From Acidobacteriota bacterium (GTDB taxonomy: Bacteria > Acidobacteriota > Terriglobia > Terriglobales > Acidobacteriaceae), in the NCBI GenBank assembly GCA_021792135.1, contig JAJYVF010000013.1, positions 1 to 64,000 of the forward strand: DNA of 64,000 nucleotides. The letters run 5' to 3'. A model generated the notes under the pieces. It did no database searches and was not told the origin of the DNA. It worked only from the letters and a program-made list of their open reading frames with translations. Positions 1 to 64,000 of this stretch are shown here, one piece after another. Position 1 is the first letter of the stretch, and each line of letters begins with the position of its first letter. The translations under genes were made by a program, and so were the position numbers.

Positions 1-60
1 GGCCTCAACCTGCTTCAGCGCAGCGATGATCTGCGCCTCCGTGTGTCTGCTCCTGCTCAT
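1..60 (-). CDS. IS3-family transposase OrfA, N-terminal fragment
   Basis: Twenty codons from ATG at 60 read MSRSRHTEAQIIAALKQVEA, the standard opening of the IS3-type OrfA helix-turn-helix subunit that binds the element ends before OrfB catalyses transposition. The frame is open to the window edge, so the protein is cut by the window and not visibly broken. The family is recognised with good confidence from this segment alone; the subgroup cannot be assigned. Confidence 0.75.
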   Translation of the reverse strand, partial: MSRSRHTEAQIIAALKQVEA

Positions 61-125
61 CAGCCCTTCCCCTTTCCTTCGTCCAGATCGTATTCCGTTC
101 TGGACCGATTCTGGGGGTCAGGTCA
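1..125 (-). mobile_element. End of an IS3-family insertion sequence
   Basis: The first 60 bases encode, on the minus strand, the start of a typical IS3-family OrfA. Beyond it lies a noncoding stretch ending in GGGGGTCAGGTCA (113-125). Read outward this is TGACCTGACCCCC, which resembles a terminal inverted repeat of this family. The rest of the element lies left of the window, so the other end and the target duplication cannot be checked. The boundary at 125 is an inference from the TGA-type tip. Confidence 0.65.
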
Positions 126-292
126 CCGTGCAGGCGGGACAGCAGTTTCTCTATATTTTGGGGGAGGTCACATACAACGACGTGGTTTTCAAGAAGCGAC
201 ATCACACCACGTTTTGCCTCAGACTTGAAGACCTCAAAACGCTGGCTTTGACTCAATGCCAAAGCTTCAACGACATGGACTGAGTATCCGTT
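126..292 (-). pseudogene. Gene fragment interrupted by the IS element
   Basis: A minus-strand frame from a TGA at 293-295 runs through about 55 protein-like residues (VHVVEALALSQSQRF, then VVVCDLPQNIEKLLSRL) straight into the IS end at 125. It has no ATG start; a TTG lies at 262. It looks like part of a real protein cut by the insertion, but I do not recognise a family and chance coding cannot be excluded. Confidence 0.25.
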
Positions 293-325
293 TCAGTGTG
301 AACCAACCAGCCCTCGCCAGGGTGC

Positions 326-361
326 CCCACCCTTGTCGCCATCTTTTGGCGACAGGGTGGG
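326..361. repeat. Stem-loop repeat upstream of the AIM24-family gene
   Basis: CCCACCCTTGTCGCC (326-340) pairs with GGCGACAGGGTGGG (348-361) around a 7-base loop, with a single bulged base. There is no T-run in either direction, so it looks like a dispersed intergenic hairpin and not a classical terminator. Confidence 0.6.
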
Positions 362-412
362 ATTCACAACCCACTCCCACAGCCCCGATTCCCCATGTAC
401 CATAATTGCGCC

Positions 413-1174
413 ATGCAAAACCGTATCGTCGGAACCACCATGCCCGTGCTCGAGTTCCTCCTCGAGCCCAGCGACGCCATCATCTCCGAAGCCGGCGAGC
501 TCTCCTGGATGTCGGCCAACGTGCAGATGACCACCCACACCCAGTTCGCCGGAGGCGGCGGCATCTTCGGCGCCATCAGGCGCGTGGCTGGCGGCGGCAG
601 CCTCTTCATGACCGAGTACCGCCCTGTCGGCGGACCCGGCGAGCTGGCCTTCGCCACCCGCGTCCCCGGCCATATCGTCCCCGTCGAGGTCGGCCCCGGC
701 AGCGAATACATGGTCCACCGCCACGGCTTCCTCTGCGCCACTTCCGCCATCCAGATCGGTGTCGGCTTCCAGCAGTCCCTCGGCGCCGGCATCTTCGGCG
801 GCGCCGGCTTCTTGCTCCAGAAGATCTCCGGCCAGGGCACCGCCTGGCTCGAACTCTCCGGCGAACTCGTCACCCGCGACCTGGGCCCCGGCGAAACCCT
901 CCTCGTCCACCCCGGCCATGTCGGAGCCTTCCAGGCCAGCGTCGGCTTCCAGATCACCATGGTGCGCGGCGTCCGCAACCTGATCTTCGGAGGCGATGGC
1001 ATCTTCCTCGCCGCCCTCACCGGCCCGGGCCACATCTGGCTGCAGACGCTGCCCATCTCCCGCCTCGCCCACCAGATCGCCGAATACCTGCCCGCCCAGG
1101 AACGCAGCCAGACGGCCCAGGCCGGTGTCCTTGGCGGCATCGTCGGCTCCGTCCTCGACAACATGAACCGGTAG
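413..1174 (+). CDS. AIM24/TIGR00266-family protein
   Basis: A 253-residue protein of the TIGR00266/AIM24 beta-sandwich family. Members are widespread in bacteria without a settled biochemical role; the mitochondrial relative Aim24 affects membrane organisation. The opening (MQNRIVGTTMPVLEFLLEP) and the glycine-rich stretch GGGGIFGAIRRVAGGGSLF at about 50-70 are characteristic. An ATG 18 bases upstream is in frame, but family proteins start at the position chosen here. No signal peptide or membrane segment is seen. The gene stands alone, with a strong hairpin just behind its stop. Confidence 0.8.
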   Translation: MQNRIVGTTMPVLEFLLEPSDAIISEAGELSWMSANVQMTTHTQFAGGGGIFGAIRRVAGGGSLFMTEYRPVGGPGELAFATRVPGHIVPVEVGPGSEYMVHRHGFLCATSAIQIGVGFQQSLGAGIFGGAGFLLQKISGQGTAWLELSGELVTRDLGPGETLLVHPGHVGAFQASVGFQITMVRGVRNLIFGGDGIFLAALTGPGHIWLQTLPISRLAHQIAEYLPAQERSQTAQAGVLGGIVGSVLDNMNR

Positions 1175-1554
1175 CTGCCCTCTCTCATCGCGCCCTTCCT
1201 CCAGGAAGGGCGCGCCAGGCCAACCACCGCCGCTGCGTTCCGGATCGCTGACCGGCATTGGGGCACTCCCCCGGGGTGTCGCCCGGGCAGGATGCCGGTT
1301 CTGCCGCCGACCGGCGTGCTCGCCGGTTTGACAACAGGGGAGCGGTCCATCGTGGGCCGCGACGAGTAACTCATTCGCGAAGCCCGGATCAGCGAGGCGG
1401 AGCGCACACAGGTAGATTCAGCAAACGCAAAACGGATGATGCGCATCGATCGCCCCATCGGGATGACGAGTCACGGCTGAGTCGCCATGACACTGGGGGA
1501 GCGATTTATTCCCTCCCTGCCGCGAGGCGAAGCAGGAATGCTCGCCGCTCCGGC
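1175..1554. other. 380-base stretch without a convincing gene
   Basis: Apart from the hairpin, a plus-strand frame from ATG near 1291 reads protein-like on both sides of an in-frame TAA near 1366 (MPVLPPTGVLAGLTTGERS, then LIREARISEAERTQVDS) and ends near 1482. This could be a decayed small gene. Nothing else is supported here. Confidence 0.3.
1190..1213. terminator. Perfect hairpin behind the AIM24-family gene
   Basis: GCGCCCTTCC (1190-1199), loop TCCA, GGAAGGGCGC (1204-1213): a perfect 10-bp stem 15 bases after the stop codon. It lacks a U-tract, so it is either a weak or factor-assisted terminator or an intergenic repeat. Confidence 0.45.
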
Positions 1555-2652
1555 TTAGTGGCAGGGTTCCAGTCGGCGAGCGCCTGTGCCTGCCGCTGAG
1601 CCGTTCCCGCGACTTGCGGTATCGGCGGCCAGACAATACCGCGCCAGGTCCTCGCCGGCGAACACCGGTCCCGAATAATACTCCTTCACCCCGGCGAGGA
1701 ACCGCTGCCCATCCAGGCCGCCAACGAAATGATCCAGGATCACGGCCTTTACCTTCGCTTCTGAAGCCAGCTCGCCCACAGCTTTCATCGGAAGGTGCTC
1801 CATCCGCATGTGCGCCAGGAGCGGGTTCATATTTGCTGCAGTTTCGAAGCGCATGGCATTCTCGATCGCCTTCAGATCCTCGACTTCCGAGATGAGCACG
1901 TCCGCGCCTTTCGCCAGGGCTTCCACCGCCGCGCTCGGCCCCGTGTCTCCGGTAAAGACAATCGCACCGTAGCGCGTCTCGAATCGGTAGGAGTACGACC
2001 TCATGATCGCCTGGTCTTTCGCCGGCAGGAGCTGGTAATGCGTGTTCTCCGCCGCCGTAACCCGAATCCTGTCGTCCTGATACACCAGCCCATCGTGATC
2101 GATCACATGCACCCTGAATGGATCGAACAGCGCGTTCCTGCCAATCGGCTCGGCGGCAAAGATTGCGTACGGAATCCTGATGAAGTTGTAGGCGGCGCTC
2201 ACCAGCGCAGGCGTTTGCGGCGGCCCGTAGATATTGAATTCCTGCCCGCTTTCAGGCGCGGCGAAATCCAGGTAGTGGTAGTCATTCGCCAGCACGTCGA
2301 CAAGGCCGAGCGCGTGGTCCGGATGATTGTGGGTAATGAAAATGGTCCCGATTGTCGGCGACCGCACACCGGCTTCGAGCATGCGCCGCATGGTGCCGAT
2401 GCCGCAGTCGATCAGATACGGCCGCCCATCCACGATCAGCAGGGTCGCCGATTCCGATCGCTGCTTTGTGAGCGCAGGGCCTCCATGGGTGCCGAGCAGC
2501 AGAATCTGAACGCCCTTCCCCGCTTCCGCCGGCGGCACGTTCTGCGCAGCCGAGCGCGCGGGCGTCATGCCCAGAGCCAGAACAGCCGCTACGATTCTAA
2601 AAACATCGCGCCATCCAACTGGGCTTGTCTTCCTGAGGACACTTTTACTCAC
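1555..2652 (-). CDS. Exported metallo-beta-lactamase-fold hydrolase
   Basis: A 365-residue protein. A GTG start at 2652 is preferred over the longer open frame because GGAGGGGG lies 7 bases before it and a signal-like segment follows (IVAAVLALGMTPARSAAQ). The mature part has the beta-lactamase-fold metal motif THNHPDH at about residues 146-152, a later GDTGPS (third ligand Asp) and LDHFVGG near the C-terminus. The order matches the RNase Z/arylsulfatase-like branch, which hydrolyses phosphodiesters, sulfate esters or lactones. Substrate cannot be told from sequence. It is probably periplasmic. Confidence 0.75.
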   Translation of the reverse strand: MSKSVLRKTSPVGWRDVFRIVAAVLALGMTPARSAAQNVPPAEAGKGVQILLLGTHGGPALTKQRSESATLLIVDGRPYLIDCGIGTMRRMLEAGVRSPTIGTIFITHNHPDHALGLVDVLANDYHYLDFAAPESGQEFNIYGPPQTPALVSAAYNFIRIPYAIFAAEPIGRNALFDPFRVHVIDHDGLVYQDDRIRVTAAENTHYQLLPAKDQAIMRSYSYRFETRYGAIVFTGDTGPSAAVEALAKGADVLISEVEDLKAIENAMRFETAANMNPLLAHMRMEHLPMKAVGELASEAKVKAVILDHFVGGLDGQRFLAGVKEYYSGPVFAGEDLARYCLAADTASRGNGSAAGTGARRLEPCH

Positions 2653-2780
2653 CGTCAAACCCCCTCCAGTGTCCTCGGCCTCAGCCAACACAGCTCCCCC
2701 TGCGCTCTCGGTAACCATATCCTGCAATTGAAGCACAAAGCCCAGCGAACCTTCGACGTCTGCCACAGGCTCTTAAGTCC

Positions 2781-3176
2781 TCAGCTCAAAGCCTTCTTCA
2801 CCAGTTCGCTGATCCTTGCCTCTTCGGCTGCGGTCAGCTCCTTCAGCGCGTAAGCGGTCGGCCACATGACGCCTTCATCGAGCTTCGCCTCGTGCATGAA
2901 CCCGAATGTCGCGTACCTCGTCTTGAATCTCTGAGCACTCTGGAAAAAGCAGACAACCTTGCCATCCCTGGCATAGGCGGGCATCCCGTACCAGAGCCTG
3001 GGGGAGAGGGTTGGCGCACTGGCCCTGATAATCGCGTGCAGCCGCTCCCCGATCGCGCGATCCGGTTCCGGCATCGCAGCGATGCTCGCGAGCACGGCGC
3101 TTTCCCCGTCGGCCTTCTTCGCGCGCGGGCCGGAGTCTTGTTGCCTGAGAGCTGTTTCTTCCTTGGTCTTCTTCAT
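2781..3176 (-). CDS. DUF1801 (YdhG-like) protein
   Basis: A 131-residue cytosolic protein of the DUF1801/YdhG family, which adopts a small frataxin-like alpha/beta fold; biochemical role poorly defined. The core [20 protein letters not shown] at about 60-80 and the alternating basic/aromatic segment after it ([11 protein letters not shown]) are typical. The first 25 residues are Lys/Arg-rich and probably disordered. No operon partner is evident: the next gene in the same direction begins over 100 bases away. Confidence 0.7.
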
Positions 3177-3359
3177 AAGTGGTTTGCCCCCCTTTCCGAA
3201 GCCGCGTCCTGCGGCATCTGCGTAGCGGACCGCCCCTGGACCCGCCCGGCTGTGCGGCCGAAGCTCCTTGCGACCATGGCCCGCCGGCGCGGTCAGGGAT
3301 GAATCCCGCCTCTCAGCGCGCGGCTTCCCGGCGAGCGCCGGGGAATCCTCTCCGAGCTT

Positions 3360-3602
3360 CTACTCCCGCCCCACCAGCACCCGCAGAAACTGGCGCCCGT
3401 CCATGCGATACTTGAACGCCTTGCGTCCATCGATGAAAACCACCGGCACCTCCTCGGTGTACTTCTGCTGCAATTGCGGATCGGCGTCGATGTCCACCTC
3501 GCGCCACTGAAAGTCCGCCTCGCCCCGGAGCCGCGTAAGCGTCTCCTTCACTATGTCGCAGAGATGACACCCCTTGCGCGAATACACCACCACCTCGTGC
3601 AT
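3360..3602 (-). CDS. Glutaredoxin-like thiol protein
   Basis: An 80-residue thioredoxin-fold protein with the redox pair CHLC at residues 12-15 (YSRKGCHLCDIVK) and the cis-proline segment EEVPVVFIDG. It belongs to the short DUF836/glutaredoxin-like group that exchanges disulfides in the cytosol. It lies downstream of the sulfur-transfer genes in the same orientation, separated by about 125 bases. It may serve that pathway or be independently transcribed. Confidence 0.75.
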   Translation of the reverse strand: MHEVVVYSRKGCHLCDIVKETLTRLRGEADFQWREVDIDADPQLQQKYTEEVPVVFIDGRKAFKYRMDGRQFLRVLVGRE

Positions 3603-3726
3603 AGGGCGATTCTAAACGCGAACGTCATCGCGCCGTCCAGCGCTCACGGCGCGGATGCCCCGCCACTCCCGCAAAACCGCCTGCCGAAATGGCCCCCATC
3701 CCGGAAATCCGGCATTCCATGCGCCA

Positions 3727-4206
3727 TCAGGTGAAAATGATCTGCCCTCCGGCCGCCTTTTCGTAGAATTGCCCCACGGAGATCACGCCGTCCACCTCCG
3801 GACAAAAGTCATCCGGCTTCAGATGGAACATGTCCACCGTGGCCTTGCAGGCGTAGATCTCGGCGCCGGAATCGTGGATCATGGTCAGGAACTCGCCCAC
3901 CGGCGGAATGTCGATCTTTTCCATCTCCCTCTTCATCATCGATGTCGCGAACGATGACATCCCCGGCACCGCCCCAAGCAGCGTGGGCATGTGCATGGCA
4001 GGATTGCCGACCGTCGCCACTTTCAGGTTGTGCATGCGCTTGCTGATGATGGCGTCGAGCCCGAAGAAGGTGAAGAAGAGCGACGCGTCAATGCCCTCCA
4101 TGCGTGCGCCGTTTGCCATGATCAGCCCCGGATAAACGCCTTCCAGCGAGCCATGCGAAACGATGATCGAGACTTTCTCAATGGGGTGTGCCGATGTGTT
4201 TGCCAT
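3727..4206 (-). CDS. DsrE-family sulfur-carrier protein
   Basis: A 159-residue DsrE/DsrF/DrsH-like protein. The family carries persulfide on a cysteine during sulfide or thiosulfate oxidation or tRNA thiolation. The family Cys is visible in AEIYACKATVDMF at about residues 115-127. The middle (MHMPTLLGAVPGMSSFATSMM) is a less conserved, membrane-hugging-like segment seen in DsrE2-type members. It is the last gene of the sqr-DUF1641-tusE-dsrE unit and starts 16 bases after the tusE-like gene. Function is inferred from family and context. Confidence 0.8.
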   Translation of the reverse strand: MANTSAHPIEKVSIIVSHGSLEGVYPGLIMANGARMEGIDASLFFTFFGLDAIISKRMHNLKVATVGNPAMHMPTLLGAVPGMSSFATSMMKREMEKIDIPPVGEFLTMIHDSGAEIYACKATVDMFHLKPDDFCPEVDGVISVGQFYEKAAGGQIIFT

Positions 4207-4221
4207 CTCATCTTCTCCGCG

Positions 4222-4539
4222 TCAGATGCATCCTTTGGGTTTGGGCAGTCCGGCGATGCGCGCCGCTTTCTTCGCAGGCCCCTTGGGAAAGAGCTGATAC
4301 AGGGTCTTCGTATCCACGCCGCTCTCTTTGGTGAGCCGCCGAATCGAAGGCGAGTCCCCTTCCTTCTCGAATACGGACCGCATGAAGTTGATCACCGCCC
4401 AGTGCTGCGGCGTCAGCTCCGCAATTCCTTCGGTCGCGGCAATCTCGCGTGCGACCTCTTCATTCCATTCCTTGCGGTCGGCAAGATTCCCGTCCGCATC
4501 CAGTGCCAGTGTCTTTCCTCCCAATATCGCTGTTTGCAT
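4222..4539 (-). CDS. tusE: TusE/DsrC-family sulfur-transfer protein
   Basis: A 105-residue DsrC/TusE protein with the conserved flexible C-terminal arm ending PKPKGCI, in which the penultimate Cys accepts persulfide. The second cysteine of true DsrC, about ten residues upstream, is Ala here (KKAARIAG). It therefore resembles TusE/RspA-type carriers and not trisulfide-forming DsrC. It lies 3 bases downstream of the DUF1641 gene and 15 upstream of dsrE, so the three products are probably made together as a persulfide relay from the SQR-like enzyme. Confidence 0.85.
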   Translation of the reverse strand: MQTAILGGKTLALDADGNLADRKEWNEEVAREIAATEGIAELTPQHWAVINFMRSVFEKEGDSPSIRRLTKESGVDTKTLYQLFPKGPAKKAARIAGLPKPKGCI

Positions 4540-4542
4540 GGA

Positions 4543-5250
4543 TCACCTCGTACTTGTTGAAGTTGAGTTTTTCCCGGACGCTACCGTTGGCGTGGCATGC
4601 GCTCCAACGACCTTCAGAAATTCCACCAGGATGGCCACTCCCCGCCGAGCCTCCGTGGAATTGAGATCGCGGAGAATGGCAGGGACCGACTTGTTCACAT
4701 CCATGGTCGCCTGCACCCGCCCGAAGCCGTGGATGATCGCCTCAAGCGCCTCCAGAACTTCCGGCTTCGTAACCTCCCGCAGGAATCCGACCAGCTGCGG
4801 CACGCTCGCCTCCACCTGGCGCCAGTCTTCGGCCGTGTGCGCGCGAACCAGCGCATCGCCCACGCGCACTCCCGCGGATACTGCGCCGAAGTAGCCCCTC
4901 TCCTGCAGGGATTGGTTGGCATGCACCATCCTTCGCATCCCGTCGCGCAGGATCGGTTGCACATCCTCAATGAAGTCAGCGGCACTCTGCAACTGCTGGA
5001 TGGCGCTCTCAAACAGGTGCGCGTTGGCAAGGAGGGCTTTGAGCAGGCTCACCATTTCGGCTGGGCGCAGATCGGCAGTGCCAAATGCCATGACCGCGTC
5101 GCGCATTGCATCCTTGCCCACCAGCGAAAGGTCGGCCGCAAGATCTTCCGCGCTGCTTCTGAAGCGCCTTAGATTCGCAAGCTCTTCGACAATGAAGTCC
5201 AGCTTGCGATCCAGTTCTGTGAATCGATCCTCAACCGGTAAAGTAGCCAT
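4543..5250 (-). CDS. DUF1641-domain helical protein
   Basis: A 235-residue, largely alpha-helical protein with DUF1641 in the C-terminal half (EALEAIIHGFGRVQATMDVN and following). DUF1641 proteins are recurrent partners of sulfide:quinone-type flavoproteins and of formate dehydrogenase clusters; their role is unknown, possibly membrane or quinone coupling. The start overlaps the sqr stop by one base, which points to translational coupling. The N-terminus carries an Arg/Glu-rich coiled-coil-like stretch. It has no cysteine, so it is not itself a sulfur carrier. Confidence 0.7.
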   Translation of the reverse strand: MATLPVEDRFTELDRKLDFIVEELANLRRFRSSAEDLAADLSLVGKDAMRDAVMAFGTADLRPAEMVSLLKALLANAHLFESAIQQLQSAADFIEDVQPILRDGMRRMVHANQSLQERGYFGAVSAGVRVGDALVRAHTAEDWRQVEASVPQLVGFLREVTKPEVLEALEAIIHGFGRVQATMDVNKSVPAILRDLNSTEARRGVAILVEFLKVVGAHATPTVASGKNSTSTSTR

Positions 5251-6482
5251 TAGACCACCTGCTTTCCCGCCATCAGCATTTCATTGGCAATCGGCAATTC
5301 CACTCCACGAAGCAGCAGGTTCCAGTAAACCCAGCGGAACATCAGCTTCCCGTAGTGATTGATGGCGCTTTCGCCCAGGAGTTTGAACGGTCCGACCCCG
5401 GGAAGGGGAAATGCGCCGGGTAATGGCTCGGTTTCGTAATTAAAGTCGATCAGCATGCCCTTGCCATAACCGGATTCGATGAAGCAGTTCGCGTGCCCAT
5501 CGAACTGGGCCCGCGGAGCTCTGCCCTCGATGTGCTCCATAATTTTCTCGAACAGAATCTCCGATTCGAAGTGCGCCACCGAGCCGGCCTTGGATGCGGG
5601 CAGATTCGTGGCATCGCCGATCACGAAAACATCCTCCAGTCCTTCGGCGCTCAGCGTCTGCCGGTTGGTGGGTACAAAGTTCAGCTCGTTGCCGATGCCG
5701 CTGCGGGCAATGGCTGGATCGCCCATATTCGTGGGGATTGACACCAGCAGATCGTACTTCACTTCGCTGTCGTCCCACGCCACCAGCTTCTTCTCGTCGT
5801 TGTCGACCCGCGCCAGGCCGAAATCGGGAGTCACCGAGATGCCCTTGCGTTCGAGAAATTCACCCAGTACGCGGCTCGATGTCGGCTTGGTGAACGCCCC
5901 TGACAGCGGAGTCACCAGGTGAATATCCACCTTGTCGCGCATCCCCCGCTCGGTAAAGTAGGCATCGGCCAGAAACAGAAACTCCAGCGGCGCTACCGGA
6001 CACTTGATGGGCATTTCCGCGATGCTCAGAACCAGTCTGCCGCCCTGCCAGGTCTTGAGGAATCGGGCCAGGCGTTCCGCTCCCAGGGGCGTGTAAAAAT
6101 CGAACTTGCTGCGCCCCCACCCTTCATCCAGCAGCCCTTCGGTCTGCTCCGGGTGTATGTCTGCTCCGGTGCCGATGATCAGACAGTCGTAGCGCAGCGC
6201 CTCGCCGTTGGCCAGGACAACCTTCTTCTTGCCAGCATCGATGTGGTCGATGCTCGAAAGAATAAAGCGCACTCGCCCGGGCAGGTACTGCCGCCGCGGC
6301 CGCACCAGATCGCGCATCCGGTAAATATCGAACGGAACGAAGAGAAACCCCGGCTGGTAGTAGTGCTCCTCTTTGCCGTCCACAACGGTAATGCGCCAGT
6401 CCCGCTCATCCAATGCCCGGGCCAGCTTGTTGGCCATGATCGTTCCGGCAGTGCCCCCGCCCAGAATCAACATGTGACGCAT
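5250..6482 (-). CDS. Sulfide:quinone oxidoreductase-like FAD protein
   Basis: A 410-residue flavoprotein of the SQR/FCSD group, which oxidises sulfide at the cytoplasmic membrane and passes electrons to quinone, leaving persulfide. The N-terminal dinucleotide motif is LGGGTAGTIMANKLA (residues 6-20); FAD contacts follow at LIIGTGADIHPEQ and VFVIGDATNLPASKAG. Candidate redox cysteines are MPIKCPVAP (near 160) and HANCFIESG (near 340). The Cys usually found near 128 is not apparent, so catalytic class is uncertain. It is the first gene of a four-gene unit. A sigma-54-type promoter lies about 85 bases upstream. Confidence 0.8.
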   Translation of the reverse strand: MRHMLILGGGTAGTIMANKLARALDERDWRITVVDGKEEHYYQPGFLFVPFDIYRMRDLVRPRRQYLPGRVRFILSSIDHIDAGKKKVVLANGEALRYDCLIIGTGADIHPEQTEGLLDEGWGRSKFDFYTPLGAERLARFLKTWQGGRLVLSIAEMPIKCPVAPLEFLFLADAYFTERGMRDKVDIHLVTPLSGAFTKPTSSRVLGEFLERKGISVTPDFGLARVDNDEKKLVAWDDSEVKYDLLVSIPTNMGDPAIARSGIGNELNFVPTNRQTLSAEGLEDVFVIGDATNLPASKAGSVAHFESEILFEKIMEHIEGRAPRAQFDGHANCFIESGYGKGMLIDFNYETEPLPGAFPLPGVGPFKLLGESAINHYGKLMFRWVYWNLLLRGVELPIANEMLMAGKQVV

Positions 6483-6564
6483 CGTGAATCTCCTTCGTCA
6501 ACCGGCTGGATTTCATCGCGTGCGGATTTCATCGCGTCGATCTCAAACCGTCTGCAAGAGATTG

Positions 6565-6580
6565 AGCATGCGGCGGGCCA
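6565..6580 (-). promoter_or_regulatory. Sigma-54-type -24/-12 promoter for the sulfur operon
   Basis: On the minus strand the sequence is TGGCCCGCCGCATGCT. It matches TGGCACG-N4-TTGCW at all but two positions, and keeps the essential GG and GC at the exact spacing. Transcription would begin near 6555, giving a leader of about 70 bases before sqr. The gene upstream encodes a sigma-54 activator, which supports the call. Confidence 0.65.
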
Positions 6581-6628
6581 AAGATTTTCTCTTGATCTAT
6601 CTGTCACTTACGGGAATTACGTCGCAAA

Positions 6629-6665
6629 GGGTGAGACAGTTTGTTGCAACATTCCGTCTCAACCC
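6629..6665. promoter_or_regulatory. Palindromic upstream activator site
   Basis: GGGTGAGAC (6629-6637) and GTCTCAACCC (6656-6665) form an inverted repeat with one bulge. They enclose a perfect 10-bp palindrome, TGTTGCAACA (6642-6651). The centre is about 92 bases upstream of the predicted sigma-54 start, the usual place for an enhancer-binding protein. The likely ligand is the adjacent PAS/AAA+/Fis activator. Confidence 0.55.
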
Positions 6666-6690
6666 TGAAACAAAATGTATGAAGAACCGC

Positions 6691-8124
6691 TCAGGCGAGG
6701 TGCAGCTCTCGCATCCGGCGCCACAGGGTTGCCCGGCTGATACCCAGTTCCCTGGCAGCCTCGGCGCGCTTCCAGCGGTGAGCATCGAGCACCGCGCGCA
6801 GATGGTCGGCCTGCAGCGCTTCCGCCCCAGCCGGCCCAGCCTGTGCGCCCTCTGCCTGTGGATTCGGGCCGGGAGCCGCGGTCGCACCGGCTTCGGCCCC
6901 GTGTGCCGGCTGCCCGATCTCTTCCGGCAGGTCTTCGGGCAATATTGTCTCCCGGTGCGCGACCGTCACAGCGTATTCGATCGCATTCGCCAGTTCCCGT
7001 ACGTTTCCCGGCCAGGAATAATTCAGCAGCAGGCGCATGGCCTGAGGCGAGATCCGCCGCACCAGTCCGTTCTGGGACGTGATGCGATTCAGCAGGCTCA
7101 GCGACAGGGGCGGAATATCCTCCCGGCGGTCGCGCAGCGGCGGAACCTCGATGGGAACGACACAAAGCCGGTAATAGAGGTCTTCGCGGAACCTGCCCTG
7201 CCGCAGAGCTACTCGCAAATCGGCGTTGGTCGCGGCGATCATGCGCGCATGGGTCGTCCGCGTACTGCTCTCGCCAAGGCGCTGATACTGTCGCTCCTGC
7301 AATACGCGCAGCAGTTTCACCTGTAACGACGGCGGCAGGTCACCGATCTCGTCCAGAAAGAGCGTTCCGTGCGAAGCCAGTTCGAAGCGTCCCACGCGAT
7401 CCCGAATCGCTCCGGTGAACGCCCCGCGCACATGACCGAAAAGCTCCGACTCCAGCAGCTCGGCAGGAAGTGCGCCGCAGTTCACCGCCACAAAGGGCCC
7501 TCCGCTGCGAGGGGAGTGCTGATGAATTGCCCGCGCCACCACTTCCTTTCCGGTGCCGCTTTCCCCCGTAATCAGAACCGTGGCTTCGCTTTGCTGCAGC
7601 GTCTCCACCATCCTGAAGATGCGCAGCATCACGGGGGAACAGGCTACCGCGCCGGAGTAAAACACCGGCGCATTGGGGCTGCTCCCCTCTTCATCCGCCG
7701 GCCGCAGCAGGACGAGGTAGCGGACCTTCGGGTCGCAGATCTCCGAGCTGTCGGACACCAGCGGCGCGGTTGTGATGGAAACCAGCCGTGGAGACGCGCC
7801 GTTGAACGTCAGGGTCGCTCGCCACCCTTCGCGCATCTGCCCGTCCAGCAGGGCCTGCTTCAGCGGACCGCGCGCCCCAAACAGCTCCGCCCCCAGCAAC
7901 TCCTCCACCGGGCGGCCGCACACCGCCTTCGACGCGCCTTCACCCAGGAACCGATCCAGGAGATGCGACGCGTGCAGAATCCTGAAGTCCGGATCGAGGC
8001 AGACAAAGGCCCTGCCAACCGATGCCAGGGCCCAGGTGATGCCGTGAAGCGCTGCTTCGGTCAGAACATTCTCAAAGCGTTCTGAGCCGCCCAAGCGGAT
8101 CGAATCTGCGCTGGCCGTGCTCAT
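6691..8124 (-). CDS. PAS-type sigma-54-dependent transcriptional activator
   Basis: A 477-residue enhancer-binding protein. Residues about 25-155 form a PAS-like sensor ([22 protein letters not shown]). A complete AAA+ domain follows, with Walker A GESGTGKE, the sigma-54 contact loop GAFTGA, Walker [12 protein letters not shown] and an arginine-finger region. A Fis-type helix-turn-helix closes the protein ([20 protein letters not shown]). It is encoded just upstream of, and in the same direction as, the sqr operon, so it is the probable activator of that operon. No receiver domain is present, so the signal is likely sensed directly by the PAS domain. Confidence 0.85.
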
Positions 8125-8703
8125 CGTACCCCGTCTCTCCTGTTACCACGCTCAGGCGATGCTGAGGGCCTGCTGGAGAAGCTGCCCTCTTCAACGTCAA
8201 TCGAACGTGGCGGGGATCGCAAGCTCGCCGGATCGAAACAGAAGTCGGTATCCTGCACTGAAAATTGTATCGCGGCGCCGGCAGGAAACGGCATATGGCG
8301 CGGATTCAGTCCCTTTGCCCGGTCGAGACGGCCTGGCGCTCAACTTCGGAGAACAATTTCCTCCCGAATGACGTGCGGACCTGCCCATGGCAGCCCCCTT
8401 TGAAGGGGCACGGCTTTAGTCGTGCCATAAACTCCGCGGGATCCATGGGGCTTTAGCCCCTGGAGGGACGCATCCTGCGAGCCTTCGACTGCATTGCTCA
8501 GGTCCGGGCCGCGACCACAGATTCTTCCGCTCGCCGATGCCCCTTCCCACCGCCTGGTCGCCCGCCCTGCCCCATCTGCGGGATTGCTGGCCCGTTTCCG
8601 TCATTACAAAAGTGGACCGATTTGCTCCCGTAATCTGTTCGCCCGCCCTTCCCCGGCCTAAGCTCAGAATCAGCGTATCCACAGCCGTCCAGGTTCGCTG
8701 CAC
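8125..8703. other. 579-base intergenic stretch with hairpin repeats
   Basis: This separates the sulfur regulator from the exopolysaccharide cluster. Apart from the hairpin element at 8393-8460 no gene is supported; short frames on both strands lack family resemblance. It should also hold the promoters of the regulator (minus) and the first glycosyltransferase (plus), but no clear -35/-10 pair was found. Confidence 0.5.
8393..8460. repeat. Composite hairpin repeat, copy 1
   Basis: Three adjacent hairpins lie here: GCCCC/GGGGC (8393-8409), GGCACG GCTTTAGT CGTGCC (8407-8426) and GGGG CTTTAG CCCC (8447-8460). The same GGCAnGGYTTnAGnCnTGCC hairpin recurs at 16687 and 19044, so this is a dispersed intergenic element. 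Confidence 0.6.
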
Positions 8704-9738
8704 ATGCCCAATTGCTCTCCATCTGCGGATCGCCCCCTGGTTTCCGCCATCATCCCCACGCATCGCCGTCCCGGCCTGCTCGCCTGCGCTCTCCGCAGCG
8801 CGCTCCGCCAGACCTGGCCCAGTCTCGAGGTGATCGTCGTGGTGGATGGCCTCGATCCGGCCACCGAATCGCTCCTCGACGGCTTTGCCGATCCCCGCCT
8901 GCGCGTCCTCCTTCTGCCCGAGCCCGCCGGAGGCGCCGCCGCCCGCAACGCCGGCGTCCATGCCGCCCGCGGCGAATGGGTCGCCTTCCTCGACGACGAC
9001 GACGAATGGATGCCCAGGAAAATCGAGCGCCAGATGGCCGCCGTCCGCGCCACCTCCGCCTGGTTCCCGGTCATCTCCTGCCGCGTCGTCGCGCAGTCTC
9101 CCGCCGCCGGCCGCGTGCTGCCTCTGCGCGTCTACCAGCCCTCGCAGCCGGTCGCCGATTACCTCTTCTGCCGCACCACGCTCGCCGACCCCGGCGGCCT
9201 CATGCAGACCTCCACTCTGCTCGCGCCGCGCGACCTGCTCCTGGCCCTTCCCTTCAATGAACGCCTGCCCCTGCATCAGGACTGGGACTGGCTCATCCGC
9301 GTCGCCTCCTACCAGGGCGTCGCCGTCTCCATGCTCTCCGAGCCTCTCGCCATCTGGCGGGTCGAAGACGCTCGCGCCACCGTCGGCCGCAACACCGACT
9401 GGCAGGCCTCCCTCGCCTGGATCCGCGAGATGAAGCCCATCATCTCGCCCCGCGCCTGGTCCTGGTTCATCGCCGTCCAGTGCGCATGGCGCGCCCAGTC
9501 CAGCCGCGCCAGCCTGCCGGACCGCGCCCGCCTGCTCTGGGCCTACCTCTTTCAGGGGCGGCCGGAATGGCGCTCCTTCCTCCACTCCCTGGTCTTCGCC
9601 TGCCTGCCCGCGGGCCTGCGCCGAACCATCCGCAACCGCATCTGGCGAAATCCCGCCCGCGTCAGCGCCGCACCCGCGCTCCAGCTCGTCTTCGCCCGCA
9701 ACCCCGCTCCCGCCGCGCTGCGCCGGAGCGCCCATTGA
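8704..9738 (+). CDS. Family 2 glycosyltransferase
   Basis: A 344-residue GT-A-fold glycosyltransferase that transfers a nucleotide-activated sugar to a lipid-linked polysaccharide intermediate at the cytoplasmic face. The nucleotide-binding start VSAIIPTHRRPGLLACALRSA is at about 12-32; the metal-binding acidic run FLDDDDEWMPRKIERQ is near 98-113. The C-terminal part is basic and lacks membrane spans. It is the first gene of the plus-strand heptose/exopolysaccharide set and ends 8 bases before the SIS isomerase gene. Donor and acceptor cannot be assigned. Confidence 0.8.
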   Translation: MPNCSPSADRPLVSAIIPTHRRPGLLACALRSALRQTWPSLEVIVVVDGLDPATESLLDGFADPRLRVLLLPEPAGGAAARNAGVHAARGEWVAFLDDDDEWMPRKIERQMAAVRATSAWFPVISCRVVAQSPAAGRVLPLRVYQPSQPVADYLFCRTTLADPGGLMQTSTLLAPRDLLLALPFNERLPLHQDWDWLIRVASYQGVAVSMLSEPLAIWRVEDARATVGRNTDWQASLAWIREMKPIISPRAWSWFIAVQCAWRAQSSRASLPDRARLLWAYLFQGRPEWRSFLHSLVFACLPAGLRRTIRNRIWRNPARVSAAPALQLVFARNPAPAALRRSAH

Positions 9739-9746
9739 TCCCCGGA

Positions 9747-10352
9747 ATGACCACCGCCAGCTACACCCAAACCTACCTCGCGGAAGTCTGCCGCCTGGCC
9801 TCCATGCTCGACGTCGCCGCCATCGAGCACATGATCGACCTGCTCGTCGAAACCCGTGACCGCGGCGGCCGCGTCTTCTTCCTCGGCGTCGGCGGCGGCG
9901 CCGGACACGCCGGCCATGCCGTCAACGACTTCCGCAAAATCGCCGGCATCGAATCCTACGCCCCCACCGACAACGTCTCCGAGCTCACCGCCCGCATCAA
10001 CGACGAGGGCTGGGACTCCTGCTATGCCCGCTGGCTCCTCGGCAGCCGTCTCACCGGCTCCGACACCGTCTTCGTCTTCTCCGTCGGCGGCGGCAGCATC
10101 GAACGCCGCCTCAGCATGAACCTCATCGCCAGCCTCACCCTGGCCCAGCACATCGGCAGCCGCATCCTCGGCGTGGTCGGCCGCGACGGCGGCTTCACCG
10201 CCCAGATCGCCGACGCCTGTGTCGTCGTGCCCATCCTCTCCCACGACACCGTCACACCCCACACCGAGGAGTTCCAGGCCATCGTCCTCCACCTTCTCGT
10301 CTCCCATCCCCGCCTCCGCGCCAACGAGATGAAATGGGAATCGGAAAAGTAG
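9747..10352 (+). CDS. gmhA: SIS-domain phosphoheptose isomerase-like protein
   Basis: A 201-residue SIS-domain protein, the size and fold of GmhA, which converts sedoheptulose 7-phosphate to D-glycero-D-manno-heptose 7-phosphate. The phosphosugar loop is visible at RVFFLGVGGGAGHAGHAVND (about 36-55) and the second at FVFSVGGGSIERRLS; a late His/Glu pair (TPHTEEFQ) matches the active-site region. The start is ATG at 9747, although the frame is open far upstream inside the preceding gene. A heptose-specific HAD phosphatase, kinase and nucleotidyltransferase nearby support the assignment. Confidence 0.7.
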   Translation: MTTASYTQTYLAEVCRLASMLDVAAIEHMIDLLVETRDRGGRVFFLGVGGGAGHAGHAVNDFRKIAGIESYAPTDNVSELTARINDEGWDSCYARWLLGSRLTGSDTVFVFSVGGGSIERRLSMNLIASLTLAQHIGSRILGVVGRDGGFTAQIADACVVVPILSHDTVTPHTEEFQAIVLHLLVSHPRLRANEMKWESEK

Positions 10353-10951
10353 CTCAGGCGGCTGTCTTCCTCGACCGCGACGGCGTCCTCAACGCCCTGG
10401 TTCTCAATCCCGCCACGGGACGCATGGAGTCTCCCCTTACCCCCGAAGATCTGCGCCTCTGCCGCGGCGTCGTCGAAGCGCTCTTCCGCCTCCAGCAGGC
10501 CGGCTATCCTCTCATCCTGGTGTCCAACCAGCCGAACTACGCCCTGGGCAAGTGCAGCCTCGATATGCTCAGCCGCATCCACCACAAGCTCGTCTGCGAA
10601 CTCCTCGGCGCCGGCATCACCTTCAGCCGCTTCTGCTACTGTCTGCACCACCCCCAGGGCGTCACCCCCGGCTTCTCCGGCCTCTGTGTCTGCCGCAAGC
10701 CTTCCCCCTGGTTCCTGCTCCGCGCGCGCGATGACTTCCGTCTCTCCATGGCCCGCTCCTGGATGATCGGCGATCAGCCCACCGACGTGCAGTGCGGCAA
10801 GGCCGCCGGTACCCGCACCATCCGCATCGACGGCAACTGCGGCGGATCAGACCCTCTGCCCGTCCGCCAGCATCCCGGCCCCCACCCTGACTGCATCGCC
10901 ACGAACCTCACCGAAGCCGCGCAGACCATCCTCAGCCAGGACGGCTGCTGA
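10334..10951 (+). CDS. gmhB: HAD-family heptose bisphosphate phosphatase-like protein
   Basis: A 205-residue HAD-IIIA phosphatase of the GmhB/histidinol-phosphatase type. The nucleophile motif is FLDRDGVLN (residues 12-20), motif II is LVSNQPNYA, and motif III/IV is WMIGDQPTDVQCGKAAG. A zinc-binding loop with Cys and His pairs (CYCLHHPQG, then LCVCRKPSP) is diagnostic of GmhB. The start overlaps gmhA by 19 bases. The protein should remove the C7 phosphate of heptose 1,7-bisphosphate. Its last 105 bases overlap the convergent transaldolase gene. Confidence 0.78.
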   Translation: MGIGKVAQAAVFLDRDGVLNALVLNPATGRMESPLTPEDLRLCRGVVEALFRLQQAGYPLILVSNQPNYALGKCSLDMLSRIHHKLVCELLGAGITFSRFCYCLHHPQGVTPGFSGLCVCRKPSPWFLLRARDDFRLSMARSWMIGDQPTDVQCGKAAGTRTIRIDGNCGGSDPLPVRQHPGPHPDCIATNLTEAAQTILSQDGC

Positions 10952-11692
10952 ACCTCGCCGCCCCGGCTGGCTCGTCTCGATGCTGTACGCCGCCTCCTGC
11001 GCATCCCGGTGCAGCATCTCCACCGTCTCCCGCGAATACTCCCTGAGATCCTTCCCCACCAGCGTCAGCCTGCGCAGCATCTCCGGCGGCACCGTGATGA
11101 TGTCGCACCCCGCCTCATCCGCCTGAAACACATTCAGCACCTCCCGCGGACTCGCCCACAGCAGTTGCGCCCGCGCTCTCCGCCGCAGCAGCCGCTTCGC
11201 TGCCCGCATCGCCGGAACCGGATCCACCCCCGTATCTGCAATCCGCCCCGCAAATACCGACACAATCGCCCAGGCTTCGGCCGGCAGCGCCTCCGCCACC
11301 TCCTCGACCTGCTCCAGCGTCAGAATCGCCGTCACATTCACCGCCACGCCCGCCAGCGCCAGCCTGCGGATCAGCGGCCCCAGAAACATCCCCGCCCGAT
11401 TCGTCACCGGAATCTTGACATTGGCGTTCGCTCCCCACGTCGCCACCGCCAGCGCCTGCCGCTCCATCTCCGCCTCATCCTCGGCGAAGACCTCCAGTGA
11501 AACCGGCCGGTCCGGAACCGCCCGCAGCAGCGCCCTGGCAAACCGCTCGTAATCCGTCACGCCCGCTTTCCGCATCAGCGTCGGATTCGTCGTGAACCCC
11601 CGCACCCACGGGTTCGCGTACATCTCCGCAATGCTCGTGAGATCCGCGCCGTCGCTGAACAGCCGGACCGCCAGCTCTTCGATCTTCCTCAT
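10847..11692 (-). CDS. Transaldolase-family aldolase
   Basis: A 281-residue protein of the transaldolase/fructose-6-phosphate aldolase family. FTTNPTLMRKAG (about 33-44) and the Schiff-base lysine segment NANVKIPVTN (about 90-99) are visible, as is FAGRIADTGVDP in the later barrel. Family enzymes exchange three-carbon units and make or use sedoheptulose 7-phosphate. Lying among heptose genes, it may tune the sedoheptulose 7-phosphate supply to GmhA; that is inference. It starts 4 bases inside the preceding glycosyltransferase gene. The C-terminal 45 residues run past the usual end and overlap gmhB head to head. Confidence 0.75.
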   Translation of the reverse strand: MRKIEELAVRLFSDGADLTSIAEMYANPWVRGFTTNPTLMRKAGVTDYERFARALLRAVPDRPVSLEVFAEDEAEMERQALAVATWGANANVKIPVTNRAGMFLGPLIRRLALAGVAVNVTAILTLEQVEEVAEALPAEAWAIVSVFAGRIADTGVDPVPAMRAAKRLLRRRARAQLLWASPREVLNVFQADEAGCDIITVPPEMLRRLTLVGKDLREYSRETVEMLHRDAQEAAYSIETSQPGRRGSAAVLAEDGLRGFGEVRGDAVRVGAGMLADGQRV

Positions 11693-12576
11693 CCCCTGGC
11701 CTCATCCCGCGAAACACGCCCCAGCCGCGCGTCCGTCCATCTCTTGCGCACGCCCGCCATCTTCTCTCTGAACCACTGCCGCAGCACCACCACCACGAAC
11801 TCCGTATTCCCGACTACATACCGGCGCCCCAGCCGCCGCGGTTCCATCAGCAGCCGGAACAGCCACTCCAGCGCCATCCGCTGCACCCACCGCGGAGCCC
11901 GCCGCCGCAGCCCCGCCTGCGTATCGAAGGCCGCGCCCACGCTCATCACCGCGCCCACCGGCAGCCCCGCCGCGTTCTCGTGCATCCAGATCTCCTGCTT
12001 CGGAGCCCCCAGAGCCACGCACAGCAAATCGGGCTCCGCCTCCGCGATCGCCCTCCGCACCCGCAGCTCTTCCTGCCAGTCCTCCTCGAAACCGGCCCGG
12101 GGACAATACGTCCCGCAGATCCTCAGCCCCGGATACCGCGCCTGCAGGTTGTATGCAGCCATCACCGCCGCTCCCGGCAGGCCGCCCAGGAAAAATACGC
12201 GGAACCCGTAGTGCGCCGCCTCCGCGCACATCCGCTCCATCAGATCGCCCCCGGCCACCCGTTCCGGGATCGGCGCCCGCAGCAGCCGCGACGCCATCAC
12301 CACCGAAATCCCGTCCGGAACCGCCAGGTCCGCCGCCTGCATCGCCTCCGCAAAGCGGCCGTTATGCTCGGCCAGCGTCACCAGGTGCGCATTCGGCCCC
12401 ACAATCTTCAGCGGAGGATAATTCCCCCGCTGCTGCAGCGCCTCCACCACCAGCACCGCCGCGTATTCCATCGAAATTCGGTCGACCGGCACCCGCCCCA
12501 GCACCAGCCGCGGAGGCCGCGGCAGTCTCACGCGCCCCTCGCCCGCCTTCGCTGCCTGCTCGTCTGCTTTCACCAC
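11689..12576 (-). CDS. WecG/TagA/CpsF-family glycosyltransferase
   Basis: A 295-residue GT26 enzyme, the family that adds ManNAc(A) or a similar sugar to an undecaprenyl-linked primer. Conserved blocks are KIVGPNAHLVTLAEHN (about 57-72), AVPDGISVVMASRL, GFRVFFLGGLPGAA and LLCVALGAPKQEIWM (near 190-204). The C-terminal basic helix WLFRLLMEPRRLGRRY attaches such enzymes to the membrane. It lies between a GT2 gene and the transaldolase gene, overlapping both by a few bases, so the three form a minus-strand operon. It is the best candidate for an early step in repeat-unit assembly. Confidence 0.85.
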   Translation of the reverse strand: MVKADEQAAKAGEGRVRLPRPPRLVLGRVPVDRISMEYAAVLVVEALQQRGNYPPLKIVGPNAHLVTLAEHNGRFAEAMQAADLAVPDGISVVMASRLLRAPIPERVAGGDLMERMCAEAAHYGFRVFFLGGLPGAAVMAAYNLQARYPGLRICGTYCPRAGFEEDWQEELRVRRAIAEAEPDLLCVALGAPKQEIWMHENAAGLPVGAVMSVGAAFDTQAGLRRRAPRWVQRMALEWLFRLLMEPRRLGRRYVVGNTEFVVVVLRQWFREKMAGVRKRWTDARLGRVSRDEARG

Positions 12577-13565
12577 AGCGCTTCCTTCCTTTCGAGGAAC
12601 AGCCCTGGCGCCACTCCATTCGCAACCGGCGCGATTCCAAATTCATCCCACACACGCCGCAGCACGTACCTGGGCGACGCCCGCAGCGCCAGCGCCAGCG
12701 CGGCCGCGCCGCGCAGCCGCCGCCCCTCGGCCAGCTGCATATTCGAGCGCCGCAGCCACTCCTTGGCCGCCAGCCCCGTGGGCCGCAGCAAACCGCCCAG
12801 CGCCGGCGCAATCTCCCCCAGCGCCCTCGGCCGCCAGCCCCACAGCTCCGACAGCAGCAGGTACTGCACATAAATGCCCGCCAGCTCCTGCTTCTCGAAG
12901 TTCCGCGAGCTCACGCTCCCTGCGCTCTGCCGAAATCCCACCAGCGCCTCGGCAATGAAGTGAATCTCCCAGCGCCGCACCATCCGCCACCACAGATCCG
13001 CGTCCTCCGCGTGCACATCCATCCGGTACCCGCCCGCCGCCAGCGCCTTGTCCACGTTCAGCGCCACCGTCGAGTGGCAGATCGACAGCAGATACCCGCC
13101 CTCCACAATCGCCCGCAGTTCCCCCGGCGTCCCCCGCGAACACCGGAACCGCCCCGCGCATTTCTCCCGCGGATGATAGTCCGCCAGCGAGTAAATCACT
13201 CCCGCCTCAGGATGCTCCCCGATCGCCTCCAGCAGCTTCTGTAACCGCGCCGGATACGATATATCGTCCGCGTCCTGCCGCGCCAGCCACGGCGTCCGGA
13301 CTTCGCGCAGCATCCGGTTCAGTGTCGCCGTCACCCCCGCATGCGCCTGCTCCACCACCCGCAGCCGCGCATCGCCGACGCTCTTCAGATACGCGAGGCT
13401 GTCATCCGTCCCGCCATCCACAATCGCCAGGATCTCGAAATCCCTGGCGCTCTGGCTGAGCAGGCTCTCCACCGCCTCCGGGAGCCAGGGCATTGCATTG
13501 CGCACTGGCATCCCCACCGTGACAATAGTTTGCTTTCTGGTCATACGCAGAAGGGGCCGGCGCAT
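12570..13565 (-). CDS. Family 2 glycosyltransferase
   Basis: About 331 residues with a GT-A fold: VTVGMPVRNAMPWLPEAVESL at the N-terminus, then WLARQDADDISYPARLQKLL with the DxD metal motif near residue 95. The start is uncertain: ATGs at 13607, 13565 and 13544 are all in frame. 13565 is favoured by GGGGAG immediately upstream. It heads the minus-strand GT2-wecG-transaldolase operon, divergent from the epimerase gene. Sugar specificity is unknown. Confidence 0.8.
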   Translation of the reverse strand: MRRPLLRMTRKQTIVTVGMPVRNAMPWLPEAVESLLSQSARDFEILAIVDGGTDDSLAYLKSVGDARLRVVEQAHAGVTATLNRMLREVRTPWLARQDADDISYPARLQKLLEAIGEHPEAGVIYSLADYHPREKCAGRFRCSRGTPGELRAIVEGGYLLSICHSTVALNVDKALAAGGYRMDVHAEDADLWWRMVRRWEIHFIAEALVGFRQSAGSVSSRNFEKQELAGIYVQYLLLSELWGWRPRALGEIAPALGGLLRPTGLAAKEWLRRSNMQLAEGRRLRGAAALALALRASPRYVLRRVWDEFGIAPVANGVAPGLFLERKEALW

Positions 13566-13594
13566 CGCTCCCCGGTAACCAAGGACCACCAAAC

Positions 13595-13614
13595 ACTGCC
13601 GGCACATCGGCAGT
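13595..13614. promoter_or_regulatory. Inverted repeat in the divergent exopolysaccharide promoter region
   Basis: ACTGCCG (13595-13601) and CGGCAGT (13608-13614) form a perfect 7-bp inverted repeat with a 6-base spacer. A second one, GGTAA-N6-TTACC, is at 13681-13696. Both lie between the divergent GT2 and epimerase genes and could be operators; no promoter hexamers are clear. Confidence 0.3.
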
Positions 13615-13842
13615 TATGGATGACTTATATGGGGTGTCCCGCCCTCTCTATACAGCAATTTCCTGCGCTTTCATAACTCAGGTAATGGGCCTTACCGGAG
13701 TAACATGGTTCGGGATAGAAACCATTGCTTTTCCCTGCCTCGCCCCGCCAGCATGGACCGTGGCGCCTGGCGCGAGCGCAAAGACGCTCCACCATGCGTT
13801 CTTCTGTGTCGCTGCTTTCTTTATCTGCTTAGGAATGACCAA

Positions 13843-14820
13843 ATGCTCCTGCGTGAGGGAAGTTACTTCATTGCCGGAGGCGCGGGTTTCATCGGCAGCC
13901 ACTTCACCGATGCCCTGCTCGCGTCTCCGCTTACCCGCCGCGTCACCGTCTTCGATAACTTCTCCTCCGGCCGCGAATGGCACCTCGCCCAGCACGCCGC
14001 CGATCCGCGTCTCAACATCGTCCGTGCCGACGCCAGCGACGTGAACGCCCTCGCCGCCACGATGGATGGCCACGACTGGGTGATCCACCTGGCCTCCAAT
14101 CCCGATATCGCGCGCGCCGCCGAGAACCCCGAGATCGACTTCTACCGCGGCACCCTGCTCACCAACAACGTCGTCGAAGCCATGCGCCGCACCGGCCTTC
14201 ACCGCCTCCTCTATGCCTCCGGCAGTGGCGTCTACGGCAACGCCGGCGAAACCGTGCTCGCCGAGGATCACGCCCCCATGATCCCCGTCTCCACCTACGG
14301 AGCCAGCAAACTCGCCGGCGAAGCCCTGATCGCCAGCTACTGCTCCATGTTCGGCCTCCGCGCCTGCGCGTTCCGTTTCGGGAACGTCGTCGGAGCGCGC
14401 CAGACCCACGGCGTCGGCTACGATTTCCTCCGCCGCCTCGCCGTCAGGCCCCGTCGCCTCCGCATTCTCGGCGACGGCCGGCAGTCCAAGCCCTACATCC
14501 ATGTCAGCGACGTCCTCGCCGCCGTCTTCTGCGCCGCGGAGAAATCCACCGCCCCCTTCGCCGTCTTCAATGTCGCCCCCGACGACGCCATCACCGTCAC
14601 CGAAATCGCCGGCCTCGCCGTGGAGTGCCTCGGCCTTCCCGCCATGCCGGCCTTCGAATACTCCGGAGGCCCGGCCGGCTGGCGCGGCGACGTCCCCGTC
14701 GTCCGCCTCGATTCCTCCCGCATCCGCTCTCTCGGCTGGGTTCCAAAGTGGAACAGCCGCGAAGCCGTGCGCCAGTCCCTGCAGGAGCTCATCGCTGATG
14801 ACCGCACCCGCCGCAACTAG
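13843..14820 (+). CDS. NAD-dependent sugar epimerase/dehydratase
   Basis: A 325-residue extended short-chain dehydrogenase. The NAD motif is GGAGFIGSHF at about 10-19, the catalytic Tyr/Lys appears as STYGASKLAGE (YxxxK, near 147-157), and a Ser lies in LLYASGSGVYG. Such enzymes epimerise or dehydrate nucleotide sugars; a nucleotide-heptose or UDP-hexose substrate is plausible given the neighbours. The ATG at 13843 has AGGA 8 bases upstream and places the Rossmann motif normally; a longer frame from 13705 adds unlike sequence. The stop lies 23 bases inside the nucleotidyltransferase gene. Confidence 0.85.
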   Translation: MLLREGSYFIAGGAGFIGSHFTDALLASPLTRRVTVFDNFSSGREWHLAQHAADPRLNIVRADASDVNALAATMDGHDWVIHLASNPDIARAAENPEIDFYRGTLLTNNVVEAMRRTGLHRLLYASGSGVYGNAGETVLAEDHAPMIPVSTYGASKLAGEALIASYCSMFGLRACAFRFGNVVGARQTHGVGYDFLRRLAVRPRRLRILGDGRQSKPYIHVSDVLAAVFCAAEKSTAPFAVFNVAPDDAITVTEIAGLAVECLGLPAMPAFEYSGGPAGWRGDVPVVRLDSSRIRSLGWVPKWNSREAVRQSLQELIADDRTRRN

Positions 14821-15670
14821 CGCCAACGCTTCTCCGGGAACCCGAACGCAGCCACAGCCCGTCTCCGTTCCAGGCCCGCACTCCGGTGCGGACCCCACAG
14901 CAGCGGGAGACTCCCCCTGGCCCCCGCGCCTGGCCCTCCTCGCCGGAGGCCTGGCCACCCGCCTGCGCCCCCTCACCGCCACCCTGCCCAAATCCCTGAT
15001 CGAGGTCGCCGGCGAACCCTTCCTCGCCCATCAGCTGCGCCTCCTCCATGCCCTCGGCCTGCGCGAAATCGTCCTCTGCTGCGGCTACCTCGGCGACCAG
15101 ATCGAGGCTTTCGCGGAAGATGGCCGCCGTTTCGGCCTCTCCATCGCCTGCAGCCACGACGGCAACCAGCCCCTCGGCACCGGAGGCGCCCTCCGTGCCG
15201 CGCTTCCCCTTCTGGGAAGCCGCTTCCTCGTCCTCTACGGCGACAGCTGGCTTACCGAACCCATCGAGCCCGTCTGGCGTGCCTTCCTCGAATCCGGCCG
15301 GCCCGCCCTCATGACCGTCTTCCACAACGAAAACCGCTGGGGCGCCAGCAACGTCGAATTCCGCCACGGCGCCGTCCTCCGCTACGACCAACGCCGTCCT
15401 TCCCCGGCCCTGCGCCACATCGACTACGGCCTCAACGCCCTCGACGCCTCGGTCCTCGCCCGCTGGCCCGTCCCCGTCTTCGATCTCTCCGACGTCTGGT
15501 CCGCTCTCGCCCGCGGCAGCCTCCTCGCCGGCTACGCAACCTCCCGCCGCTTCTACGAAATCGGCTCCTGGCAGGGCCTCCGCGAAACCGAATCCGCCAT
15601 CGCCGCCCATTCCTCCTCCACAAGATGCTGCCCTCCCCCGCAGCGCGAAGCGCAGGGGGGCGGGTCATGA
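14798..15670 (+). CDS. hddC: Sugar-phosphate nucleotidyltransferase (HddC-like)
   Basis: A 290-residue protein. After about 45 low-complexity Pro/Ala/Ser residues comes the nucleotidyltransferase signature LLAGGLATRLRPLTATLPKSL (GGxxTRLxPxTxxxPK), then LGTGGALRAALPLL and the metal-binding YGDSWL. These enzymes join a sugar 1-phosphate to an NTP. Between the epimerase and the heptose kinase it is the natural candidate for making nucleotide-heptose (HddC role), but glucose- or mannose-1-phosphate cannot be excluded from sequence. The tail overlaps the next gene by four bases. Confidence 0.75.
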   Translation: MTAPAATSANASPGTRTQPQPVSVPGPHSGADPTAAGDSPWPPRLALLAGGLATRLRPLTATLPKSLIEVAGEPFLAHQLRLLHALGLREIVLCCGYLGDQIEAFAEDGRRFGLSIACSHDGNQPLGTGGALRAALPLLGSRFLVLYGDSWLTEPIEPVWRAFLESGRPALMTVFHNENRWGASNVEFRHGAVLRYDQRRPSPALRHIDYGLNALDASVLARWPVPVFDLSDVWSALARGSLLAGYATSRRFYEIGSWQGLRETESAIAAHSSSTRCCPPPQREAQGGGS

Positions 15671-16656
15671 TCATGACCCGCACCCCCCTGCGCATCTCCA
15701 TCGGCGGCGGCGGTACCGACCTGCCCTCGTACTACCAAGAACACGGCCCCGGCTTCGTCATCTCCGCCGCCATCAGCAAGTACATCTACATCACCATCAA
15801 CCGCAGCTTCCTCCCCGGCTACTTCCTCAAATACTCCGAACACGAGCACGCCCATACCCCCGACGAAATCCGCCACCCCCTCCTGCGCGAGGCCATCCGC
15901 CTCCACCAGGCCCCCTCGCCGCTCGAAATCGTGAGCGTCGCCGACGTCCCCGCCGGCACCGGCCTCGGCTCCTCGGGGTCTTTTCTGGTCGGCCTGCTCC
16001 ACGCCCTCTACGCCTGGCGCCGCCAGCCCGTCACCGCCGAAACTCTCGCCCGCGAAGCCATCGACATCGAGATGAACCGCCTCGGCCACCCCGTCGGCAA
16101 GCAGGACCAGTACATCGCCGCGTACGGCGGTCTCCTCTCCCAGGAATATCTCCCCGACGGCGAAGTCCGCCTCACCTCCCTCCCCATCGCCGACGCCGCC
16201 CTCCGCGAGCTTCGCGACTCCCTCATGCTCTTCTTCCTCGGCGACACCCGCAGCGCCTCCAGCCTCCTCAGCGAACAGAAGCGCCTGACCGAAGCCCGCG
16301 ACCCCGCCATGATCGACGGCCTCCACTTCGCCCGCTCCCTCAGCCACCAAATTCGCGATGCCCTCGAATCCGGCCAGGTCAGCCAGTTCGGCCCCCTCAT
16401 GCACCAGCACTGGATCCGCAAGCGCTCCCGCTCCTGCCGCATGACCACCAGCCGCATCGACCAGCTCTACGACCTCGCCCGCTCCCAGGGCGGCGCCACC
16501 GGCGGCAAACTCGTCGGCGCCGGCGGCAGCGGCTTCCTCCTGCTCCACACCCACGACCGCCGCCGCCTGCGCGACACCATGCTCCGCGCCGGCCTCAGCG
16601 AAATGGACTTCAGCTTCGACTTCGACGGATCGGTGGTCCTCCTCCGCAATGCATAA
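15667..16656 (+). CDS. hddA: GHMP-family heptose 7-phosphate kinase
   Basis: A 329-residue GHMP kinase whose opening TRTPLRISIGGGGTDLPSYY is characteristic of D-glycero-alpha-D-manno-heptose 7-phosphate kinase (HddA), which makes the 1,7-bisphosphate. The ATP loop is PAGTGLGSSGSFLVG at about 97-111, and the C-terminal GGKLVGAGGSGFLLL is the third GHMP motif. The start MIMTRTP is chosen over an upstream ATG at 15625 because that extension is unlike the family. With gmhA, gmhB and hddC it completes a nucleotide-heptose pathway. Confidence 0.87.
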   Translation: MIMTRTPLRISIGGGGTDLPSYYQEHGPGFVISAAISKYIYITINRSFLPGYFLKYSEHEHAHTPDEIRHPLLREAIRLHQAPSPLEIVSVADVPAGTGLGSSGSFLVGLLHALYAWRRQPVTAETLAREAIDIEMNRLGHPVGKQDQYIAAYGGLLSQEYLPDGEVRLTSLPIADAALRELRDSLMLFFLGDTRSASSLLSEQKRLTEARDPAMIDGLHFARSLSHQIRDALESGQVSQFGPLMHQHWIRKRSRSCRMTTSRIDQLYDLARSQGGATGGKLVGAGGSGFLLLHTHDRRRLRDTMLRAGLSEMDFSFDFDGSVVLLRNA

Positions 16657-16686
16657 CAGCCTGGGGTGCAAGTCCTGTTTTGACGG

Positions 16687-16707
16687 GGCAAGGTTTCAGA
16701 GCTTGCC
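16687..16707. repeat. Dispersed hairpin repeat, copy 2
   Basis: GGCAAG (16687-16692), loop GTTTCAGAG, CTTGCC (16702-16707). It has the same design as the hairpins at 8407 and 19044. It lies between the heptose kinase and the co-polymerase gene. Confidence 0.55.
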
Positions 16708-16740
16708 GAAGGAACCCGCATTTCCCTGCGAGCCCCGCTC

Positions 16741-19020
16741 ATGACCGCCAGTCTGCTCGACTCGCCCGAACCCGCCCCCGAGTGGACCCTCGCCGACCTC
16801 TTCGCCGTCCTCGTCCGCCGCCGTGCCTGGCTCCTCGGCTCCGTCGCCCTCTGCTCCGCACTTGCCCTCCTCTACGGCCTCGCCGCCACCCGCCGCTACC
16901 GCGCCACCGCCGAAATCGAAATCCAGAAGGAATCCCGCGGCGCCTTCGGCCTCGATAACACCACGACCGACAAGCCGGTCAACGCCGTCGCCGACTCCTT
17001 CGACCTCAACCTGACCCTCCAGACCGAAACCAGCATCCTGGAGTCCGACTCGCTCGCCCTCGATGTCATCCGCCGCACCGGCCTTGAGACCACCCCCGAC
17101 TACTTCGCGCCTGCCCCGGGTCATCTGGCCTGGCGGCACAGTCCTCTTTTCTGGCGCACACCCCTGGAGCCGCTCTCCGTCCCCCTCGCCCAGGCTCCCA
17201 ACCGCCGCTACGCGGCCCTCAAAATCTTCGCGCGCCACCTCAAAATCACGCAGCTTCCCGGAACCCGCCTCATCCGCATCGCCTATTCCGATCCCGACCC
17301 CGCCCGCGCCGCCGCCGTCGTCAACGGCCTCATCCAGGCCTTCTCCGACTACAATTTCCACTCCCGCTCCTCCTCGGCTGCTCAGTCCGCCTCCTGGCTC
17401 GCCACCCAGCTCGCCGGCCTCAAACAGCAAACCGAATCCCTCGACGCCCGCGCCGCCGCCCTCCAGAACGCCACCGGCTCCTACGGCGACGACCCCTCCC
17501 ACAACGTCGTCCTCGCCCGTCTCGACGAGCTCAACGCCCAGCTCGCCGCCGCCCAGTCCGGCCGTATCGTCCGCGAAGCCGTCTGGCGCGCCGTCCAGTC
17601 CGGCGATCCCGAAGCCCTCTCCAGCCTCGCCGGGAATGCCTCCGGCGGCTCCAGCACCCAGAACTCCTGGGCCCTGCTTCAGTCCCTCCGCGCCCAGGAA
17701 ACCACCGCCAAAGCCCAGCTCGCCGAATCCGCCAACCGCTACGGTGATAACTGGCCCGCCGTCGCCGAACAACGCGCCCGCCTCGCCACCATCCAGAGAT
17801 CCATTCAGGACGAAATCCGCCGCCTCGGCGACCGCGCCCGCAGCGACTACGAGATCGCCCTCCAGTCCGAAAACGCCGCCCGCCAGGCCTTCAATCAGCA
17901 GAAGGATCTCGCCGCCCGCATCACCGGCAGCGCCGCCGCCGCCCGCCTCCTCCGCCAGGAAGCCGACGAGAGCCGCGCCCTCTACACCACCCTCCTCGGC
18001 CGCCTCCAGCAGGCCGGCGTCCTCGAAGGCCTCCATTCCGGCAATTTCACCATCCTCAGCCCGGCCCGCATCCCGCCGCCCGGCCACCCCACCAGCCCCA
18101 ACCTGCCGCTGCTCGCCGCCGTCGCCCTGGCCGCCGGGCTCACGACCGGATCTGCCGCCGCCCTCTTCCGCGAGCTCACCGACAACGCCATCCACACCCC
18201 CGCCGACCTCGAATCCCTCCTCGAGGTGCCGGTCTTTACCGCCCTCCCCACCCGGCAACCCACCCGGCCCTGGTATCGCCGCCTTCTTCCCGCACCCGCC
18301 TCCGTCGCACTCGCCCTCGACGCAGCCGCCGCCTCCGATTTCGCCATCCCCGCCCCGGAATCTCCCTACGTCGACGCCCTCCACCGTCTCCGCGCCTCGC
18401 TTCTGCTCGCCCGTAGCAGCCAGCCGCCCCGCATCATCACCATCGTCCCCGCGCAACCCACGCCCCTCTCCAGGCCGGCCAGCCTTCCCGCCTCCAGCCC
18501 GAACCCATACCTCGAGCCAACCCAGCCTTCCCTCGCCCTCAACCTCGCCGCCATCCTCGCCCAGCACGGCAGCCCGGTCCTTTATGTGGACGCCGACCTC
18601 CGCTCCGCCCCGCCCGCCGGCGTCTTTCCCGCCGACCCCGGCCTCAGCGACGTCCTCGCCTCCAGCGCGGATCCCGCCTACGACCACCCCAGCCCCTGGC
18701 CGCCTCTGCTCTCCGTCCTTCACACCGGCCCCCGTCCACCCTGCCCCTCCGAGCTCATCGCCTCCCCGCGCATGGCCGACCTCCTTGCCCGCTGGCGCCA
18801 GGAATTTCAGTTCATCGTCATCAACAGCCCTGCGGTCGCCTATGCCGACGCCCTGGTCCTCGCCCAGTCCTCCGACGCCGTCCTGCTCACAGCCCAGGCC
18901 GGCAAGAGCCAAAGAGGCGAAACCCTTTCCGCCTTCCACACCCTCAGCCGCCAGATCCCCGACCACGCCGTCCTCGGCCTCATCTTCGAAGATGCCCCCA
19001 CCGGAGCCCGCTATGTCTGA
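16741..19020 (+). CDS. Wzz/Wzc-like polysaccharide co-polymerase, degenerate kinase domain
   Basis: A 759-residue inner-membrane protein that should control chain length and link polymerase to export. A Wzz domain has transmembrane segments at about 33-52 and 455-475, with a long coiled-coil periplasmic part between them. The C-terminal BY-kinase-like domain (about 560-759) keeps a Walker A'-like strand (VLYVDADLRSA). It lacks a Walker A P-loop: the place is filled by a Pro/Ser-rich stretch. The Walker B-like strand reads FIVINSPAVAY, with Asn for the usual Asp. There is no tyrosine cluster. It is probably a pseudokinase. Followed by the export gene. Confidence 0.85.
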   Translation: MTASLLDSPEPAPEWTLADLFAVLVRRRAWLLGSVALCSALALLYGLAATRRYRATAEIEIQKESRGAFGLDNTTTDKPVNAVADSFDLNLTLQTETSILESDSLALDVIRRTGLETTPDYFAPAPGHLAWRHSPLFWRTPLEPLSVPLAQAPNRRYAALKIFARHLKITQLPGTRLIRIAYSDPDPARAAAVVNGLIQAFSDYNFHSRSSSAAQSASWLATQLAGLKQQTESLDARAAALQNATGSYGDDPSHNVVLARLDELNAQLAAAQSGRIVREAVWRAVQSGDPEALSSLAGNASGGSSTQNSWALLQSLRAQETTAKAQLAESANRYGDNWPAVAEQRARLATIQRSIQDEIRRLGDRARSDYEIALQSENAARQAFNQQKDLAARITGSAAAARLLRQEADESRALYTTLLGRLQQAGVLEGLHSGNFTILSPARIPPPGHPTSPNLPLLAAVALAAGLTTGSAAALFRELTDNAIHTPADLESLLEVPVFTALPTRQPTRPWYRRLLPAPASVALALDAAAASDFAIPAPESPYVDALHRLRASLLLARSSQPPRIITIVPAQPTPLSRPASLPASSPNPYLEPTQPSLALNLAAILAQHGSPVLYVDADLRSAPPAGVFPADPGLSDVLASSADPAYDHPSPWPPLLSVLHTGPRPPCPSELIASPRMADLLARWRQEFQFIVINSPAVAYADALVLAQSSDAVLLTAQAGKSQRGETLSAFHTLSRQIPDHAVLGLIFEDAPTGARYV

Positions 19021-19043
19021 CCCTCAACGAGACCGTTCTGCGA

Positions 19044-19098
19044 GGGCACGGTTTCAGCCGTGCCCCAGATCGCCGAAAATGAGCGCGGCTTTGGCCGC
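19044..19098. repeat. Dispersed hairpin repeat, copy 3
   Basis: GGGCACG GTTTCAGC CGTGCCC (19044-19065), followed 19 bases later by GCGGC TTTG GCCGC (19085-19098). The two-hairpin order copies that of 8407-8460. The annotated start of the export gene lies inside this element. Confidence 0.6.
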
Positions 19099-20170
19099 CG
19101 TGGGATGTCCTTTCCCTCCCGCAGCCTCCAGTCGGCCAGCCTCGGCCACGATCGTCTTCTCTCTTGCCCTGCTCCTCTGCATTCCCCACGCCAAAGCACA
19201 GCAGACCACGGCGCCCGCCCCTGCGCCCGTTCCCGCTTCCACCCAGGAGCCTTCGCAGCAAACTCCGCCGCCCCCTCCCCCAACACCCGCCGCCCACGCC
19301 ACGGCATTCCCCGGCTCCCCGGCAACGCCTGTTGCCGGCGTGGAAGAATCCCTCCTCATCGGCCCGGGTGACCTCCTCCACATCACCGTCCTCCGCGAAC
19401 CCGAACTCGACCAGCGCATCCGCGTCCTCGACTCCGGCGCCATCACTCTCGCCCTTGCCGGCAGCCTCCAGGTGGAGGGCCTCACCCCCGCCCAGGCCGC
19501 CAGCCGCATCGCCGGCAAATACCGCGAAGGCAAATTCCTCCTCCATCCCGAAGTCACCGTCTTCGTCGAGGAGTACGCCACCCAGACCGTCACAATCCTC
19601 GGCCAGGTCGCCCACCCCGGCACCGTCCGCCTCGCCGCACCCCGCAGCCTCATCGATGTCCTCTCCCTCGCCGGAGGCCTCACCGACTACGCCGACCGCC
19701 ACATCGTGGTCGAACGCAAGGCCGAGGACGGCCAGCCCGCCCAGCGCATCCGCGCTTTCCTCCCCAACCGCGCCGACGACGCCCTCAACGCCGACGTCCT
19801 CGTCCGCCCCGGCGACACGGTGATCGTTCCCAAAGCCGGCATCGTTTACGTCCTTGGCGACGTCGCCCGCCCCGGCGGCTACGTCATGCAGAACGACTCC
19901 CGCCTCACGGTCCTCCAGGCCATCGCCCTCGCCTCTGGTACCTCCAAAACCGCCAGCGAACGCCACGTCCGCCTCGTCCGCAACGTCGACGGCATCACCC
20001 AGTCCCTCGATCTCCCCCTCCGCGACATGGAACGTGGCCGCCAGCCCGACGTCCCCCTCGAGGCCAACGACATCCTCTACGTCCCCTTCAGCCTCGCCAA
20101 AAACATCTCCCTCGGCATCGCCAACATCACCGCCGCCGCCAGCTCCGCCCTCATCTACGCCACCCACTGA
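19079..20170 (+). CDS. Polysaccharide export lipoprotein/outer-membrane protein (Wza-type)
   Basis: About 363 residues. After a signal-like segment (ATIVFSLALLLCIPHAKAQQ) and a Pro/Ala/Thr-rich linker comes the Poly_export domain (SLLIGPGDLLHITVLREPEL, about 98-117). SLBB repeats follow at VTILGQVAHPGTVRL and IVYVLGDVARPGGYVM. The protein should form the periplasmic/outer-membrane export channel with the co-polymerase. The start is uncertain: ATG 19079, TTG 19091 and GTG 19100 all lie in or just after a hairpin repeat, and none has a good ribosome site. No lipobox Cys is seen. Confidence 0.85.
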   Translation: MSAALAAVGCPFPPAASSRPASATIVFSLALLLCIPHAKAQQTTAPAPAPVPASTQEPSQQTPPPPPPTPAAHATAFPGSPATPVAGVEESLLIGPGDLLHITVLREPELDQRIRVLDSGAITLALAGSLQVEGLTPAQAASRIAGKYREGKFLLHPEVTVFVEEYATQTVTILGQVAHPGTVRLAAPRSLIDVLSLAGGLTDYADRHIVVERKAEDGQPAQRIRAFLPNRADDALNADVLVRPGDTVIVPKAGIVYVLGDVARPGGYVMQNDSRLTVLQAIALASGTSKTASERHVRLVRNVDGITQSLDLPLRDMERGRQPDVPLEANDILYVPFSLAKNISLGIANITAAASSALIYATH

Positions 20171-21618
20171 TGCCCGCCATCCTCCGCAGCACAACCCGCG
20201 TCGGACCTGCCTCCGCCGCATCCCGCATCCGCAAAGCCCATCGAACGATTCGCGCTCGTTTCCAGCCCCTCCGCATCCCCCTCCAGGACCTCGCCTGCGC
20301 CGCTCTCTTCGCCTTCTTCGCCATGCAGGGCTCCATTCCCGGCATCGCCCCAGCCGCCGCCCTCGAAATGACCGGCTCCGCCCCCACCACCCTCACCACC
20401 ACCGGCGGAATCCTCACCCAGGCCCTCGCCAGCGCCGTGATCGTCGGGCTCCTGCTCCGTCATCCGCGCCTGCTCCTGCGTCGCCTCGCCTCCCTTCCCT
20501 GGCTGGCCCTGCTCGCAATTCTCGCCATCGCCTCCACCGCCTGGTCCCTCGAACCCCTGCTCACCCTCCGTCGATCGATCCTCTTCGCCCTTGCCGGCCT
20601 TTATGGACTATGGTTCGCAGCCCGCTATCCCCTCCCCCGCCAGCTCGCCATCCTCCGCCTCGCCCTCTTCGCCACCGCCCTCGCCTCCATCGCCATCGTC
20701 GTGCTCGTTCCCTCCATCGGCCTCGACCACTCCCCCGGCCACGCCGCCGACTGGCAGGGCATCTTCACCCAGAAAAACGCCTGCGGACGCATCATGGTCC
20801 TCGCCACCGCCGCCGTCCTCTTCGCCGAACGCCTCACCCCCGCCCGCCTTGCCTCGCTCGCTCTCTTCCTCTTCATCCTCGTCATGAGCGGCTCCCGCGC
20901 CGCCTGGCTCATCGAAGTCGCCGTCCTCCTCCTGTGGCTCCTCGTCGTCGTCACCCGCCGTGCCTCACCCCGCGTCCGCCTCATCCTCGGCATCGCCGCC
21001 CCGGCCGCCGCCGCCGCCCTCGCCCTCACCGCCGCCCTGCTCTTCCCACCCGTCATGCGCGCCCTCGGCCGCGACCCCACCCTCACCGGACGCACCGCCA
21101 TCTGGGCCCACGTCCTGCATTTCATCGCCCTTCGCCCCCTCACCGGCTTTGGATACGCCGCCTTCTGGCGTGGCATGGCCGGCCCGTCCCTTCAGATCAG
21201 CTCCGCCGTCCACTTCATCGTCCTGCACGCCCACAACGGCTTTCTCGAAATCGCCCTCGAACTCGGCCTCCCCGGCCTCGTCCTTTTCCTCCTTAGCTGG
21301 ATCCGCGCCGCCCGCCAGCTCTGGTCCCTCTGGCGCCGCGGCCCGCTCGCCGCCCTCGCCTGGCCCCTCGCCATCCTCGTCCTCATCTTTCTCTATGACC
21401 TTGACGAAAACACTCTTCTCATCTACAACGGCCTCTTCTGGGTCCTCTATGCAGCCGCGCTGACTACGATCGAAAAGGCCTCCCGTGATTCGCATCACTC
21501 CTGCACCCGCCGTGCCCGTGCCATCCTGACCCTGTCCTCCCTCGCGCCCACCCTGCGCTTTCGGAAGCCGAAGCGCACCTCGGAGATCAGCCCTCCCACC
21601 GTCCGTCTGGAGCTATGA
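20170..21618 (+). CDS. O-antigen ligase/polymerase-type membrane protein (Wzy-like)
   Basis: A 482-residue polytopic protein with about eleven hydrophobic segments and the Wzy_C/O-antigen ligase signature DWQGIFTQKNACGRIM near residue 195 (the FxxKNxxG motif). A periplasmic loop precedes LTGFGYAAFWRGM, with a downstream HNGFLEIALELG motif. Such proteins polymerise or ligate polysaccharide repeat units at the periplasmic face. The start codon shares one base with the export gene stop. The end overlaps the following glycosyltransferase by 4 bases. About 60 C-terminal residues after the last span are basic and unlike the family. Confidence 0.85.
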   Translation: MPAILRSTTRVGPASAASRIRKAHRTIRARFQPLRIPLQDLACAALFAFFAMQGSIPGIAPAAALEMTGSAPTTLTTTGGILTQALASAVIVGLLLRHPRLLLRRLASLPWLALLAILAIASTAWSLEPLLTLRRSILFALAGLYGLWFAARYPLPRQLAILRLALFATALASIAIVVLVPSIGLDHSPGHAADWQGIFTQKNACGRIMVLATAAVLFAERLTPARLASLALFLFILVMSGSRAAWLIEVAVLLLWLLVVVTRRASPRVRLILGIAAPAAAAALALTAALLFPPVMRALGRDPTLTGRTAIWAHVLHFIALRPLTGFGYAAFWRGMAGPSLQISSAVHFIVLHAHNGFLEIALELGLPGLVLFLLSWIRAARQLWSLWRRGPLAALAWPLAILVLIFLYDLDENTLLIYNGLFWVLYAAALTTIEKASRDSHHSCTRRARAILTLSSLAPTLRFRKPKRTSEISPPTVRLEL

Positions 21619-22754
21619 ATCCCACGGTCCTCATCTTCCGCACCGACCTGCTCCCGCCCTCGGAGACCTTCATCGCCTCCCAGGCCCACGCCCTGCGCCG
21701 CTTCGCCCCCAGTTTTGCCGGTCTCCGCCTCATCCGCACCGGCATTCAGCTCGATCCCTGCGACACCGTCGTTCTCACCTCCACGGACAGCCTCCGCCAC
21801 AAGCTCGTCTGCCGTCTCTATCTTGAAACCGGCTTCGCCAGCCCGCGTTTCCTGCGCGCCCTGCGCCACCGCAATCCGGCACTCCTCCACGCCCACTTCG
21901 CCGTCGACGCCGCCGCCGCACTCCCCCTCCAGCGCGAACTGAAGATTCCCCTCATCGTGACCCTGCACGGTTACGACATCACTTCCGCCCCCGCAGCCCT
22001 CCACCACCTTGCCCAGGGACGCGTCTTTCTCCGCCGCCAGCAGGAACTCCTCAGGCGCGCCACTTTCTTCATCTGCGTCTCCGAGCACATCCGCCGCCAG
22101 GCCCGCCAGCGCGGCTACCCCGAAGCCAAACTCCGCACCCTCCCCATCGGAGTCGACCTCGACTTCTTCGCCCCCGACCCGCTCCGTTCCCGCTCCCGCG
22201 ATCCCATCGTCCTCTTCGTGGGCCGCCTCGTCGAAAAGAAGGGCTGCACCTACCTCATCCGCGCCATGTCTCTGGTTCAGGACCGCCACCCCGAGGCCAG
22301 GCTCGTCATCGTCGGCGACGGCCCTCTCATGGAATCCCTCCAGGCCCAGGCCCGCCAGTCCATCCGCCAGTTCACCTTCCTCGGCTCCCAGCCTCCCACG
22401 GTGGTCCGCGACCTCATGTACCGTGCCAGCCTGCTCGCCGCCCCCAGCATCGTCGCCTCCAGCGGCGACACCGAAGGTCTCCCCATCAACCTCTGCGAAG
22501 CCCAGGCCATCGGCCTGCCCATCGTCGCCTTCCGCGGCCCCGGCGTCGCCGAAGCCGTGGTGGAGGACGAAACTGCGCTCCTCACCACCTCCGCCAACCA
22601 CGCCGAACTGGCCCAGGCCATCAACACCCTTCTCGAAGACCCTGCCCTCGCTGCCCGTCTCGCCGCCGCCGGACGCCGCCGCGCCGAAACCCACTTCAGC
22701 CTCGCCGCCCAAACCGCCCACCTCGAAGACCTCTACACCGAGGCCCTCGCCTGA
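21615..22754 (+). CDS. Family 4 glycosyltransferase
   Basis: A 379-residue GT-B enzyme. The N-terminal half contains [14 protein letters not shown] and [14 protein letters not shown]. The C-terminal donor domain starts [19 protein letters not shown] (near 206) and holds the GT4 Glu pair in [23 protein letters not shown] (near 290-312). It is a retaining transferase, sugar unknown. Last gene of the plus-strand exopolysaccharide run; the start overlaps the polymerase stop (ATGA). Downstream lies a 530-base region of disturbed sequence. Confidence 0.88.
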
Positions 22755-22943
22755 TCGCCAGCCCAGGAACCTCCCGCCCGTCATTCGGAGCTGGCGAAAG
22801 CGCGCAGAGCCCCGGCGAGCTGTCGTTCACCGCCGCCGCCTCAGGTCCCCCCCCGAAAAATTGTCAAGCTTTTCGCCCCCGTTACTTTCGTGTCCTCGCT
22901 CATTCCACGGCACTTCTCTGCCATCTGTGGCTGCAGGCGCTCG

Positions 22944-22997
22944 ATTGCACCGATACAGGATTTGCGTTGCACAACCGGTGCAATTTAATTCCTGTAT
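22944..22997. repeat. Interleaved inverted repeats with TTGCAC half-sites
   Basis: ATTGCACCG (22944-22952) pairs with CGGTGCAAT (22976-22984), and ATACAGGA (22953-22960) pairs with TCCTGTAT (22990-22997), so the two inverted repeats interlock. In addition TTGCAC at 22967-22972 forms TTGCAC-N5-GTGCAA with 22978-22983, and repeats TTGCAC at 22945 exactly 22 bases upstream. This suggests a protein-binding array or a recombination site. Confidence 0.5.
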
Positions 22998-23082
22998 TCC
23001 ATTCGTCATAGCCCGGTTCGGCCATCGCGCATGCCCCGAAGGAGGCATTCCGGCCGCCGCCAGCGAGGGCCATGCTGGAGGC

Positions 23083-23236
23083 ATGACCATACCCACATTT
23101 ACGGCCGTCGTCCGGGAGCGGTCCGACGGCGCCGTCGACTTGATCTGCCCCGACTGCGGCGAGCTTATCGCGACCGTGCCGAGCCGCCGAGCCGCCGCGC
23201 TGCCTGCTTCAGCACGCCGGTCGTCGCGGCGCATAA
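23083..23236 (+). pseudogene. Small zinc-ribbon protein remnant, probably frameshifted
   Basis: From ATG 23083 the first 33 residues look genuine (AVDLICPDCGELIATVPS, one CxxC pair). The frame then becomes Arg/Ser-rich. A +1 frame from about 23201 gives CLLQHAGRRGA and a stop at 23234-23236, the expected sort of ending for a 50-residue zinc-ribbon protein. One extra base near 23185-23200 would explain this. It is weakly supported. Confidence 0.3.
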
Positions 23237-23284
23237 AACCAGCTGCGTCGGGGTCTTCGCGGCCACCCGTCAAAGCTGCCGTCC

Positions 23285-23953
23285 GTGACCGAAACCTGGA
23301 AGGCGCGCCTTCAGTTCGCGCTCCATCGGACGGCGGCGCGGTTCTCGTATGGTGTAACCCACTATCGTCATCCCCTCCGACGGGCGGCGTGGCGAGCCGC
23401 CACGGAAATCCCGAAGCGGATCCCCACCGCGACAACCCCCCTGGAATGCGCCGAGATTTATCAGGCGGTCCACGCGTGCGAGAAGATCCCCGGAGACGTT
23501 GCCGAGGTCGGGGTCTATCGCGGTGGAACCGCAGGCATCATCCTGGCCGCCTCGCAAAAGAGATTGCACCTCTTCGACACCTTTGGCGGTCTGCCTTCCG
23601 GCGACGGACAATTCGCGCGCGGGGAATGGTCGGGCTCCATCGAAGATGTGCGCGCAAATCTCGCAGCGTGGGCGCATAGGGTGGAGCTGCATCCAGGCTT
23701 TTTTCCGGAGAGCGCCACGGGCATGGAGGGTACCTGCTTTTCTTTCGTTCACCTCGACCTCGATCTACACGAAAGCACACGGGCGGCTCTCGAATGGTTC
23801 TGGCCCCGACTGCACCGAGGCGGACTTCTACTCTCGCACGATTATCCGTTCTCCCGGGGCGTCGTGCGCGCCTTCGACGAGTTCTTCCGCGACCGTCCAA
23901 TCTCGTTCCTGCAGCTCGCCGGAAATCAGTGCCTCGCCGTGAAGATCGATTAA
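23285..23953 (+). CDS. TylF/MycF-like class I methyltransferase
   Basis: A 222-residue SAM-dependent methyltransferase of the TylF/MycF/macrocin O-methyltransferase group. The SAM motif is VAEVGVYRGGTAGIILAAS (about 72-90), followed by LHLFDTFGGLPSGDGQF and FVHLDLDLHESTRAALEWF with the metal-binding Asp residues, then GGLLLSHDYPFSRGV. Such enzymes methylate sugar or aromatic hydroxyls. GTG at 23285 is the start, with no ATG well placed. It meets the tail-like gene tail to tail with a 4-base overlap, so it may have come in with that segment and not with the exopolysaccharide genes. Confidence 0.8.
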   Translation: MTETWKARLQFALHRTAARFSYGVTHYRHPLRRAAWRAATEIPKRIPTATTPLECAEIYQAVHACEKIPGDVAEVGVYRGGTAGIILAASQKRLHLFDTFGGLPSGDGQFARGEWSGSIEDVRANLAAWAHRVELHPGFFPESATGMEGTCFSFVHLDLDLHESTRAALEWFWPRLHRGGLLLSHDYPFSRGVVRAFDEFFRDRPISFLQLAGNQCLAVKID

Positions 23954-25053
23954 CTGGTCCCCACCGTCAGACCATAGACGGTCATATTCCCGTAAACGCC
24001 GCTGTTTTCGGTGTCCATCCCGAACCCGTATTGGTCGGGGACCAGGAAATCGGTGTTGGGCGTTTGCAACGCCTCCACGAATGTCTGACCTTTGTCTGGC
24101 GAGATGTACCAGGTGCGGTTAGTCCCATCGTCCGCGACCTTAAGGCACAGGGCATTTGGATTTTGGTCGAAGACCGCGGCGAGAGGCGTGTAGCTGGAGT
24201 TCCACGACGTCGCCGAATTCCATTTGATCACCGACACGGCACCCGACGACGCGGGATTCACGTCGATGCTCACCATCTCACCGCTTGCGCTATTACGCAG
24301 GATCAGCATGCAGCGGAGGATCCCCCCCGACGAGACGAGATAGGAGGAGGCGTTCAATCGCACGGAGTAGGGAGGGGGCGGCAGCGTCGTGACGAGGGCG
24401 CTGATGTTCACCCCGACCGCTCCCGCGGTCAGGGCCATCGTCACTGGGCCGGTCCCACCGGCCCCGAACGAGGAGATGCGGCTCGCCCAGTTGACCTGTA
24501 TCATCCCCGAAACCGCAGGGGGAAAGGTCGTCGAGGAGGGAGGAGCGTCCACCGGAACGACGCCCCCCCCGCCTCCTCCCGAGCCCGTCGCGCTGATGAC
24601 GCCGCCGGAGCTCACCGTGATGCTGCTGCCGTCCGGTTTCACGACGCCCAGGGCCCCGGCAGTGGCGGCGGGTACGCTGATGACGCCGGCACCGCTGACC
24701 AGCACGGTGGCGCCGTCGGGCTGCACCAGACCGAGCTTCGCTGCGGTCGCGGCGGGAATGGAGATTTCGCCGGCGGGAGAGATCAGCACCGTGGCACCGT
24801 CGGGCTGCACCAGTCCCAGTTTCGCCGCAGTCGCGGCGGGAATCGAGATTTCCCCCACCCCCGAGACCAGCACGGTGACGCCGTCGGGCTGGACGACGCC
24901 GAGCTGCGCGGAGGTCGCGGCCGGGACGCAGGCCGAAACGTTGCGGACCGTCGCGGGATTGAGCGACGGCGGATCGGCCTGCCACTCGACATTCAGCGCT
25001 CCGGCGGCAGCGGCGGGCGTCGTGTTATTCAGATTGATGGTCTGCGTCGGCAT
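23950..25053 (-). CDS. Phage tail-fibre-like repeat protein
   Basis: A 367-residue protein. The N-terminus MPTQTINLNNTTPAAAAGAL resembles phage virion appendage proteins. Residues about 45-155 are four 28-residue repeats (AATAAKLGLVQPDGATVLVS and GEISIP) of the kind found in tail fibres. Then comes a Gly run (GSGGGGGG) and a C-terminal beta-rich domain (WYISPDKGQTFVEALQ, FGMDTENSGVYGNMTVYGL), carbohydrate-binding-like. The open frame extends upstream, but the ATG at 25053 directly follows the previous gene. It is not recognised to family level; a role in surface or phage particles is inferred. Confidence 0.55.
   Translation of the reverse strand: MPTQTINLNNTTPAAAAGALNVEWQADPPSLNPATVRNVSACVPAATSAQLGVVQPDGVTVLVSGVGEISIPAATAAKLGLVQPDGATVLISPAGEISIPAATAAKLGLVQPDGATVLVSGAGVISVPAATAGALGVVKPDGSSITVSSGGVISATGSGGGGGGVVPVDAPPSSTTFPPAVSGMIQVNWASRISSFGAGGTGPVTMALTAGAVGVNISALVTTLPPPPYSVRLNASSYLVSSGGILRCMLILRNSASGEMVSIDVNPASSGAVSVIKWNSATSWNSSYTPLAAVFDQNPNALCLKVADDGTNRTWYISPDKGQTFVEALQTPNTDFLVPDQYGFGMDTENSGVYGNMTVYGLTVGTS
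24589..24921 (-). repeat. Four tandem 84-base repeats inside the tail-fibre-like gene
   Basis: The unit is 28 codons long (PAATAAKLGLVQPDGATVLV then a variable pair, GEISI). Units two and three are nearly identical; the first and fourth have diverged (VQPDGV, VKPDGS). Repeat number is likely to vary by recombination. Confidence 0.7.
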
Positions 25054-25073
25054 GAGTCGAAGTAAGTCCCTCT

Positions 25074-26096
25074 CTAACTCCCATTGATCGTCCAGCCGGC
25101 CGCGCCGCCGCCGGTGACCATCACCGTAGCCGACCCGGCGGACGCGGGGACCGCGACGCTGCTCGCCGTGACGGTATGGGCGCCCGCGGCGCCCGGCGCC
25201 TGGTAATTGCCGTTGGCGTCGATCGTGCCGACGGACGTGTTGCCGCCGGCGACCCCGTCCACGCTCCACGTCACGCTCTGGTTGGCGTTGCCGCTGATGG
25301 TCGCGGCGAAGGAGATCAGCCCTCCGGCCGCCACGCTGGCCGACTGCGGGAGCACCTGCACGACGGTCGGCAACCCCGCGCTGGGCGTCGCGAAGATCGC
25401 GAAGACATCGGCCTGTCCTCCCCACGTATCGCCGCCGTTATCGTCGAAGGTGATGTGCACCACATTCGAGGCGTCGAGATAGCAGCTCCCAACGCCCTGC
25501 GCCTCGTGATTCGCGCCGGCGACGGGTGTTCCCAGGCTCGATCCGACGATAGCCTGGAGCGTCGATCCGTCGCCCGCGGCCGCGGGGATCTGGAACGTGG
25601 CGCCGTTGGCCATCGATTTCTGGCAGCCGGCGCCGAAGGTCATCCCGCTCGGCAGCGTGCACTGCATCCAGTTCGCCCCGCCGAGGGTCTGCGTGGTGAC
25701 GGTCCCCATGTTGTTCTTCCAGCCGAAGATCAGCACCGTCGCGTGACCGTTCCAGGTATGGCCCTCGCAATCCGAGGCCTCGACGTGCACCACGTTGCTC
25801 GCGTCCACATAGGCGCCAACGTTGTACATCACGTTGCCGTCGTTGGTCTGGTCGTGCACATACGCGACCATGAAGATCTGCGACGCGGGGATCGATGCCC
25901 AGTCCGCGGGCATCGTCACGGTCGCGCCATCGGCGAGCACCACGCCGCCGAAGATAATGACCTCGCCGCCGTCCAGAGTGAGCTCCAGCCACGCGTAGCC
26001 GTTCGACTGCGTCATCTGGTCGGGACTCAGCCAGCTGAGCGCCGCGAATCCGACGTCGCCGCTCCACGTCGTGCTGCCGTCCGAATAGATCAGTGA
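25074..26096 (-). pseudogene. 5'-truncated tail-associated protein with Ig-like domain
   Basis: The frame from about 26096 to 25074 encodes about 340 coherent residues: beta-rich blocks with twin segments (VGAYVDASNVVHVEASDCEG and SCYLDASNVVHITFDDNGG), then a BIG_2-like Ig domain (VQVLPQSASVAAGGLISFAA). It lacks a start codon: upstream the frame continues into the antisense of an MFS gene, which is not real coding. The gene therefore appears to have lost its N-terminus at a junction near 26090. It is 20 bases upstream of the tail-fibre-like gene and in the same direction. Confidence 0.5.
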
Positions 26097-26414
26097 GTGC
26101 CTCTGTTCGCCTTCGTGCGAAGTGTCGATGCGCTGCTGGTCATCGGTCCGCTGGTAGGGTTCTTCGGAACCGGCTATTTCAGCGGATTCACCGTCATCGC
26201 GGCAGAACTGTTTCCGGCGGCACTGCGCGGTTCGGCAATGGGCTTCGTCTACAACATTGGCCGTCTGGTGAGCGCGGCTGCGCCCTGGCTGGTCGGCCGC
26301 GTCTCCGAGAACACCGGCCTGGGAGCAGCACTCTGCCTGACTTCGGGAGGCTTTTTGCTGGCCGCGCTGATTGCCACCGGGCTGCGCATGCCGGCGCAGG
26401 AGGCGGGCCTGTAA
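26097..26414 (+). pseudogene. 3' fragment of an MFS transporter
   Basis: About 105 residues matching the last three transmembrane helices of a major facilitator, with the telltale loop AAELFPAALRGSAMGFVYNIGRLVSAAAPWLVG of the metabolite:H+ symporter branch (written here as its key parts: ELFP, RGSAMG, NIGR). Everything before the third-last helix is missing, and the sequence joins the truncated tail-like gene. A GTG at 26097 is the only start, so a working transporter is not expected. Confidence 0.7.
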
Positions 26415-26527
26415 AACAGGAGCCACGCTCGGCGGTCCGGAGTCAGCCGAATCGCCATTTCTGCCACTTTCCGCATCGCTGCCTGGAATCCTGCATCTCC
26501 AGCCTGTACTCTCAACCTGGCCCCTTT

Positions 26528-27670
26528 ATGAAGATCGGAATCACCTGTTATCCCACCTACGGCGGCAGCGGCGTGGTCGCCACCGAGCTTGGCATCGAAC
26601 TGGCGGCCGCCGGGCACCAGGTCCATTTCATCGCCTACTCTCAGCCTTTCCGCCTGCGGGGCCGGGAACAGGACATCGCCTTCCATGAGGTCTCGGTCTC
26701 GAACTATCCGCTCTTTGAATATCCGCCCTACGATCTGGCTCTGGCCACCCGCATGGCCGAGGTTGCGGAGTACTACGAGCTGGACCTGCTGCACGTGCAC
26801 TACGCAATTCCGCACTCGATCTCGGCGTATCTGGCGCGGCAAATGCTGGCCGGGCGTAACCGGCATCTGCCCTTTATTACCACCCTGCACGGGACCGATA
26901 TCACGCTGGTGGGGCTGGATCACTCCTATCTGCCGATCACCCGCTTCGGCATTGAAGAGAGCGACGGCGTAACCGCGATCTCGAATTATCTGCGGGAGAA
27001 GACCATTCAGGAGTTCCATCCCCGGCGGGAGATCGAGGTCATTCCCAATTTCGTGAACTGCGATGTGTACACCCCGCTCGGCCAGGAGGAACGCGAAGCC
27101 GGCCGCCGCCGCTTTGCGGAGGACGGCGAGAAGATTCTCGTGCATCTTTCGAACTTTCGCCCGGTCAAGCGCACGGCCGATGTCGTTCGGATCTTCGCCC
27201 GGCTGGCCCGCCACATTCCGGCGCGGCTGCTGATGATCGGCGATGGTCCTGACCGCTCTGCCGCGGAGTGGATCGCGCACCGGAAGGGGATTCAGGATCG
27301 GGTTCACTTCATGGGCAAGCTGGGCAGTGTTTCGGAAATCCTGCCGCTGGCCGATCTGCTGCTGATGCCGAGCGAACTGGAATCCTTCGGTCTGGCGGCG
27401 CTGGAGGCGATGGCCTGCCGCGTTCCCTCCATCGCCACGCGCGTGGGCGGCGTTCCCGAACTCATCGAGGACGGAGTCACCGGCCGCCTCTTCCCCGTCG
27501 GCGATGTGGACGGCATGGCCGCCGCCGCGGTGGAACTGCTGAGCGACCCCGACCGGCACGAGGCCATGGCCGAAGCCGCCCGGCACACCGCCCGGACCCG
27601 CTACTGCGCCTCGAAGATTCTCCCTCTCTACGAACGTTTCTATGAGCAGGTGCTGGGCGTTTCGCCTTAG
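26528..27670 (+). CDS. bshA: BshA, N-acetyl-alpha-D-glucosaminyl L-malate synthase
   Basis: A 380-residue GT4 enzyme for the first step of bacillithiol synthesis, joining GlcNAc from UDP-GlcNAc to L-malate. The opening [20 protein letters not shown] and [20 protein letters not shown] (about 119-138) are specific to BshA. The donor site is [20 protein letters not shown] (near 280-299). Length matches the family. The gene stands alone and ends tail to tail with flgE, sharing four bases. It implies bacillithiol as the low-molecular-weight thiol, which fits with the thioredoxin and glutaredoxin-like genes elsewhere in the window. Confidence 0.92.
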
Positions 27671-29193
27671 TGGATCATGTTGAGCGTGTCCTGCGAGATG
27701 GAGTCGAAGGTGGTGATGGCCTTGGAGCTCGCATCGAACGCCTGCTGCTCGACAATAAGGTTGGAGAACTGCGTCGAGATATCGACGTTCGATCCCTCCA
27801 GCGCTTCGTCCTGAATCGTCCCCAGTCCCGCCGTTCCGGCCACGCCGATGCTGGCCGCGCCGGAGGCGAGCGTCGCCTGGTAATTGTTGCCCGCGGCCAG
27901 AATCAGCCCCTGCTGGTTGTTGATGCTGGCCAGCGCCAGCTGTCCCACCGGCGTGGTCATCCCGTTGGTGAACTGGGCGGAGATCACGCCGTTCTGGTCG
28001 ATGGTGAAGCCATTCGACTCGCCGCCCGCATAGCCGTTCTGCAAGGTCCCGGAGACGCCGGAGGCCTGCGCCGTCTGGCTGATCGCGGGCTGATGGTTGG
28101 AGCCATAGAGGTTCCAGGTGAAGTCGAGGCCGGTCGCGCCGTCGGAGAGTCCCGCGAAGCTGATTCCGCTGATATTTGTCACCGGAGAGGTCAGGGTTCC
28201 GTTGCCGTTGAAGGTCAGCAGGCCGGAGGCATTGCTGGAAACCGGCTCCTGCACAACGCTGCCGGAGGTGGAGAAGTTGCTGCCGGAAATCTGCAGCGTG
28301 TTGCCGGGAGCGGTTACGGTCACGCCGGTAATGCCCGCGGTGTTCACGGCATTCTGCAGATCGGCTGCGTAGGTGCTGATCGACTCGCCCGCGGTGATCG
28401 ACGGAGCGGTGATGGTTGCAGTGCCGCCGGCCGTCTTTCCGGAAATGGTGAGGTTCGTGGAAGGATCCACCGTCCCGATCGATCCTCCGGACTGCGAAAA
28501 GGCGTAAGTATCGGTTGTCGTCCCGCCTGACGTGCTGGAAGCAGCCGTCAGCGTATCGGGCAGCGAGAGGTTGTACGCCCAGTTCCCGCCGCCCTGATTG
28601 GTGAAGTTGATGGTTGCAACATGGGAAACGCCCAGGGAATCGTAGATCGTCACGGAGGCGGGAACGGTGCTGCCCACTGCCGAGGAGGCGTCCAGATTGG
28701 CGGTCACGGAAAGCGAGGTCGTCGCCAGCGGCTGCTGGACAGCGTTGGTGGGAATGACGATGGGGACGAGCGGCGCGTTCGTGTTCACCACGCCGTTGAC
28801 CACCGGGTATCCCATCACCTGCTGGCCATCCTGGGTCGTCAGATGGCCGTCGGGGCTCTGGGTGAAATTTCCGGCGCGGGTGTACTCGATGGTGTTGCCG
28901 TCGCGCACGACAAAGAAACCGTTGCCGTTGAGGAACACGTCGGCGGCGTTGCCGGTTTCCTGGATGCTGCCCTGGGAGAAATCGGTTTCGGTCGAGGCGA
29001 CCTCCGTCCCCGCACCGATCTGCAGCGGGTTGCCCGAACCGGTGTTGCCTATCTGCTGATAGAAAAGGTCGCCGAAGGTGACGCTCTGGCTCTTGAACGC
29101 CGTGGTGTTCATGTTGGCCAGGTTATTGGCGATGGTGTCGAGCGCCTCGGATGAAGCTTTGAGCCCGGTGAGCGGAATGGAAAAGGATGACAT
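27667..29193 (-). CDS. flgE: Flagellar hook protein FlgE
   Basis: A 508-residue hook protein. The N-terminus MSSFSIPLTGLKASSEALDTIANNLANMNT is the axial-protein signature (key part LTGLKASSEALDTIANNLA), and the C-terminus ending [19 protein letters not shown] is its helical partner. The middle contains FlgE D1/D2 regions, Ser/Thr/Gly-rich and without cysteines. FlgE polymerises outside the cell into the universal joint. It is the last gene of the visible operon, 31 bases after flgD. Confidence 0.92.
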   Translation of the reverse strand: MSSFSIPLTGLKASSEALDTIANNLANMNTTAFKSQSVTFGDLFYQQIGNTGSGNPLQIGAGTEVASTETDFSQGSIQETGNAADVFLNGNGFFVVRDGNTIEYTRAGNFTQSPDGHLTTQDGQQVMGYPVVNGVVNTNAPLVPIVIPTNAVQQPLATTSLSVTANLDASSAVGSTVPASVTIYDSLGVSHVATINFTNQGGGNWAYNLSLPDTLTAASSTSGGTTTDTYAFSQSGGSIGTVDPSTNLTISGKTAGGTATITAPSITAGESISTYAADLQNAVNTAGITGVTVTAPGNTLQISGSNFSTSGSVVQEPVSSNASGLLTFNGNGTLTSPVTNISGISFAGLSDGATGLDFTWNLYGSNHQPAISQTAQASGVSGTLQNGYAGGESNGFTIDQNGVISAQFTNGMTTPVGQLALASINNQQGLILAAGNNYQATLASGAASIGVAGTAGLGTIQDEALEGSNVDISTQFSNLIVEQQAFDASSKAITTFDSISQDTLNMIH

Positions 29194-29223
29194 CGTTCCT
29201 CCGTAAAAGTGCCGCGCGCGCCT

Positions 29224-29721
29224 TCAGCGTGCCGGGTTGGGGTTGGAAGCCGGGAGATGCAGCCGGGACGAGCTGACCGGACTCGGCGCCGGGCTGGATG
29301 CTGAGGAGGCCAGGGCGCTGACGATCCGGGAGGCAGCAGCTCCGCGGCCGGGGACGCTCAGATTCCCTGTGGTGCCGCCGCGCGTTGCGGAACCGGGCGA
29401 TGCGACGGCGCGGGTGACCGCGCCTGCGGCGCTCGCCGATGTTGACGAGCTGGTGGAAGTTCCCCCGCCCAGGTCCTGGTTGATCTGCATGAGCTGCTGC
29501 AGGCTGTTCACCTGCACCAGCTGATTGATGTACTCGTTGGGATCGGTATCGGCCGTGGGATCCTGGTTGCGCATTTCCGTCACCAGAAGCTCGAGAAAAT
29601 CGTTGGCCGTGATGGACGCCGAACCTGAATCCGATGCCGGGCCGGAGGTCGCCGCGGAGCTCGCATCCATCGCCGGCCTTGCCGCGAAGGGCGAGATTCC
29701 CTGACTTGTGTTCAACTGCAT
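29224..29721 (-). CDS. flgD: Hook-scaffold protein FlgD, short form
   Basis: A 165-residue FlgD. The conserved core FLELLVTEMRNQDPTADTDPNEYINQLVQVNSLQQL (key part VTEMRNQDP...NEYI) is complete, but the usual C-terminal tudor/FnIII-like domains are absent and replaced by a Ser/Ala/Pro-rich tail. FlgD caps the growing hook. ATG 29721 is preferred because AAAGGAA lies just upstream; an in-frame ATG at 29748 overlaps the fliK stop and might also be used. Confidence 0.8.
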   Translation of the reverse strand: MQLNTSQGISPFAARPAMDASSAATSGPASDSGSASITANDFLELLVTEMRNQDPTADTDPNEYINQLVQVNSLQQLMQINQDLGGGTSTSSSTSASAAGAVTRAVASPGSATRGGTTGNLSVPGRGAAASRIVSALASSASSPAPSPVSSSRLHLPASNPNPAR

Positions 29722-29747
29722 CGCTGGTTCCTTTCGCCGGGCTTTCA

Positions 29748-31244
29748 TCAGGCCCGGACGCTGAAATAGCTCAGATTTTCCTCATCCGCTTCGACAGCTG
29801 TGCCGGCAAGAGAGAGCTGTTCGCTCCCGCCCCGGCTTTCTGGCTGGGTTTGCGCCTGGCCGGAGGAACTCTGGCCGCTGTGGGCAGAGGATGAGAACGG
29901 CTCCGAAGCGAGCGTCGCGATACGGACATGCTGGCTCGCGAGATACTCGCGCATTGCCGGCAGCTGAGCCGCCAGGGCCGTATGCGCTTCGGGGGATGCC
30001 GCGACAACCGCTGCAATGTGACCCGCCGCGGCGTGGGTGCGGACCTCCACCCATCCCAGTCCGGCATCGCGAATGCCGACCTCCAGCCGCTGCGGGCCGC
30101 TGGCCAGCACCTGCGGTGGCGGAGCGGAATCCATGCGCTCAAAGGCCGCGTGGGCTGAGGGACGAAGCTGCTCGCCGGGCAAAGCACCGATGGCCCTTTG
30201 CCCCGCTGCACCGGGAACTGGCAGGGAGGCAACCGGAGCGGAAACGGCCGAACCTGAGTCTGCATTGGCCGGATGGAGCCCCGGGAATGAGGGACTCCGA
30301 AGCCCCTCCGTCCCGCCGTGGGTCCGGGGCGAGGTCTGCCGCCCAGCGGCATCAGGAAGTGCTGCAGCCCTGGCGGCGTGTTGCGCGGTGGCAGGCTGGA
30401 TTTCCGCGGAGTTGCTTCCGTCGTCCGCAGAACGTGCCGGAGCAGGCGAGAAGCGCGGAACACCCTGAATGCGGTGTGCCGTTGCCGTGACCGGAGGAAG
30501 AGCCTGAGCGCAATCCGGCGAAAGTGCTGAGGGCGGCGGCAAAATCGTCGGGGCCGCGACCGAGGCCAGGGGAGGCGCTGGCGCTGTTGGCGCGGCATTG
30601 CCGGCGACCGGCTGCGATGAGTGCGGCGTCGTGTCCGGCGTTCTCGAAGCTGTGGTCTTCTTCCCTGCTGCCGGCGCCGCGATTCTGGACTGGCCCGGCG
30701 TTTTTCCCGCAGACCTGGCTGACACCGTTCCTGTGAATACCGGCTCGGCAGCGAACTCGATATCGGCCGGGGAGACAGCCTCCCTGGTTGCCGAAGAGGA
30801 GGCGGATGAAGGCTCCGGGACTTCCGCCGGGGATTCGCTCCGGAGATATTGCTGCGGCTTGGCGGTGGTCTGCGTATCCGCCTTCGAGGGTCGCCCTGCG
30901 GGGGAAGCTGCCGCATTCGCTGTGTGCGGCGTTTTCGGGCCCCCCTGCTGCGACAATGCGGCTTCCACTGTTGGTGCTTTGCCTCCGAAACCCTCCCGGC
31001 TGGAACCGGCATGAATTCCGGCAGGCGCAGCCGCGGTCGTCGCATGAGCCGACGATCCCGGCGTGTCGGGTGTCCTGCCCGGTATCGAGGATCGATCGAG
31101 CATCCACAGCCGGAACGGTGCAGCTCCGTCTGCCGCCTTCGATACCTGGCTTCCGGGAAGCGCGTCGGCTGGGCTCTGGGATGCGCGGCTGGCAACTCCG
31201 CTGAGATGCAAGGGCAATCTCCTCTGTCCCGCAACGATGCACAA
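29748..31244 (-). CDS. fliK: FliK-like hook-length control protein
   Basis: About 498 residues. The first 350 are low-complexity Pro/Ala/Ser-rich, as expected for the secreted molecular ruler. The C-terminal Flg_hook domain (LEVGIRDAGLGWVEVRTHAA, LAAQLPAMREYLASQHVRIATL) is clear at about 390-445. FliK is exported during hook growth and switches substrate specificity. It sits between fliJ and flgD, the usual place. Overall sequence identity of the ruler part to other species is expected to be low, so the start is uncertain. Confidence 0.75.
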   Translation of the reverse strand: MCIVAGQRRLPLHLSGVASRASQSPADALPGSQVSKAADGAAPFRLWMLDRSSIPGRTPDTPGSSAHATTAAAPAGIHAGSSREGFGGKAPTVEAALSQQGGPKTPHTANAAASPAGRPSKADTQTTAKPQQYLRSESPAEVPEPSSASSSATREAVSPADIEFAAEPVFTGTVSARSAGKTPGQSRIAAPAAGKKTTASRTPDTTPHSSQPVAGNAAPTAPAPPLASVAAPTILPPPSALSPDCAQALPPVTATAHRIQGVPRFSPAPARSADDGSNSAEIQPATAQHAARAAALPDAAGRQTSPRTHGGTEGLRSPSFPGLHPANADSGSAVSAPVASLPVPGAAGQRAIGALPGEQLRPSAHAAFERMDSAPPPQVLASGPQRLEVGIRDAGLGWVEVRTHAAAGHIAAVVAASPEAHTALAAQLPAMREYLASQHVRIATLASEPFSSSAHSGQSSSGQAQTQPESRGGSEQLSLAGTAVEADEENLSYFSVRA

Positions 31245-31280
31245 CGCGGGCCCAACTCGTGGGCGAAAAATGAGAGGGCT

Positions 31281-31715
31281 CTAACGAGACTGGCGCTTTC
31301 GCGAAGACCGGCTCCGGAACCAGTCGTCGAGGTGTTTCTGTTCGCGCCGCGCCCGCTCGGCTCTCTCTGCGCGGTCCGCCTCGCTGATGAGACTCTCGAT
31401 CTGGCGGCGCTCGACGCGCCGTGCCATAAGCTCTTCCCGCGCCGCATCGACCAGGGGTCTCCGGGCTTCGGCCAGACCCGCAAGCCGCCCGCTCTTCCAG
31501 CGCGCGAGTTCTGCATCCATGATTCCGGTGATCCAGTCTTCCCCGGCGGTCAGCAGGCGCAGAGCCCTGGCCCGCGCGTGGCAAGCCAGCTGCTGCTGGC
31601 GCTCCGCCTCGGTGTCCAGACGTCGCATCTCGGCGCTTCTTCTGCCCAGTTCCTGCGCCGAGAGGGTTTCGAAGAGCGCGCGGACCCGCAGCAGACGCAC
31701 CAGCCCACTCTTCAT
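31281..31715 (-). CDS. fliJ: Flagellar export chaperone FliJ
   Basis: A 144-residue, highly charged helical protein predicted to form a coiled coil throughout (LLRVRALFETLSAQELGRRSAEMRRLD). This is the FliJ/CdsO profile. FliJ binds the FliI hexamer centre and the FlhA gate in the cytosol. Its start overlaps the fliI stop by 4 bases. Identification rests mainly on size, coiled-coil character and position directly after fliI. Confidence 0.75.
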   Translation of the reverse strand: MKSGLVRLLRVRALFETLSAQELGRRSAEMRRLDTEAERQQQLACHARARALRLLTAGEDWITGIMDAELARWKSGRLAGLAEARRPLVDAAREELMARRVERRQIESLISEADRAERAERARREQKHLDDWFRSRSSRKRQSR

Positions 31716-33028
31716 GCGTCGACCTCCGCGGCAAACCCCAGCAGGCGCGCCCGCGCATCGGCAAAGGTCTCCTGCTCGCGCGCCGTCTGGGCCAGGAATG
31801 CGCGGAGCGCAGGGCGGAAGCGGAGAGCGCGATCCAGATCCGCATCGCTGCCCGGCTTATAGGCGCCGATCCGCACCAGATCCTCGGAGCGCGCCCAGGC
31901 GGAGAGCATGCGGCGGATCGTGGCCGCGGCCCGCGTGTGCTCTTCCCCGGCGACCACCGGCATGAGACGGCTGATCGACTCCAGGATGTCAATGGGCGGA
32001 TACCAGCCCTCGGCTGCCAGAGCGCGCGAGAGCACCACATGGCCGTCCAGATACGAGCGGACCGCATCCACCAGGGGATCCTGCAGATCGTCGCCCTCCA
32101 TCAGGACAGTGTAGAAAGCCGTGATGCTGCCCTCGCGGAAGCGGCCGGCACGCTCCACCAGCCGCGCCAGGCGGCTGAAGACCGAGGGCGTGTAGCCGCG
32201 CGTGGTGGGCGGCTCGCCCGCGGCGAGGCCAACCTCGCGGGCGGCCATGGCGAAGCGGGTCAGCGAATCGAGAACCAGGAGAACGTGCTTGCCCGCGCGC
32301 GCAAAGTATTCCGCAATGCTGGTCGCGGCCAGAGCCGCGCGCATGCGCAGCAGCGGCGACTGGTCCGATGTGGAAACCAGCACGACGGCGCGGCGGCGGC
32401 CGTCGGCACCGAGGCTCTCTTCGAGGAATTCTCCGACTTCCCGGCCGCGCTCGCCCACCAGGCCGACGACAATCACCTCGGCATCGCTGTTGCGGGTCAT
32501 CATGCCGATCAGCGTGCTCTTGCCGACACCGGAGCCGCCGAAGATGCCGACACGCTGCCCGCGGCCCACGGTCAGCAGCGCATCGATCGCCCGGATGCCG
32601 GTGCCCAGGGATTCGCGGATCGGCTCGCGGTCCAGCGGAGCCGGTGCGGGATGTTCGAGCGGAACGGTGGTTTGCAGCACTGGCCGCCGGCCGCCGTCGA
32701 GGCTCTGGCCCATGGCGTTGAGCACGCGGCCGATCAGGTCCTCGCCGACCTCGACGTGCGGGGTGACGCCCAGCGCGGAGACGCGGTCGCCATAGCGAAT
32801 ACCGTCCGGCGCATCGAGCGTCATCGACAGGACGCCGGAACCATGAAACCCGATCACCTCGGCAGGATGACTGGCGCCCGCAGCGTCGCGAATCTCGCAG
32901 CACTCGCCCACCGAGCAGGGCGGCCCCACCGACTCGATGGTCTGGCCGGTGGCCTCGACCACGCGTCCCTGCCAGCGCAGAGGCGAGCGCTGGCGCAGGC
33001 GCGAGAAGTAGGTGCCCAGCAATTCCAT
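31712..33028 (-). CDS. fliI: Flagellar export ATPase FliI
   Basis: A 438-residue F1-beta-like ATPase. Walker A is GGSGVGKSTLIGMM (about 163-176), Walker B is HVLLVLDSLTRFAMA, and the FliI/YscN-type stretch ARLVERAGRF follows. It energises type III export with FliH and FliJ. The start codon directly abuts the fliH stop (no gap). Length and motif order are normal and nothing is missing. Confidence 0.93.
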   Translation of the reverse strand: MELLGTYFSRLRQRSPLRWQGRVVEATGQTIESVGPPCSVGECCEIRDAAGASHPAEVIGFHGSGVLSMTLDAPDGIRYGDRVSALGVTPHVEVGEDLIGRVLNAMGQSLDGGRRPVLQTTVPLEHPAPAPLDREPIRESLGTGIRAIDALLTVGRGQRVGIFGGSGVGKSTLIGMMTRNSDAEVIVVGLVGERGREVGEFLEESLGADGRRRAVVLVSTSDQSPLLRMRAALAATSIAEYFARAGKHVLLVLDSLTRFAMAAREVGLAAGEPPTTRGYTPSVFSRLARLVERAGRFREGSITAFYTVLMEGDDLQDPLVDAVRSYLDGHVVLSRALAAEGWYPPIDILESISRLMPVVAGEEHTRAAATIRRMLSAWARSEDLVRIGAYKPGSDADLDRALRFRPALRAFLAQTAREQETFADARARLLGFAAEVDA

Positions 33029-33721
33029 TTACGGCCGTCCCGGGGAGTTCTGCGGCACGGCGCGCTGAGCGCGCACGTCGAGCAGATCGAAAAAGCCGCG
33101 CTCAATCTCCGCAATCTGCGCGCGCACGCCCAGGTCCACGCTGCCCAGGCTGGTTTCAAGCAGGGCCTGGCAGACCTGCATTTCGGGATCGGCCACCACC
33201 TCCGGACGAAGCGGCAAACCGGGCATCAGCCGCAGCATCTCGGCCCACATCTCCCGCTGTTCGGCAGGCACGCGCAGCCGCACCTCGGTCGATTCGGCGA
33301 GCTGCCCCAGGGCGACGCGCACGGCGCCGGTCAGCAGCAGCGGATCCATCTGCGCCTCGCGGTGCAGGATGCGCTCCGCGATGGCCAGCGCCAGGCGCAC
33401 CACCTCGTGCTCCACCCGGGCCAGGTAGTCGTCCCGATGGGAGCGGAAATCCTCGAGAGCGGCGCCGAGTTCCGCGGCGCGCTGCTGGCGCCACGCCGCC
33501 TGATCGCCCTTTGCCAGTTCCCGACCCTTTTCGAGTCCCTCGCGCCGGGCCACATCCAGCTGCCGGCCGAATTCCTTCTCCCGCTCCGCGAGTCTGGATT
33601 CCAGTTCACGCACGCGCGCGGCGGGATCCGCAGGCGATCCCAGTTCCATCACCGGAATTGCACCGCCGGCCAGCACCGGGTACTCCATCGGACGGATCGT
33701 CGTCTCCGCTTCGCTCAGCAT
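33029..33721 (-). CDS. fliH: Flagellar assembly protein FliH
   Basis: A 230-residue charged protein. The central helical region has Glu/Ala-rich repeats (RLAEREKEFGRQLDVARREG), and the C-terminal FliH/HrpE domain contains EVVRLALAIAERILHREAQMDP and VADPEMQVCQALLETSLGSVDLG. FliH is the FliI regulator and stator-like link to the C-ring. It lies directly between fliG and fliI, the normal order. Confidence 0.88.
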   Translation of the reverse strand: MLSEAETTIRPMEYPVLAGGAIPVMELGSPADPAARVRELESRLAEREKEFGRQLDVARREGLEKGRELAKGDQAAWRQQRAAELGAALEDFRSHRDDYLARVEHEVVRLALAIAERILHREAQMDPLLLTGAVRVALGQLAESTEVRLRVPAEQREMWAEMLRLMPGLPLRPEVVADPEMQVCQALLETSLGSVDLGVRAQIAEIERGFFDLLDVRAQRAVPQNSPGRP

Positions 33722-33735
33722 CGTTCTCCTTCCCG

Positions 33736-34788
33736 CTACACGATGAAATCGTCGCCCTGTTCGAGCTTGAGAATCACCTTGCCCTCGGCTTCCAGCTGCC
33801 GCGCCAGGGCCAGAACCTCCTGCTGCGCGCCGGCCACCTCGCGCGCGCGCACCGGTCCCATGACCTCCATGTCCTCCTTCAGCATCTCGGCGGCGCGGGA
33901 GGACATCGCGGCAAAGGCATGGGCCCGCAGATCGTCGCGCGCACCGCGCAGGGCCAGCGCCAGCTGCCGCTTGTCGGCAGCCGCGACGATCTCGCGCATG
34001 CTCGCCGGCGGGATGGTGACCATATCCTCGAAGGTGAACATCAGATTGCGGATACTGAGTGCCATGGCGGTATCGGCCGCTTCAATCTCGTCGAGGATCT
34101 TCTTCGCCTCTTCCGATTCCATGCGGTTCAGCAGATCGGCCACCGCCTTGAAGCCGGCATAGGCGCGGCGGCCGGTGTCGCCCATGCTCTCGAGGCGGCG
34201 GTGCAGGATCATCGCCACCCGCTGCGCCATCTCCGGCGAGAACTGTCGCATGGCCGCCAGCCGCCGGACCGCTTCCACGCGCCGCTCCTCGCTGAGGCTC
34301 TCAATCAGCAGCGAGGCGCGCCGCGCATCGAGGTGGGCCAGCACCACGGCGACGGTCTGTGGATTCTCGCTTTCGAGGAACTTGCCCAGCTGCTGCGGAT
34401 CCACCCGCTGCAGCATCGTCAGATCGCTCTGGCTCGCCTCCTGGGCGCGGCGCACCAGCGCCAGCAGATCCTCGGCGCGCTGCTTTCCAAAAGTCTCGAC
34501 CAGCAGTCGGGTGGCGTAATCGAGGCCGCCGTGGACCATGTACTGCTGGGTCTCGAGCATCTCGCGAAACTCTTCGACGACCTGGAGCGAAAGCTCGGGC
34601 GGGATGTTGCGCAGGCCCGCGATCTCCTCGGTGATACGCTGCACGTCGGGCTCGGCCAGGTTCTGGAGGATCTTCCTGCCCAGCTCATCGCCGACGGCCA
34701 CCAGAAAGATCGCCGCCTTGCGCACCCCGCTCAGCGGCTGCCGATCGAGGTCGGCGGAGGCGGGCAGACGCAGGGTGGGCGAAGCCAT
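33736..34788 (-). CDS. fliG: Flagellar motor switch protein FliG
   Basis: A 350-residue FliG with all three domains. The N-terminal part binds FliF (GVRKAAIFLVAVGDELGRKI). The middle armadillo part holds EHPQ-like ENPQTVAVVLAHLD. The C-terminal torque domain carries MFTFEDMVTIPPASMREIV, with the charged residues that face the stator. It sits in the C-ring at the cytoplasmic side of the MS ring. The gene starts 4 bases after the fliF stop. Confidence 0.93.
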   Translation of the reverse strand: MASPTLRLPASADLDRQPLSGVRKAAIFLVAVGDELGRKILQNLAEPDVQRITEEIAGLRNIPPELSLQVVEEFREMLETQQYMVHGGLDYATRLLVETFGKQRAEDLLALVRRAQEASQSDLTMLQRVDPQQLGKFLESENPQTVAVVLAHLDARRASLLIESLSEERRVEAVRRLAAMRQFSPEMAQRVAMILHRRLESMGDTGRRAYAGFKAVADLLNRMESEEAKKILDEIEAADTAMALSIRNLMFTFEDMVTIPPASMREIVAAADKRQLALALRGARDDLRAHAFAAMSSRAAEMLKEDMEVMGPVRAREVAGAQQEVLALARQLEAEGKVILKLEQGDDFIV

Positions 34789-34792
34789 CGGC

Positions 34793-36400
34793 TCACTCCG
34801 AGCGGATCCAGCTCTCGAGCAGCCGCGTGCTCTGGGCCGGTTCGCGCTTCACGGCCTCCGAGACCTGCTCAAAGACGCTCTGGGCGCGCAGCTTCGCCTG
34901 GTGCTCAGGCGAAAGCTCCCGCGGTTCGGGTTCCGCCGGAAGATGAGCCGCGGCGGCAGCGGACGGCTGCCCTTTGGGGGCTCGGGCGAGCGGAGGCGCA
35001 GCCAGCAGGCGCAGCGCGGGCCGGGCGACCAGCATGAAGAAAGCCAGAAGAGCGACGAGGATGGTTCCATAGCGCAGCAGCACCTGGGACTGAGACGCCA
35101 TGGACAGCACGCGGTCGGCAATCGTGGGCTCGGGCGCCGCGGCGTTGTCGTCAAAGGCCAGCGCCTCGACGGTGACCTGATCGCCGCGCGCCGAATCGAA
35201 GCCGATGGCCGACTCGGCCAGGTCGGAGAGGCGCTTCATCTCGTCCGCGCTGCGCGCCTGCCAGGTGACCCGCTTCCCCTGCGCGGTCCGGCGGTAGTTG
35301 ATGAGCACCGCGGCGGTGATGCGGCGCACACGCCCCGGCCCCTGCACGGTGTGCCGCGTCTTCTTCGAAACGCCGTAAGTCGCGCTCTCCTGCTTCGAGC
35401 TTTCGGATGAGGGGTTGGGAGCCGGGTAGAGCGGCGGTCTGGCATTGGGAGCGTTGCTGGCGGTTCCGGGGATCCCGGAGGCCTGCGGCGCGCCCGAGGT
35501 TTGCTCGTTGCGCTGCATGGAAAGAGTGGCCGCCTGGGCCGGATCGTAGCTTTCATCCACCTCATCGGCGGAACTGGAGTCGTACTCCACATTGACCGAA
35601 GCCCGGACATTCCCGGCGCCCGCCACCGGTTCCAGCGTCTCCACCAGCCGTTCGGCCATCTGCTGTTCGCGCGCGCTCAGAGCCGCGTCGCCGCCCCGCC
35701 GACCCAGCAGACCACCCCCGTCGGCGTCTACCAGAACCACATTCCCGGGGCGCAGATCGTCGACAGCGCCGGCCACGAGATTGGCAATGGCCTCCGCCTC
35801 GCCATCGGAGAGAGTCCGATGCCGCAGGCGGAGCACCACCGCGGCCCGCGCGTCGCGCTGCTCGGTGGTGAACAGCGAATCATGCGGGAGAACCAGATGA
35901 ACCCGCGCCGACTGGACCGAAGAGAGGGTTCCGATCGTGTGCTCCAGTTCGCCCTCGAGCGCCCGCTGGTAATTGACCCGCTCGTCGAATTCCGAGCCCA
36001 TCCAGTTGGGCTTGTCGAAGAGATCGAAGCCCATGCGGCCGCTGCGGGGGCCTCCTTTCGCCGTGGTTGCGAGCCGCGCCTTGTCGAGGTTCTGCGCGGG
36101 AACGAGCAGCGCCGAGCCGTCGGGCGAGACATCGAAGGGAATGCCCGCCGTGGTGAGCTCCTGAGCCATCTGGCGGGCATCGTCGGGATCGAGCCCGGCA
36201 TAGAGGGTGCGCCAGTCGGTGCGCCCGGCGTACCACATCAGCCCTCCAAGGCAGGCGAGCACCAGCAGAGCCGCTGCCGCCAGACGGCCCCTGCGCGCCG
36301 GCTCCATGCTGCGCAGCTGCGCCATCGCCTGCGTGGCCAGGGCGACGGCGCGCTCCGGGATCGTCAGCGCACTCTGCGGTTTGTCGCTCTTCTCCGCCAT
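34793..36400 (-). CDS. fliF: MS-ring protein FliF
   Basis: A 535-residue FliF. Transmembrane segments are at about 39-58 (RGRLAAAALLVLACLGGLMWYAG) and 443-462 (YGTILVALLAFFMLVARPAL). The RBM/secretin-like periplasmic part between them contains GLDPDDARQMAQELTTAGIPF and the IGTLSSVQSARVHLVLP segment. The C-terminal cytosolic tail (about 490-535) should bind FliG. A long Pro/Asn/Ser-rich linker near 300-330 is normal. It forms the base of the export apparatus and rotor. Confidence 0.93.
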   Translation of the reverse strand: MAEKSDKPQSALTIPERAVALATQAMAQLRSMEPARRGRLAAAALLVLACLGGLMWYAGRTDWRTLYAGLDPDDARQMAQELTTAGIPFDVSPDGSALLVPAQNLDKARLATTAKGGPRSGRMGFDLFDKPNWMGSEFDERVNYQRALEGELEHTIGTLSSVQSARVHLVLPHDSLFTTEQRDARAAVVLRLRHRTLSDGEAEAIANLVAGAVDDLRPGNVVLVDADGGGLLGRRGGDAALSAREQQMAERLVETLEPVAGAGNVRASVNVEYDSSSADEVDESYDPAQAATLSMQRNEQTSGAPQASGIPGTASNAPNARPPLYPAPNPSSESSKQESATYGVSKKTRHTVQGPGRVRRITAAVLINYRRTAQGKRVTWQARSADEMKRLSDLAESAIGFDSARGDQVTVEALAFDDNAAAPEPTIADRVLSMASQSQVLLRYGTILVALLAFFMLVARPALRLLAAPPLARAPKGQPSAAAAAHLPAEPEPRELSPEHQAKLRAQSVFEQVSEAVKREPAQSTRLLESWIRSE

Positions 36401-36407
36401 GGCCTGC

Positions 36408-36710
36408 TCAGAACTGCATGCTCATTACCTGCTGGTAGGCAGCCACCGCCTTATTGCGCACCGCCAGCGCCAGCTCAAAGGCCATATCCGCCTTCTGGGT
36501 GGCGATCATTGCATCGTGAATCTCGACGCCGCTGCCCTCGATCAGCCCCGTCACCGCCGCGGAAGCCTCCTGCCGGAGGTTGTCGACGCCGGTGAGCGCA
36601 GACTGCAGGGCATCGGCAAAGGGCGCGGCACCGGCGGCCGGGCGGGCAAGCGGATTCGCGCCGGGGACGGCGGCGAGCGAGGGCAGCGAGGAAAGGAGGG
36701 TTGTCTGCAT
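36408..36710 (-). CDS. fliE: Hook-basal body protein FliE
   Basis: A 100-residue FliE, which joins the MS ring to the rod. The conserved C-terminal part ADMAFELALAVRNKAVAAYQQVMSMQF (key KADMAFELALAVRNK) is clear, after an Ala/Pro-rich N-terminus. It is secreted through the type III apparatus in the absence of a cleaved signal. It sits between flgC and fliF as in most flgBC-fliEFG operons. Confidence 0.92.
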   Translation of the reverse strand: MQTTLLSSLPSLAAVPGANPLARPAAGAAPFADALQSALTGVDNLRQEASAAVTGLIEGSGVEIHDAMIATQKADMAFELALAVRNKAVAAYQQVMSMQF

Positions 36711-36720
36711 GGCGATTCCC

Positions 36721-37179
36721 CTATCTCAGAATGTCCAGCGAGGAGCTGATCATCCCTTTTTCCGCCTGCACCGCCGAACTGTTGAGTCCATAGGCGCGCG
36801 TGGCGCCCATCAGATCGACCATCTCGGCCAGCGGGTTGATGTCGGGATAGGAGACATAGCCGTCCCTGTCGGCATCCGGATGACCGGGATCGTAGCGCCG
36901 CAGCGGCGCTCCCGGATCGGCGACCACAGCCGAGACCCGCACCCCCCCGACCTCCTCGTCCGAGCCGGGCAGGGCCGTGCCGGAGGCGCCGAGCATCTGG
37001 CTGGCGAAGCTCTGCCGCGGGGCTGCCGAGGTGAAGACCACATGCTGGCGGCGATAGGGGCCGCCCTCGGCGGTGCGCGTGGTCTCGGCGTTGGCCATAT
37101 TGGCCGCCACCACCTCCGCCCGGATGCGCTCGGCCTCCAGAGCCGATCCGCTGACGTCCATCACTCCGAATAGATTCAC
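36721..37179 (-). CDS. flgC: Proximal rod protein FlgC
   Basis: A 152-residue rod protein. The N-terminal axial segment reads MDVSGSALEAERIRAEVVAANMANAETTRT. The middle GGVRVSAVVADPGAPLRRYDPGHPDADRDGYVSYP is the FlgC hallmark (key part GYVSYPDINPLAEMVDLM), and the C-terminal helix is SAVQAEKGMISSSLDILR. It assembles in the periplasmic rod with FlgB. 73 bases separate it from flgB. Confidence 0.92.
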   Translation of the reverse strand: MNLFGVMDVSGSALEAERIRAEVVAANMANAETTRTAEGGPYRRQHVVFTSAAPRQSFASQMLGASGTALPGSDEEVGGVRVSAVVADPGAPLRRYDPGHPDADRDGYVSYPDINPLAEMVDLMGATRAYGLNSSAVQAEKGMISSSLDILR

Positions 37180-37252
37180 CTTCGTCTTCCTTCCCTGCTT
37201 CCGGTCTTCCTGCGGTCTTTGTGCCGCTCCTGCTTCTGGTCCTCTTCAGGCT

Positions 37253-37618
37253 TCACTTCTGGTCTTCGTGGATCGCGTCCATGACACGGGTGAACTCGCG
37301 CTTGAGCAGCTCCACCCCGGCGCGGAAGCGAAGCTGGGCTTCGGCCATGTTCATGCCTTCGCGATCCATCGAGACATCGTTGCCGTCCGGCCGCTCGAGC
37401 AGCCCGCCGACCTCGCCCACGCGCGGCGAAGGCGCGGCGTTGCTGGTTTGCCTCGGCGATTCGAGCGACCGGGCCATCTCCGCTGCGAAATCGAAGCCTA
37501 CCGTGCGATAGCCGGGCGTATCGACGTTGGCCATATTCCGGGCGGTCAGCTTCAGCTCGAGCGTCGAAAGGTCCAGATACCTTCCCAGCGCATCGGCCAT
37601 CGGGGTTGCGATCTGCAT
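37253..37618 (-). CDS. flgB: Proximal rod protein FlgB
   Basis: A 121-residue FlgB: LTARNMANVDTPGYRTVGFDF near the N-terminus is the axial-protein motif (ANVDTPGY), and the C-terminal helix MAEAQLRFRAGVELLKREFTRVM is its partner. ATG 37618 is chosen because GGAGAAG lies just upstream; an in-frame ATG at 37633 overlaps that site. It follows the sigma-54 regulator gene by about 70 bases; a promoter there is not evident, so it is probably co-transcribed. Confidence 0.9.
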   Translation of the reverse strand: MQIATPMADALGRYLDLSTLELKLTARNMANVDTPGYRTVGFDFAAEMARSLESPRQTSNAAPSPRVGEVGGLLERPDGNDVSMDREGMNMAEAQLRFRAGVELLKREFTRVMDAIHEDQK

Positions 37619-37687
37619 CGTCTGCTTCTCCATCAGGGACCGTTGCAGGAACGAGGCCCGCGCGGGCCCGGCAGGATTAGAAAGCCC

Positions 37688-38932
37688 TCATTCGGCCAGG
37701 CCGAATTCGATCTCTTCCTCGCCGATCAACGGCCGATCTTCGGCCAGGATCCAGGCCCGCTCCAGCACATGCTGGAGTTCCCGTACATTGCCCGGCCAGG
37801 AATGGGCCGCCAGCCGGGACAGCGCGCCGGGAGTGATTCGCTTCGCAGGCTCGTCTTTCGAGAAGCCTTCGAGGAAATGCCGCGCCAGCGTCTCGATATC
37901 CGCCGTCTTTCCCGCCAGCGCCGGGGTGCGGATGAGAAAAACGCTGAGGCGGTAATAGAGGTCCGGGCGGAACGCCGCTTCCGAGGCCAGGCGAGCCAGC
38001 GGCCTGTGCGTCGCAGCCACGATTCTCACATCCACCTTCACCGGTTCGTTTTCACCCACGCGCTGCAGTTCGCCGTTTTCGAGGAAGCGCAGCAGCTTGG
38101 CCTGCAGGCCGAGCGGCATCTCCCCGATCTCATCCAGAAACAGCGTGCCTCCGTGCGCCGCCTCGATGCGGCCGGTGCGTCCCTGCACGGCGCCGGTGAA
38201 GGCGCCGCGGCTGTGGCCGAAGAGTTCGGCCTCGAGCAGCGCTTCGGGAATGGCGGCGCAGTTGAGCGCCACCAGGGGCCGTGCCGAGCGCGGGCTGAGC
38301 CGGTGAATGGCGCGCGCGACCACCTCCTTGCCGCTGCCCGTCGGCCCCTCGATGAGAACCGGGGTGGTGCGGGGAGCGACGAGGCGGATGCGTCGGCTGA
38401 CCTCGACGAGCGAGGGGTCGGATCCGATCAGCTCCGGCAGGCGCGCGGAGATGGAAACGGGCCGCCGCGCGGATTCCGGCGTCACCTGGGCGGCGCGCCC
38501 GTCGAGCGGCGCCTGATCGGTGAACGCGACCGATCCGGGAGACTCCAGATCCGGCGCCGTGTTCCAGATGGCGCCGTCGGTGGACTGGGCCCTGCGCAGC
38601 GCGTGCAGCACCTCGTTGCGGCGCGGGCTTCGCGAGGAGCCGTTCGGCACCGAGGCGTCGGCCATCACCAGATCGACGCCCGGATGCCTCCGCTCGAATT
38701 CGGCGACGAACTCGTGGATCTCAAGGTCGGGCAGCCAGGAATCGAGCACCACGGTTTCGGCCGGGGAAGACTCGATACAGGCCAGAATTTCCGCGCCGCC
38801 CGCTGCTTCGCGCACCTGCCAGCGCAGGGCCTGCAGCGCATCGCGCACGCGACGGCGGAAGGAGACGTCTGCGCTGGCCAGAATGGCGGTTCGCGGGGTC
38901 GTGAGGGTGAGTTGCTGTGCTGTGGCGGCCAT
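37688..38932 (-). CDS. Sigma-54 response regulator of flagellar genes, no DNA-binding domain
   Basis: A 414-residue NtrC-family regulator. A receiver-like domain occupies about 15-135 (ETVVLDSWLPDL carries the phospho-acceptor Asp). AAA+ follows with Walker A EGPTGSGKE, the GAFTGA loop and Walker [12 protein letters not shown]. The protein ends at LIGEEEIEFGLAE just after the AAA+ lid; there is no Fis-type helix-turn-helix. This is the architecture of Helicobacter FlgR, which acts from solution. Position directly before flgB points to control of flagellar genes through sigma-54 and a partner kinase not in the window. Confidence 0.85.
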   Translation of the reverse strand: MAATAQQLTLTTPRTAILASADVSFRRRVRDALQALRWQVREAAGGAEILACIESSPAETVVLDSWLPDLEIHEFVAEFERRHPGVDLVMADASVPNGSSRSPRRNEVLHALRRAQSTDGAIWNTAPDLESPGSVAFTDQAPLDGRAAQVTPESARRPVSISARLPELIGSDPSLVEVSRRIRLVAPRTTPVLIEGPTGSGKEVVARAIHRLSPRSARPLVALNCAAIPEALLEAELFGHSRGAFTGAVQGRTGRIEAAHGGTLFLDEIGEMPLGLQAKLLRFLENGELQRVGENEPVKVDVRIVAATHRPLARLASEAAFRPDLYYRLSVFLIRTPALAGKTADIETLARHFLEGFSKDEPAKRITPGALSRLAAHSWPGNVRELQHVLERAWILAEDRPLIGEEEIEFGLAE

Positions 38933-38945
38933 CGGTCTTCCTCCC

Positions 38946-39653
38946 TCAGAGTGTTGGTGCAGCGTCAGCTTCCGGGCCGATCATGTAGCCCATGCCGCGG
39001 ACGGTACGGATCAGCGGGGCCGCAGCTGCGCCCTCCTGCTGCGGCAGAGGATCGCGCAGCTTATGGCGCAGGTAGTTAATGTAGACGTCCACGATGTTGG
39101 TTCCCGAGTCCGGGCTCATGTTCCAGACCTTGTCGAGCAGGGCTGCGCGGGAAACGGGGCGGCCCCGATTCAGGAGCAGGCACTCGAGCAGCGCAAACTC
39201 CTTGTTGGTCAGAACGACCGGCTCTCCGGCCCGGGTGACAGAATGCTCCACGCGATTGACCTCAAGATCCCCGTGGCGCAGTACCAGGCCGGGGGAGCGG
39301 CGGCGCAGCAGCGCCCGGCAGCGGGCGCGCAGTTCCGCAAAGGAGAAGGGCTTCTGCATGAAGTCGTCGGCGCCCATTTCGAGACAGCGCAGCCGGGTTT
39401 CGGGTTCCTGGCGCGCGGTCAGGATGAGAATGGGCAAATCCTCGGTGAGCGAGCGCAGGAATTCGAGGACCTCGGTCCCGTCGCGGCGCGGCAGGTTCAG
39501 GTCGAGAACCGCCATATCCGGGGATTCCCTGCGGGCCAGATCCATGGCCATCTCGCCGTCGGTGGCCAGAGTGACTTCGTGGCCCTCCGTTTCGAGACCG
39601 CGCGCCAGAAAGGTTCCGAGAGCGCGGTCGTCGTCTGCAACCAGCATGCGCAT
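38946..39653 (-). CDS. OmpR/PhoB-family response regulator
   Basis: A 235-residue two-domain regulator. The receiver reads MRMLVADDDRALGTFLARGL, with the phospho-Asp in MAVLDLNLPRRDG (near 51) and the conserved Lys in DDFMQKPFSFAELRAR. The winged helix contains LTNKEFALLECLLLNRGRPVSRAALLDKVW and IVDVYINYLRHKL. ATG 39653 is chosen because GGGAG lies 8 bases before it, although the frame opens earlier. It is the first gene of the flagellar run and has no cognate histidine kinase nearby, so it may be an orphan. Confidence 0.87.
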   Translation of the reverse strand: MRMLVADDDRALGTFLARGLETEGHEVTLATDGEMAMDLARRESPDMAVLDLNLPRRDGTEVLEFLRSLTEDLPILILTARQEPETRLRCLEMGADDFMQKPFSFAELRARCRALLRRRSPGLVLRHGDLEVNRVEHSVTRAGEPVVLTNKEFALLECLLLNRGRPVSRAALLDKVWNMSPDSGTNIVDVYINYLRHKLRDPLPQQEGAAAAPLIRTVRGMGYMIGPEADAAPTL

Positions 39654-39760
39654 GTCAATGTCTCCCGGACCCAACATCTCGCGATGCATGAGGGAAATCC
39701 AGAGGAGGGATGAGAAAAATCCAGGAGCAATTCCAGAGTGGCAGGGCGTGGCGCAGGAAG

Positions 39761-39774
39761 TTCCCAAATGGGAA
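39761..39774. promoter_or_regulatory. Inverted repeat between lexA and the response regulator
   Basis: TTCCCA (39761-39766), AA, TGGGAA (39769-39774): a perfect 6-bp inverted repeat in the divergent promoter region, about 108 bases upstream of the response-regulator start and 59 upstream of lexA. Possibly an operator. No confirming second copy was seen. Confidence 0.3.
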
Positions 39775-39803
39775 ACAGAAATTCAGGATCGCGGCGGCCC
39801 CCG

Positions 39804-39818
39804 GTTCGCCTTTTGTTC
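39804..39818 (+). promoter_or_regulatory. LexA operator, GTTC-N7-GTTC
   Basis: GTTC (39804-39807), 7 bases, GTTC (39815-39818). This direct-repeat form is the LexA box established for alphaproteobacteria, unlike the E. coli palindrome. It sits just upstream of the lexA -10 hexamer, where binding would block transcription, so autoregulation is likely. Confidence 0.6.
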
Positions 39819-39820
39819 GC

Positions 39821-39826
39821 TATAAT
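39821..39826 (+). promoter_or_regulatory. lexA -10 hexamer
   Basis: A perfect TATAAT, six bases before the ATG at 39833. With the usual 6-7 base gap, transcription begins at the A of that ATG, implying a leaderless mRNA. No -35 hexamer is evident; the LexA box occupies that area. Confidence 0.65.
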
Positions 39827-39832
39827 GCGCGC

Positions 39833-40435
39833 ATGGCGATCACACGGCGGCAAAAGGAAGTGCTGGACTTCATCTCCGGATTCGTGCAGCGCAACGGTTA
39901 CTCCCCGTCTTTTGAGGAGATCGCGCGCGGCCTCGATCTGCGCTCGCTGGCAACGGTGCACAAGCACATCACGAATCTGCAGAACAAGGGACTGCTGGCG
40001 CGGTCGCACAACCGGAGCCGCTCTCTGGACGTGCTGCCCCCGCGGACGAAGGGCCGCAGCATCGATCGTCTGCCGCTGGTCGGCCGCATCGCCGCAGGCT
40101 ATCCAGTGGAGGCCATGGAGACGGCGGAAAGCATCTCTCTGGGCGACATCATTGGAAACCGCGAGGTTTTCGCGCTGCAGGTGCGCGGGGAGTCGATGCG
40201 CGACGAGCACATCGTGGACGGCGATTACGTCCTGGTGGAGCGCACCAGCACGGCGCGCTCCGGCGAGATCGTGGTGGCCCTGGTGCGCGGAGCGGAGACG
40301 ACACTGAAGCGGTACTATCCCGAAGGGCCGCTGGTCCGCCTGCAGCCAGCCAATCCGGAGATGGAACCGATCTTTGTGCCGGCCGCGCAGGTATCCATCC
40401 AGGGCCGCGTGCTGGGCATGCTGCGGAAGTATTAG
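39833..40435 (+). CDS. lexA: LexA SOS repressor
   Basis: A 200-residue LexA. The N-terminal winged helix begins AITRRQKEVLDFISGFVQRNG and includes LDLRSLATVHKHITNLQ. The cleavage site Ala-Gly is in RIAAGYPVEA (about 85-94), the catalytic Ser in VRGESMRDEHI and the Lys in AETTLKRYYPEG. RecA filaments on single-stranded DNA trigger its self-cleavage, derepressing repair genes. An operator and -10 element lie directly upstream. Size and motif spacing are normal. Confidence 0.94.
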   Translation: MAITRRQKEVLDFISGFVQRNGYSPSFEEIARGLDLRSLATVHKHITNLQNKGLLARSHNRSRSLDVLPPRTKGRSIDRLPLVGRIAAGYPVEAMETAESISLGDIIGNREVFALQVRGESMRDEHIVDGDYVLVERTSTARSGEIVVALVRGAETTLKRYYPEGPLVRLQPANPEMEPIFVPAAQVSIQGRVLGMLRKY

Positions 40436-40466
40436 GACGCCGAGCCGGGCATATCGCTGAATGCGG

Positions 40467-42317
40467 TCATCCGCCGCCTTGCTCGTCGATCTCCAGCCCG
40501 ACGGACTGCATGAGCTTCAAAGCATTGCTGGTCTGCACGACGCCAGGCCGGAGGCGGAAGTCAAATCTTAGTTCTCCGTCTTCGATCTGGTCCGCGAAGT
40601 GGCAGTTGCTGGCAATGCCATCCATGGAGTCCGGAATCCCGGTGAGGGCGAGGTCGTGGGTGGTGACCAGGCCGACGGCGCCCCGCCGGACCAGCGCGCG
40701 CACGATGAAGCGGGTCCCCTCAAAGCGGTCGTGCGAGTTGGTACCGGAGAGCAGCTCGTCGAGCAGGAAAAGCAGCGGTACGGGGCCGTCGGCCAGGTTC
40801 GAGAGCAGCTTCAGGCGCCGGATCTCCGCGTAGAAACGGGAGACGCCTCCCTGGAGCGAGTCGAGGACGCAGATGGAAGCTCCCACGGTGAACGGCGAAA
40901 TGCGCAGCCGCCGGGCGCGGACAGGCGCCCCGCACTGCGCCAGCACCGCATTGATGCCGATGCCGCGAAGGAAGGTGCTCTTGCCGGACATGTTGGGCCC
41001 GCTGAGGATCACGAGCTGCGCGTGACGCCCGAGCCGCAGATCGTTGCCGACGGCGCGGCTCGCGGGCAGCAGGGGATGCGCGAGACTTTCGGCCTCGAAA
41101 CAGGGCTGTTCTTCGCTGAACTCGGGCAGCACGTCGGCGGGATGTTCCCAGGCGTAGCCGGCAAGGGCAGTCAGAGCTTCGATTTCGCCGGCCGCAACCA
41201 GCCAGCCGCGGATTTGCGGCCCAAACTGGGCGCGCCAGCGCTCCACGGCGAAGGCGAGCTGGGTTGTATAGAAGACGTAGGAGTCGACCACCCGCACCAT
41301 GAAATTGTGCCGGCCCTCCAGCCACTCCGCGATGCGATGCAGCCGCCGCACGGCGTGCGACGGTGGGATTCCGCCGGTGGCCAGCTTTGCCTGAAGCGAA
41401 GACAGCCACGGCGACTCAAAGGGCTCGCGCTCGAAGATCGCCAGCACTTGGGCCAGAAGATCGAGGTCAGCCGTGGCCTCTTCGGTCCCTTCGACGGAGC
41501 GCAGCGCATCACGCCGGAAGAATCGGCCCGTGACGTAATTCACCGCGGAGAGGGCGAGAACAGGCCAGAAGGGAGCCATCGGCGTGCCGGAAATCCCGCT
41601 CGCCACCCACGAAACCAGCGTCCAGAAGGCGGTCACAAGCCAGGCGGCTCCCAGCACGGCCGTCAGGCAACGTGCCCAGGGAGCATGGAACAGCGGCCGC
41701 TTTTCACCCCAGGCGGCGAGCTTCTCGGGATCGACACCGAGGCGCACAGTTTCTCCCGTGGCAAAGAGGCGCTCGCGGAATTCGACGCGGCCCCTGAGCT
41801 CCAGAACGGCTGCCTGGCGCAGGCGCACCTCATCGATGGGGGAGGCGTGCAGAAGCCATCGCGCCAGAGTCTCCTCTCCGGCGCGGGTGCGGGCAGTACA
41901 GAGGAGCTCGAAGAGGGAGCCCTGGCCGAAGAGGTCCAGATCGCGGGCGTAGGGGTGCGCCGGATCGAGAAAGCGGTCGCCGGTTTCGCCCGTTCCCGCC
42001 CAGCGATCTTCAACCCGCGCCAGCCCGCGATAGTAAAACTCGACCACTCGTTCGCCGGCCCGCACCGCCTGAAGCACGCGCTCGTGCGCCGCAAGGAGGG
42101 CAACAAAAGCAAGGAATGGGATGAGCAGCAGGAGCCACAGCAGCGGCCGAGCGTGGAGAAGGAGGATGACGGCCCCGGCACCGGCGAAGAACACAACAAT
42201 CTTGGCAATTCCCAGCCACCGGTCCTGGCGCCGGGAGCGAGCCAGATGGGTCTGATTCTCGGCGAGGCGGCGGCGGTAGGCGGATGCGGGCGATTCCATA
42301 GGAGAACCAGGGGCCAT
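40467..42317 (-). CDS. Membrane-anchored MutS-family ATPase
   Basis: A 616-residue protein. Two hydrophobic spans lie near 35-80 (GIAKIVVFFAGAGAVILLL and LLWLLLLIPFLAFVALLAA) and two more near 215-265. The C-terminal MutS ATPase domain has Walker A LSGPNMSGKSTFLRG (about 437-451), Walker B LLFLLDELLSGTNSHDR and the His switch VGLVTTHDLAL. MutS mismatch-recognition domains I and II (Phe-x-Glu clamp) and a MutS2 Smr endonuclease are absent. Canonical mismatch repair is therefore unlikely. Members occur in Bacteroidetes and Acidobacteria with unknown role. An ATG at 42299 is an alternative start. Confidence 0.8.
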   Translation of the reverse strand: MAPGSPMESPASAYRRRLAENQTHLARSRRQDRWLGIAKIVVFFAGAGAVILLLHARPLLWLLLLIPFLAFVALLAAHERVLQAVRAGERVVEFYYRGLARVEDRWAGTGETGDRFLDPAHPYARDLDLFGQGSLFELLCTARTRAGEETLARWLLHASPIDEVRLRQAAVLELRGRVEFRERLFATGETVRLGVDPEKLAAWGEKRPLFHAPWARCLTAVLGAAWLVTAFWTLVSWVASGISGTPMAPFWPVLALSAVNYVTGRFFRRDALRSVEGTEEATADLDLLAQVLAIFEREPFESPWLSSLQAKLATGGIPPSHAVRRLHRIAEWLEGRHNFMVRVVDSYVFYTTQLAFAVERWRAQFGPQIRGWLVAAGEIEALTALAGYAWEHPADVLPEFSEEQPCFEAESLAHPLLPASRAVGNDLRLGRHAQLVILSGPNMSGKSTFLRGIGINAVLAQCGAPVRARRLRISPFTVGASICVLDSLQGGVSRFYAEIRRLKLLSNLADGPVPLLFLLDELLSGTNSHDRFEGTRFIVRALVRRGAVGLVTTHDLALTGIPDSMDGIASNCHFADQIEDGELRFDFRLRPGVVQTSNALKLMQSVGLEIDEQGGG

Positions 42318-42433
42318 TCTATGGGCTGCGCCGCCCCGGAAAGCCGGATAAGATCGCGAACCCGGGATTGCTTCCGCTCCAAAAGCGAAGGCCCGGATCG
42401 CTCCGGGCCTTCCGATTGAACTTCAGCCGAACC

Positions 42434-42766
42434 TCAGCCGAGGACACGGACAATGCTGCGCGCGATCGTCTCCTTGGGAACGTAGCCGACGATCTGGTCG
42501 GCGACCTTACCACCCTTGAAGATCAGCAGCGCCGGAATTCCGCGAATCCCGTAGCGCATGGGCGTCGCCTGGTTGCGGTCCACATCCATCTTGGCAACCT
42601 TCAGACGTCCGCTGTACTCGTTGGCAACCTCATCGACAATCGGCGCAAGAGCCCGGCAAGGCCCGCACCATGCAGCCCAGAAATCAACCAGCACAGGCTG
42701 CTCCGACTGGAGCACATCCTGTTCGAAGCTGGCATCCGTTACCTCGGCAATTCCCACTGCGGCCAT
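42434..42766 (-). CDS. trxA: Thioredoxin
   Basis: A 110-residue thioredoxin, with the active site AWCGPC at about residues 33-38 and the cis-Pro motif IRGIPALLIFKGG. It is a general cytosolic disulfide reductase, recycled by thioredoxin reductase (a trxB is at 54170). Gene alone on the minus strand, with a purine-rich site (GGAAAG) before the start. Confidence 0.93.
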   Translation of the reverse strand: MAAVGIAEVTDASFEQDVLQSEQPVLVDFWAAWCGPCRALAPIVDEVANEYSGRLKVAKMDVDRNQATPMRYGIRGIPALLIFKGGKVADQIVGYVPKETIARSIVRVLG

Positions 42767-43086
42767 TTTCTTTCCTGTTCCCCCTCCATCCTTAGTCTAC
42801 CTGATGCAGTAGATGCGCCGGGGTCGGGATGGTCGCACGGCGGTTACGGAGGAGCCAAGGCAGATTGGTCAAAAATTAAGGCGCCCGGATCCATTCGGAG
42901 TCTCGGACGCCGGAGCAGCCCTCCCCCAGAACTGCCCACGGATGGGAAGATAGGACTTTTCGCCGGGGGAAGTAAAGCAATCTCTGGTAATTTCGGTAAT
43001 CGTATGTTGCAGTTACGCAAGCTTCGCCTTCCAGTTACCAATGTTATAGCAGCCTGGCGGCCGCGGTCGGAGCGCGGAAACTCCGG
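42767..43086. other. 320-base intergenic region between thrB and trxA
   Basis: No gene is supported. It must contain the trxA promoter (minus strand). A TTGACC lies near 42876 but has no good -10 at 17 bases, so the promoter is not assigned. GTAACTG appears twice, 19 bases apart, near 43010-43040; significance unknown. Confidence 0.4.
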
Positions 43087-43992
43087 TCAAAACACGTTAA
43101 TCCTGGCAGGCTCCCGCTCCAGTTCACAGGTCAGAAATTCAACGTGGCTGGAATTGCCGACGGTGTCGGCTACCAGCCGACAGGCGCGCGCGGAAGCTTC
43201 TACCGAGGCCGTGAGCAGGAGGACCGCCGGCCCGGCTCCGCTGAGAGCCGCGCCCAGAATGCCATCCCGGCCGGCCAGCGGCAGGAGCCTGGGCAGAAGC
43301 GGGCACACCCGCGCCCGCCAGGGCTGATGCAACCAGTCGCGCATGGCTTCCCCGATCACGTCGGATCGCCCGGTGGCGAAGGCGGCCGTGAGGAGCGCGA
43401 CACGCTGCAGGTTGGCAACCACATCGGCGCGGTCATAGCTCTCCGGGAGCGTGGCGCGTGAGGTTGTGGTGGCGACGGGAAGCTCGGGCATCGCGATCAC
43501 CGCCCGCCACTCCGGCGGCGGAGACAAGGAGATGGAGTGAACCTGATCTCCGCTGCTGGCGCTGGCAACAAAGCCGCCGAGCCAGCAGGCAGCCGCATTA
43601 TCGGGATGCCCTTCCAGATGCGATGCCTCCGCGAGGATTCGCACGCGGTCCCAGCCCAGCCCGCCGAAATGGGCGGCGAGGGCGATGCCGGCCAGACGCA
43701 CCGCGGCCGACGATCCGCAGCCCATGCCCAGAGGGATCTCGTTCCGGACACGCAGGCGCAGCGGCACAAAGGGGCGGCCGTGGGCGGAGAGGGCGGCACG
43801 ATAGGTCTCGATCAGAAGATTGTTTTCCGTCGTGCCGCAGATTTCGGGATTGCGACCCTCCGCCTCGATGGTCAGATCCGCTGCCGCTTCGGCCTCGACG
43901 TGGAGATGCAGCCGCAGAGCGAGAGCGAGTGCATCGAAGCCCGGGCCCAGATTGGCTGACGTGGCGGGAAGCCGGAGATGGATTCGCTTCAT
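43087..43992 (-). CDS. thrB: Homoserine kinase
   Basis: A 301-residue GHMP kinase. The opening RLPATSANLGPGFDALALAL (about 6-25) is the homoserine-kinase form of motif 1. Motif 2 IPLGMGCGSSAAVRLAG lies near 90-106. The GHMP motif 3 is GAALSGAGPAVLLLTAS near 256-272. It phosphorylates homoserine for threonine synthesis. Start and thrC stop overlap by 4 bases, so the two are translationally coupled. Confidence 0.92.
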   Translation of the reverse strand: MKRIHLRLPATSANLGPGFDALALALRLHLHVEAEAAADLTIEAEGRNPEICGTTENNLLIETYRAALSAHGRPFVPLRLRVRNEIPLGMGCGSSAAVRLAGIALAAHFGGLGWDRVRILAEASHLEGHPDNAAACWLGGFVASASSGDQVHSISLSPPPEWRAVIAMPELPVATTTSRATLPESYDRADVVANLQRVALLTAAFATGRSDVIGEAMRDWLHQPWRARVCPLLPRLLPLAGRDGILGAALSGAGPAVLLLTASVEASARACRLVADTVGNSSHVEFLTCELEREPARINVF

Positions 43993-45341
43993 CGGGCCAC
44001 CCGGTCCACCTCACGCAGAACCTGGTCCGCGGAGGCATCCATCTCGATGGGATTGCGGCGGACCACATCGATTTCGGCCTGGAGCGGCGCGGCTTCCGAT
44101 GCGGTGAGCAACTCGCCGCGATGGAACTGGATGGTGTAGTCGGAATCCTTGAGGGTATGGCCGGTCAGCAGCAGGACGACAGATTCATTCACGCTGACTT
44201 TCCCCTGCCCGACGAGCTTCTTCAGCCCGGCGAGCGTCACCGCCGAGGCCGGTTCGCAACCGATGCCTTCAGCTCCGATCTCTGCTTTCGCCAGGGCGAT
44301 TTCCGCTTCCGACACCTGTTCTACCCATCCTCCGGTTTGCTGCAGGACCCGAACTGCCTTGCGCCACGAGGCGGGATTGCCGATGCGGATGGCGCTGGCC
44401 CGGGTCTGCGCGCGCACCGGCTCCAGCCGTTCGCCGCCGAATTCCCTGACTGCGCGTACCAGCGGACTGGCGCCCTCAGCCTGAACCACAGAGATTCTGG
44501 GCACGCGCGAGGTCAGGCCCAGTTCCTTCATTTCGAGAAAACCCTTGCCCAAAGCGGAGCTGTTGGCGAGATTGCCGCCGGGGACGATGAGGTGGTCGGG
44601 GACCTCCCACTGCAGATGTTCGGCGATCTCGAGAGCGGGAGTCTTCTGGCCCTCGATGCGGTAAGGGTTGACGGAATTCAGCAGGTAGACGGGAGCGCGC
44701 TGCACGACTTCGGAGAGCACCTTCACGCAGCCATCGAAGTCGGTGTGCAACTGCAGGGTAAGCGCGCCGTAATCGATGGCCTGGGCCAGCTTGCCCCAGG
44801 CGATCTTGCCTTCGGGAAGCAGCACCAGGCTGCGCAGACCTGCGCGCGCGGCGTAAGCCGCCATCGCGGCGGAGGTATTTCCGGTGGACGCGCAGGCGAC
44901 GCAGCTGAAACCGAGCTCGCGCGCAACGGAAAGGGCCGCGGTCATGCCGGTGTCCTTGAAGGAACCGGTGGGATTCATGCCCTGATGCTTGGCCCAGAGG
45001 TTCGTCAGCCCGAGGCGCCGGGCGGCCTGCGGCAGGTGATAGAGCGGTGTGTTGCCTTCGCCCAGAGATACGATGTGCTGCTCGTCGCGCAGGATGGGCA
45101 GCATCTCGCGAAAGCGCCAGACGCCGCTCCGATCCGGAATTTCGAGCGAGGAGCGGCGCTCTCTCCACAGCCAGCGAAGCGCGCCGGGGTTGGGCCGCGC
45201 ATGGCGCGGGCCGCTGAAGCCGGGATAAATCACCTCATGCAGCTCGGCACATTCCCTGCAGCGGAAGTCGCCGCCCAGATCCTGCGGCACGACGATGCGC
45301 GAGCAGCCGATACAGCGAAGCTGATGAACTTCATTCTGCAT
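43989..45341 (-). CDS. thrC: Threonine synthase with N-terminal zinc ribbon
   Basis: A 450-residue PLP enzyme converting O-phosphohomoserine to threonine. An N-terminal zinc ribbon (LRCIGCSRIVVP, then FRCREC) is typical of the ThrC/type-2 branch. The PLP lysine is in NPTGSFKDTGM, the phosphate loop in CASTGNTSAAMAAYAA, and SGGNL-like GGNLANSSA is present. ATG 45341 is favoured over an in-frame ATG at 45365 because it lets the zinc ribbon begin at the usual position. Operon with thrB downstream. Confidence 0.92.
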   Translation of the reverse strand: MQNEVHQLRCIGCSRIVVPQDLGGDFRCRECAELHEVIYPGFSGPRHARPNPGALRWLWRERRSSLEIPDRSGVWRFREMLPILRDEQHIVSLGEGNTPLYHLPQAARRLGLTNLWAKHQGMNPTGSFKDTGMTAALSVARELGFSCVACASTGNTSAAMAAYAARAGLRSLVLLPEGKIAWGKLAQAIDYGALTLQLHTDFDGCVKVLSEVVQRAPVYLLNSVNPYRIEGQKTPALEIAEHLQWEVPDHLIVPGGNLANSSALGKGFLEMKELGLTSRVPRISVVQAEGASPLVRAVREFGGERLEPVRAQTRASAIRIGNPASWRKAVRVLQQTGGWVEQVSEAEIALAKAEIGAEGIGCEPASAVTLAGLKKLVGQGKVSVNESVVLLLTGHTLKDSDYTIQFHRGELLTASEAAPLQAEIDVVRRNPIEMDASADQVLREVDRVAR

Positions 45342-45446
45342 AGACGGGTATTGCCAGCCTACCACCCGCCTCCGAGCCAGAAGATCGGCGGTTTCGCGGC
45401 GCGGGTCCGACTCATATTATTCCATCTATGGCACGCGGAAATTTCG

Positions 45447-45454
45447 TATAAAAT
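45447..45454 (+). promoter_or_regulatory. Putative -10 element of the mod operon
   Basis: TATAAAAT lies 6 bases before the ATG at 45461. Depending on register (TATAAA or TAAAAT), transcription starts within a base or two of the start codon, so the first cistron is nearly or fully leaderless. No -35 hexamer was found. Confidence 0.4.
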
Positions 45455-45460
45455 CGCAGC

Positions 45461-45862
45461 ATGGCATCGCTCCTGACCCCACGGGAGGCCGCGCTTCGCC
45501 TCGGCATCTCCTATCCCGCCATCAAGCAGTGGATCTATCGCGGCAAGCTGAAGGCCATCCGCACCCCTGGCGGGCACTACCGCATTCACGAATCGGAACT
45601 GGATGCGCTGCTCTATAAGGCGAAGCGTCCGGATACGCCCAAACGGCAGATGATGCGCACCGTGAGCGGGCGCAATCAGCTGGTGGGCCGCATCGTGGAG
45701 TTGAAGATCGAGGGTCTGCTGGCCCAGGTTCGGCTCTCGATCGGCGGGCAGATCATCAACTCGATCATCACGGCCGACGCGGTGCGTGAGATGCGGCTCA
45801 AAAAGGGAGAGACGGTTGCGGCTCTGATCAAATCCACTGAAGTGATGGTGCTGCGTGTGTGA
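45461..45862 (+). CDS. Molybdate-responsive regulator: MerR-like HTH fused to a Mop domain
   Basis: A 133-residue protein. Residues about 5-50 form an excisionase/MerR-like helix-turn-helix (TPREAALRLGISYPAIKQWIYRGKL). Residues about 68-132 form one Mop/TOBE domain (GRNQLVGRIVELKIEGLLAQVRLS, key ITADAV and LKKGETVAALIKSTEVMVL) that binds molybdate or tungstate. It overlaps modA by 8 bases and is likely the regulator or molybdate buffer of the modABC operon. A TATAAA at 45447-45452 gives a leader of only a few bases. Confidence 0.85.
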   Translation: MASLLTPREAALRLGISYPAIKQWIYRGKLKAIRTPGGHYRIHESELDALLYKAKRPDTPKRQMMRTVSGRNQLVGRIVELKIEGLLAQVRLSIGGQIINSIITADAVREMRLKKGETVAALIKSTEVMVLRV

Positions 45863-46655
45863 TCGCCGGCTGCTGGCCGTAGCTCTTTTGATTCTCTGCG
45901 GTTTCGCGCCGGGTTTTGCGCAGCAGGTGCGGCGGAATGACGAAACCCTGCGCATCGCTGCCGCCGCCGATCTCCAGCCACTGCTGCCGGCGGTGCTGAG
46001 CGCGTTTCAGCAGCAGACCGGCATCCGCACGGAGGCTTCGTATCAGTCCTCGGCCACCCTGGCCACGCAGATCATCAACGGCGCGCCGTTCGATCTGTTC
46101 CTGGCCGCCGATCTTGGATTTCCGCAGCGGGTGATCGACGCCGGACGCGCCGAGGAAGCGCGTCCGGTGCCGTACGCGCGCGGAACTCTGGTGCTGTGGA
46201 CGCGCAATGACTCGGGCGTCGCAACGTTGTCGCTTGAGGCTTTGCGCGGCTCGACGATCCGCTCCATTGCCGTGGCCAATGCGCAGCATGCGCCCTATGG
46301 CCGCGCCGCCCAGGCCGCGCTGGAACATGCCGCTCTGCTGGCGGTCGTTCGCTCGAAGCTGGTTGTCGCGGAGAACATCGCGCAGGCCGCGCAGTACGCC
46401 GACTCCGGCAACGCGCAGGTGGGGTTCATCTCGCTGACGTCGGCGCTGACGCCGCGGCTGAAGGCCGATGGCCACTTCATCCGTGTGGCCGCCGAGGATT
46501 ACCCGCCGCTGCTGCAGGGGGCGGTTGTCATTCGCAGGAGCGCAGGGGCCGACCTGGCCAGCCGCTTTCTTGCGTTCCTTAAAGGCCCTGAGGTGGCGAA
46601 GACCCTCGACGCCGAGGGGCTTGCGCCCGTCGACCAGGCTGCGTCCCGACCCTGA
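45855..46655 (+). CDS. modA: Molybdate-binding protein ModA
   Basis: A 266-residue periplasmic solute-binding protein. A signal peptide (LLAVALLILCGFAPGFAQ) is followed by the ModA core: LRIAAAADLQPLLPAVLSAF (near 35-54), SSATLATQIINGAPFDLFLAAD and YARGTLVLWTRND. Molybdate or tungstate is bound. The start is GTG at 45855, inside the regulator gene, and the stop overlaps modB by one base (TGATG). Confidence 0.88.
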   Translation: MCDRRLLAVALLILCGFAPGFAQQVRRNDETLRIAAAADLQPLLPAVLSAFQQQTGIRTEASYQSSATLATQIINGAPFDLFLAADLGFPQRVIDAGRAEEARPVPYARGTLVLWTRNDSGVATLSLEALRGSTIRSIAVANAQHAPYGRAAQAALEHAALLAVVRSKLVVAENIAQAAQYADSGNAQVGFISLTSALTPRLKADGHFIRVAAEDYPPLLQGAVVIRRSAGADLASRFLAFLKGPEVAKTLDAEGLAPVDQAASRP

Positions 46656-47323
46656 TGGATCTCCAGGCGCTGTGGCTCACAGTGCGTCTCGCCGCAGTCA
46701 CCACGCTGGTGCTGCTGGCCGTCGGGATTCCCCTCGCGTGGTGGATCGTCTCGACGCGCGCGCGGTGGCGGCCGCTGGTGGAATCCATCACGACGCTGCC
46801 GCTGCTGCTTCCGCCCACCGTGCTGGGCTTCTACCTGCTGGTGCTGCTGGGATCGCGCACCGCGTTCGGGCGAGCGGCGGCCCATCTGCTGGGACATCCG
46901 CTGGCATTCTCGTTTGCCGGGCTGGTGGTGGGGTCCGTGATTTACAGCCTGCCGTTCGCGGTGCAGCCGATGACGGCCGGTTTCCACGCCGTGGATCCGG
47001 CCATCGTCGATCAGGCACGATTGCTGGGGGCCGGGCGGCTGCGCATCCTGCGCGAGATTCTGCTGCCGCTCTCGGCGCGCTCGGTGCTGGCGGCGGCCAC
47101 GCTGTGTTTCACGCACACGGTCGGCGAGTTCGGTGTGGTGCTCATGATTGGCGGAGACATCCCGGGCGCCACGCGAACGCTCTCCATCGCGATCTACGAT
47201 CAGGTGCAGGATTTTTCCTACGCGCAGGCGAATCGGACTTCGCTTTTCCTGCTAAGCATCTCGCTGCTCGCGCTTCTGCTGCTGTACGGCCACCGCCGCA
47301 GCGAAGGGATCCCTCATGTCTGA
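46655..47323 (+). CDS. modB: Molybdate ABC transporter permease ModB
   Basis: A 222-residue integral membrane protein with five to six spans. The cytosolic EAA-type loop reads VDQARLLGAGRLRILREILLPL (near 121-142), where ModC docks. It forms the molybdate channel. ATG overlaps the modA stop, and the 3' end overlaps modC by 8 bases. Confidence 0.9.
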   Translation: MDLQALWLTVRLAAVTTLVLLAVGIPLAWWIVSTRARWRPLVESITTLPLLLPPTVLGFYLLVLLGSRTAFGRAAAHLLGHPLAFSFAGLVVGSVIYSLPFAVQPMTAGFHAVDPAIVDQARLLGAGRLRILREILLPLSARSVLAAATLCFTHTVGEFGVVLMIGGDIPGATRTLSIAIYDQVQDFSYAQANRTSLFLLSISLLALLLLYGHRRSEGIPHV

Positions 47324-48005
47324 GGTCCGCATTCGCCACCGGCAGGGCGGCTTTGTGCTCGATGCCGAGTTCTCGCTGGACGGTGCATGGACGGTGCTCT
47401 TTGGTCCTTCGGGCGCGGGAAAGAGCACGTTGCTGCGGATCCTGGCTGGACTGCTGGCGCCGCAGGAAGGCCGCATCACGATCGGCGGCCGCACGCTGCT
47501 GGATACCGCGCAGGGCATAGCTGTCCCGGCGGGGCGGCGATCAATCGGATTCGTCACCCAGCAGCCAGCCCTCTTTCCGCACCTGACGGTGCGCCAGAAT
47601 ATCGCTTTCGGCGTCCGCCATCTGAGCGCGCCTGCACGCGCCGGGCGTGTGCACGAGATGCTGCATCTTTTCGGAGCCGAGGCGCTTGCCGATCGCGGCG
47701 CAAAGAATCTTTCGGGAGGAGAAAGGCAGCGCGTTGCCCTGGCGCGCGCGCTGGCGCCCGCGCCGCAGCTGCTTCTGCTCGATGAGCCGCTCGCCGCGCT
47801 GGACGCCGCATCGGCCAAGGATATTCTGCGGCGTCTGCTGGATTTCGAGGTGCGCGTGCTCTACGTTTCGCACGATCTGGCGGAGATCTGGCGCATGCCC
47901 GCTGAGCTCGTGCTGCTCGACCGCGGGCGCGTTACGGCAACGGGCCCGCTGCGGCAGGTGCTGGCGGCCGACCGCGAGCGCCTGCTTGAACAGCTGGGCT
48001 CGTGA
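47316..48005 (+). CDS. modC: Molybdate transporter ATPase ModC, short form
   Basis: A 229-residue ABC ATPase: Walker A GPSGAGKSTLLRILAGLL, signature LSGGERQRVALARALA, Walker B LLLLDEPLAALD and the His switch LYVSHDLAEI. Classical ModC carries a C-terminal Mop/TOBE domain of about 120 residues; here the protein ends soon after the ATPase core. The Mop function sits in the upstream regulator. It ends directly against the convergent esterase gene. Confidence 0.88.
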   Translation: MSEVRIRHRQGGFVLDAEFSLDGAWTVLFGPSGAGKSTLLRILAGLLAPQEGRITIGGRTLLDTAQGIAVPAGRRSIGFVTQQPALFPHLTVRQNIAFGVRHLSAPARAGRVHEMLHLFGAEALADRGAKNLSGGERQRVALARALAPAPQLLLLDEPLAALDAASAKDILRRLLDFEVRVLYVSHDLAEIWRMPAELVLLDRGRVTATGPLRQVLAADRERLLEQLGS

Positions 48006-49601
48006 CTACTCCTGCGGCTTGACCCAGACGCTCTGCAGGAACAGATCCTGATCGCGATGCTGATCAGGCCCGGCCTCGGAATGCGCATCCAGATGCATAA
48101 CCTGCCAGTTGTCGGCGGCGTTGTACATCGGCCAGTTGGGCGCATCCGCGCTGTTGGGATTGCCGTTGCGGGCGAAGTTGGTCCAGTAGGTCTCGATCAG
48201 ATCGCTGAGCTTGTAATCTTCCGGCTGCCACTTCGCGTTGTTGCGGGAGTCCAGCATGCCGAAGACGTACTCGATCTCATCGGAGTGAAACGCGCCGGAA
48301 CCGGCCGGATGGTACTTGTCCTCCGGCGAAGGCCGCTCGAAGTGATAGCGATAGACGGGAACACCGCCGCCCGTTTTCACCTGGGCTTCGAGCCACTCCC
48401 ATGTGCTGAAGGTGATGAAGCGGGCGCCGGCAAAGTCGATGGCGGAACGAACTGCTTCCGCATCGGTGTCCGCCGGGAAAGCGCGCAGGAATTCGTCCGC
48501 GCGCGGGCCGAATTCCTTCTCCGCCATCGCCTTAAAGCTCTGCACCGTCGGCGGCTCGGGGTTGTTCACCGCCAGCGCGCTGGGCTCATCGCGATTCCAG
48601 CCCGCAAGCAGCGGGACGTGCGCCTGCTTTCCTTCGCTGTAGATCTGGGGAACGCTCTCCGGGAGGAACCACCCGTCGACATCGGGGCCGAAGGGCGGGA
48701 AGCCGTTGTGCGTCCTGGTCTCCAGCTTTTGCTGAATGTCGTCGGCGCTCATCGCGCGCAGCGCGGCGAGGTCGGAAGTCCCGAAGGCGGTCATGGCGAA
48801 GGCGGGATCGGTCTTCTCGCGCTCGGCGAGCGGGCGAAACGAAAGGCCACGGCTGTAAAAGGCTGCGCCGCTTTCGCCGATGGCGCGGACAAACAGGCCC
48901 TGAGCGAGCGGAGAAGCCATCTGCGCACTGACAGAGAAAGACCCTGCCGATTCGCCGAAGATGGTCACGTTGCCGGGGTCGCCGCCGAAGTTCGCGATAT
49001 TACGTTTCACCCATTGCAGGGCCGCGGTCTGGTCCAGAAGACCATAATTGCCGGCGGCGTGCTGCGGCGACTCGGCCGCCAGTTCCGGAGAGACGAAAAA
49101 TCCGAAGATTCCCAGCCGGTAATTCATCGAGACCACAACGACGCCCTTGTGAGCGAGGTGCTCGCCATCCTGGCGAGGCTCCGAAGTGCTGCCGCCGACG
49201 AAGCCTCCACCGAAGATCCACACCATCACCGGCAGTTTGGCATCCTTTTTCTTCGCAGGCGTCCAGACGTTGAGGGTGAGACAGTCCTCACTCTGGCCGG
49301 GATCGCGGAAGACCATGTCGTGGAAGATCGGCGCCTGCATGCAGCGATAGCCGAATTCCGTGGCGTCGCGGGTGCCGGACCACTTCGCCGCGGGCTGCGG
49401 CGGTTTCCAGCGCAGCGGTCCTACAGGCGGCGCGGCATAGGGAATGCCGAGGAAGACGCGAACCTTCCCGTCGGCGCTGCGTTTCCCCTGGATCCTGCCT
49501 TTGTCGGTCTTGACCTTCAGATCATCGGCTTTGGCCGAGAGCGCAAACACCACGCAGCAGGCGCACAGTCCGATCCAGGCACCCTTCACGAGAAGACGCA
49601 T
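48006..49601 (-). CDS. Secreted type-B carboxylesterase
   Basis: A 531-residue alpha/beta hydrolase with a signal peptide (GLCACCVVFALSAKADD). The type-B signatures are visible: FLGIPYAAPPVGPLRWKPPQ, EDCLTLNVWTP and the catalytic-serine elbow FGESAGSFSVS at about 212-222; the acid and His follow later (SGAFHSDEIEYVFG near 437-450). Substrate is probably a short-chain or aromatic ester. No operon partners. Confidence 0.88.
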   Translation of the reverse strand: MRLLVKGAWIGLCACCVVFALSAKADDLKVKTDKGRIQGKRSADGKVRVFLGIPYAAPPVGPLRWKPPQPAAKWSGTRDATEFGYRCMQAPIFHDMVFRDPGQSEDCLTLNVWTPAKKKDAKLPVMVWIFGGGFVGGSTSEPRQDGEHLAHKGVVVVSMNYRLGIFGFFVSPELAAESPQHAAGNYGLLDQTAALQWVKRNIANFGGDPGNVTIFGESAGSFSVSAQMASPLAQGLFVRAIGESGAAFYSRGLSFRPLAEREKTDPAFAMTAFGTSDLAALRAMSADDIQQKLETRTHNGFPPFGPDVDGWFLPESVPQIYSEGKQAHVPLLAGWNRDEPSALAVNNPEPPTVQSFKAMAEKEFGPRADEFLRAFPADTDAEAVRSAIDFAGARFITFSTWEWLEAQVKTGGGVPVYRYHFERPSPEDKYHPAGSGAFHSDEIEYVFGMLDSRNNAKWQPEDYKLSDLIETYWTNFARNGNPNSADAPNWPMYNAADNWQVMHLDAHSEAGPDQHRDQDLFLQSVWVKPQE

Positions 49602-49651
49602 TCCTGCCTCCGGGTCTCCAGCAGAATCGAAACAGAAGACTCTCCAAAATA

Positions 49652-50932
49652 TCAGAGCGAATGGGAGAGCCGCTCGGGAGCCAGCAGGTCGTCGATGTTT
49701 TCTCGCCGCCGGATCAGCCGCGCGCGCCGGCCCTCGACCAGAACCTCCGCGGGCCGCAACCGCGAATTGTAGTTCGAGGCCAGGGTCATGCCGTAGGCGC
49801 CGGCATCGAGGATGGCGACGAGATCGCCCGGGCGCACCGGAGCGAGCTCGCGATCGCGGGCGAAGAAATCTCCCGATTCGCAGACGGGCCCCACCACGTC
49901 GGCAACGATCCTCCGCTTCCCGCGCGGCCGCGCGACGGGGACGATATGGTGATACGCCTGATAGAGCGCCGGACGAATCAGGTCGTTCATGGCAGCGTCA
50001 GTGATGACGAAGGTCTTCTCGCCGTTCTTCTTTACGTAGAGAACGCGCGCGAGGAGCGCTCCGGCCTGCGCCACCAGGAAGCGGCCCGGCTCGAGCAGCA
50101 GCGTCACGCCACCGGCCGACTGCGCGGCGGGAATCAGGGCGGCCGCGTACTCGCGGACTTTCTCTTCGGGATCGAAGGGGCGATCCGCGTGATACTCGAT
50201 ACCCAGCCCGCCGCCGGCATCCATATAACGGATGACGTGTCCGTCTTTGCGCAGATCGGCAATCAAGGCAGCGACCCGCTGCGCGGCGGCGCCAAAGGGC
50301 TCTGCGCCCCGGATCTGCGAGCCGATGTGAACGCTGACTCCGGCCGGTTCGAGAGATTTTCCGGCCTTGCGATAGACCGCCCGCGCGCGGCGGATATCGA
50401 TGCCGAACTTGTGCTCGCGCAGGCCGGTGGAAATGTAGGGATGCGTCTCGGCAAAGACATCCGGGTTCACGCGCAGCGCGATGCGGGCGCGTTTGCGGAG
50501 CTTTGCGGCCCGCTCGGAGAGCAGTTCCAGCTCGCCTTCGCTCTCGACATTGAAAAGAAGGATCTCCGACCGCAGCGCGAGATCGAGCTCCGGAGCAGTC
50601 TTACCGATGCCGGAGAAGACGACGCGCTCGGCAAACCTGTGGTCCACGGCGAGGACACGCTCCAGCTCTCCGCCGGAGACAACATCGAATCCCGCACCGC
50701 GCCGGCCCAGCAGATCAAGGATCGCCAGCGCCGAGTTGGCCTTCACGGCAAAGCACACCAGGTGCGGCATGACGCTGAAGGCATGCTGGAAAAGGCTGAG
50801 GCGCTCCTGCATCTGATTCGCCGAGTAGACGTAGAGAGGCGTGCCGTGTTTCCGGGCAAGGGACTCGAGGCTTACGCCGTCGCAGTGCAGCGATGATTTC
50901 GAATCGGGATAAACAAAGGGGCGCGTGGAAAT
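49652..50932 (-). CDS. lysA: Diaminopimelate decarboxylase with an apparent ATT start
   Basis: About 426 residues; PLP-dependent decarboxylation of meso-diaminopimelate to lysine. The PLP lysine is in VCFAVKANS, the PLP phosphate glycines in DAGGGLGIEYH, and the substrate Cys/Glu segment is GPVCESGDFFAR. Family residues continue upstream of the first ATG (50812), through HGTPLYVYSAN and RPFVYPDSK, without any ATG, GTG or TTG. An ATT at 50932 lies 7 bases after GAGG and is placed exactly where homologues start. A CTG further in has no ribosome site. Confidence 0.85.
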   Translation of the reverse strand: MSTRPFVYPDSKSSLHCDGVSLESLARKHGTPLYVYSANQMQERLSLFQHAFSVMPHLVCFAVKANSALAILDLLGRRGAGFDVVSGGELERVLAVDHRFAERVVFSGIGKTAPELDLALRSEILLFNVESEGELELLSERAAKLRKRARIALRVNPDVFAETHPYISTGLREHKFGIDIRRARAVYRKAGKSLEPAGVSVHIGSQIRGAEPFGAAAQRVAALIADLRKDGHVIRYMDAGGGLGIEYHADRPFDPEEKVREYAAALIPAAQSAGGVTLLLEPGRFLVAQAGALLARVLYVKKNGEKTFVITDAAMNDLIRPALYQAYHHIVPVARPRGKRRIVADVVGPVCESGDFFARDRELAPVRPGDLVAILDAGAYGMTLASNYNSRLRPAEVLVEGRRARLIRRRENIDDLLAPERLSHSL

Positions 50933-50943
50933 GGAAGGACCTC
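50933..50943 (-). promoter_or_regulatory. Ribosome binding site deciding the unusual lysA start
   Basis: On the minus strand GAGG (50943-50940) is followed by TCCTTCC and then ATT at 50932. The 7-base spacing is ideal. An in-frame TGA lies just upstream, so translation cannot begin earlier. Confidence 0.55.
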
Positions 50944-51019
50944 AGAGAGAGAGATTCATCCTGAGAGTATCGGGCATGGGCAGCAGCCGTAAAGGCGCGC
51001 GGCTCCTCCGGTGATCCCG

Positions 51020-54010
51020 TTACGGATGTGCATCGAGCTCGAAGCTCAGGGTCGTGTCGCCGCCCGTGATCGCGGTAATCAGCAAACGCCCGGGCTGTCC
51101 CTGCGGGGAGAGCGGGCTGAGGGTTACCGATCCATCGATCGCCGAGATCGTCTGACTTGTCTGCTGCGCGAGCACCGGAGCGGCGGGGCAGCTGCCCTGC
51201 GCGGGACAGGGCTCGCTCCAGCCGGTAAAGGTCTGGCTGAAGGTGACTGACGCTCCTGCCAGCGGATGGCCGAATGGATCCGTGACGCGCAGCGTGACAG
51301 GAGCGAATGTCTGGCTTGCGGGGATGTACTGCACGGTGCCGCTCCACGGGGTCAGGACAGCGGCTTCCGCATGGACCGGCGTGACGGTGCAGGCTGCGCA
51401 GATTGTGGTTGCGGCGAGGCAGGCGTTCGCGGTGACACTGATACTCGCGGTGAAAGGACCGGCAACGATCTGGTTCGCGGCGACGCCGTCCGCGCCGCTG
51501 GCGGTCTGGTCCGCAGCAACGGCCAGCCCCGGCATGTTCGCCGACCAGGTGATGCTCTGCCCCGCCGCCGGAGCACCTCCGCTCAGCGCCATCACCTCCA
51601 CCGGCCAGTGCACAGTGGCTCCGAGAGCGACATAAAGGTTCGGCGTGAGTGCGGCAATCGATGGCGGCGCGCTTCCGGTGAACTCGGCCAGGACCTGTTT
51701 CCCATTGCTCAGGGATGCCGTAATTTGTGCGAGCGAGGCTGAGTTCGCAGTGACGGAAAGAGTCGCGGTGCCATCCCCGGCGGTGATCGCACCGCAGGAG
51801 ATTTGCCCACAACCCAGCACCGCCGTGCCTTCGGTTACGGTGAACGTCACCACAATGCCGGCCGCCGGTGCCTGGGTGGCCGGGTCGATGGCCCGGACCG
51901 TGAAGGGCTGGGGGACGCCGATGGGCGCGGCGCCCATGGGCGCGGTTAGCAATGAAAGAGCGTCGTCGTCCTGGGCATCGTAGCTGAGGGCTCCGGCCAT
52001 CGCGGCCACGCCGAGGGTCTGAGAATCCCTGACCTCCAGCGGCACATCGCCGGTAACACCCGCGGACGGCGGAGCCGTGGCAACAATCGCCGTGGGGCTT
52101 ACGCTGATCACCTGGGCGGGCACATGGTTGACCGCAACCGTGACCGAGGGGCGAAAGCCCATTCCCCGGATGACAATCCGCCCGCCTGCGGGGGGAATGC
52201 GGGTGGGCGCGACGCTGTCGGCATAGAGGATCCGGCCGCGATAAGCATAGTCCGGGCGCCCGTCGCCGCGGAGATCGGCCACGCCGATGCGGACGTCGCT
52301 GTCGGCGATGGTCAGCACCGGCAGCGTGGTCATTCCCGGCACGCTGCCGTTGAAGGGCTGCACCGTTCCGGTGACCGGCAGCGTCCCGAGCGCATCGCTG
52401 CCGTTCCAGACTCCGAGCACCACCTGCGCTTTGCTCTCCGTATCGGCGCCGCTCTCATCGAACGGCTGGGCCTCGACGGTAAATTCCCGCGAGCCGCGCG
52501 CCCGGAATGCGAACCATGCGGTGTGCCCATAACCCGTGATGCGCCCCGTCCATTCGCCGGTGGCAGGAGCGCCGGCAGGCTCGGATTCCGAAGCGCCGGC
52601 GCCGCTCACCAGCTCATCGGCCGCATCCGCGACGAGGACGATTTCGGTAACGTTCGATCCTGCTTTCAGCGTGCCCAGCTCAATCACAGGCATGGTTCCG
52701 GAGGGCCTGACCTGGCCTGTGACATAGGGGCCGACGGACGAACTGCCCGTATAGAGGGGGTTGATGGGTTCGAACGTCAGATGGTACTGAGCGGAGCTGA
52801 CGCCGGGCGGCAGCGGAATCCCGCTGAGATCGAAATATCCCTCGAGCGACGGATCGTCGCTGCCGAACCGGTTCAGAGGATTTCCCTGCGCATCGGCTGT
52901 GCCGGTCACCGGATTCCCCGCATTTCCCCGGAAATTAACCCCGCTCACCGCCGTCGCCGTGTAGCGAACATCGGGAATTCCGTTCAGCACCGGCTGCAGG
53001 ACCACATTCACCCCCTGCATGCCCTGGCCGGTGGCGAACTGGATGGTTCCCCGCACGGAGAGGGTGGCCGAGGCCGTGATGGTCTTGCCGGGAAAGCTGC
53101 CGACGTTGGACGCTGTCACCGGATAGAGCCGGTTCAGCGCCGCGATATCGTCGGTGCGCAGCTGCATCGGGTTCGGAATGCACTGCCCGCCGCTGCCGTT
53201 GCAGAGCCGCTCGATCGGATGCATGATCGGCCAGCCCTGCAGCCCGGCGCCGGTGATCTGATCGCCCACGAACATCTCTTCGTTGGCCTGCGACCAGTCG
53301 AGGCCCAGCACCTGCCCGAAAGCGCGAACGAGCTGGTACTGAAGGGTGGCGATCTGGCTCGCCGTCGTCGCGCAGAGGCCATTCACCAGAATGAGGGCGT
53401 GGACGATGTTTCCGCTGGTCGAAAAATTGTCGGCGGCGGCGATCACGCCGTTGTTCTGGCAGGCCAGCGGAGAGCTGGCGCTCGCGCCGTACAAGGCATC
53501 GATGACCGAGCCGCTCTGGTCGTAAATCACGGCAACGGGCGTGCCGGTGGCGTCCGGCTGAAGATCGGCCGGCAGCGTGACGCCCCCGGATCCGGCCGAG
53601 ATGGACTGATCCACCACTTCCGCCAGATTGCCGCCCCGCTGGATGGAAACCCCAGCCGTGCTGACGCTGCTCCAGACGGCCGCGGCAGCGGCTACCATGC
53701 TGTTGGCCTGGGCCTGGGTCACGGTGCTGCTGAGGGCGCCGAGGTCGGTGTAGTAGACAACCTGGCCGCCGCTCCAGACGATCGGCTGCCCTTGGCGCGA
53801 TGCATCGAAATAGCTGGATCCCGCAACCCGGCGAGGCCCTCCGGCGCAGGCTGGCTGAGCAGCGAAAAGAAGCAGGAGTGCAGACGCCAGCGCCGTTGCG
53901 GAGTCTTCGATTCGCAGCCGTGCTCCTGAGCGATTGCGATACACCGCCAGACCCTCCGAAGCAGCCCCCGGCGACCGCCCCGGACTGCTCCTGCTCCCAT
54001 TTCGACACAT
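51020..54010 (-). CDS. Large secreted Ig-like/IPT protein with a degenerate metalloprotease-like region
   Basis: A 996-residue protein with a signal-like segment (ATALASALLLLFAAQPACA). Residues about 65-280 resemble the matrixin-type domain of acidobacterial secreted proteins, but where HExxHxxGxxH is expected the sequence is LVRAFGQVLGLDWSQ (all three zinc His are gone). An IPT/TIG domain follows near 620-700, and Big_1-type Ig domains near 720-990 (AAGIVVTFTVTEGTAVLGC, TASISVTANACL). It is probably a surface or matrix protein without protease activity. No neighbours share its direction. Confidence 0.75.
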   Translation of the reverse strand: MCRNGSRSSPGRSPGAASEGLAVYRNRSGARLRIEDSATALASALLLLFAAQPACAGGPRRVAGSSYFDASRQGQPIVWSGGQVVYYTDLGALSSTVTQAQANSMVAAAAAVWSSVSTAGVSIQRGGNLAEVVDQSISAGSGGVTLPADLQPDATGTPVAVIYDQSGSVIDALYGASASSPLACQNNGVIAAADNFSTSGNIVHALILVNGLCATTASQIATLQYQLVRAFGQVLGLDWSQANEEMFVGDQITGAGLQGWPIMHPIERLCNGSGGQCIPNPMQLRTDDIAALNRLYPVTASNVGSFPGKTITASATLSVRGTIQFATGQGMQGVNVVLQPVLNGIPDVRYTATAVSGVNFRGNAGNPVTGTADAQGNPLNRFGSDDPSLEGYFDLSGIPLPPGVSSAQYHLTFEPINPLYTGSSSVGPYVTGQVRPSGTMPVIELGTLKAGSNVTEIVLVADAADELVSGAGASESEPAGAPATGEWTGRITGYGHTAWFAFRARGSREFTVEAQPFDESGADTESKAQVVLGVWNGSDALGTLPVTGTVQPFNGSVPGMTTLPVLTIADSDVRIGVADLRGDGRPDYAYRGRILYADSVAPTRIPPAGGRIVIRGMGFRPSVTVAVNHVPAQVISVSPTAIVATAPPSAGVTGDVPLEVRDSQTLGVAAMAGALSYDAQDDDALSLLTAPMGAAPIGVPQPFTVRAIDPATQAPAAGIVVTFTVTEGTAVLGCGQISCGAITAGDGTATLSVTANSASLAQITASLSNGKQVLAEFTGSAPPSIAALTPNLYVALGATVHWPVEVMALSGGAPAAGQSITWSANMPGLAVAADQTASGADGVAANQIVAGPFTASISVTANACLAATTICAACTVTPVHAEAAVLTPWSGTVQYIPASQTFAPVTLRVTDPFGHPLAGASVTFSQTFTGWSEPCPAQGSCPAAPVLAQQTSQTISAIDGSVTLSPLSPQGQPGRLLITAITGGDTTLSFELDAHP

Positions 54011-54148
54011 GAAGGCTCAAATTGAGTAAGAATCCGGCGCACCGCGGCGGGCATCATTTCATTTCGGGACCCTGACCTGGGGGCGTTCCAATTCGGAACC
54101 GCTTCAGGGGTGCGCAGCATGCAAATGGGGCGTTAGTCCAGCGACGGG

Positions 54149-54154
54149 TACAAT
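54149..54154 (+). promoter_or_regulatory. Putative trxB -10 hexamer
   Basis: TACAAT, 15 bases before the trxB ATG, predicts a very short leader of about 9 bases. The -35 region (near 54126-54131) has no clear match, so this is tentative. Confidence 0.35.
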
Positions 54155-54169
54155 CGGAACTTCAGGCAA

Positions 54170-55105
54170 ATGACAGAAAACATCCGCGATACAGTGATCC
54201 TCGGCTCCGGCTGCGCCGGACTCACGGCAGCAATCTACACAGCGCGCGCCAATCTGAAGCCGCTGGTGCTGGAGGGCCATGAGCCGGGCGGCCAGTTGTC
54301 CATCACCACGCTGGTCGAGAACTTTCCTGGCTGGCCGGAGGGGATTCAGGGGCCCGAGCTGGTCGAAAACATGCGGAAGCAGGCCTCGCGCTTCGGAGCG
54401 GAATTTCGCCTCGGACATCTGGCCACCGCCGATCTCAGCAGGCATCCTTTTGCGCTGAACCTCGGCAATGAGACCATCCACGCCCGTACGCTCATCATCG
54501 CCAGCGGCGCGTCGGCGCGCTGGCTGGGACTGCCCTCGGAGCAGGCGCTGATCGGGCATGGCGTCAGCTCCTGCGCCACCTGCGACGGCTTCTTCTTTTC
54601 CGGGCGGGAGATCGCCGTGGTGGGCGGCGGAGACTCTGCCATGGAGGAGGCGCTTTTCCTGACGCGTTTCGCATCGAAGGTGACGCTGATCCATCGCCGC
54701 GAGCATTTCCGCGCATCGCGCATTATGCTGGACCGCGCCATTGCCCACCCCCAAATTGAGCTCCTCACCAATGCTGTCGTAAAGGAAGTTCTGGGAGTCG
54801 AGCGGAAGGAAGTCACCGGCGTGCGCCTGCTGGACACCGTCACCGGAGTTGAGTCGGTGCTGGACATCAGTGGTCTCTTTCTTGGCATCGGTCACATTCC
54901 CAACGCCGCGATGTTTGCCGGCCAGCTTGACCTCGACGAGGACGGCTATATCAAGACCCACAGCTACGTCTTCACCCGCGTGCCGGGCGTTTATGCCTGC
55001 GGAGACGTGCAGGACCGGCGCTACCGGCAGGCGATTACGGCTGCGGGAACCGGGTGCATGGCAGCTCTGGAAGCGGAGAAGTACCTCGAAGAGCATGGAC
55101 GGTGA
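54170..55105 (+). CDS. trxB: Thioredoxin reductase
   Basis: A 311-residue FAD/NADPH enzyme. FAD motif GSGCAGLTAAIYTARANL (about 12-29), GGQLSITTLVENFPGWPEGI, the redox pair SSCATCDGFFF at about 137-147, NADPH motif VVGGGDSAMEEALFL and the second FAD contact YACGDVQDRRYRQAITAAG are all in place. It reduces thioredoxin in the cytosol. Size is normal. The gene is alone. Confidence 0.93.
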   Translation: MTENIRDTVILGSGCAGLTAAIYTARANLKPLVLEGHEPGGQLSITTLVENFPGWPEGIQGPELVENMRKQASRFGAEFRLGHLATADLSRHPFALNLGNETIHARTLIIASGASARWLGLPSEQALIGHGVSSCATCDGFFFSGREIAVVGGGDSAMEEALFLTRFASKVTLIHRREHFRASRIMLDRAIAHPQIELLTNAVVKEVLGVERKEVTGVRLLDTVTGVESVLDISGLFLGIGHIPNAAMFAGQLDLDEDGYIKTHSYVFTRVPGVYACGDVQDRRYRQAITAAGTGCMAALEAEKYLEEHGR

Positions 55106-55490
55106 ACGGGGGTCTCCGAGCCGACCCACGCGCTTACAGAAGGGCTCTGACTGCCGGCCGGCGCCGAGCATGGCATCTTCAGCCGTGATACAGGACCGGA
55201 AACGGCAAAGCTCGCTGAGAACAGCGGGTATGTCCTTTGCCTTCGATCCCAGACCGGAATGTGTCAATGAGTCCAAATTGAGCAGCATAAGAGACCTAAA
55301 TCATTTCCTTCCCCTATGTTTCCGTCGAGCCAAGGTTTTTGTTGACCTGCAAGATGCCCGATGCTAGACTTCATTTCTCCCCTTGTATGAGGTTTCTGCT
55401 CGGCAGCATGACCGTTTCCCCCTGCTGACGGACTCATAAACAGCAGTAAGAACAACTTGGTAAGCTCTTTCGTCTGTCTGGGATCTTTCT
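55106..55490. other. 385-base intergenic region upstream of the PqqD operon
   Basis: The first 230 bases show nothing recognisable. A good sigma-70-type promoter is at 55342-55370. The transcript would have a leader of about 115 bases, with no clear riboswitch or hairpin. AT content is higher here than in the flanks. Confidence 0.5.
55342..55370 (+). promoter_or_regulatory. Sigma-70-type promoter of the kinase/PqqD operon
   Basis: TTGACC (55342-55347), 17 bases, TAGACT (55365-55370). Two mismatches from consensus overall, ideal spacing; start predicted near 55377. It is the best sigma-70-type promoter match I found in the window. Confidence 0.65.
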
Positions 55491-56390
55491 ATGACGGAAT
55501 CGATGGCCACGACCGCAGAGGACACCGTCCTCAGCCCTCCGGCTATTGCTGCTGGCACCTCGGTCGTGACGGCACGCTGCTCCGCCTATGGCATCGAGGT
55601 AGCAGTCGACACCAGCGATGACCTTTTCGGCTATCTGCCCTCCCCGCTGATTCCGCCTTCCACGATGCGTGAGTCGCGTACCCGGCAGCGCATCGGTTTC
55701 GCATTCACGCAGACCCGATGCGCGGATGGTCCGCCGCTCTTCACCGTAGCGGAAGAAGGAGTGCAGGTCTTGTCCTCTTCGGATGCGGAACTGGCTGCGC
55801 GCGTGCTCGAGTCGCAGATCCACCTCAAGGTGGCGGCGCTGACGGACCAGGCGGTCTTTGTGCATGCCGGGGTGGTGGGACTGGACGGCAGGGCCCTGGT
55901 GATCCCGGGACCCTCCCGCAGTGGAAAGAGCACGCTGGTCGATGCTCTGGTGTCGGCGGGCGCAACCTACTACTCAGACGAATACGCGGTCATCGATGTC
56001 GACGGCCGCATTCATGCTTTTCCGCGGGAATTGCGGCTGCGCGACGGCTTGGCGCGAGATCGGCGCGTGAGCCTGGGCGGCGAACCGACCGAGCCACTTG
56101 AGGCCGCGTGGGTATTCAATCTTCGTTATCAGGCGGGGGCTGTCTGGGAGCCGAAGGAGCTGACTCCAGGGCAGACGCTGCTCACCTTGCTGGCCAACTC
56201 GGTAGCCGTCAGAAGGCGGTCTGAGGTCACCGTGAGGACCCTCAGGCTGGCGACCGCACCTGCACAGGGTTGGTATTCCCTGCGCGCTGATGCCGCCGAG
56301 ACAGCGAAGCAAATCCTTCAACTCATCAACCGAACCCCGGGGGCGACGCAGGCTCGCAGCCAGGGCCACGCAGGAGAGGACCGTCCATGA
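55491..56390 (+). CDS. HPr-kinase-like protein
   Basis: A 299-residue protein of the HprK-related type. Walker A is GPSRSGKSTLVDALVSAG at about 141-158, preceded by AVFVHAGVVGLDGRALVIPG, and followed by YYSDEYAVID, the metal-binding acidic motif of this family. The N-terminal third is poorly conserved. Relatives modify carrier or precursor peptides (for example phosphorylating lasso peptides) in clusters with PqqD-like and nucleotidyltransferase genes. Promoter upstream; the end overlaps the next gene by 4 bases. It is not the phosphotransferase-system HPr kinase: no HPr gene is near. An ATG at 55503 is an alternative start. Confidence 0.75.
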   Translation: MTESMATTAEDTVLSPPAIAAGTSVVTARCSAYGIEVAVDTSDDLFGYLPSPLIPPSTMRESRTRQRIGFAFTQTRCADGPPLFTVAEEGVQVLSSSDAELAARVLESQIHLKVAALTDQAVFVHAGVVGLDGRALVIPGPSRSGKSTLVDALVSAGATYYSDEYAVIDVDGRIHAFPRELRLRDGLARDRRVSLGGEPTEPLEAAWVFNLRYQAGAVWEPKELTPGQTLLTLLANSVAVRRRSEVTVRTLRLATAPAQGWYSLRADAAETAKQILQLINRTPGATQARSQGHAGEDRP

Positions 56391-56977
56391 AGAATCCACG
56401 TGCACGGAGAAACAACGTAGTGTGTGAGGATCTGGCTGCGGAAACCGTTCTATATGACCGAGCAAACAACCGCGCTCACAGCCTGAACCGGACCGTTGGG
56501 CTGGTGTGGCAGGCGGCGGATGGCCAACGGTCCGTCGAGGAGATTGCCGTCATCCTGCATCGCGAGCTGGGGATTCCCGCTGATCCCGGCGTGGTGCTGC
56601 TCGCGCTCCAGGATCTCGAAGGAGCCGGGCTGATCGAGGAGCCTCTGCCGGTCGAAGCCAGGCCGGAACTGCTTTCTCGCCGCGAGGTCGCGCGGAAGCT
56701 GGCGCTGGCCGGGTTTTCGATGGCCATGCTGCCAGCGGTTGCTTCCATTGTCGCTCCTACGCCGGCGATGGCGGCTTCCATGATTACAGCGCAACAGGCG
56801 GGGCAGGATCTGGGCACAGTGGGAACGGAGGCTTATAACAACCCGAATTTTCTGACCGACCCGAATGCCATCACGGGTCTTTCCAACGCACAGAACGCCT
56901 ATGTCTCCGGCAATTACAATACCGAGATCCAGGATCTGGACGGGGTCATCAATGCTTTGGGCCTGCCACCGCTGTAA
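56387..56977 (+). CDS. PqqD-like domain fused to a twin-arginine-like exported tail, paralogue A
   Basis: A 196-residue protein in three parts. Residues about 10-90 are PqqD-like (VLYDRANNRAHSLNRTVGLVW, DGQRSVEEIA, VVLLALQDL), the peptide-recognition fold. Residues 97-130 are a twin-arginine-like signal (SRREVARK, a hydrophobic stretch, then AMA|S). The 131-196 tail is rich in Asn, Gln, Thr and Gly and ends LGLPPL. An internal signal is unusual. The PqqD part could recruit the kinase and the tail be the product, but no function is established. Confidence 0.7.
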   Translation: MKNPRARRNNVVCEDLAAETVLYDRANNRAHSLNRTVGLVWQAADGQRSVEEIAVILHRELGIPADPGVVLLALQDLEGAGLIEEPLPVEARPELLSRREVARKLALAGFSMAMLPAVASIVAPTPAMAASMITAQQAGQDLGTVGTEAYNNPNFLTDPNAITGLSNAQNAYVSGNYNTEIQDLDGVINALGLPPL

Positions 56978-56995
56978 AAAAGGGAGGAAGCTGAA

Positions 56996-57595
56996 ATGAC
57001 GAACCCCTGCGCACGGCGCAACGACATCTTTTGCGAGAATCTGGACGCGGAAACCATCGTTTACGACAAGGCAAAGGATCGTGCTCACAGTCTGAACCGC
57101 ACGGTCATGCTGGTGTGGGAGTCCGCGGACGGACAGAGGACGGTGGAGGACATCGCCGCCATTCTGCATCGCGAGCTGGGGATTCCCGCCGACCGCCACG
57201 TGGTGCTGCTCGCTCTCCAGGAACTGGAGAAGGCGAGCCTGCTCCAGGAGCCGGTGCCGGTGGAAGCCGGGCCTGAGCTGCTTTCGCGGCGCCAGGTCGC
57301 GAGGAAGCTTGCGCTGGCAGGCGCGAGTGTGGCCATGCTGCCGGTCATTGCCACGGTGCTGGCGCCAACACCGGCGATGGCCGCCTCGATGATCACACAG
57401 CAACAGGCGGGGCAGGATCTGACGACGGTGACTGGGCAGGCGATCGCGAATCCGAATTTTCTTGTTGGCCCTGAGGCGCAGACCGCGCAGGCGGACCTGG
57501 GCAATGCAATGCTGGACTTCTCCACTGGCAACTACAACGCTGAGATCCAACAACTGGACGGGGTAATTCAGGCACTGGGCCTGCCGCCGCTGTAA
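56996..57595 (+). CDS. PqqD-like domain fused to a twin-arginine-like exported tail, paralogue B
   Basis: 199 residues, a tandem copy of the previous gene. Up to residue 140 it aligns without a gap: HSLNRTV, DGQRTVEDIA, HRELGIPAD, LLSRRQVARKLALAG, APTPAMAASMIT and QQAGQDL are shared. The tail (141-199) differs in length and sequence but keeps NPNFL, GNYN, LDGVI and the end LGLPPL. It starts 18 bases after the first copy behind a GGAGGAA site. The duplication looks fairly old but constrained. Same uncertainty as for the first copy. Confidence 0.7.
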   Translation: MTNPCARRNDIFCENLDAETIVYDKAKDRAHSLNRTVMLVWESADGQRTVEDIAAILHRELGIPADRHVVLLALQELEKASLLQEPVPVEAGPELLSRRQVARKLALAGASVAMLPVIATVLAPTPAMAASMITQQQAGQDLTTVTGQAIANPNFLVGPEAQTAQADLGNAMLDFSTGNYNAEIQQLDGVIQALGLPPL

Positions 57596-58006
57596 ATGGC
57601 CATGCGAAGACGAACGCGCAGGAAGCTGCTTCTTCGGGCGGCGATCGTGGCCCTGGCGTTCGCAGGCGGAGGGTCTTTGCTGCTCCTGCGGCTGCATCGG
57701 CAGCGCGCCGAGCCTCAGATCGTTGCAAGCCAACCGCCGATGCGATTGCCCTTCGCGCTGCCCTGCTCGACCAGTTCCGGCAACGCAGGCCTCTTTTACG
57801 CGGCCCTGCGCCGCAGCGACCGGACCACGGTAACGGCGATGCTTGCGGCGAACGAAATAACCATGATCCGGAAAGGAACGGCTCTTTCCATCGTGCCGGG
57901 ACATCCGATGGCGATCGTCACCACCCAGGGGGCTCCGCAGCGAACGGTCAGCTGCTTCATCCCGGCGGATGTGGTGCCGGCGATTGAACGCAAGGCTTAC
58001 CGGTGA
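57596..58006 (+). CDS. Small membrane-anchored protein of unknown function
   Basis: A 136-residue protein. An Arg-rich start (MRRRTRRK) precedes one transmembrane segment at about 12-32 (LLLRAAIVALAFAGGGSLLLL). About 100 outside residues contain two Cys (LPCSTSSG and VSCFIP) that could form a disulfide. It directly follows the second PqqD gene, with no bases between stop and start, and precedes the nucleotidyltransferase. No family is recognised; context places it in the same system. Confidence 0.65.
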   Translation: MAMRRRTRRKLLLRAAIVALAFAGGGSLLLLRLHRQRAEPQIVASQPPMRLPFALPCSTSSGNAGLFYAALRRSDRTTVTAMLAANEITMIRKGTALSIVPGHPMAIVTTQGAPQRTVSCFIPADVVPAIERKAYR

Positions 58007-58022
58007 TCGGAGACGTGGGCCC

Positions 58023-59249
58023 ATGACAGCCGCTGCCGCGGTTCTCGAACAAGCTCACGGCGTAGCCGTCGACCAGCGGCGGCTGCTTCTGGCTTGTGTG
58101 CGGCAGGCCCTCGGAACCGGCAAGGGTCCGCTGCCTGCGCTGCGAAGCTCGGCGAACTGGCCACGGCTGCTGGAGCTGGCAAAGCAGCATCGAGTTGTGC
58201 CCCTGCTGCGTAAGGTGCTGTGCGGCGCGGAATGGGTTCCAACAGCGGTGCAGGTGTGGATGGAGGAGTATTGCCGGACCATTGTCTCCCACAACCTCTC
58301 GCTGGCTTCTGAACTTACCGGTGTTCTGGATGCGCTCCAACAGGCCGGTGTCGCAGCCGTTCCCTACAAAGGTCCAGCCTGGACGAAAGCCCTGTATGGC
58401 AACCTGGCCGATCGGCAGATCGGCGATCTGGACCTGTTTGTTGAGGTTTCCGAGATCCCGCGGGCCTGCACCGTGCTGGAGGGATGCGGCTACACGCGAG
58501 GGTACTTCCCCGGAGAAGACATCAACCGCAAGGACGTTGGTTTTGTGCATACCGCGACGGGGCTTCACCTGGAGTTGCACTGGTCGCCCTGCGAACCCTG
58601 GCGGGACAGGAGGCTGGCTCGTCTTCATCTCTGGACGCCGCAGTCGACGACAGTCCTGCTGGGCCGGGAGGTGGCGCTGCCCTCGGCCGAAAATATGCTG
58701 CTTCTGCTGGCCATTCACGGTTTCCGCGATGGCTGGAATTCGCTGAAGCTGGTGTGCGATATTGCGGCCCTGCTCAGGGCGTATCCGGATCTGGATTTCA
58801 AAGGGGCGCTGCGGCGGGCTGCGGAGGTTTCGCGGACGAGGCTGATCCTCGTTCCACTGGCGCTGGCCGAGCAGCTGCTCCATGTGAAACTCCCGGCGGC
58901 TGCGATAGCACGCGATCCCCTGGTGGCCGAAATCGCCGGACAAATCGAGCGCCACCACTACACTCCGGAAGCCGATCGACTGGAGGCGGAGGGGCGAGTG
59001 GTTTCGGGGCGGATCTATCTCGAATGGGTGCGCCTGCAGATCGTTGACAACGTATGGGAACGGCTGGCGTGGCACACCAGGTATCTCTTCAGCCTGCTGG
59101 CGCCCAATGCGAACGACCGAAGCTGGTTCAGCCGAAAGTTGCCGGAGCCGGTTTACTGGGTTCTGAAACCCTGGCGTTTGCTCAGGAGTTATGGCCCGGC
59201 GCGGCTTCTCCGGCTGGGTCGCCAGTTTGTGGCGCGGTCCGCGCCCTGA
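58023..59249 (+). CDS. NTP_transf_5-family nucleotidyltransferase
   Basis: A 408-residue protein of the NTP_transf_5 (PF14907-type) family. The Pol-beta-like catalytic region is VPYKGPAWTKALYGNLADRQIGDLDLFVE, with the GD-x-D metal motif at about 138-143, and LHLELHWSPCEPW follows. The ATG at 58023 lies 16 bases after the previous gene; a longer open frame is ignored. Members accompany PqqD and HPr-kinase-like genes and are thought to nucleotidylate peptides or small molecules. It is the last gene of the operon and converges on the FecR-type gene. Confidence 0.75.
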   Translation: MTAAAAVLEQAHGVAVDQRRLLLACVRQALGTGKGPLPALRSSANWPRLLELAKQHRVVPLLRKVLCGAEWVPTAVQVWMEEYCRTIVSHNLSLASELTGVLDALQQAGVAAVPYKGPAWTKALYGNLADRQIGDLDLFVEVSEIPRACTVLEGCGYTRGYFPGEDINRKDVGFVHTATGLHLELHWSPCEPWRDRRLARLHLWTPQSTTVLLGREVALPSAENMLLLLAIHGFRDGWNSLKLVCDIAALLRAYPDLDFKGALRRAAEVSRTRLILVPLALAEQLLHVKLPAAAIARDPLVAEIAGQIERHHYTPEADRLEAEGRVVSGRIYLEWVRLQIVDNVWERLAWHTRYLFSLLAPNANDRSWFSRKLPEPVYWVLKPWRLLRSYGPARLLRLGRQFVARSAP

Positions 59250-59326
59250 TCCGGCGCGGGAGCCGCCCGCCCCCACTCAGAATCAGGGATTGAATCTTTG
59301 CGGCCCTCCCGCGCACCGCAGCGGCA

Positions 59327-60925
59327 TCAGGGATGCGGTGGGGTCCCGCCGCTCGGATGCGGAGCCGGTCGCGGAGCTCCGCCAGCAGGATGCGGGACGG
59401 CGCCGACGCTGTACGCCGGGCGGTTGGGAACGGAGTATGTACTTCTGGGTGAAGACCGCATCCCATAGCGCGGAAGCGTATAACCGCGAGGCGGAGTATA
59501 GGTCCGGATTCCGGCTGCCGGGGCGGGCCTGTACGGGGTCTTGATCCCGGAGGAAATCTGTGTCCGGGGAACGCGCGGCAGAATCTCAGGGTGCGTGCGA
59601 ACCAGAGTTGCGGTAAAGGATTCACCCACAGGTCCCCTCTGGAGCGGGTGGATGTCAGCCTCGAGAGGCGCGATGGTTCTGCCGCCGAAAATCAGCGAGC
59701 GTGGCGCAGGGCGGACTCCATGGTCAAAGTGGAACGGAGCGGCAAAGCGGCCGCCGCGGTTAACCGCAATCAGGGGCTGCGGCCTGGGCCCCATACCCGG
59801 CCCGTGATGCGGACGTAGTGGCGGTCTGTAGCCAGGCGGAACACTCCAGACCGTGGCCCAGGGAAACCAGCCCGCTCCGTAGTAGCCCCAGCCGCAGTTG
59901 CCGGGAATCCATAACCAGCCCCAGCCGGAGGCAAAGTCCCATGCGCCGCAATGATACGGCCACCAGCCCCAGGGATAGCCGGAGATCCAGGTGTATCCGA
60001 AGGCGGGATAGTAGCCCCAGTAGCCAGCGCCGAAGGGATCCCAGCTGGCATCGACGCCATTGGGCGCCCAGACCTGGCCATAGCCGGGCAGGTTGTACCA
60101 GCTGCCGTAATAGTCAAGATCGTTCCAGGCCGCGTCGTCAGGATCGCCGGCGCTTGCGCGGGCGGTCGTCTCGCTGGCCTGCAGCTGAGCGAGCGCCTCG
60201 TCGCGATCGGAGTTCCACTGGTCCCAGGAGTCGGCGGCGACGCTCTGCGCCACGTTGAACTGGCCGGGTTGCTCCGGGTCGTCCTGGAACGTCTGGCTGG
60301 GATGGATATCGACGCTGACGTTCTGGCCGTCGGTGACATGGACCGATCCGTGCATGACCGCGAGTTCGTTGGGCACGGCGTCCAGCGAGACGCGGAAGAC
60401 AGCGTCATCCTGAGGTATGGCGGCGTCGGGGCCAAAGTGGACCGAAACCTGGCCGCCGCGGCCGTTCAGCTCGTAATAGCTCAGGCCGGTGAGGGCATCG
60501 ATCTGCGTCAGGGTGGGTCCGTCGGGATTGCGCTCGAGCCGGGTGAGGCGGATGGAGCTGTTCGGGACCACCCGGGCAACGCTGCCGTCCTCGAATTCGA
60601 TCTCAAGGCGCCCGTTGTCGCCGGTGACAAAGCGCATACCCTCGACCGCCGGCATGTTGGGCTGCGCCTGGCTGAAGGCCAGCTGATCGCCCTGGAAGAC
60701 CTGCACCTGGCCCTCCACATCGCTGAGCCGGACGGTGCGTATGGAACTTTGTTCCGCGCTGGAGGCCTGGGCGTCCGGCGGAGGAGGCGGAGCCGTGTCC
60801 TGCGACCAGAGCCCGGGAATGCCGATACAGAAACCAAGAGCGGCGCTGAGCACCATCAACCGGCGAATTAATTCAGGCCGGCGGCTCCCTCGGATCTCTC
60901 TGACGAACTGACAGCGGCGCCACAT
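59327..60925 (-). CDS. FecR-domain protein with Trp/Tyr/Gly-rich (DUF6600-like) region
   Basis: A 532-residue exported protein. After a signal segment (RLMVLSAALGFCIGIPGLWSQ) comes a FecR-type domain at about 60-200 (LEIEFEDGSVARVVPNSSIRL). A strikingly aromatic stretch follows near 280-385 (YYGSWYNLPGYGQVWAPNG, then WGWWPYHCGAWDF), and the tail is Pro/Arg/His-rich. The ATG at 60925 is fixed by AAGGAGGTG 7 bases upstream. It is abundant in Acidobacteria; role unknown, perhaps cell-envelope sensing. It converges on the nucleotidyltransferase gene. Confidence 0.8.
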   Translation of the reverse strand: MWRRCQFVREIRGSRRPELIRRLMVLSAALGFCIGIPGLWSQDTAPPPPPDAQASSAEQSSIRTVRLSDVEGQVQVFQGDQLAFSQAQPNMPAVEGMRFVTGDNGRLEIEFEDGSVARVVPNSSIRLTRLERNPDGPTLTQIDALTGLSYYELNGRGGQVSVHFGPDAAIPQDDAVFRVSLDAVPNELAVMHGSVHVTDGQNVSVDIHPSQTFQDDPEQPGQFNVAQSVAADSWDQWNSDRDEALAQLQASETTARASAGDPDDAAWNDLDYYGSWYNLPGYGQVWAPNGVDASWDPFGAGYWGYYPAFGYTWISGYPWGWWPYHCGAWDFASGWGWLWIPGNCGWGYYGAGWFPWATVWSVPPGYRPPLRPHHGPGMGPRPQPLIAVNRGGRFAAPFHFDHGVRPAPRSLIFGGRTIAPLEADIHPLQRGPVGESFTATLVRTHPEILPRVPRTQISSGIKTPYRPAPAAGIRTYTPPRGYTLPRYGMRSSPRSTYSVPNRPAYSVGAVPHPAGGAPRPAPHPSGGTPPHP

Positions 60926-61140
60926 ACCGGCACCTCCTTGAGGCTCTTCACTCCTCGTTCGCCGCCTGAGCAACCGAGCTTCTGATGCCGCGAATCCGAA
61001 GCCGGCGGCGGCACACCTCGATCCGGGGCACAGCCCTGGAGTGAGGACGCCCTGCGGCCCACAACCCATCTGCTGATTAAACGCGCAAGGGGAGGATGAA
61101 GTTTCGATCTATTGTTTCATGCCGCCGAAGACCCCCAGGG

Positions 61141-61827
61141 TCAGTTGCTGCGCGACGACGGCGTCCCGCATTTGCTGAGCAGCGCAAGCGCACGCTTGCG
61201 GGCGCGCTCCATCACATCCTGATCCTGGGCAATGACCTGCAGCTCGGCGGCGATGTTGGACAGGCCGGCGGCGCGGCGATCCTTCACCAGATCTTCAAGG
61301 GATTCAAGCTCGGCATCGAGGCCGAGGCGATCATGGCGCACTTCGACGTCGAGGCGGCGGCCGATCTCGAGGGTCAGCGCGACGGAGCCAAGATCGTCCG
61401 AGAGACGTTGCAGCTCAGGGTTGGCTGCCCAGACGAAGTCGCAGGAGCCATGGCCGTCCGGCCCCTGATAAGAGAAGGTTTTGCGGCCGGTAAACGCAAG
61501 GTGGGAGTTGCCGTTGTCGCAGCGACCCTGGAAAAACGAGTGGGCGCGCGCGTAGCTGAAAAGCTCGGCGCTCAGAGGGCGATCGAGACGGATGTCGCGG
61601 TCCACCGGTGCGGGGTACACGTCGTCGGAAGCGTCCACCGGAGCATTCCCGGGCTGCGAGGTGAAATGCCCGGCGCCGCTCTCCTCAATTGTGAACGAGT
61701 AGCGGGCAGGCTGCAGCTGCGGGTTTTCGAAGGTGTAGACGATACGAGCCGTCGTCTGCGCCGCAAGCGGAAGGGCAGGCATAACCAGCAGGCAGGGCAG
61801 CAGAGATAAAGTACGATGCATTCGCAT
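61141..61827 (-). CDS. Exported protein of unknown function
   Basis: A 228-residue protein with a clear signal peptide (TLSLLPCLLVMPALPLAAQ). The mature part starts IVYTFENPQLQPARYSFTIEESG and includes GHFTSQPG and FTGRKTFSYQGPDGHGSC. The last 60 residues are helical and charged. I do not recognise a family. It starts 2 bases after the ruvC stop, so it is probably expressed with ruvC; a working link is not obvious. ATG 61821 is an alternative start. Confidence 0.65.
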   Translation of the reverse strand: MRMHRTLSLLPCLLVMPALPLAAQTTARIVYTFENPQLQPARYSFTIEESGAGHFTSQPGNAPVDASDDVYPAPVDRDIRLDRPLSAELFSYARAHSFFQGRCDNGNSHLAFTGRKTFSYQGPDGHGSCDFVWAANPELQRLSDDLGSVALTLEIGRRLDVEVRHDRLGLDAELESLEDLVKDRRAAGLSNIAAELQVIAQDQDVMERARKRALALLSKCGTPSSRSN

Positions 61828-61829
61828 GG

Positions 61830-62342
61830 CTAGATCGCGCGAGCCTCCTGCTGGGAGAGCGTCTGGGCGTGATGGATGTGGCAGATGGCGATCGCCAGGG
61901 CGTCGGCAGCGTCCGCGGGGCTGGGCGCGGAGGGCAGCGCAAGGAGGCGCGCCACCATGAACTGCACCTGCTCCTTGGCAGCGAGGCCATAGCCGGTGAC
62001 ACTCGACTTGATGGTCAGAGGGGCGTATCCCGCTACGGGAATCCCGGCCGTGGCGGCCGCCAGCAGAGCTACACCCCGCACATGGCCGAGTTTGAGAGCG
62101 GATTTGGCGTTGACGGAGTAAAAGACCTCTTCGATGGCAACCACATCGGGCCGGAAGCTCTCGAAGACCGCCAGCACCGCATTGTAGACGAAGGCCAGGC
62201 GCTGGGGCAGTTCGGTCTTTTTCGGCGGACAAATCCCCGCAGCGGCCAGAAATGCAAGGCGCGGTTCGCGTGCGCCCTCATCCCACTCAACAACGCCATA
62301 GCCGGTGGTTTCGGATCCGCAGTCGATGCCGCAGACGCGCAT
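61830..62342 (-). CDS. ruvC: Holliday junction resolvase RuvC
   Basis: A 170-residue resolvase. Catalytic acids: Asp in MRVCGIDCGSETTGYG (residue 7), Glu in VVAIEEVFYSVNAKSALKLG and two Asp in SPADAADALAIAICH (near 145-152). It cuts Holliday junctions with RuvAB. No ruvA or ruvB is adjacent. Normal length. Confidence 0.92.
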   Translation of the reverse strand: MRVCGIDCGSETTGYGVVEWDEGAREPRLAFLAAAGICPPKKTELPQRLAFVYNAVLAVFESFRPDVVAIEEVFYSVNAKSALKLGHVRGVALLAAATAGIPVAGYAPLTIKSSVTGYGLAAKEQVQFMVARLLALPSAPSPADAADALAIAICHIHHAQTLSQQEARAI

Positions 62343-62580
62343 GGCTGAACCTCAGCGGGCAGCAGAAAAACCCGGAGAACTGCTCGCATCAGTCTACCGC
62401 AGCCGAGGTGCCGGGCGAAGCAGAAAACAGGGCTGTTCCGGACGACACAACATGCGGAGCGTACGCCGCGAGAACAGCGGAAACCGGGCCCCTGGCGGAA
62501 CCCGGCATCTCCGGTTTCAGCGCCTCGGCGAACGCTGGGCGGAGGCCCTGAGGTACTGCGGAGAACCATGCCATTCCTGG

Positions 62581-63351
62581 TTAGCGCGACACTCCTTCGA
62601 GCGGCGAACTCGCCGTAGCGTACAGCTTCCGCGGCATACGGCCGGCGAGATGAGCCTCGCGCCCGGCCATCACGGCGTGCTGCATGGCTTCGGCCATCAG
62701 AATGGGGTTCGCGGCGGCAGCGATGGCGGTGTTCATCAGAACCGCGTCGGCGCCCATTTCCATGGCCAGTGCGGCATCCGAGGCGGTACCGACTCCGGCA
62801 TCGACGATGAGCGGAACTTCCGTGATCTTTTCGCGCAGGATCTGCAGAGTGGCGCGGTTCTGAATGCCGAGACCGCTGCCGATGGGCGCGGCAAGGGGCA
62901 TGACGGCCGCGGCCCCGGCGTCAATCAGCCGGCGTGCATAGACGACGTCGTCGGAGGTATAGGGCAGCACGGTGAAGCCTTCGCGCACCAGGGTCCGGGT
63001 CGCCTCCAGCGTCGCCTGGACATCGGGGTACAGAGTCGCCTGGTCGCCAATGACTTCGACTTTGACCCAGTCTGACAGGCCCACCTCACGGGCGAGGCGG
63101 GCGGCACGGACGGCCTCATCGGCGGTATAGCAGCCGGCCGTGTTGGGCAGCAGGAAATAGCGCTGGGGATCGATGAAGTCCAGCAGGGATTCGCGCGAAC
63201 GATCCAGGTTGACCCTGCGGACGGCCACGGTCACGATCTCGGCGCCCGAGGCCTCGATGGACGCCTGGGTTTCAGGGCCATTCCTGTACTTGCCGGTGCC
63301 GACAATCAGGCGCGACTGGAATGCTTTGCCTGCGATGACGAGGGGTTCCAT
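62581..63351 (-). CDS. thiG: Thiazole synthase ThiG
   Basis: A 256-residue TIM-barrel enzyme that makes the thiazole phosphate of thiamine. [21 protein letters not shown] (about 16-36), [17 protein letters not shown], the Schiff-base Lys in WVKVEVIGD (near 99) and [14 protein letters not shown] are characteristic. It works with ThiS thiocarboxylate and ThiH or ThiO, none of which is in view. No thiamine riboswitch was noticed in the short upstream gap of about 20 bases, so it may share a transcript with the toxin gene or have a hidden promoter. Confidence 0.92.
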
Positions 63352-63372
63352 GCCGATATTGTAAGTCCGCGG

Positions 63373-63759
63373 CTACCAGAGCGTGCGCACCGCTCCGGAG
63401 TGCCGGATGCGCTCGTCGGCGGTAATCAGCGTCGCCCCGGAGAGCAGAGCGGTCGCGGCGATGATCCGGTCAATCGGATCGGAAGGAAACGCAGGAGGAA
63501 GCTGAGCGGCGGTGACGGCGATCCGAATGTCGGGAACCATGACCGTGAACCTTGCATGGATGCCCGCGAGAAATCGGTCGAGCGGCTCGTCCAGTGCGAT
63601 TCGCCCTCGCCGAAGCAGCCATGCAATTTCGTAAAAAGAGAGGCCGCTCAAAGCGATCGTTCCAGCCGGGGCCTCTCGGATTGCCGAACGTGCTCCAGGC
63701 GAGAGGCGCGGCGAGTCCTCTGCCATCCAAAGAACGATGTGAGTATCGAGGACGATCAC
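63373..63759 (-). CDS. PIN-domain toxin (VapC-type)
   Basis: A 128-residue PIN nuclease. The acidic residues are in VIVLDTHIVLWM (Asp at 5), LSFYEIAWLLRRG (Glu), FPSDPIDRIIAATALLSGATLITADERI (Asp pair). It would cleave RNA. GTG 63759 overlaps the antitoxin stop by 4 bases, the usual toxin-antitoxin coupling; the open frame extends upstream but is not the toxin. Confidence 0.85.
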   Translation of the reverse strand: MIVLDTHIVLWMAEDSPRLSPGARSAIREAPAGTIALSGLSFYEIAWLLRRGRIALDEPLDRFLAGIHARFTVMVPDIRIAVTAAQLPPAFPSDPIDRIIAATALLSGATLITADERIRHSGAVRTLW

Positions 63760-64000
63760 TTGTTCAGTTCGTCCCAGCCGCGGTCCCACTGGGCAACGTC
63801 TTCGTCGGTCATCGTCGGCTCCATGATGTCTCCCACGATCCTTAGGCGCCCCATCGCCCATCCGAAGATCCTCTCCGGCTTCTTCTCCTCCACCGAAACC
63901 AGTTTCGCCATCACCTTACCCCGCTTCGTAATCAGGACCTCTTCGCCGTGATCGTGGACCTCGTCAATCAGCGCCAGACATTGCGCCTTGAATTTGCCGG
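63756..64000 (-). CDS. Phd/YefM-type antitoxin, partial at the right edge
   Basis: The last 81 residues are visible: FKAQCLALIDEVHDHGEEVLITKRGKVMAKLVSV matches the Phd/YefM fold, with an acidic toxin-binding tail ending EDVAQWDRGWDELNK. The start lies outside the window. Its stop overlaps the PIN toxin start (GTGA). The two should form a type II module in which this protein represses the operon. Confidence 0.8.
   Translation of the reverse strand, partial: GKFKAQCLALIDEVHDHGEEVLITKRGKVMAKLVSVEEKKPERIFGWAMGRLRIVGDIMEPTMTDEDVAQWDRGWDELNK

Follow-up and report, generated by a model that had tools for sequence, protein, structure and literature searches.

A recurring kinase–PqqD–nucleotidyltransferase module with candidate exported tails in Acidobacteriota and a few other groups

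The closest described system to the operon reported here is that of the linear polyphosphorylated peptides (LPP) of Bacillota, to which, in the words of its authors, the lpp clusters are restricted. In that account, the kinase LppK phosphorylates Ser3 of the LppA core, LppN had no detectable effect in a heterologous test, and the clusters are patchily distributed and often lie in polysaccharide loci (PMC13381572). Phosphorylated and phosphoglycosylated lasso peptides (paeninodin with PadeK, pseudomycoidin with PsmK-PsmN) share with our operon an HprK-like kinase, an annotated nucleotidyltransferase and a PqqD-type RRE (B1), and reviews of pseudomycoidin describe a phosphate placed on Ser and then a hexose on this phosphate (PMC9266682, PMC8498205). 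The HPr-rel-A system (TIGR04352/TIGR04353) likewise pairs an HprK-related kinase with a PqqD family protein, whose model TIGR04353 covers 74 residues and includes no tail. A further comparison is offered by the DUF2282 precursors, which we take to be bufferins. They share an export signal combined with RRE association, but their signal is Sec-type and the RRE resides in another, DUF2063-associated protein (PMC12710340). In the open-licence literature searched, we found no PqqD domain fused to a Tat-exported tail.

Here, we analysed an operon in the window, a 64,000-nucleotide stretch of an Acidobacteriota genome. An ORF check of the window confirmed the five tightly packed genes on the forward strand that a preliminary description, made from the sequence alone, had read (Table 1): an HprK-related kinase (K), two PqqD proteins (P1 and P2), a small protein and an NTP_transf_5 protein (N). 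The K and P1 genes overlap by 4 nt, and the subsequent gaps measure 18, 0 and 16 nt. The gene caller that gives the start of N at 58023, not 57969, favoured a later start (57677 over 57596) for the small protein. Both PqqD proteins, for which a profile search had been suggested, score above the Pfam cut-off of 23.4 bits, as does N relative to its own cut-off of 31.2. P1 and P2 are paralogues with 71% identity and have the internal signal SRRxxxRKLALAG...APTPAMA in common.

Table 1. Features of the operon, with positions in the window.
Feature	Position	Strand	Basis
Sigma-70-like promoter match (weak)	55342..55370	+	consensus match; 1 observed against 0.6 expected in the region
K, HprK-related kinase, 299 aa; H125, P-loop G145-K146, D163-E164	55491..56390	+	TIGR04352, E 3.6e-16
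P1, PqqD/RRE-signal-tail protein 1, 196 aa	56387..56977	+	PF05402, 27.9 bits
P1 internal twin-arginine-like signal, S97-RR to A129	56675..56773	+	RR column, AxA site (predicted)
P1 Cys-free tail, residues 130-196	56774..56974	+	
P2, PqqD/RRE-signal-tail protein 2, 199 aa	56996..57595	+	PF05402, 27.0 bits; AlphaFold2
P2 internal twin-arginine-like signal, S97-RR to A129	57284..57382	+	RR column, AxA site (predicted)
P2 Cys-free tail, residues 130-199	57383..57592	+	
Small protein, N-terminal hydrophobic segment, orphan	57596..58006	+	no family over cut-off; 1/61 genomes
N, NTP_transf_5 protein, 408 aa; K116-G117, D135-x-D137	58023..59249	+	PF14907, 169.4 bits

Two elements of the preliminary description did not hold. 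It had placed the five genes under one promoter, but the single consensus match, against 0.6 expected from shuffled sequence, is no better than chance, and we dropped the claim of a real promoter at 55342. It had also counted the small membrane protein as part of the set. This protein, for which Pfam and NCBIfam scans returned no family over cut-off, occurs only in the window's own genome among the 61 genomes compared and thus probably lies outside the conserved set; we no longer regard it as a member of the module.

Membership in HPr-rel-A was dropped, as the kinase reaches 59.1 bits against a TIGR04352 cut-off of 200, and P1 and P2 reach 19.7 and 15.2 bits against the TIGR04353 cut-off of 35. 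Membership among the lasso peptides was dropped as well: the operon encodes neither a B2 peptidase nor a macrolactam cyclase (C), the 25 neighbour families seen most often include neither, and the phosphorylated lasso peptides are modified at a C-terminal Ser, whereas only 4 of 128 P proteins end in Ser. The likeness to LPP is greater. Both have an RRE, an HprK-like kinase and an NTP transferase and lack a macrolactam cyclase, and the modified Ser near the start of the LppA core (S3) may have a counterpart here in a predicted Ser/Thr position. In LPP clusters, however, the RRE is a protein of its own and the short precursor (YxxPxVLxHQxIxFETxxS) is encoded apart from it, whereas here RRE and tail form one chain in all 128 proteins. 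Tails are mostly Cys-rich here, and a Tat-like signal takes the place of the SipW-like (SpI) peptidase and the MsbA-like exporter. The latter two are absent from the operon and the scanned neighbours, and no ABC or peptidase family ranks in the top 25 of the 142 families from the flanking-protein scan, which covered 141 of 206 eligible proteins and left out loci late in the list. The only ABC pair near the operon (46655-48005), 7.5 kb away, is of the binding-protein-dependent type.

Kinase, P and N form a recurring module. We fetched the loci of the 55 strongest entries of a longer match list and of 14 others, and judged P proteins as distinct by their last 70 residues. Of the 112 distinct loci in which P is full-length, both enzymes are encoded within 3.5 kb in 68, one of them in 27 and neither in 17, so that 95 loci have at least one; loci and genomes are related, and these counts are not independent events. 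With profiles seeded from the neighbours of the first few hits, a kinase gene was found in 81 of the 112 loci and an NTP transferase gene in 82. Where both enzymes are present, the order K-P-N on a single strand prevails (58/68). Part of the loci were found through patterns that include the RRE motif HCLN, and we therefore also give counts without them: in the remaining 58 loci, both enzymes occur in 34 and neither in 8. The gene set expected by the preliminary description is thus conserved in relatives, although within the window's own genus a single-sequence search matched P2 in only 2 of 12 genomes, its own included, a lower bound given that the same search missed a diverged third P copy in its own genome.

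The distribution of the module is patchy. It occurs in Acidobacteriota, Gemmatimonadetes and some further groups, which sets it apart from LPP, described as restricted to Bacillota. In the order of a Mesorhizobium genome that carries it, 4 of 249 genomes gave a match at 1e-10; the full architecture was confined to the Mesorhizobium genome, and the other six matches were discrete PqqD proteins. Two to four precursors are encoded in 11 of the 112 loci, and precursors outnumber kinases in five of seven genomes checked; one genome of the seven (G475) gave no kinase match at all.

The arrangement proposed for P1 and P2, in which a signal lies between PqqD and a variable tail, extends to 128 distinct proteins. 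Mean identity is 41% in the PqqD/RRE part and 49% in the signal, and falls to 18% in the tail outside Cys. Twelve PqqD hits out of 166 lacked a recognised signal and do not enter the counts: five broken or cut pieces (L027, L069, L101 twice, L167), six discrete PqqD proteins (L028, L029, L030, L033, L066, L068) and one short frame (L147). PF05402 was matched by 47 of 47 members scanned at E up to 0.01, and the N-terminal part of P (about residues 1-85) is predicted to adopt an RRE fold. In the AlphaFold2 model of P2, pLDDT block means are 90-96 for residues 1-80 and 53-66 for the tail from residue 131, and the best structural match of its RRE (probability 1.00, E 3e-3) is TbiB1, the lasso-peptide RRE whose structure was determined together with the leader. 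Between P1 and P2, dN/dS (Nei-Gojobori) comes to 0.19 for both the PqqD part and the signal and to 0.31 for the tail, which marks the window tails as constrained protein.

The internal signal looks Tat-type, as the preliminary description had suggested, judging from sequence features. Twin arginine, hydrophobic stretch and AxA-type site were recognised with pattern rules of our own in place of a trained predictor; Pfam TAT_signal (E up to 0.01) and NCBIfam TAT_signal_seq each matched 1 of 47 members. The RR pair is present in 128 of 128 P proteins, which had been preselected by a signal filter and found with profiles that themselves contained RR columns. A Ser/Thr precedes it in 110, K/R stands at +5 in 111, and the strict motif [ST]RRx-phi-phi-[KR] occurs in 92 of the 128. 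The simple rule for AxA sites picked a wrong site in some rows, and we therefore counted from the RR column and from Cys positions instead. TatC is encoded in the window's own genome. The hydrophobic stretch might instead be a plain signal anchor of a Sec-inserted membrane protein with an incidental RR, and by a simple scale it is hydrophobic enough for this (Kyte-Doolittle 15-residue means of 1.4 to 2.7). A Sec signal, however, would need neither the twin arginine nor the residues around it, and the distance from RR to the first Cys is nearly fixed (median 33, 5th-95th percentile 31-37), which makes a Sec anchor highly doubtful.

Most tails are rich in Cys. At least two Cys occur in 118 of 128 tails, in even number in 116 of these (53 of 54 in the subset found without the HCLN pattern), and 41 of the 128 show the C-C-CC-C-C spacing of the cystine-knot framework. 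A Cys at the HCLN position of the RRE goes together with Cys in the tail (110/118, against 3/10 Cys-poor proteins; 50/54 against 3/10 without the HCLN pattern). Could these be redox- or metal-active mini-proteins, in which cofactors or disulfides are loaded with the help of the RRE and phosphorylation is regulatory? The covariation of RRE and tail Cys would suit this, as would MauE and AhpC-TSA domains in two flanking proteins each and the usual cargo of Tat, which is folded protein. Yet the even parity fits disulfides, and the enzymes are kept beside Cys-free tails, those of the window included, so that we regard this explanation as very unlikely. An antagonistic role of the secreted mini-proteins, as knottin-like bacteriocins whose modification confers self-protection or activity, concerns the function of the product and is compatible with a RiPP-like pathway. 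Hypervariable Cys-framework tails, multiple precursors per locus and patchy occurrence point in this direction. UPF0506 matches 3 of the 47 members, and cystine-knot toxin families match single members weakly, but all of these Pfam hits are marginal, with best E values between 0.0001 and 0.01. No gene resembling conserved immunity was noticed in passing, and we consider such a role possible, if rather unlikely.

Both enzymes appear intact in their catalytic residues across the family. In the kinases, the His is conserved in 80 of 81, and the P-loop Gly and Lys as well as the Asp in 81 of 81; the DxD of N is present in 82 of 82. Each of the 32 kinases scanned hits TIGR04352 with an E-value below or close to 0.01 (best E 9.5e-20), and a kinase alignment profile gave two marginal matches to solved structures: 1ko7, an HprK/P, at E 0.11, and 6c2u, a P-loop protein, at E 0.85. 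The predicted structure of N has a nucleotidyltransferase-type fold, near ANT(2'')-Ia, LnuA and FKRP; the NTP_transf_5 alignment profile matched no solved structure at E up to 1.

We propose that the operon encodes a RiPP-like pathway with the recognition element built into the precursor, a reading to which we give slightly better than an even chance. A single P chain would combine the RRE (about residues 1-85), the twin-arginine signal (97-129) and, as core, the tail. The RRE would dock the enzymes in the cytoplasm; the kinase would phosphorylate a Ser/Thr of the tail, most likely one to three residues past the AxA site; and N would then attach a group to this phosphate, by precedent a hexose (probably a glycosylation). 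Candidate phosphosites are S131 in P1 and P2 and, in most relatives, the Ser/Thr ahead of the first Cys. The Tat machinery would subsequently insert the internal signal with the RRE remaining inside, and signal peptidase would cleave after AxA and release the tail, which in most relatives would fold with three or four disulfides. The gene set and its conservation, domain boundaries, the predicted RRE and nucleotidyltransferase folds, conserved catalytic residues, TatC, tail hypervariability and Cys parity are the observations from which we infer docking, site and chemistry of the modification, step order, export and product function.

The preliminary description had named kinase and nucleotidyltransferase as peptide-modifying partners, for which pseudomycoidin provides the precedent. 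This precedent favours phosphate on Ser, followed by hexose, over nucleotidylation. As to the site, 92 of 118 tails have a Ser/Thr ahead of the first Cys and 26 do not, and for later Cys this holds at 121 of 688 positions (without the HCLN pattern: 37/54 and 61/327). S131 in the window and the Ser/Thr near the core start in relatives are consistent with a phospho-Ser of the LPP type; the preference of signal peptidase could also produce a Ser ahead of the first Cys.

Kinase and N could alternatively act in exopolysaccharide assembly, with P as an exported anchor that binds or bears glycan and the phosphosugar as attachment point of the polymer. In Pyrinomonadaceae/Blastocatellia, modules come after a WecA-type transferase and glycosyltransferases, as read from translations, and among the 141 flanking proteins Glycos_transf_4 occurs in 20, Glycos_transf_2 in 5, Glycos_transf_1 in 3 and Poly_export in 2. 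LPP clusters of Bacillota also sit in capsule loci (PMC13381572). However, the 20 look like synteny of a single lineage, sharing their spot with TsaD-type genes (19/141), so that the link may be positional. Neither the window operon nor a second copy on contig 48 of the same genome, where CcmE and an ABC gene come next, has a recognised glycan gene beside it. We therefore judge a polysaccharide function unlikely.

Returning to the RiPP-like pathway, some observations speak against it. Both tails in the window lack Cys, and glycan genes were not recognised alongside, so that two striking features of the wider family fail for the window itself; 17 of the 112 loci have neither enzyme close by. 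The negative outcome for LppN in its heterologous test and the genome that gave no kinase match count against it as well. Contig 55 of the same genome carries a lasso-like gene set, with the genome's one B2-type match beside an asparagine-synthase-like gene, so that another peptide substrate exists in this cell, although no kinase or NTP_transf_5 gene was recognised in the 8 kb read there. The wider proposal is more tentative, somewhat short of an even chance: a RiPP class widespread among Acidobacteriota, with members in Gemmatimonadetes, whose leader is replaced by a fused RRE, whose phosphoglycosylated, hypervariable and mostly disulfide-rich mini-proteins leave via Tat, and in which one kinase serves a genome-wide set of precursors.

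From its sequences, the module looks like an unusual route to modified secreted mini-proteins in Acidobacteriota and a few other groups. The RRE surveys consulted (PMC12710340 among them) describe RREs as separate proteins or parts of larger biosynthetic proteins; a natural fusion of RRE and substrate would, if true, be a third RRE design. It could also account for part of the 21% of PF05402 matches that, in one survey, are too long for a discrete RRE and carry no other annotation (PMC12710340). The pair of HprK-related kinase and NTP_transf_5 protein would gain, beyond the lasso and LPP clusters, a substrate to which it is genetically linked, and little-studied bacteria a Tat-based export route for variable disulfide-rich mini-proteins.

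All five genes that the preliminary description had assigned to the operon are there, on a single strand and with hardly any gaps between them. The promoter claimed for them is a consensus match no stronger than expected by chance, and the small protein drops out of the set, as among 61 genomes searched it occurs in its own genome alone. The two PqqD-domain proteins P1 and P2 consist of an RRE/PqqD leader, an internal twin-arginine-like signal with an AxA site and a variable tail, and are treated here as putative precursors. They share 71% identity, and with dN/dS values of 0.31 in the tail and 0.19 in the PqqD part, purifying selection is visible on the tail as well as on the PqqD part. The operon is flanked by a gene for a pyridine-nucleotide oxidoreductase (Pyr_redox_2) on one side and a DUF6600 gene on the other; glycan genes were absent among the further window neighbours scanned (an ABC pair, an esterase, a decarboxylase, a TIG-domain protein, RuvC and ThiG).

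Operon genes (window coordinates) and further loci (coordinates within the locus or contig)
Feature	Position	Strand	Content
Gene 1, HprK-related kinase	55491..56390	+	TIGR04352, E 3.6e-16, 59.1 bits, under the model cut-off of 200
Gene 2, PqqD-domain protein P1	56387..56977	+	196 residues; PF05402 above cut-off
Gene 3, PqqD-domain protein P2	56996..57595	+	199 residues; PF05402 above cut-off
Gene 4, small protein		+	No family
Gene 5, NTP_transf_5 protein	58023..59249	+	PF14907, 169.4 bits
L020, own genome, contig 48	13,026-14,439		Second PqqD-signal-tail gene, kinase behind; then CcmE and ABC gene
L021, own genome, contig 9	84,886-91,111		NTP_transf_5 gene near asparagine-synthase-like, carrier-protein-like and ligase-like genes (labels read from translations)
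L185, own genome, contig 55 end	715-3,236		Lasso-like set: Transglut_core3 gene (above cut-off), asparagine-synthase-like gene (648 residues), 47-residue frame
L027	6237-6742		PqqD gene stops; Tat-type signal and Cys-rich tail right behind in a different frame
L028	1362-2270		Short PqqD gene, then separate gene with Tat-type signal near its start
L067	5256-6119		PqqD domain of precursor interrupted by long repetitive insertion
L065	5639-6304		Precursor-like, low-complexity tail
L070	5392-5967		Precursor-like, low-complexity tail
L089	4261-5811		516-residue protein with MauE-like start

The pairing of both enzymes with the fusion protein is conserved beyond the window. The 166 PqqD matches in the fetched loci included 154 with a signal-like stretch, and once copies were removed, these came down to 128 distinct proteins from 112 loci. 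With enzyme profiles seeded from the neighbours of the first matches, kinase and NTP_transf_5 genes both lie at most 3.5 kb from a precursor in 68 of these 112 loci, 58 of which have the order kinase-precursor-NTP_transf_5 on one strand; the others have the kinase only (13), NTP_transf_5 only (14) or neither (17) within this distance. A search with P2 matched 11 of 100 genomes at E 0.001, its own included (2 of 12 within the genus), some of these being weak matches or discrete PqqD proteins. Seven proteins of this search were used to build profile A1, which matched 83 of 396 genomes sampled from the phylum at E 1e-5, its weaker matches spanning the PqqD part only. A scan of titled genomes yielded 78 loci, 71 of them titled Acidobacteria, Pyrinomonadaceae, Blastocatellia or Chloracidobacterium and the remaining seven Gemmatimonadetes (4), Chloroflexi (1), other bacterium (1) and Mesorhizobium ciceri WSM4083 (1), the last being the sole isolate among MAGs or assemblies so titled. 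In the phylum of one Gemmatimonadetes MAG, 15 of 298 genomes matched at E 1e-20, this MAG itself counted.

Residues 1-80 of P2 are predicted by AlphaFold2 to form three strands and three helices (pLDDT block means 90-96), and the fold of the tail is not resolved in this model. Its top Foldseek match is TbiB1, a lasso-peptide RRE whose structure was solved together with its leader peptide (probability 1.00, E 3e-3; none at E ≤0.001), with PqqD at rank 7. The NTP_transf_5 model has block means of 87-97 for residues 81-160 and a poor C-terminal quarter; its structural search is headed by a nucleotidyltransferase-like protein, ANT(2'')-Ia and LnuA and has FKRP in fifth place, and both Asp residues of the DxD motif are present in 82 of 82 NTP_transf_5 proteins. 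The 81 kinases have a His upstream of the P-loop (80), G and K (81), an Asp after the P-loop (81) and then Glu/Asp (79). This fourth catalytic residue is mostly Glu, whereas it is Asp in the His-Lys-Asp-Asp set described for lasso kinases in the consulted sections of PMC9266682.

On average, precursor pairs (at most 3,000 sampled) are identical at 41% of positions ahead of the RR, at 49% within the signal and at 18% in the tail outside Cys; within multi-precursor loci, the means are 53% for the leader, 60% for the signal and 45% for the tail including Cys (22 pairs), and for P1 and P2 74%, 73% and 68%. RR is present in all 128 proteins, preceded by Ser/Thr in 110 and with Lys/Arg at +5 in 111; 92 match the strict [ST]RRx-phi-phi-[KR] pattern. 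Library Tat-signal models each matched 1 of 47 members, which may be expected, since they were built for N-terminal signals; TatC is encoded in the own genome. Ten proteins have a Cys-free tail; the tails of the other 118 carry at least two Cys, in an even number in 116 cases (six in 72, eight in 31), and the C-C-CC-C-C spacing of cystine knots occurs in 41 of 128. The first Cys is preceded by Ser/Thr in 92 of 118 tails, later Cys in 121 of 688 cases. The 64 proteins found without the RRE motif pattern HCLN behave likewise (even Cys number 53/54; Ser/Thr before the first Cys 37/54, before later ones 61/327). Cys at RRE position 32 (window numbering; HCLN motif) tracks tail Cys: uncorrected for kinship, it is present in 110 of 118 proteins with tail Cys versus 3 of 10 without overall, and in 50 of 54 versus 3 of 10 in the latter subset. 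Cys-free tails occur in P1 and P2, relatives at two loci (L023, L024), the second own locus, where D, R, H and P are abundant in the tail, and two tandem precursors beside a kinase in L181 (genome G978, phylum of a Gemmatimonadetes MAG), whose tails start with AS after AMA as in the window.

Some loci deviate from this layout. The split in L027 is a frameshift or an assembly error, and the gene pair in L028 resembles a split fusion. The tails in L065 and L070 consist of TTxDPG / GGGDT repeats or poly-Thr.

Two to four precursors lie together in 11 of the 112 loci, and precursors outnumber kinases in five of seven genomes examined, with one kinase each for five (G290), three (G171, G107, G351) or two precursors (G297); in the G290 count, two rows on contig 25 are one gene, that carrying the insertion in L067. 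G335 has three kinases, and G475 gave no kinase match at E 1e-8. As kinases are fewer than precursors, and the kinase of G351 lies on a contig that carries no precursor, a kinase probably serves several precursors in trans.

PsmN, the annotated nucleotidyltransferase of pseudomycoidin biosynthesis, is presumably a PF14907 member. According to the consulted sections of PMC9266682 and PMC8498205, PsmK phosphorylates Ser, and PsmN is needed for the addition of one or two hexoses to the phosphate; in the linear polyphosphorylated peptides (LPP) of Bacillota, LppK places phosphate on core residue Ser3, and loss of lppN was without detectable effect in a heterologous host (PMC13381572, in part). By analogy, we infer that the two module enzymes may phosphorylate and then decorate the tail close to its start. 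With RRE and tail in one chain, the precursor would be self-delivering and need no separate leader motif. Since the signal lies between RRE and tail, Tat export and cleavage after AxA would part the tail from its docking domain, and could thereby replace the exporter and special peptidase of LPP. The module shares its enzymes with LPP but lacks the LPP peptidase and exporter, and no description of the precursor architecture was found in the consulted parts of the RRE/RiPP literature (including PMC12710340). We therefore place the module beside LPP, and there is a real chance that chemical work will set it apart as a separate class.

In many Pyrinomonadaceae/Blastocatellia loci, as read from translations, a WecA-type transferase and glycosyltransferases precede the module and TsaB/RimI-type genes follow. 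Of 206 eligible flanking proteins 141 were scanned, among which Glycos_transf_4 was found in 20 and TsaD in 19, counts without a control set, and this neighbourhood looks like the synteny of one lineage. LPP and paeninodin clusters frequently lie within capsule loci, according to the part of PMC13381572 consulted, and a possible parallel with this setting is for that reason worth testing. MauE and AhpC-TSA were each found in two flanking proteins, possibly representing disulfide machinery. The L089 protein with the MauE-like start has NTP_transf_5 on one side and the precursor on the other.

Module components recur elsewhere in the own genome. Within the 12 kb read around the contig 48 locus, NTP_transf_5 was not found, and no kinase or NTP_transf_5 gene was recognised within the 8 kb read around the lasso-like set on contig 55, whose 47-residue frame ends in a residue other than Ser. 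Additional NTP_transf_5 genes lie on contigs 9 and 74.
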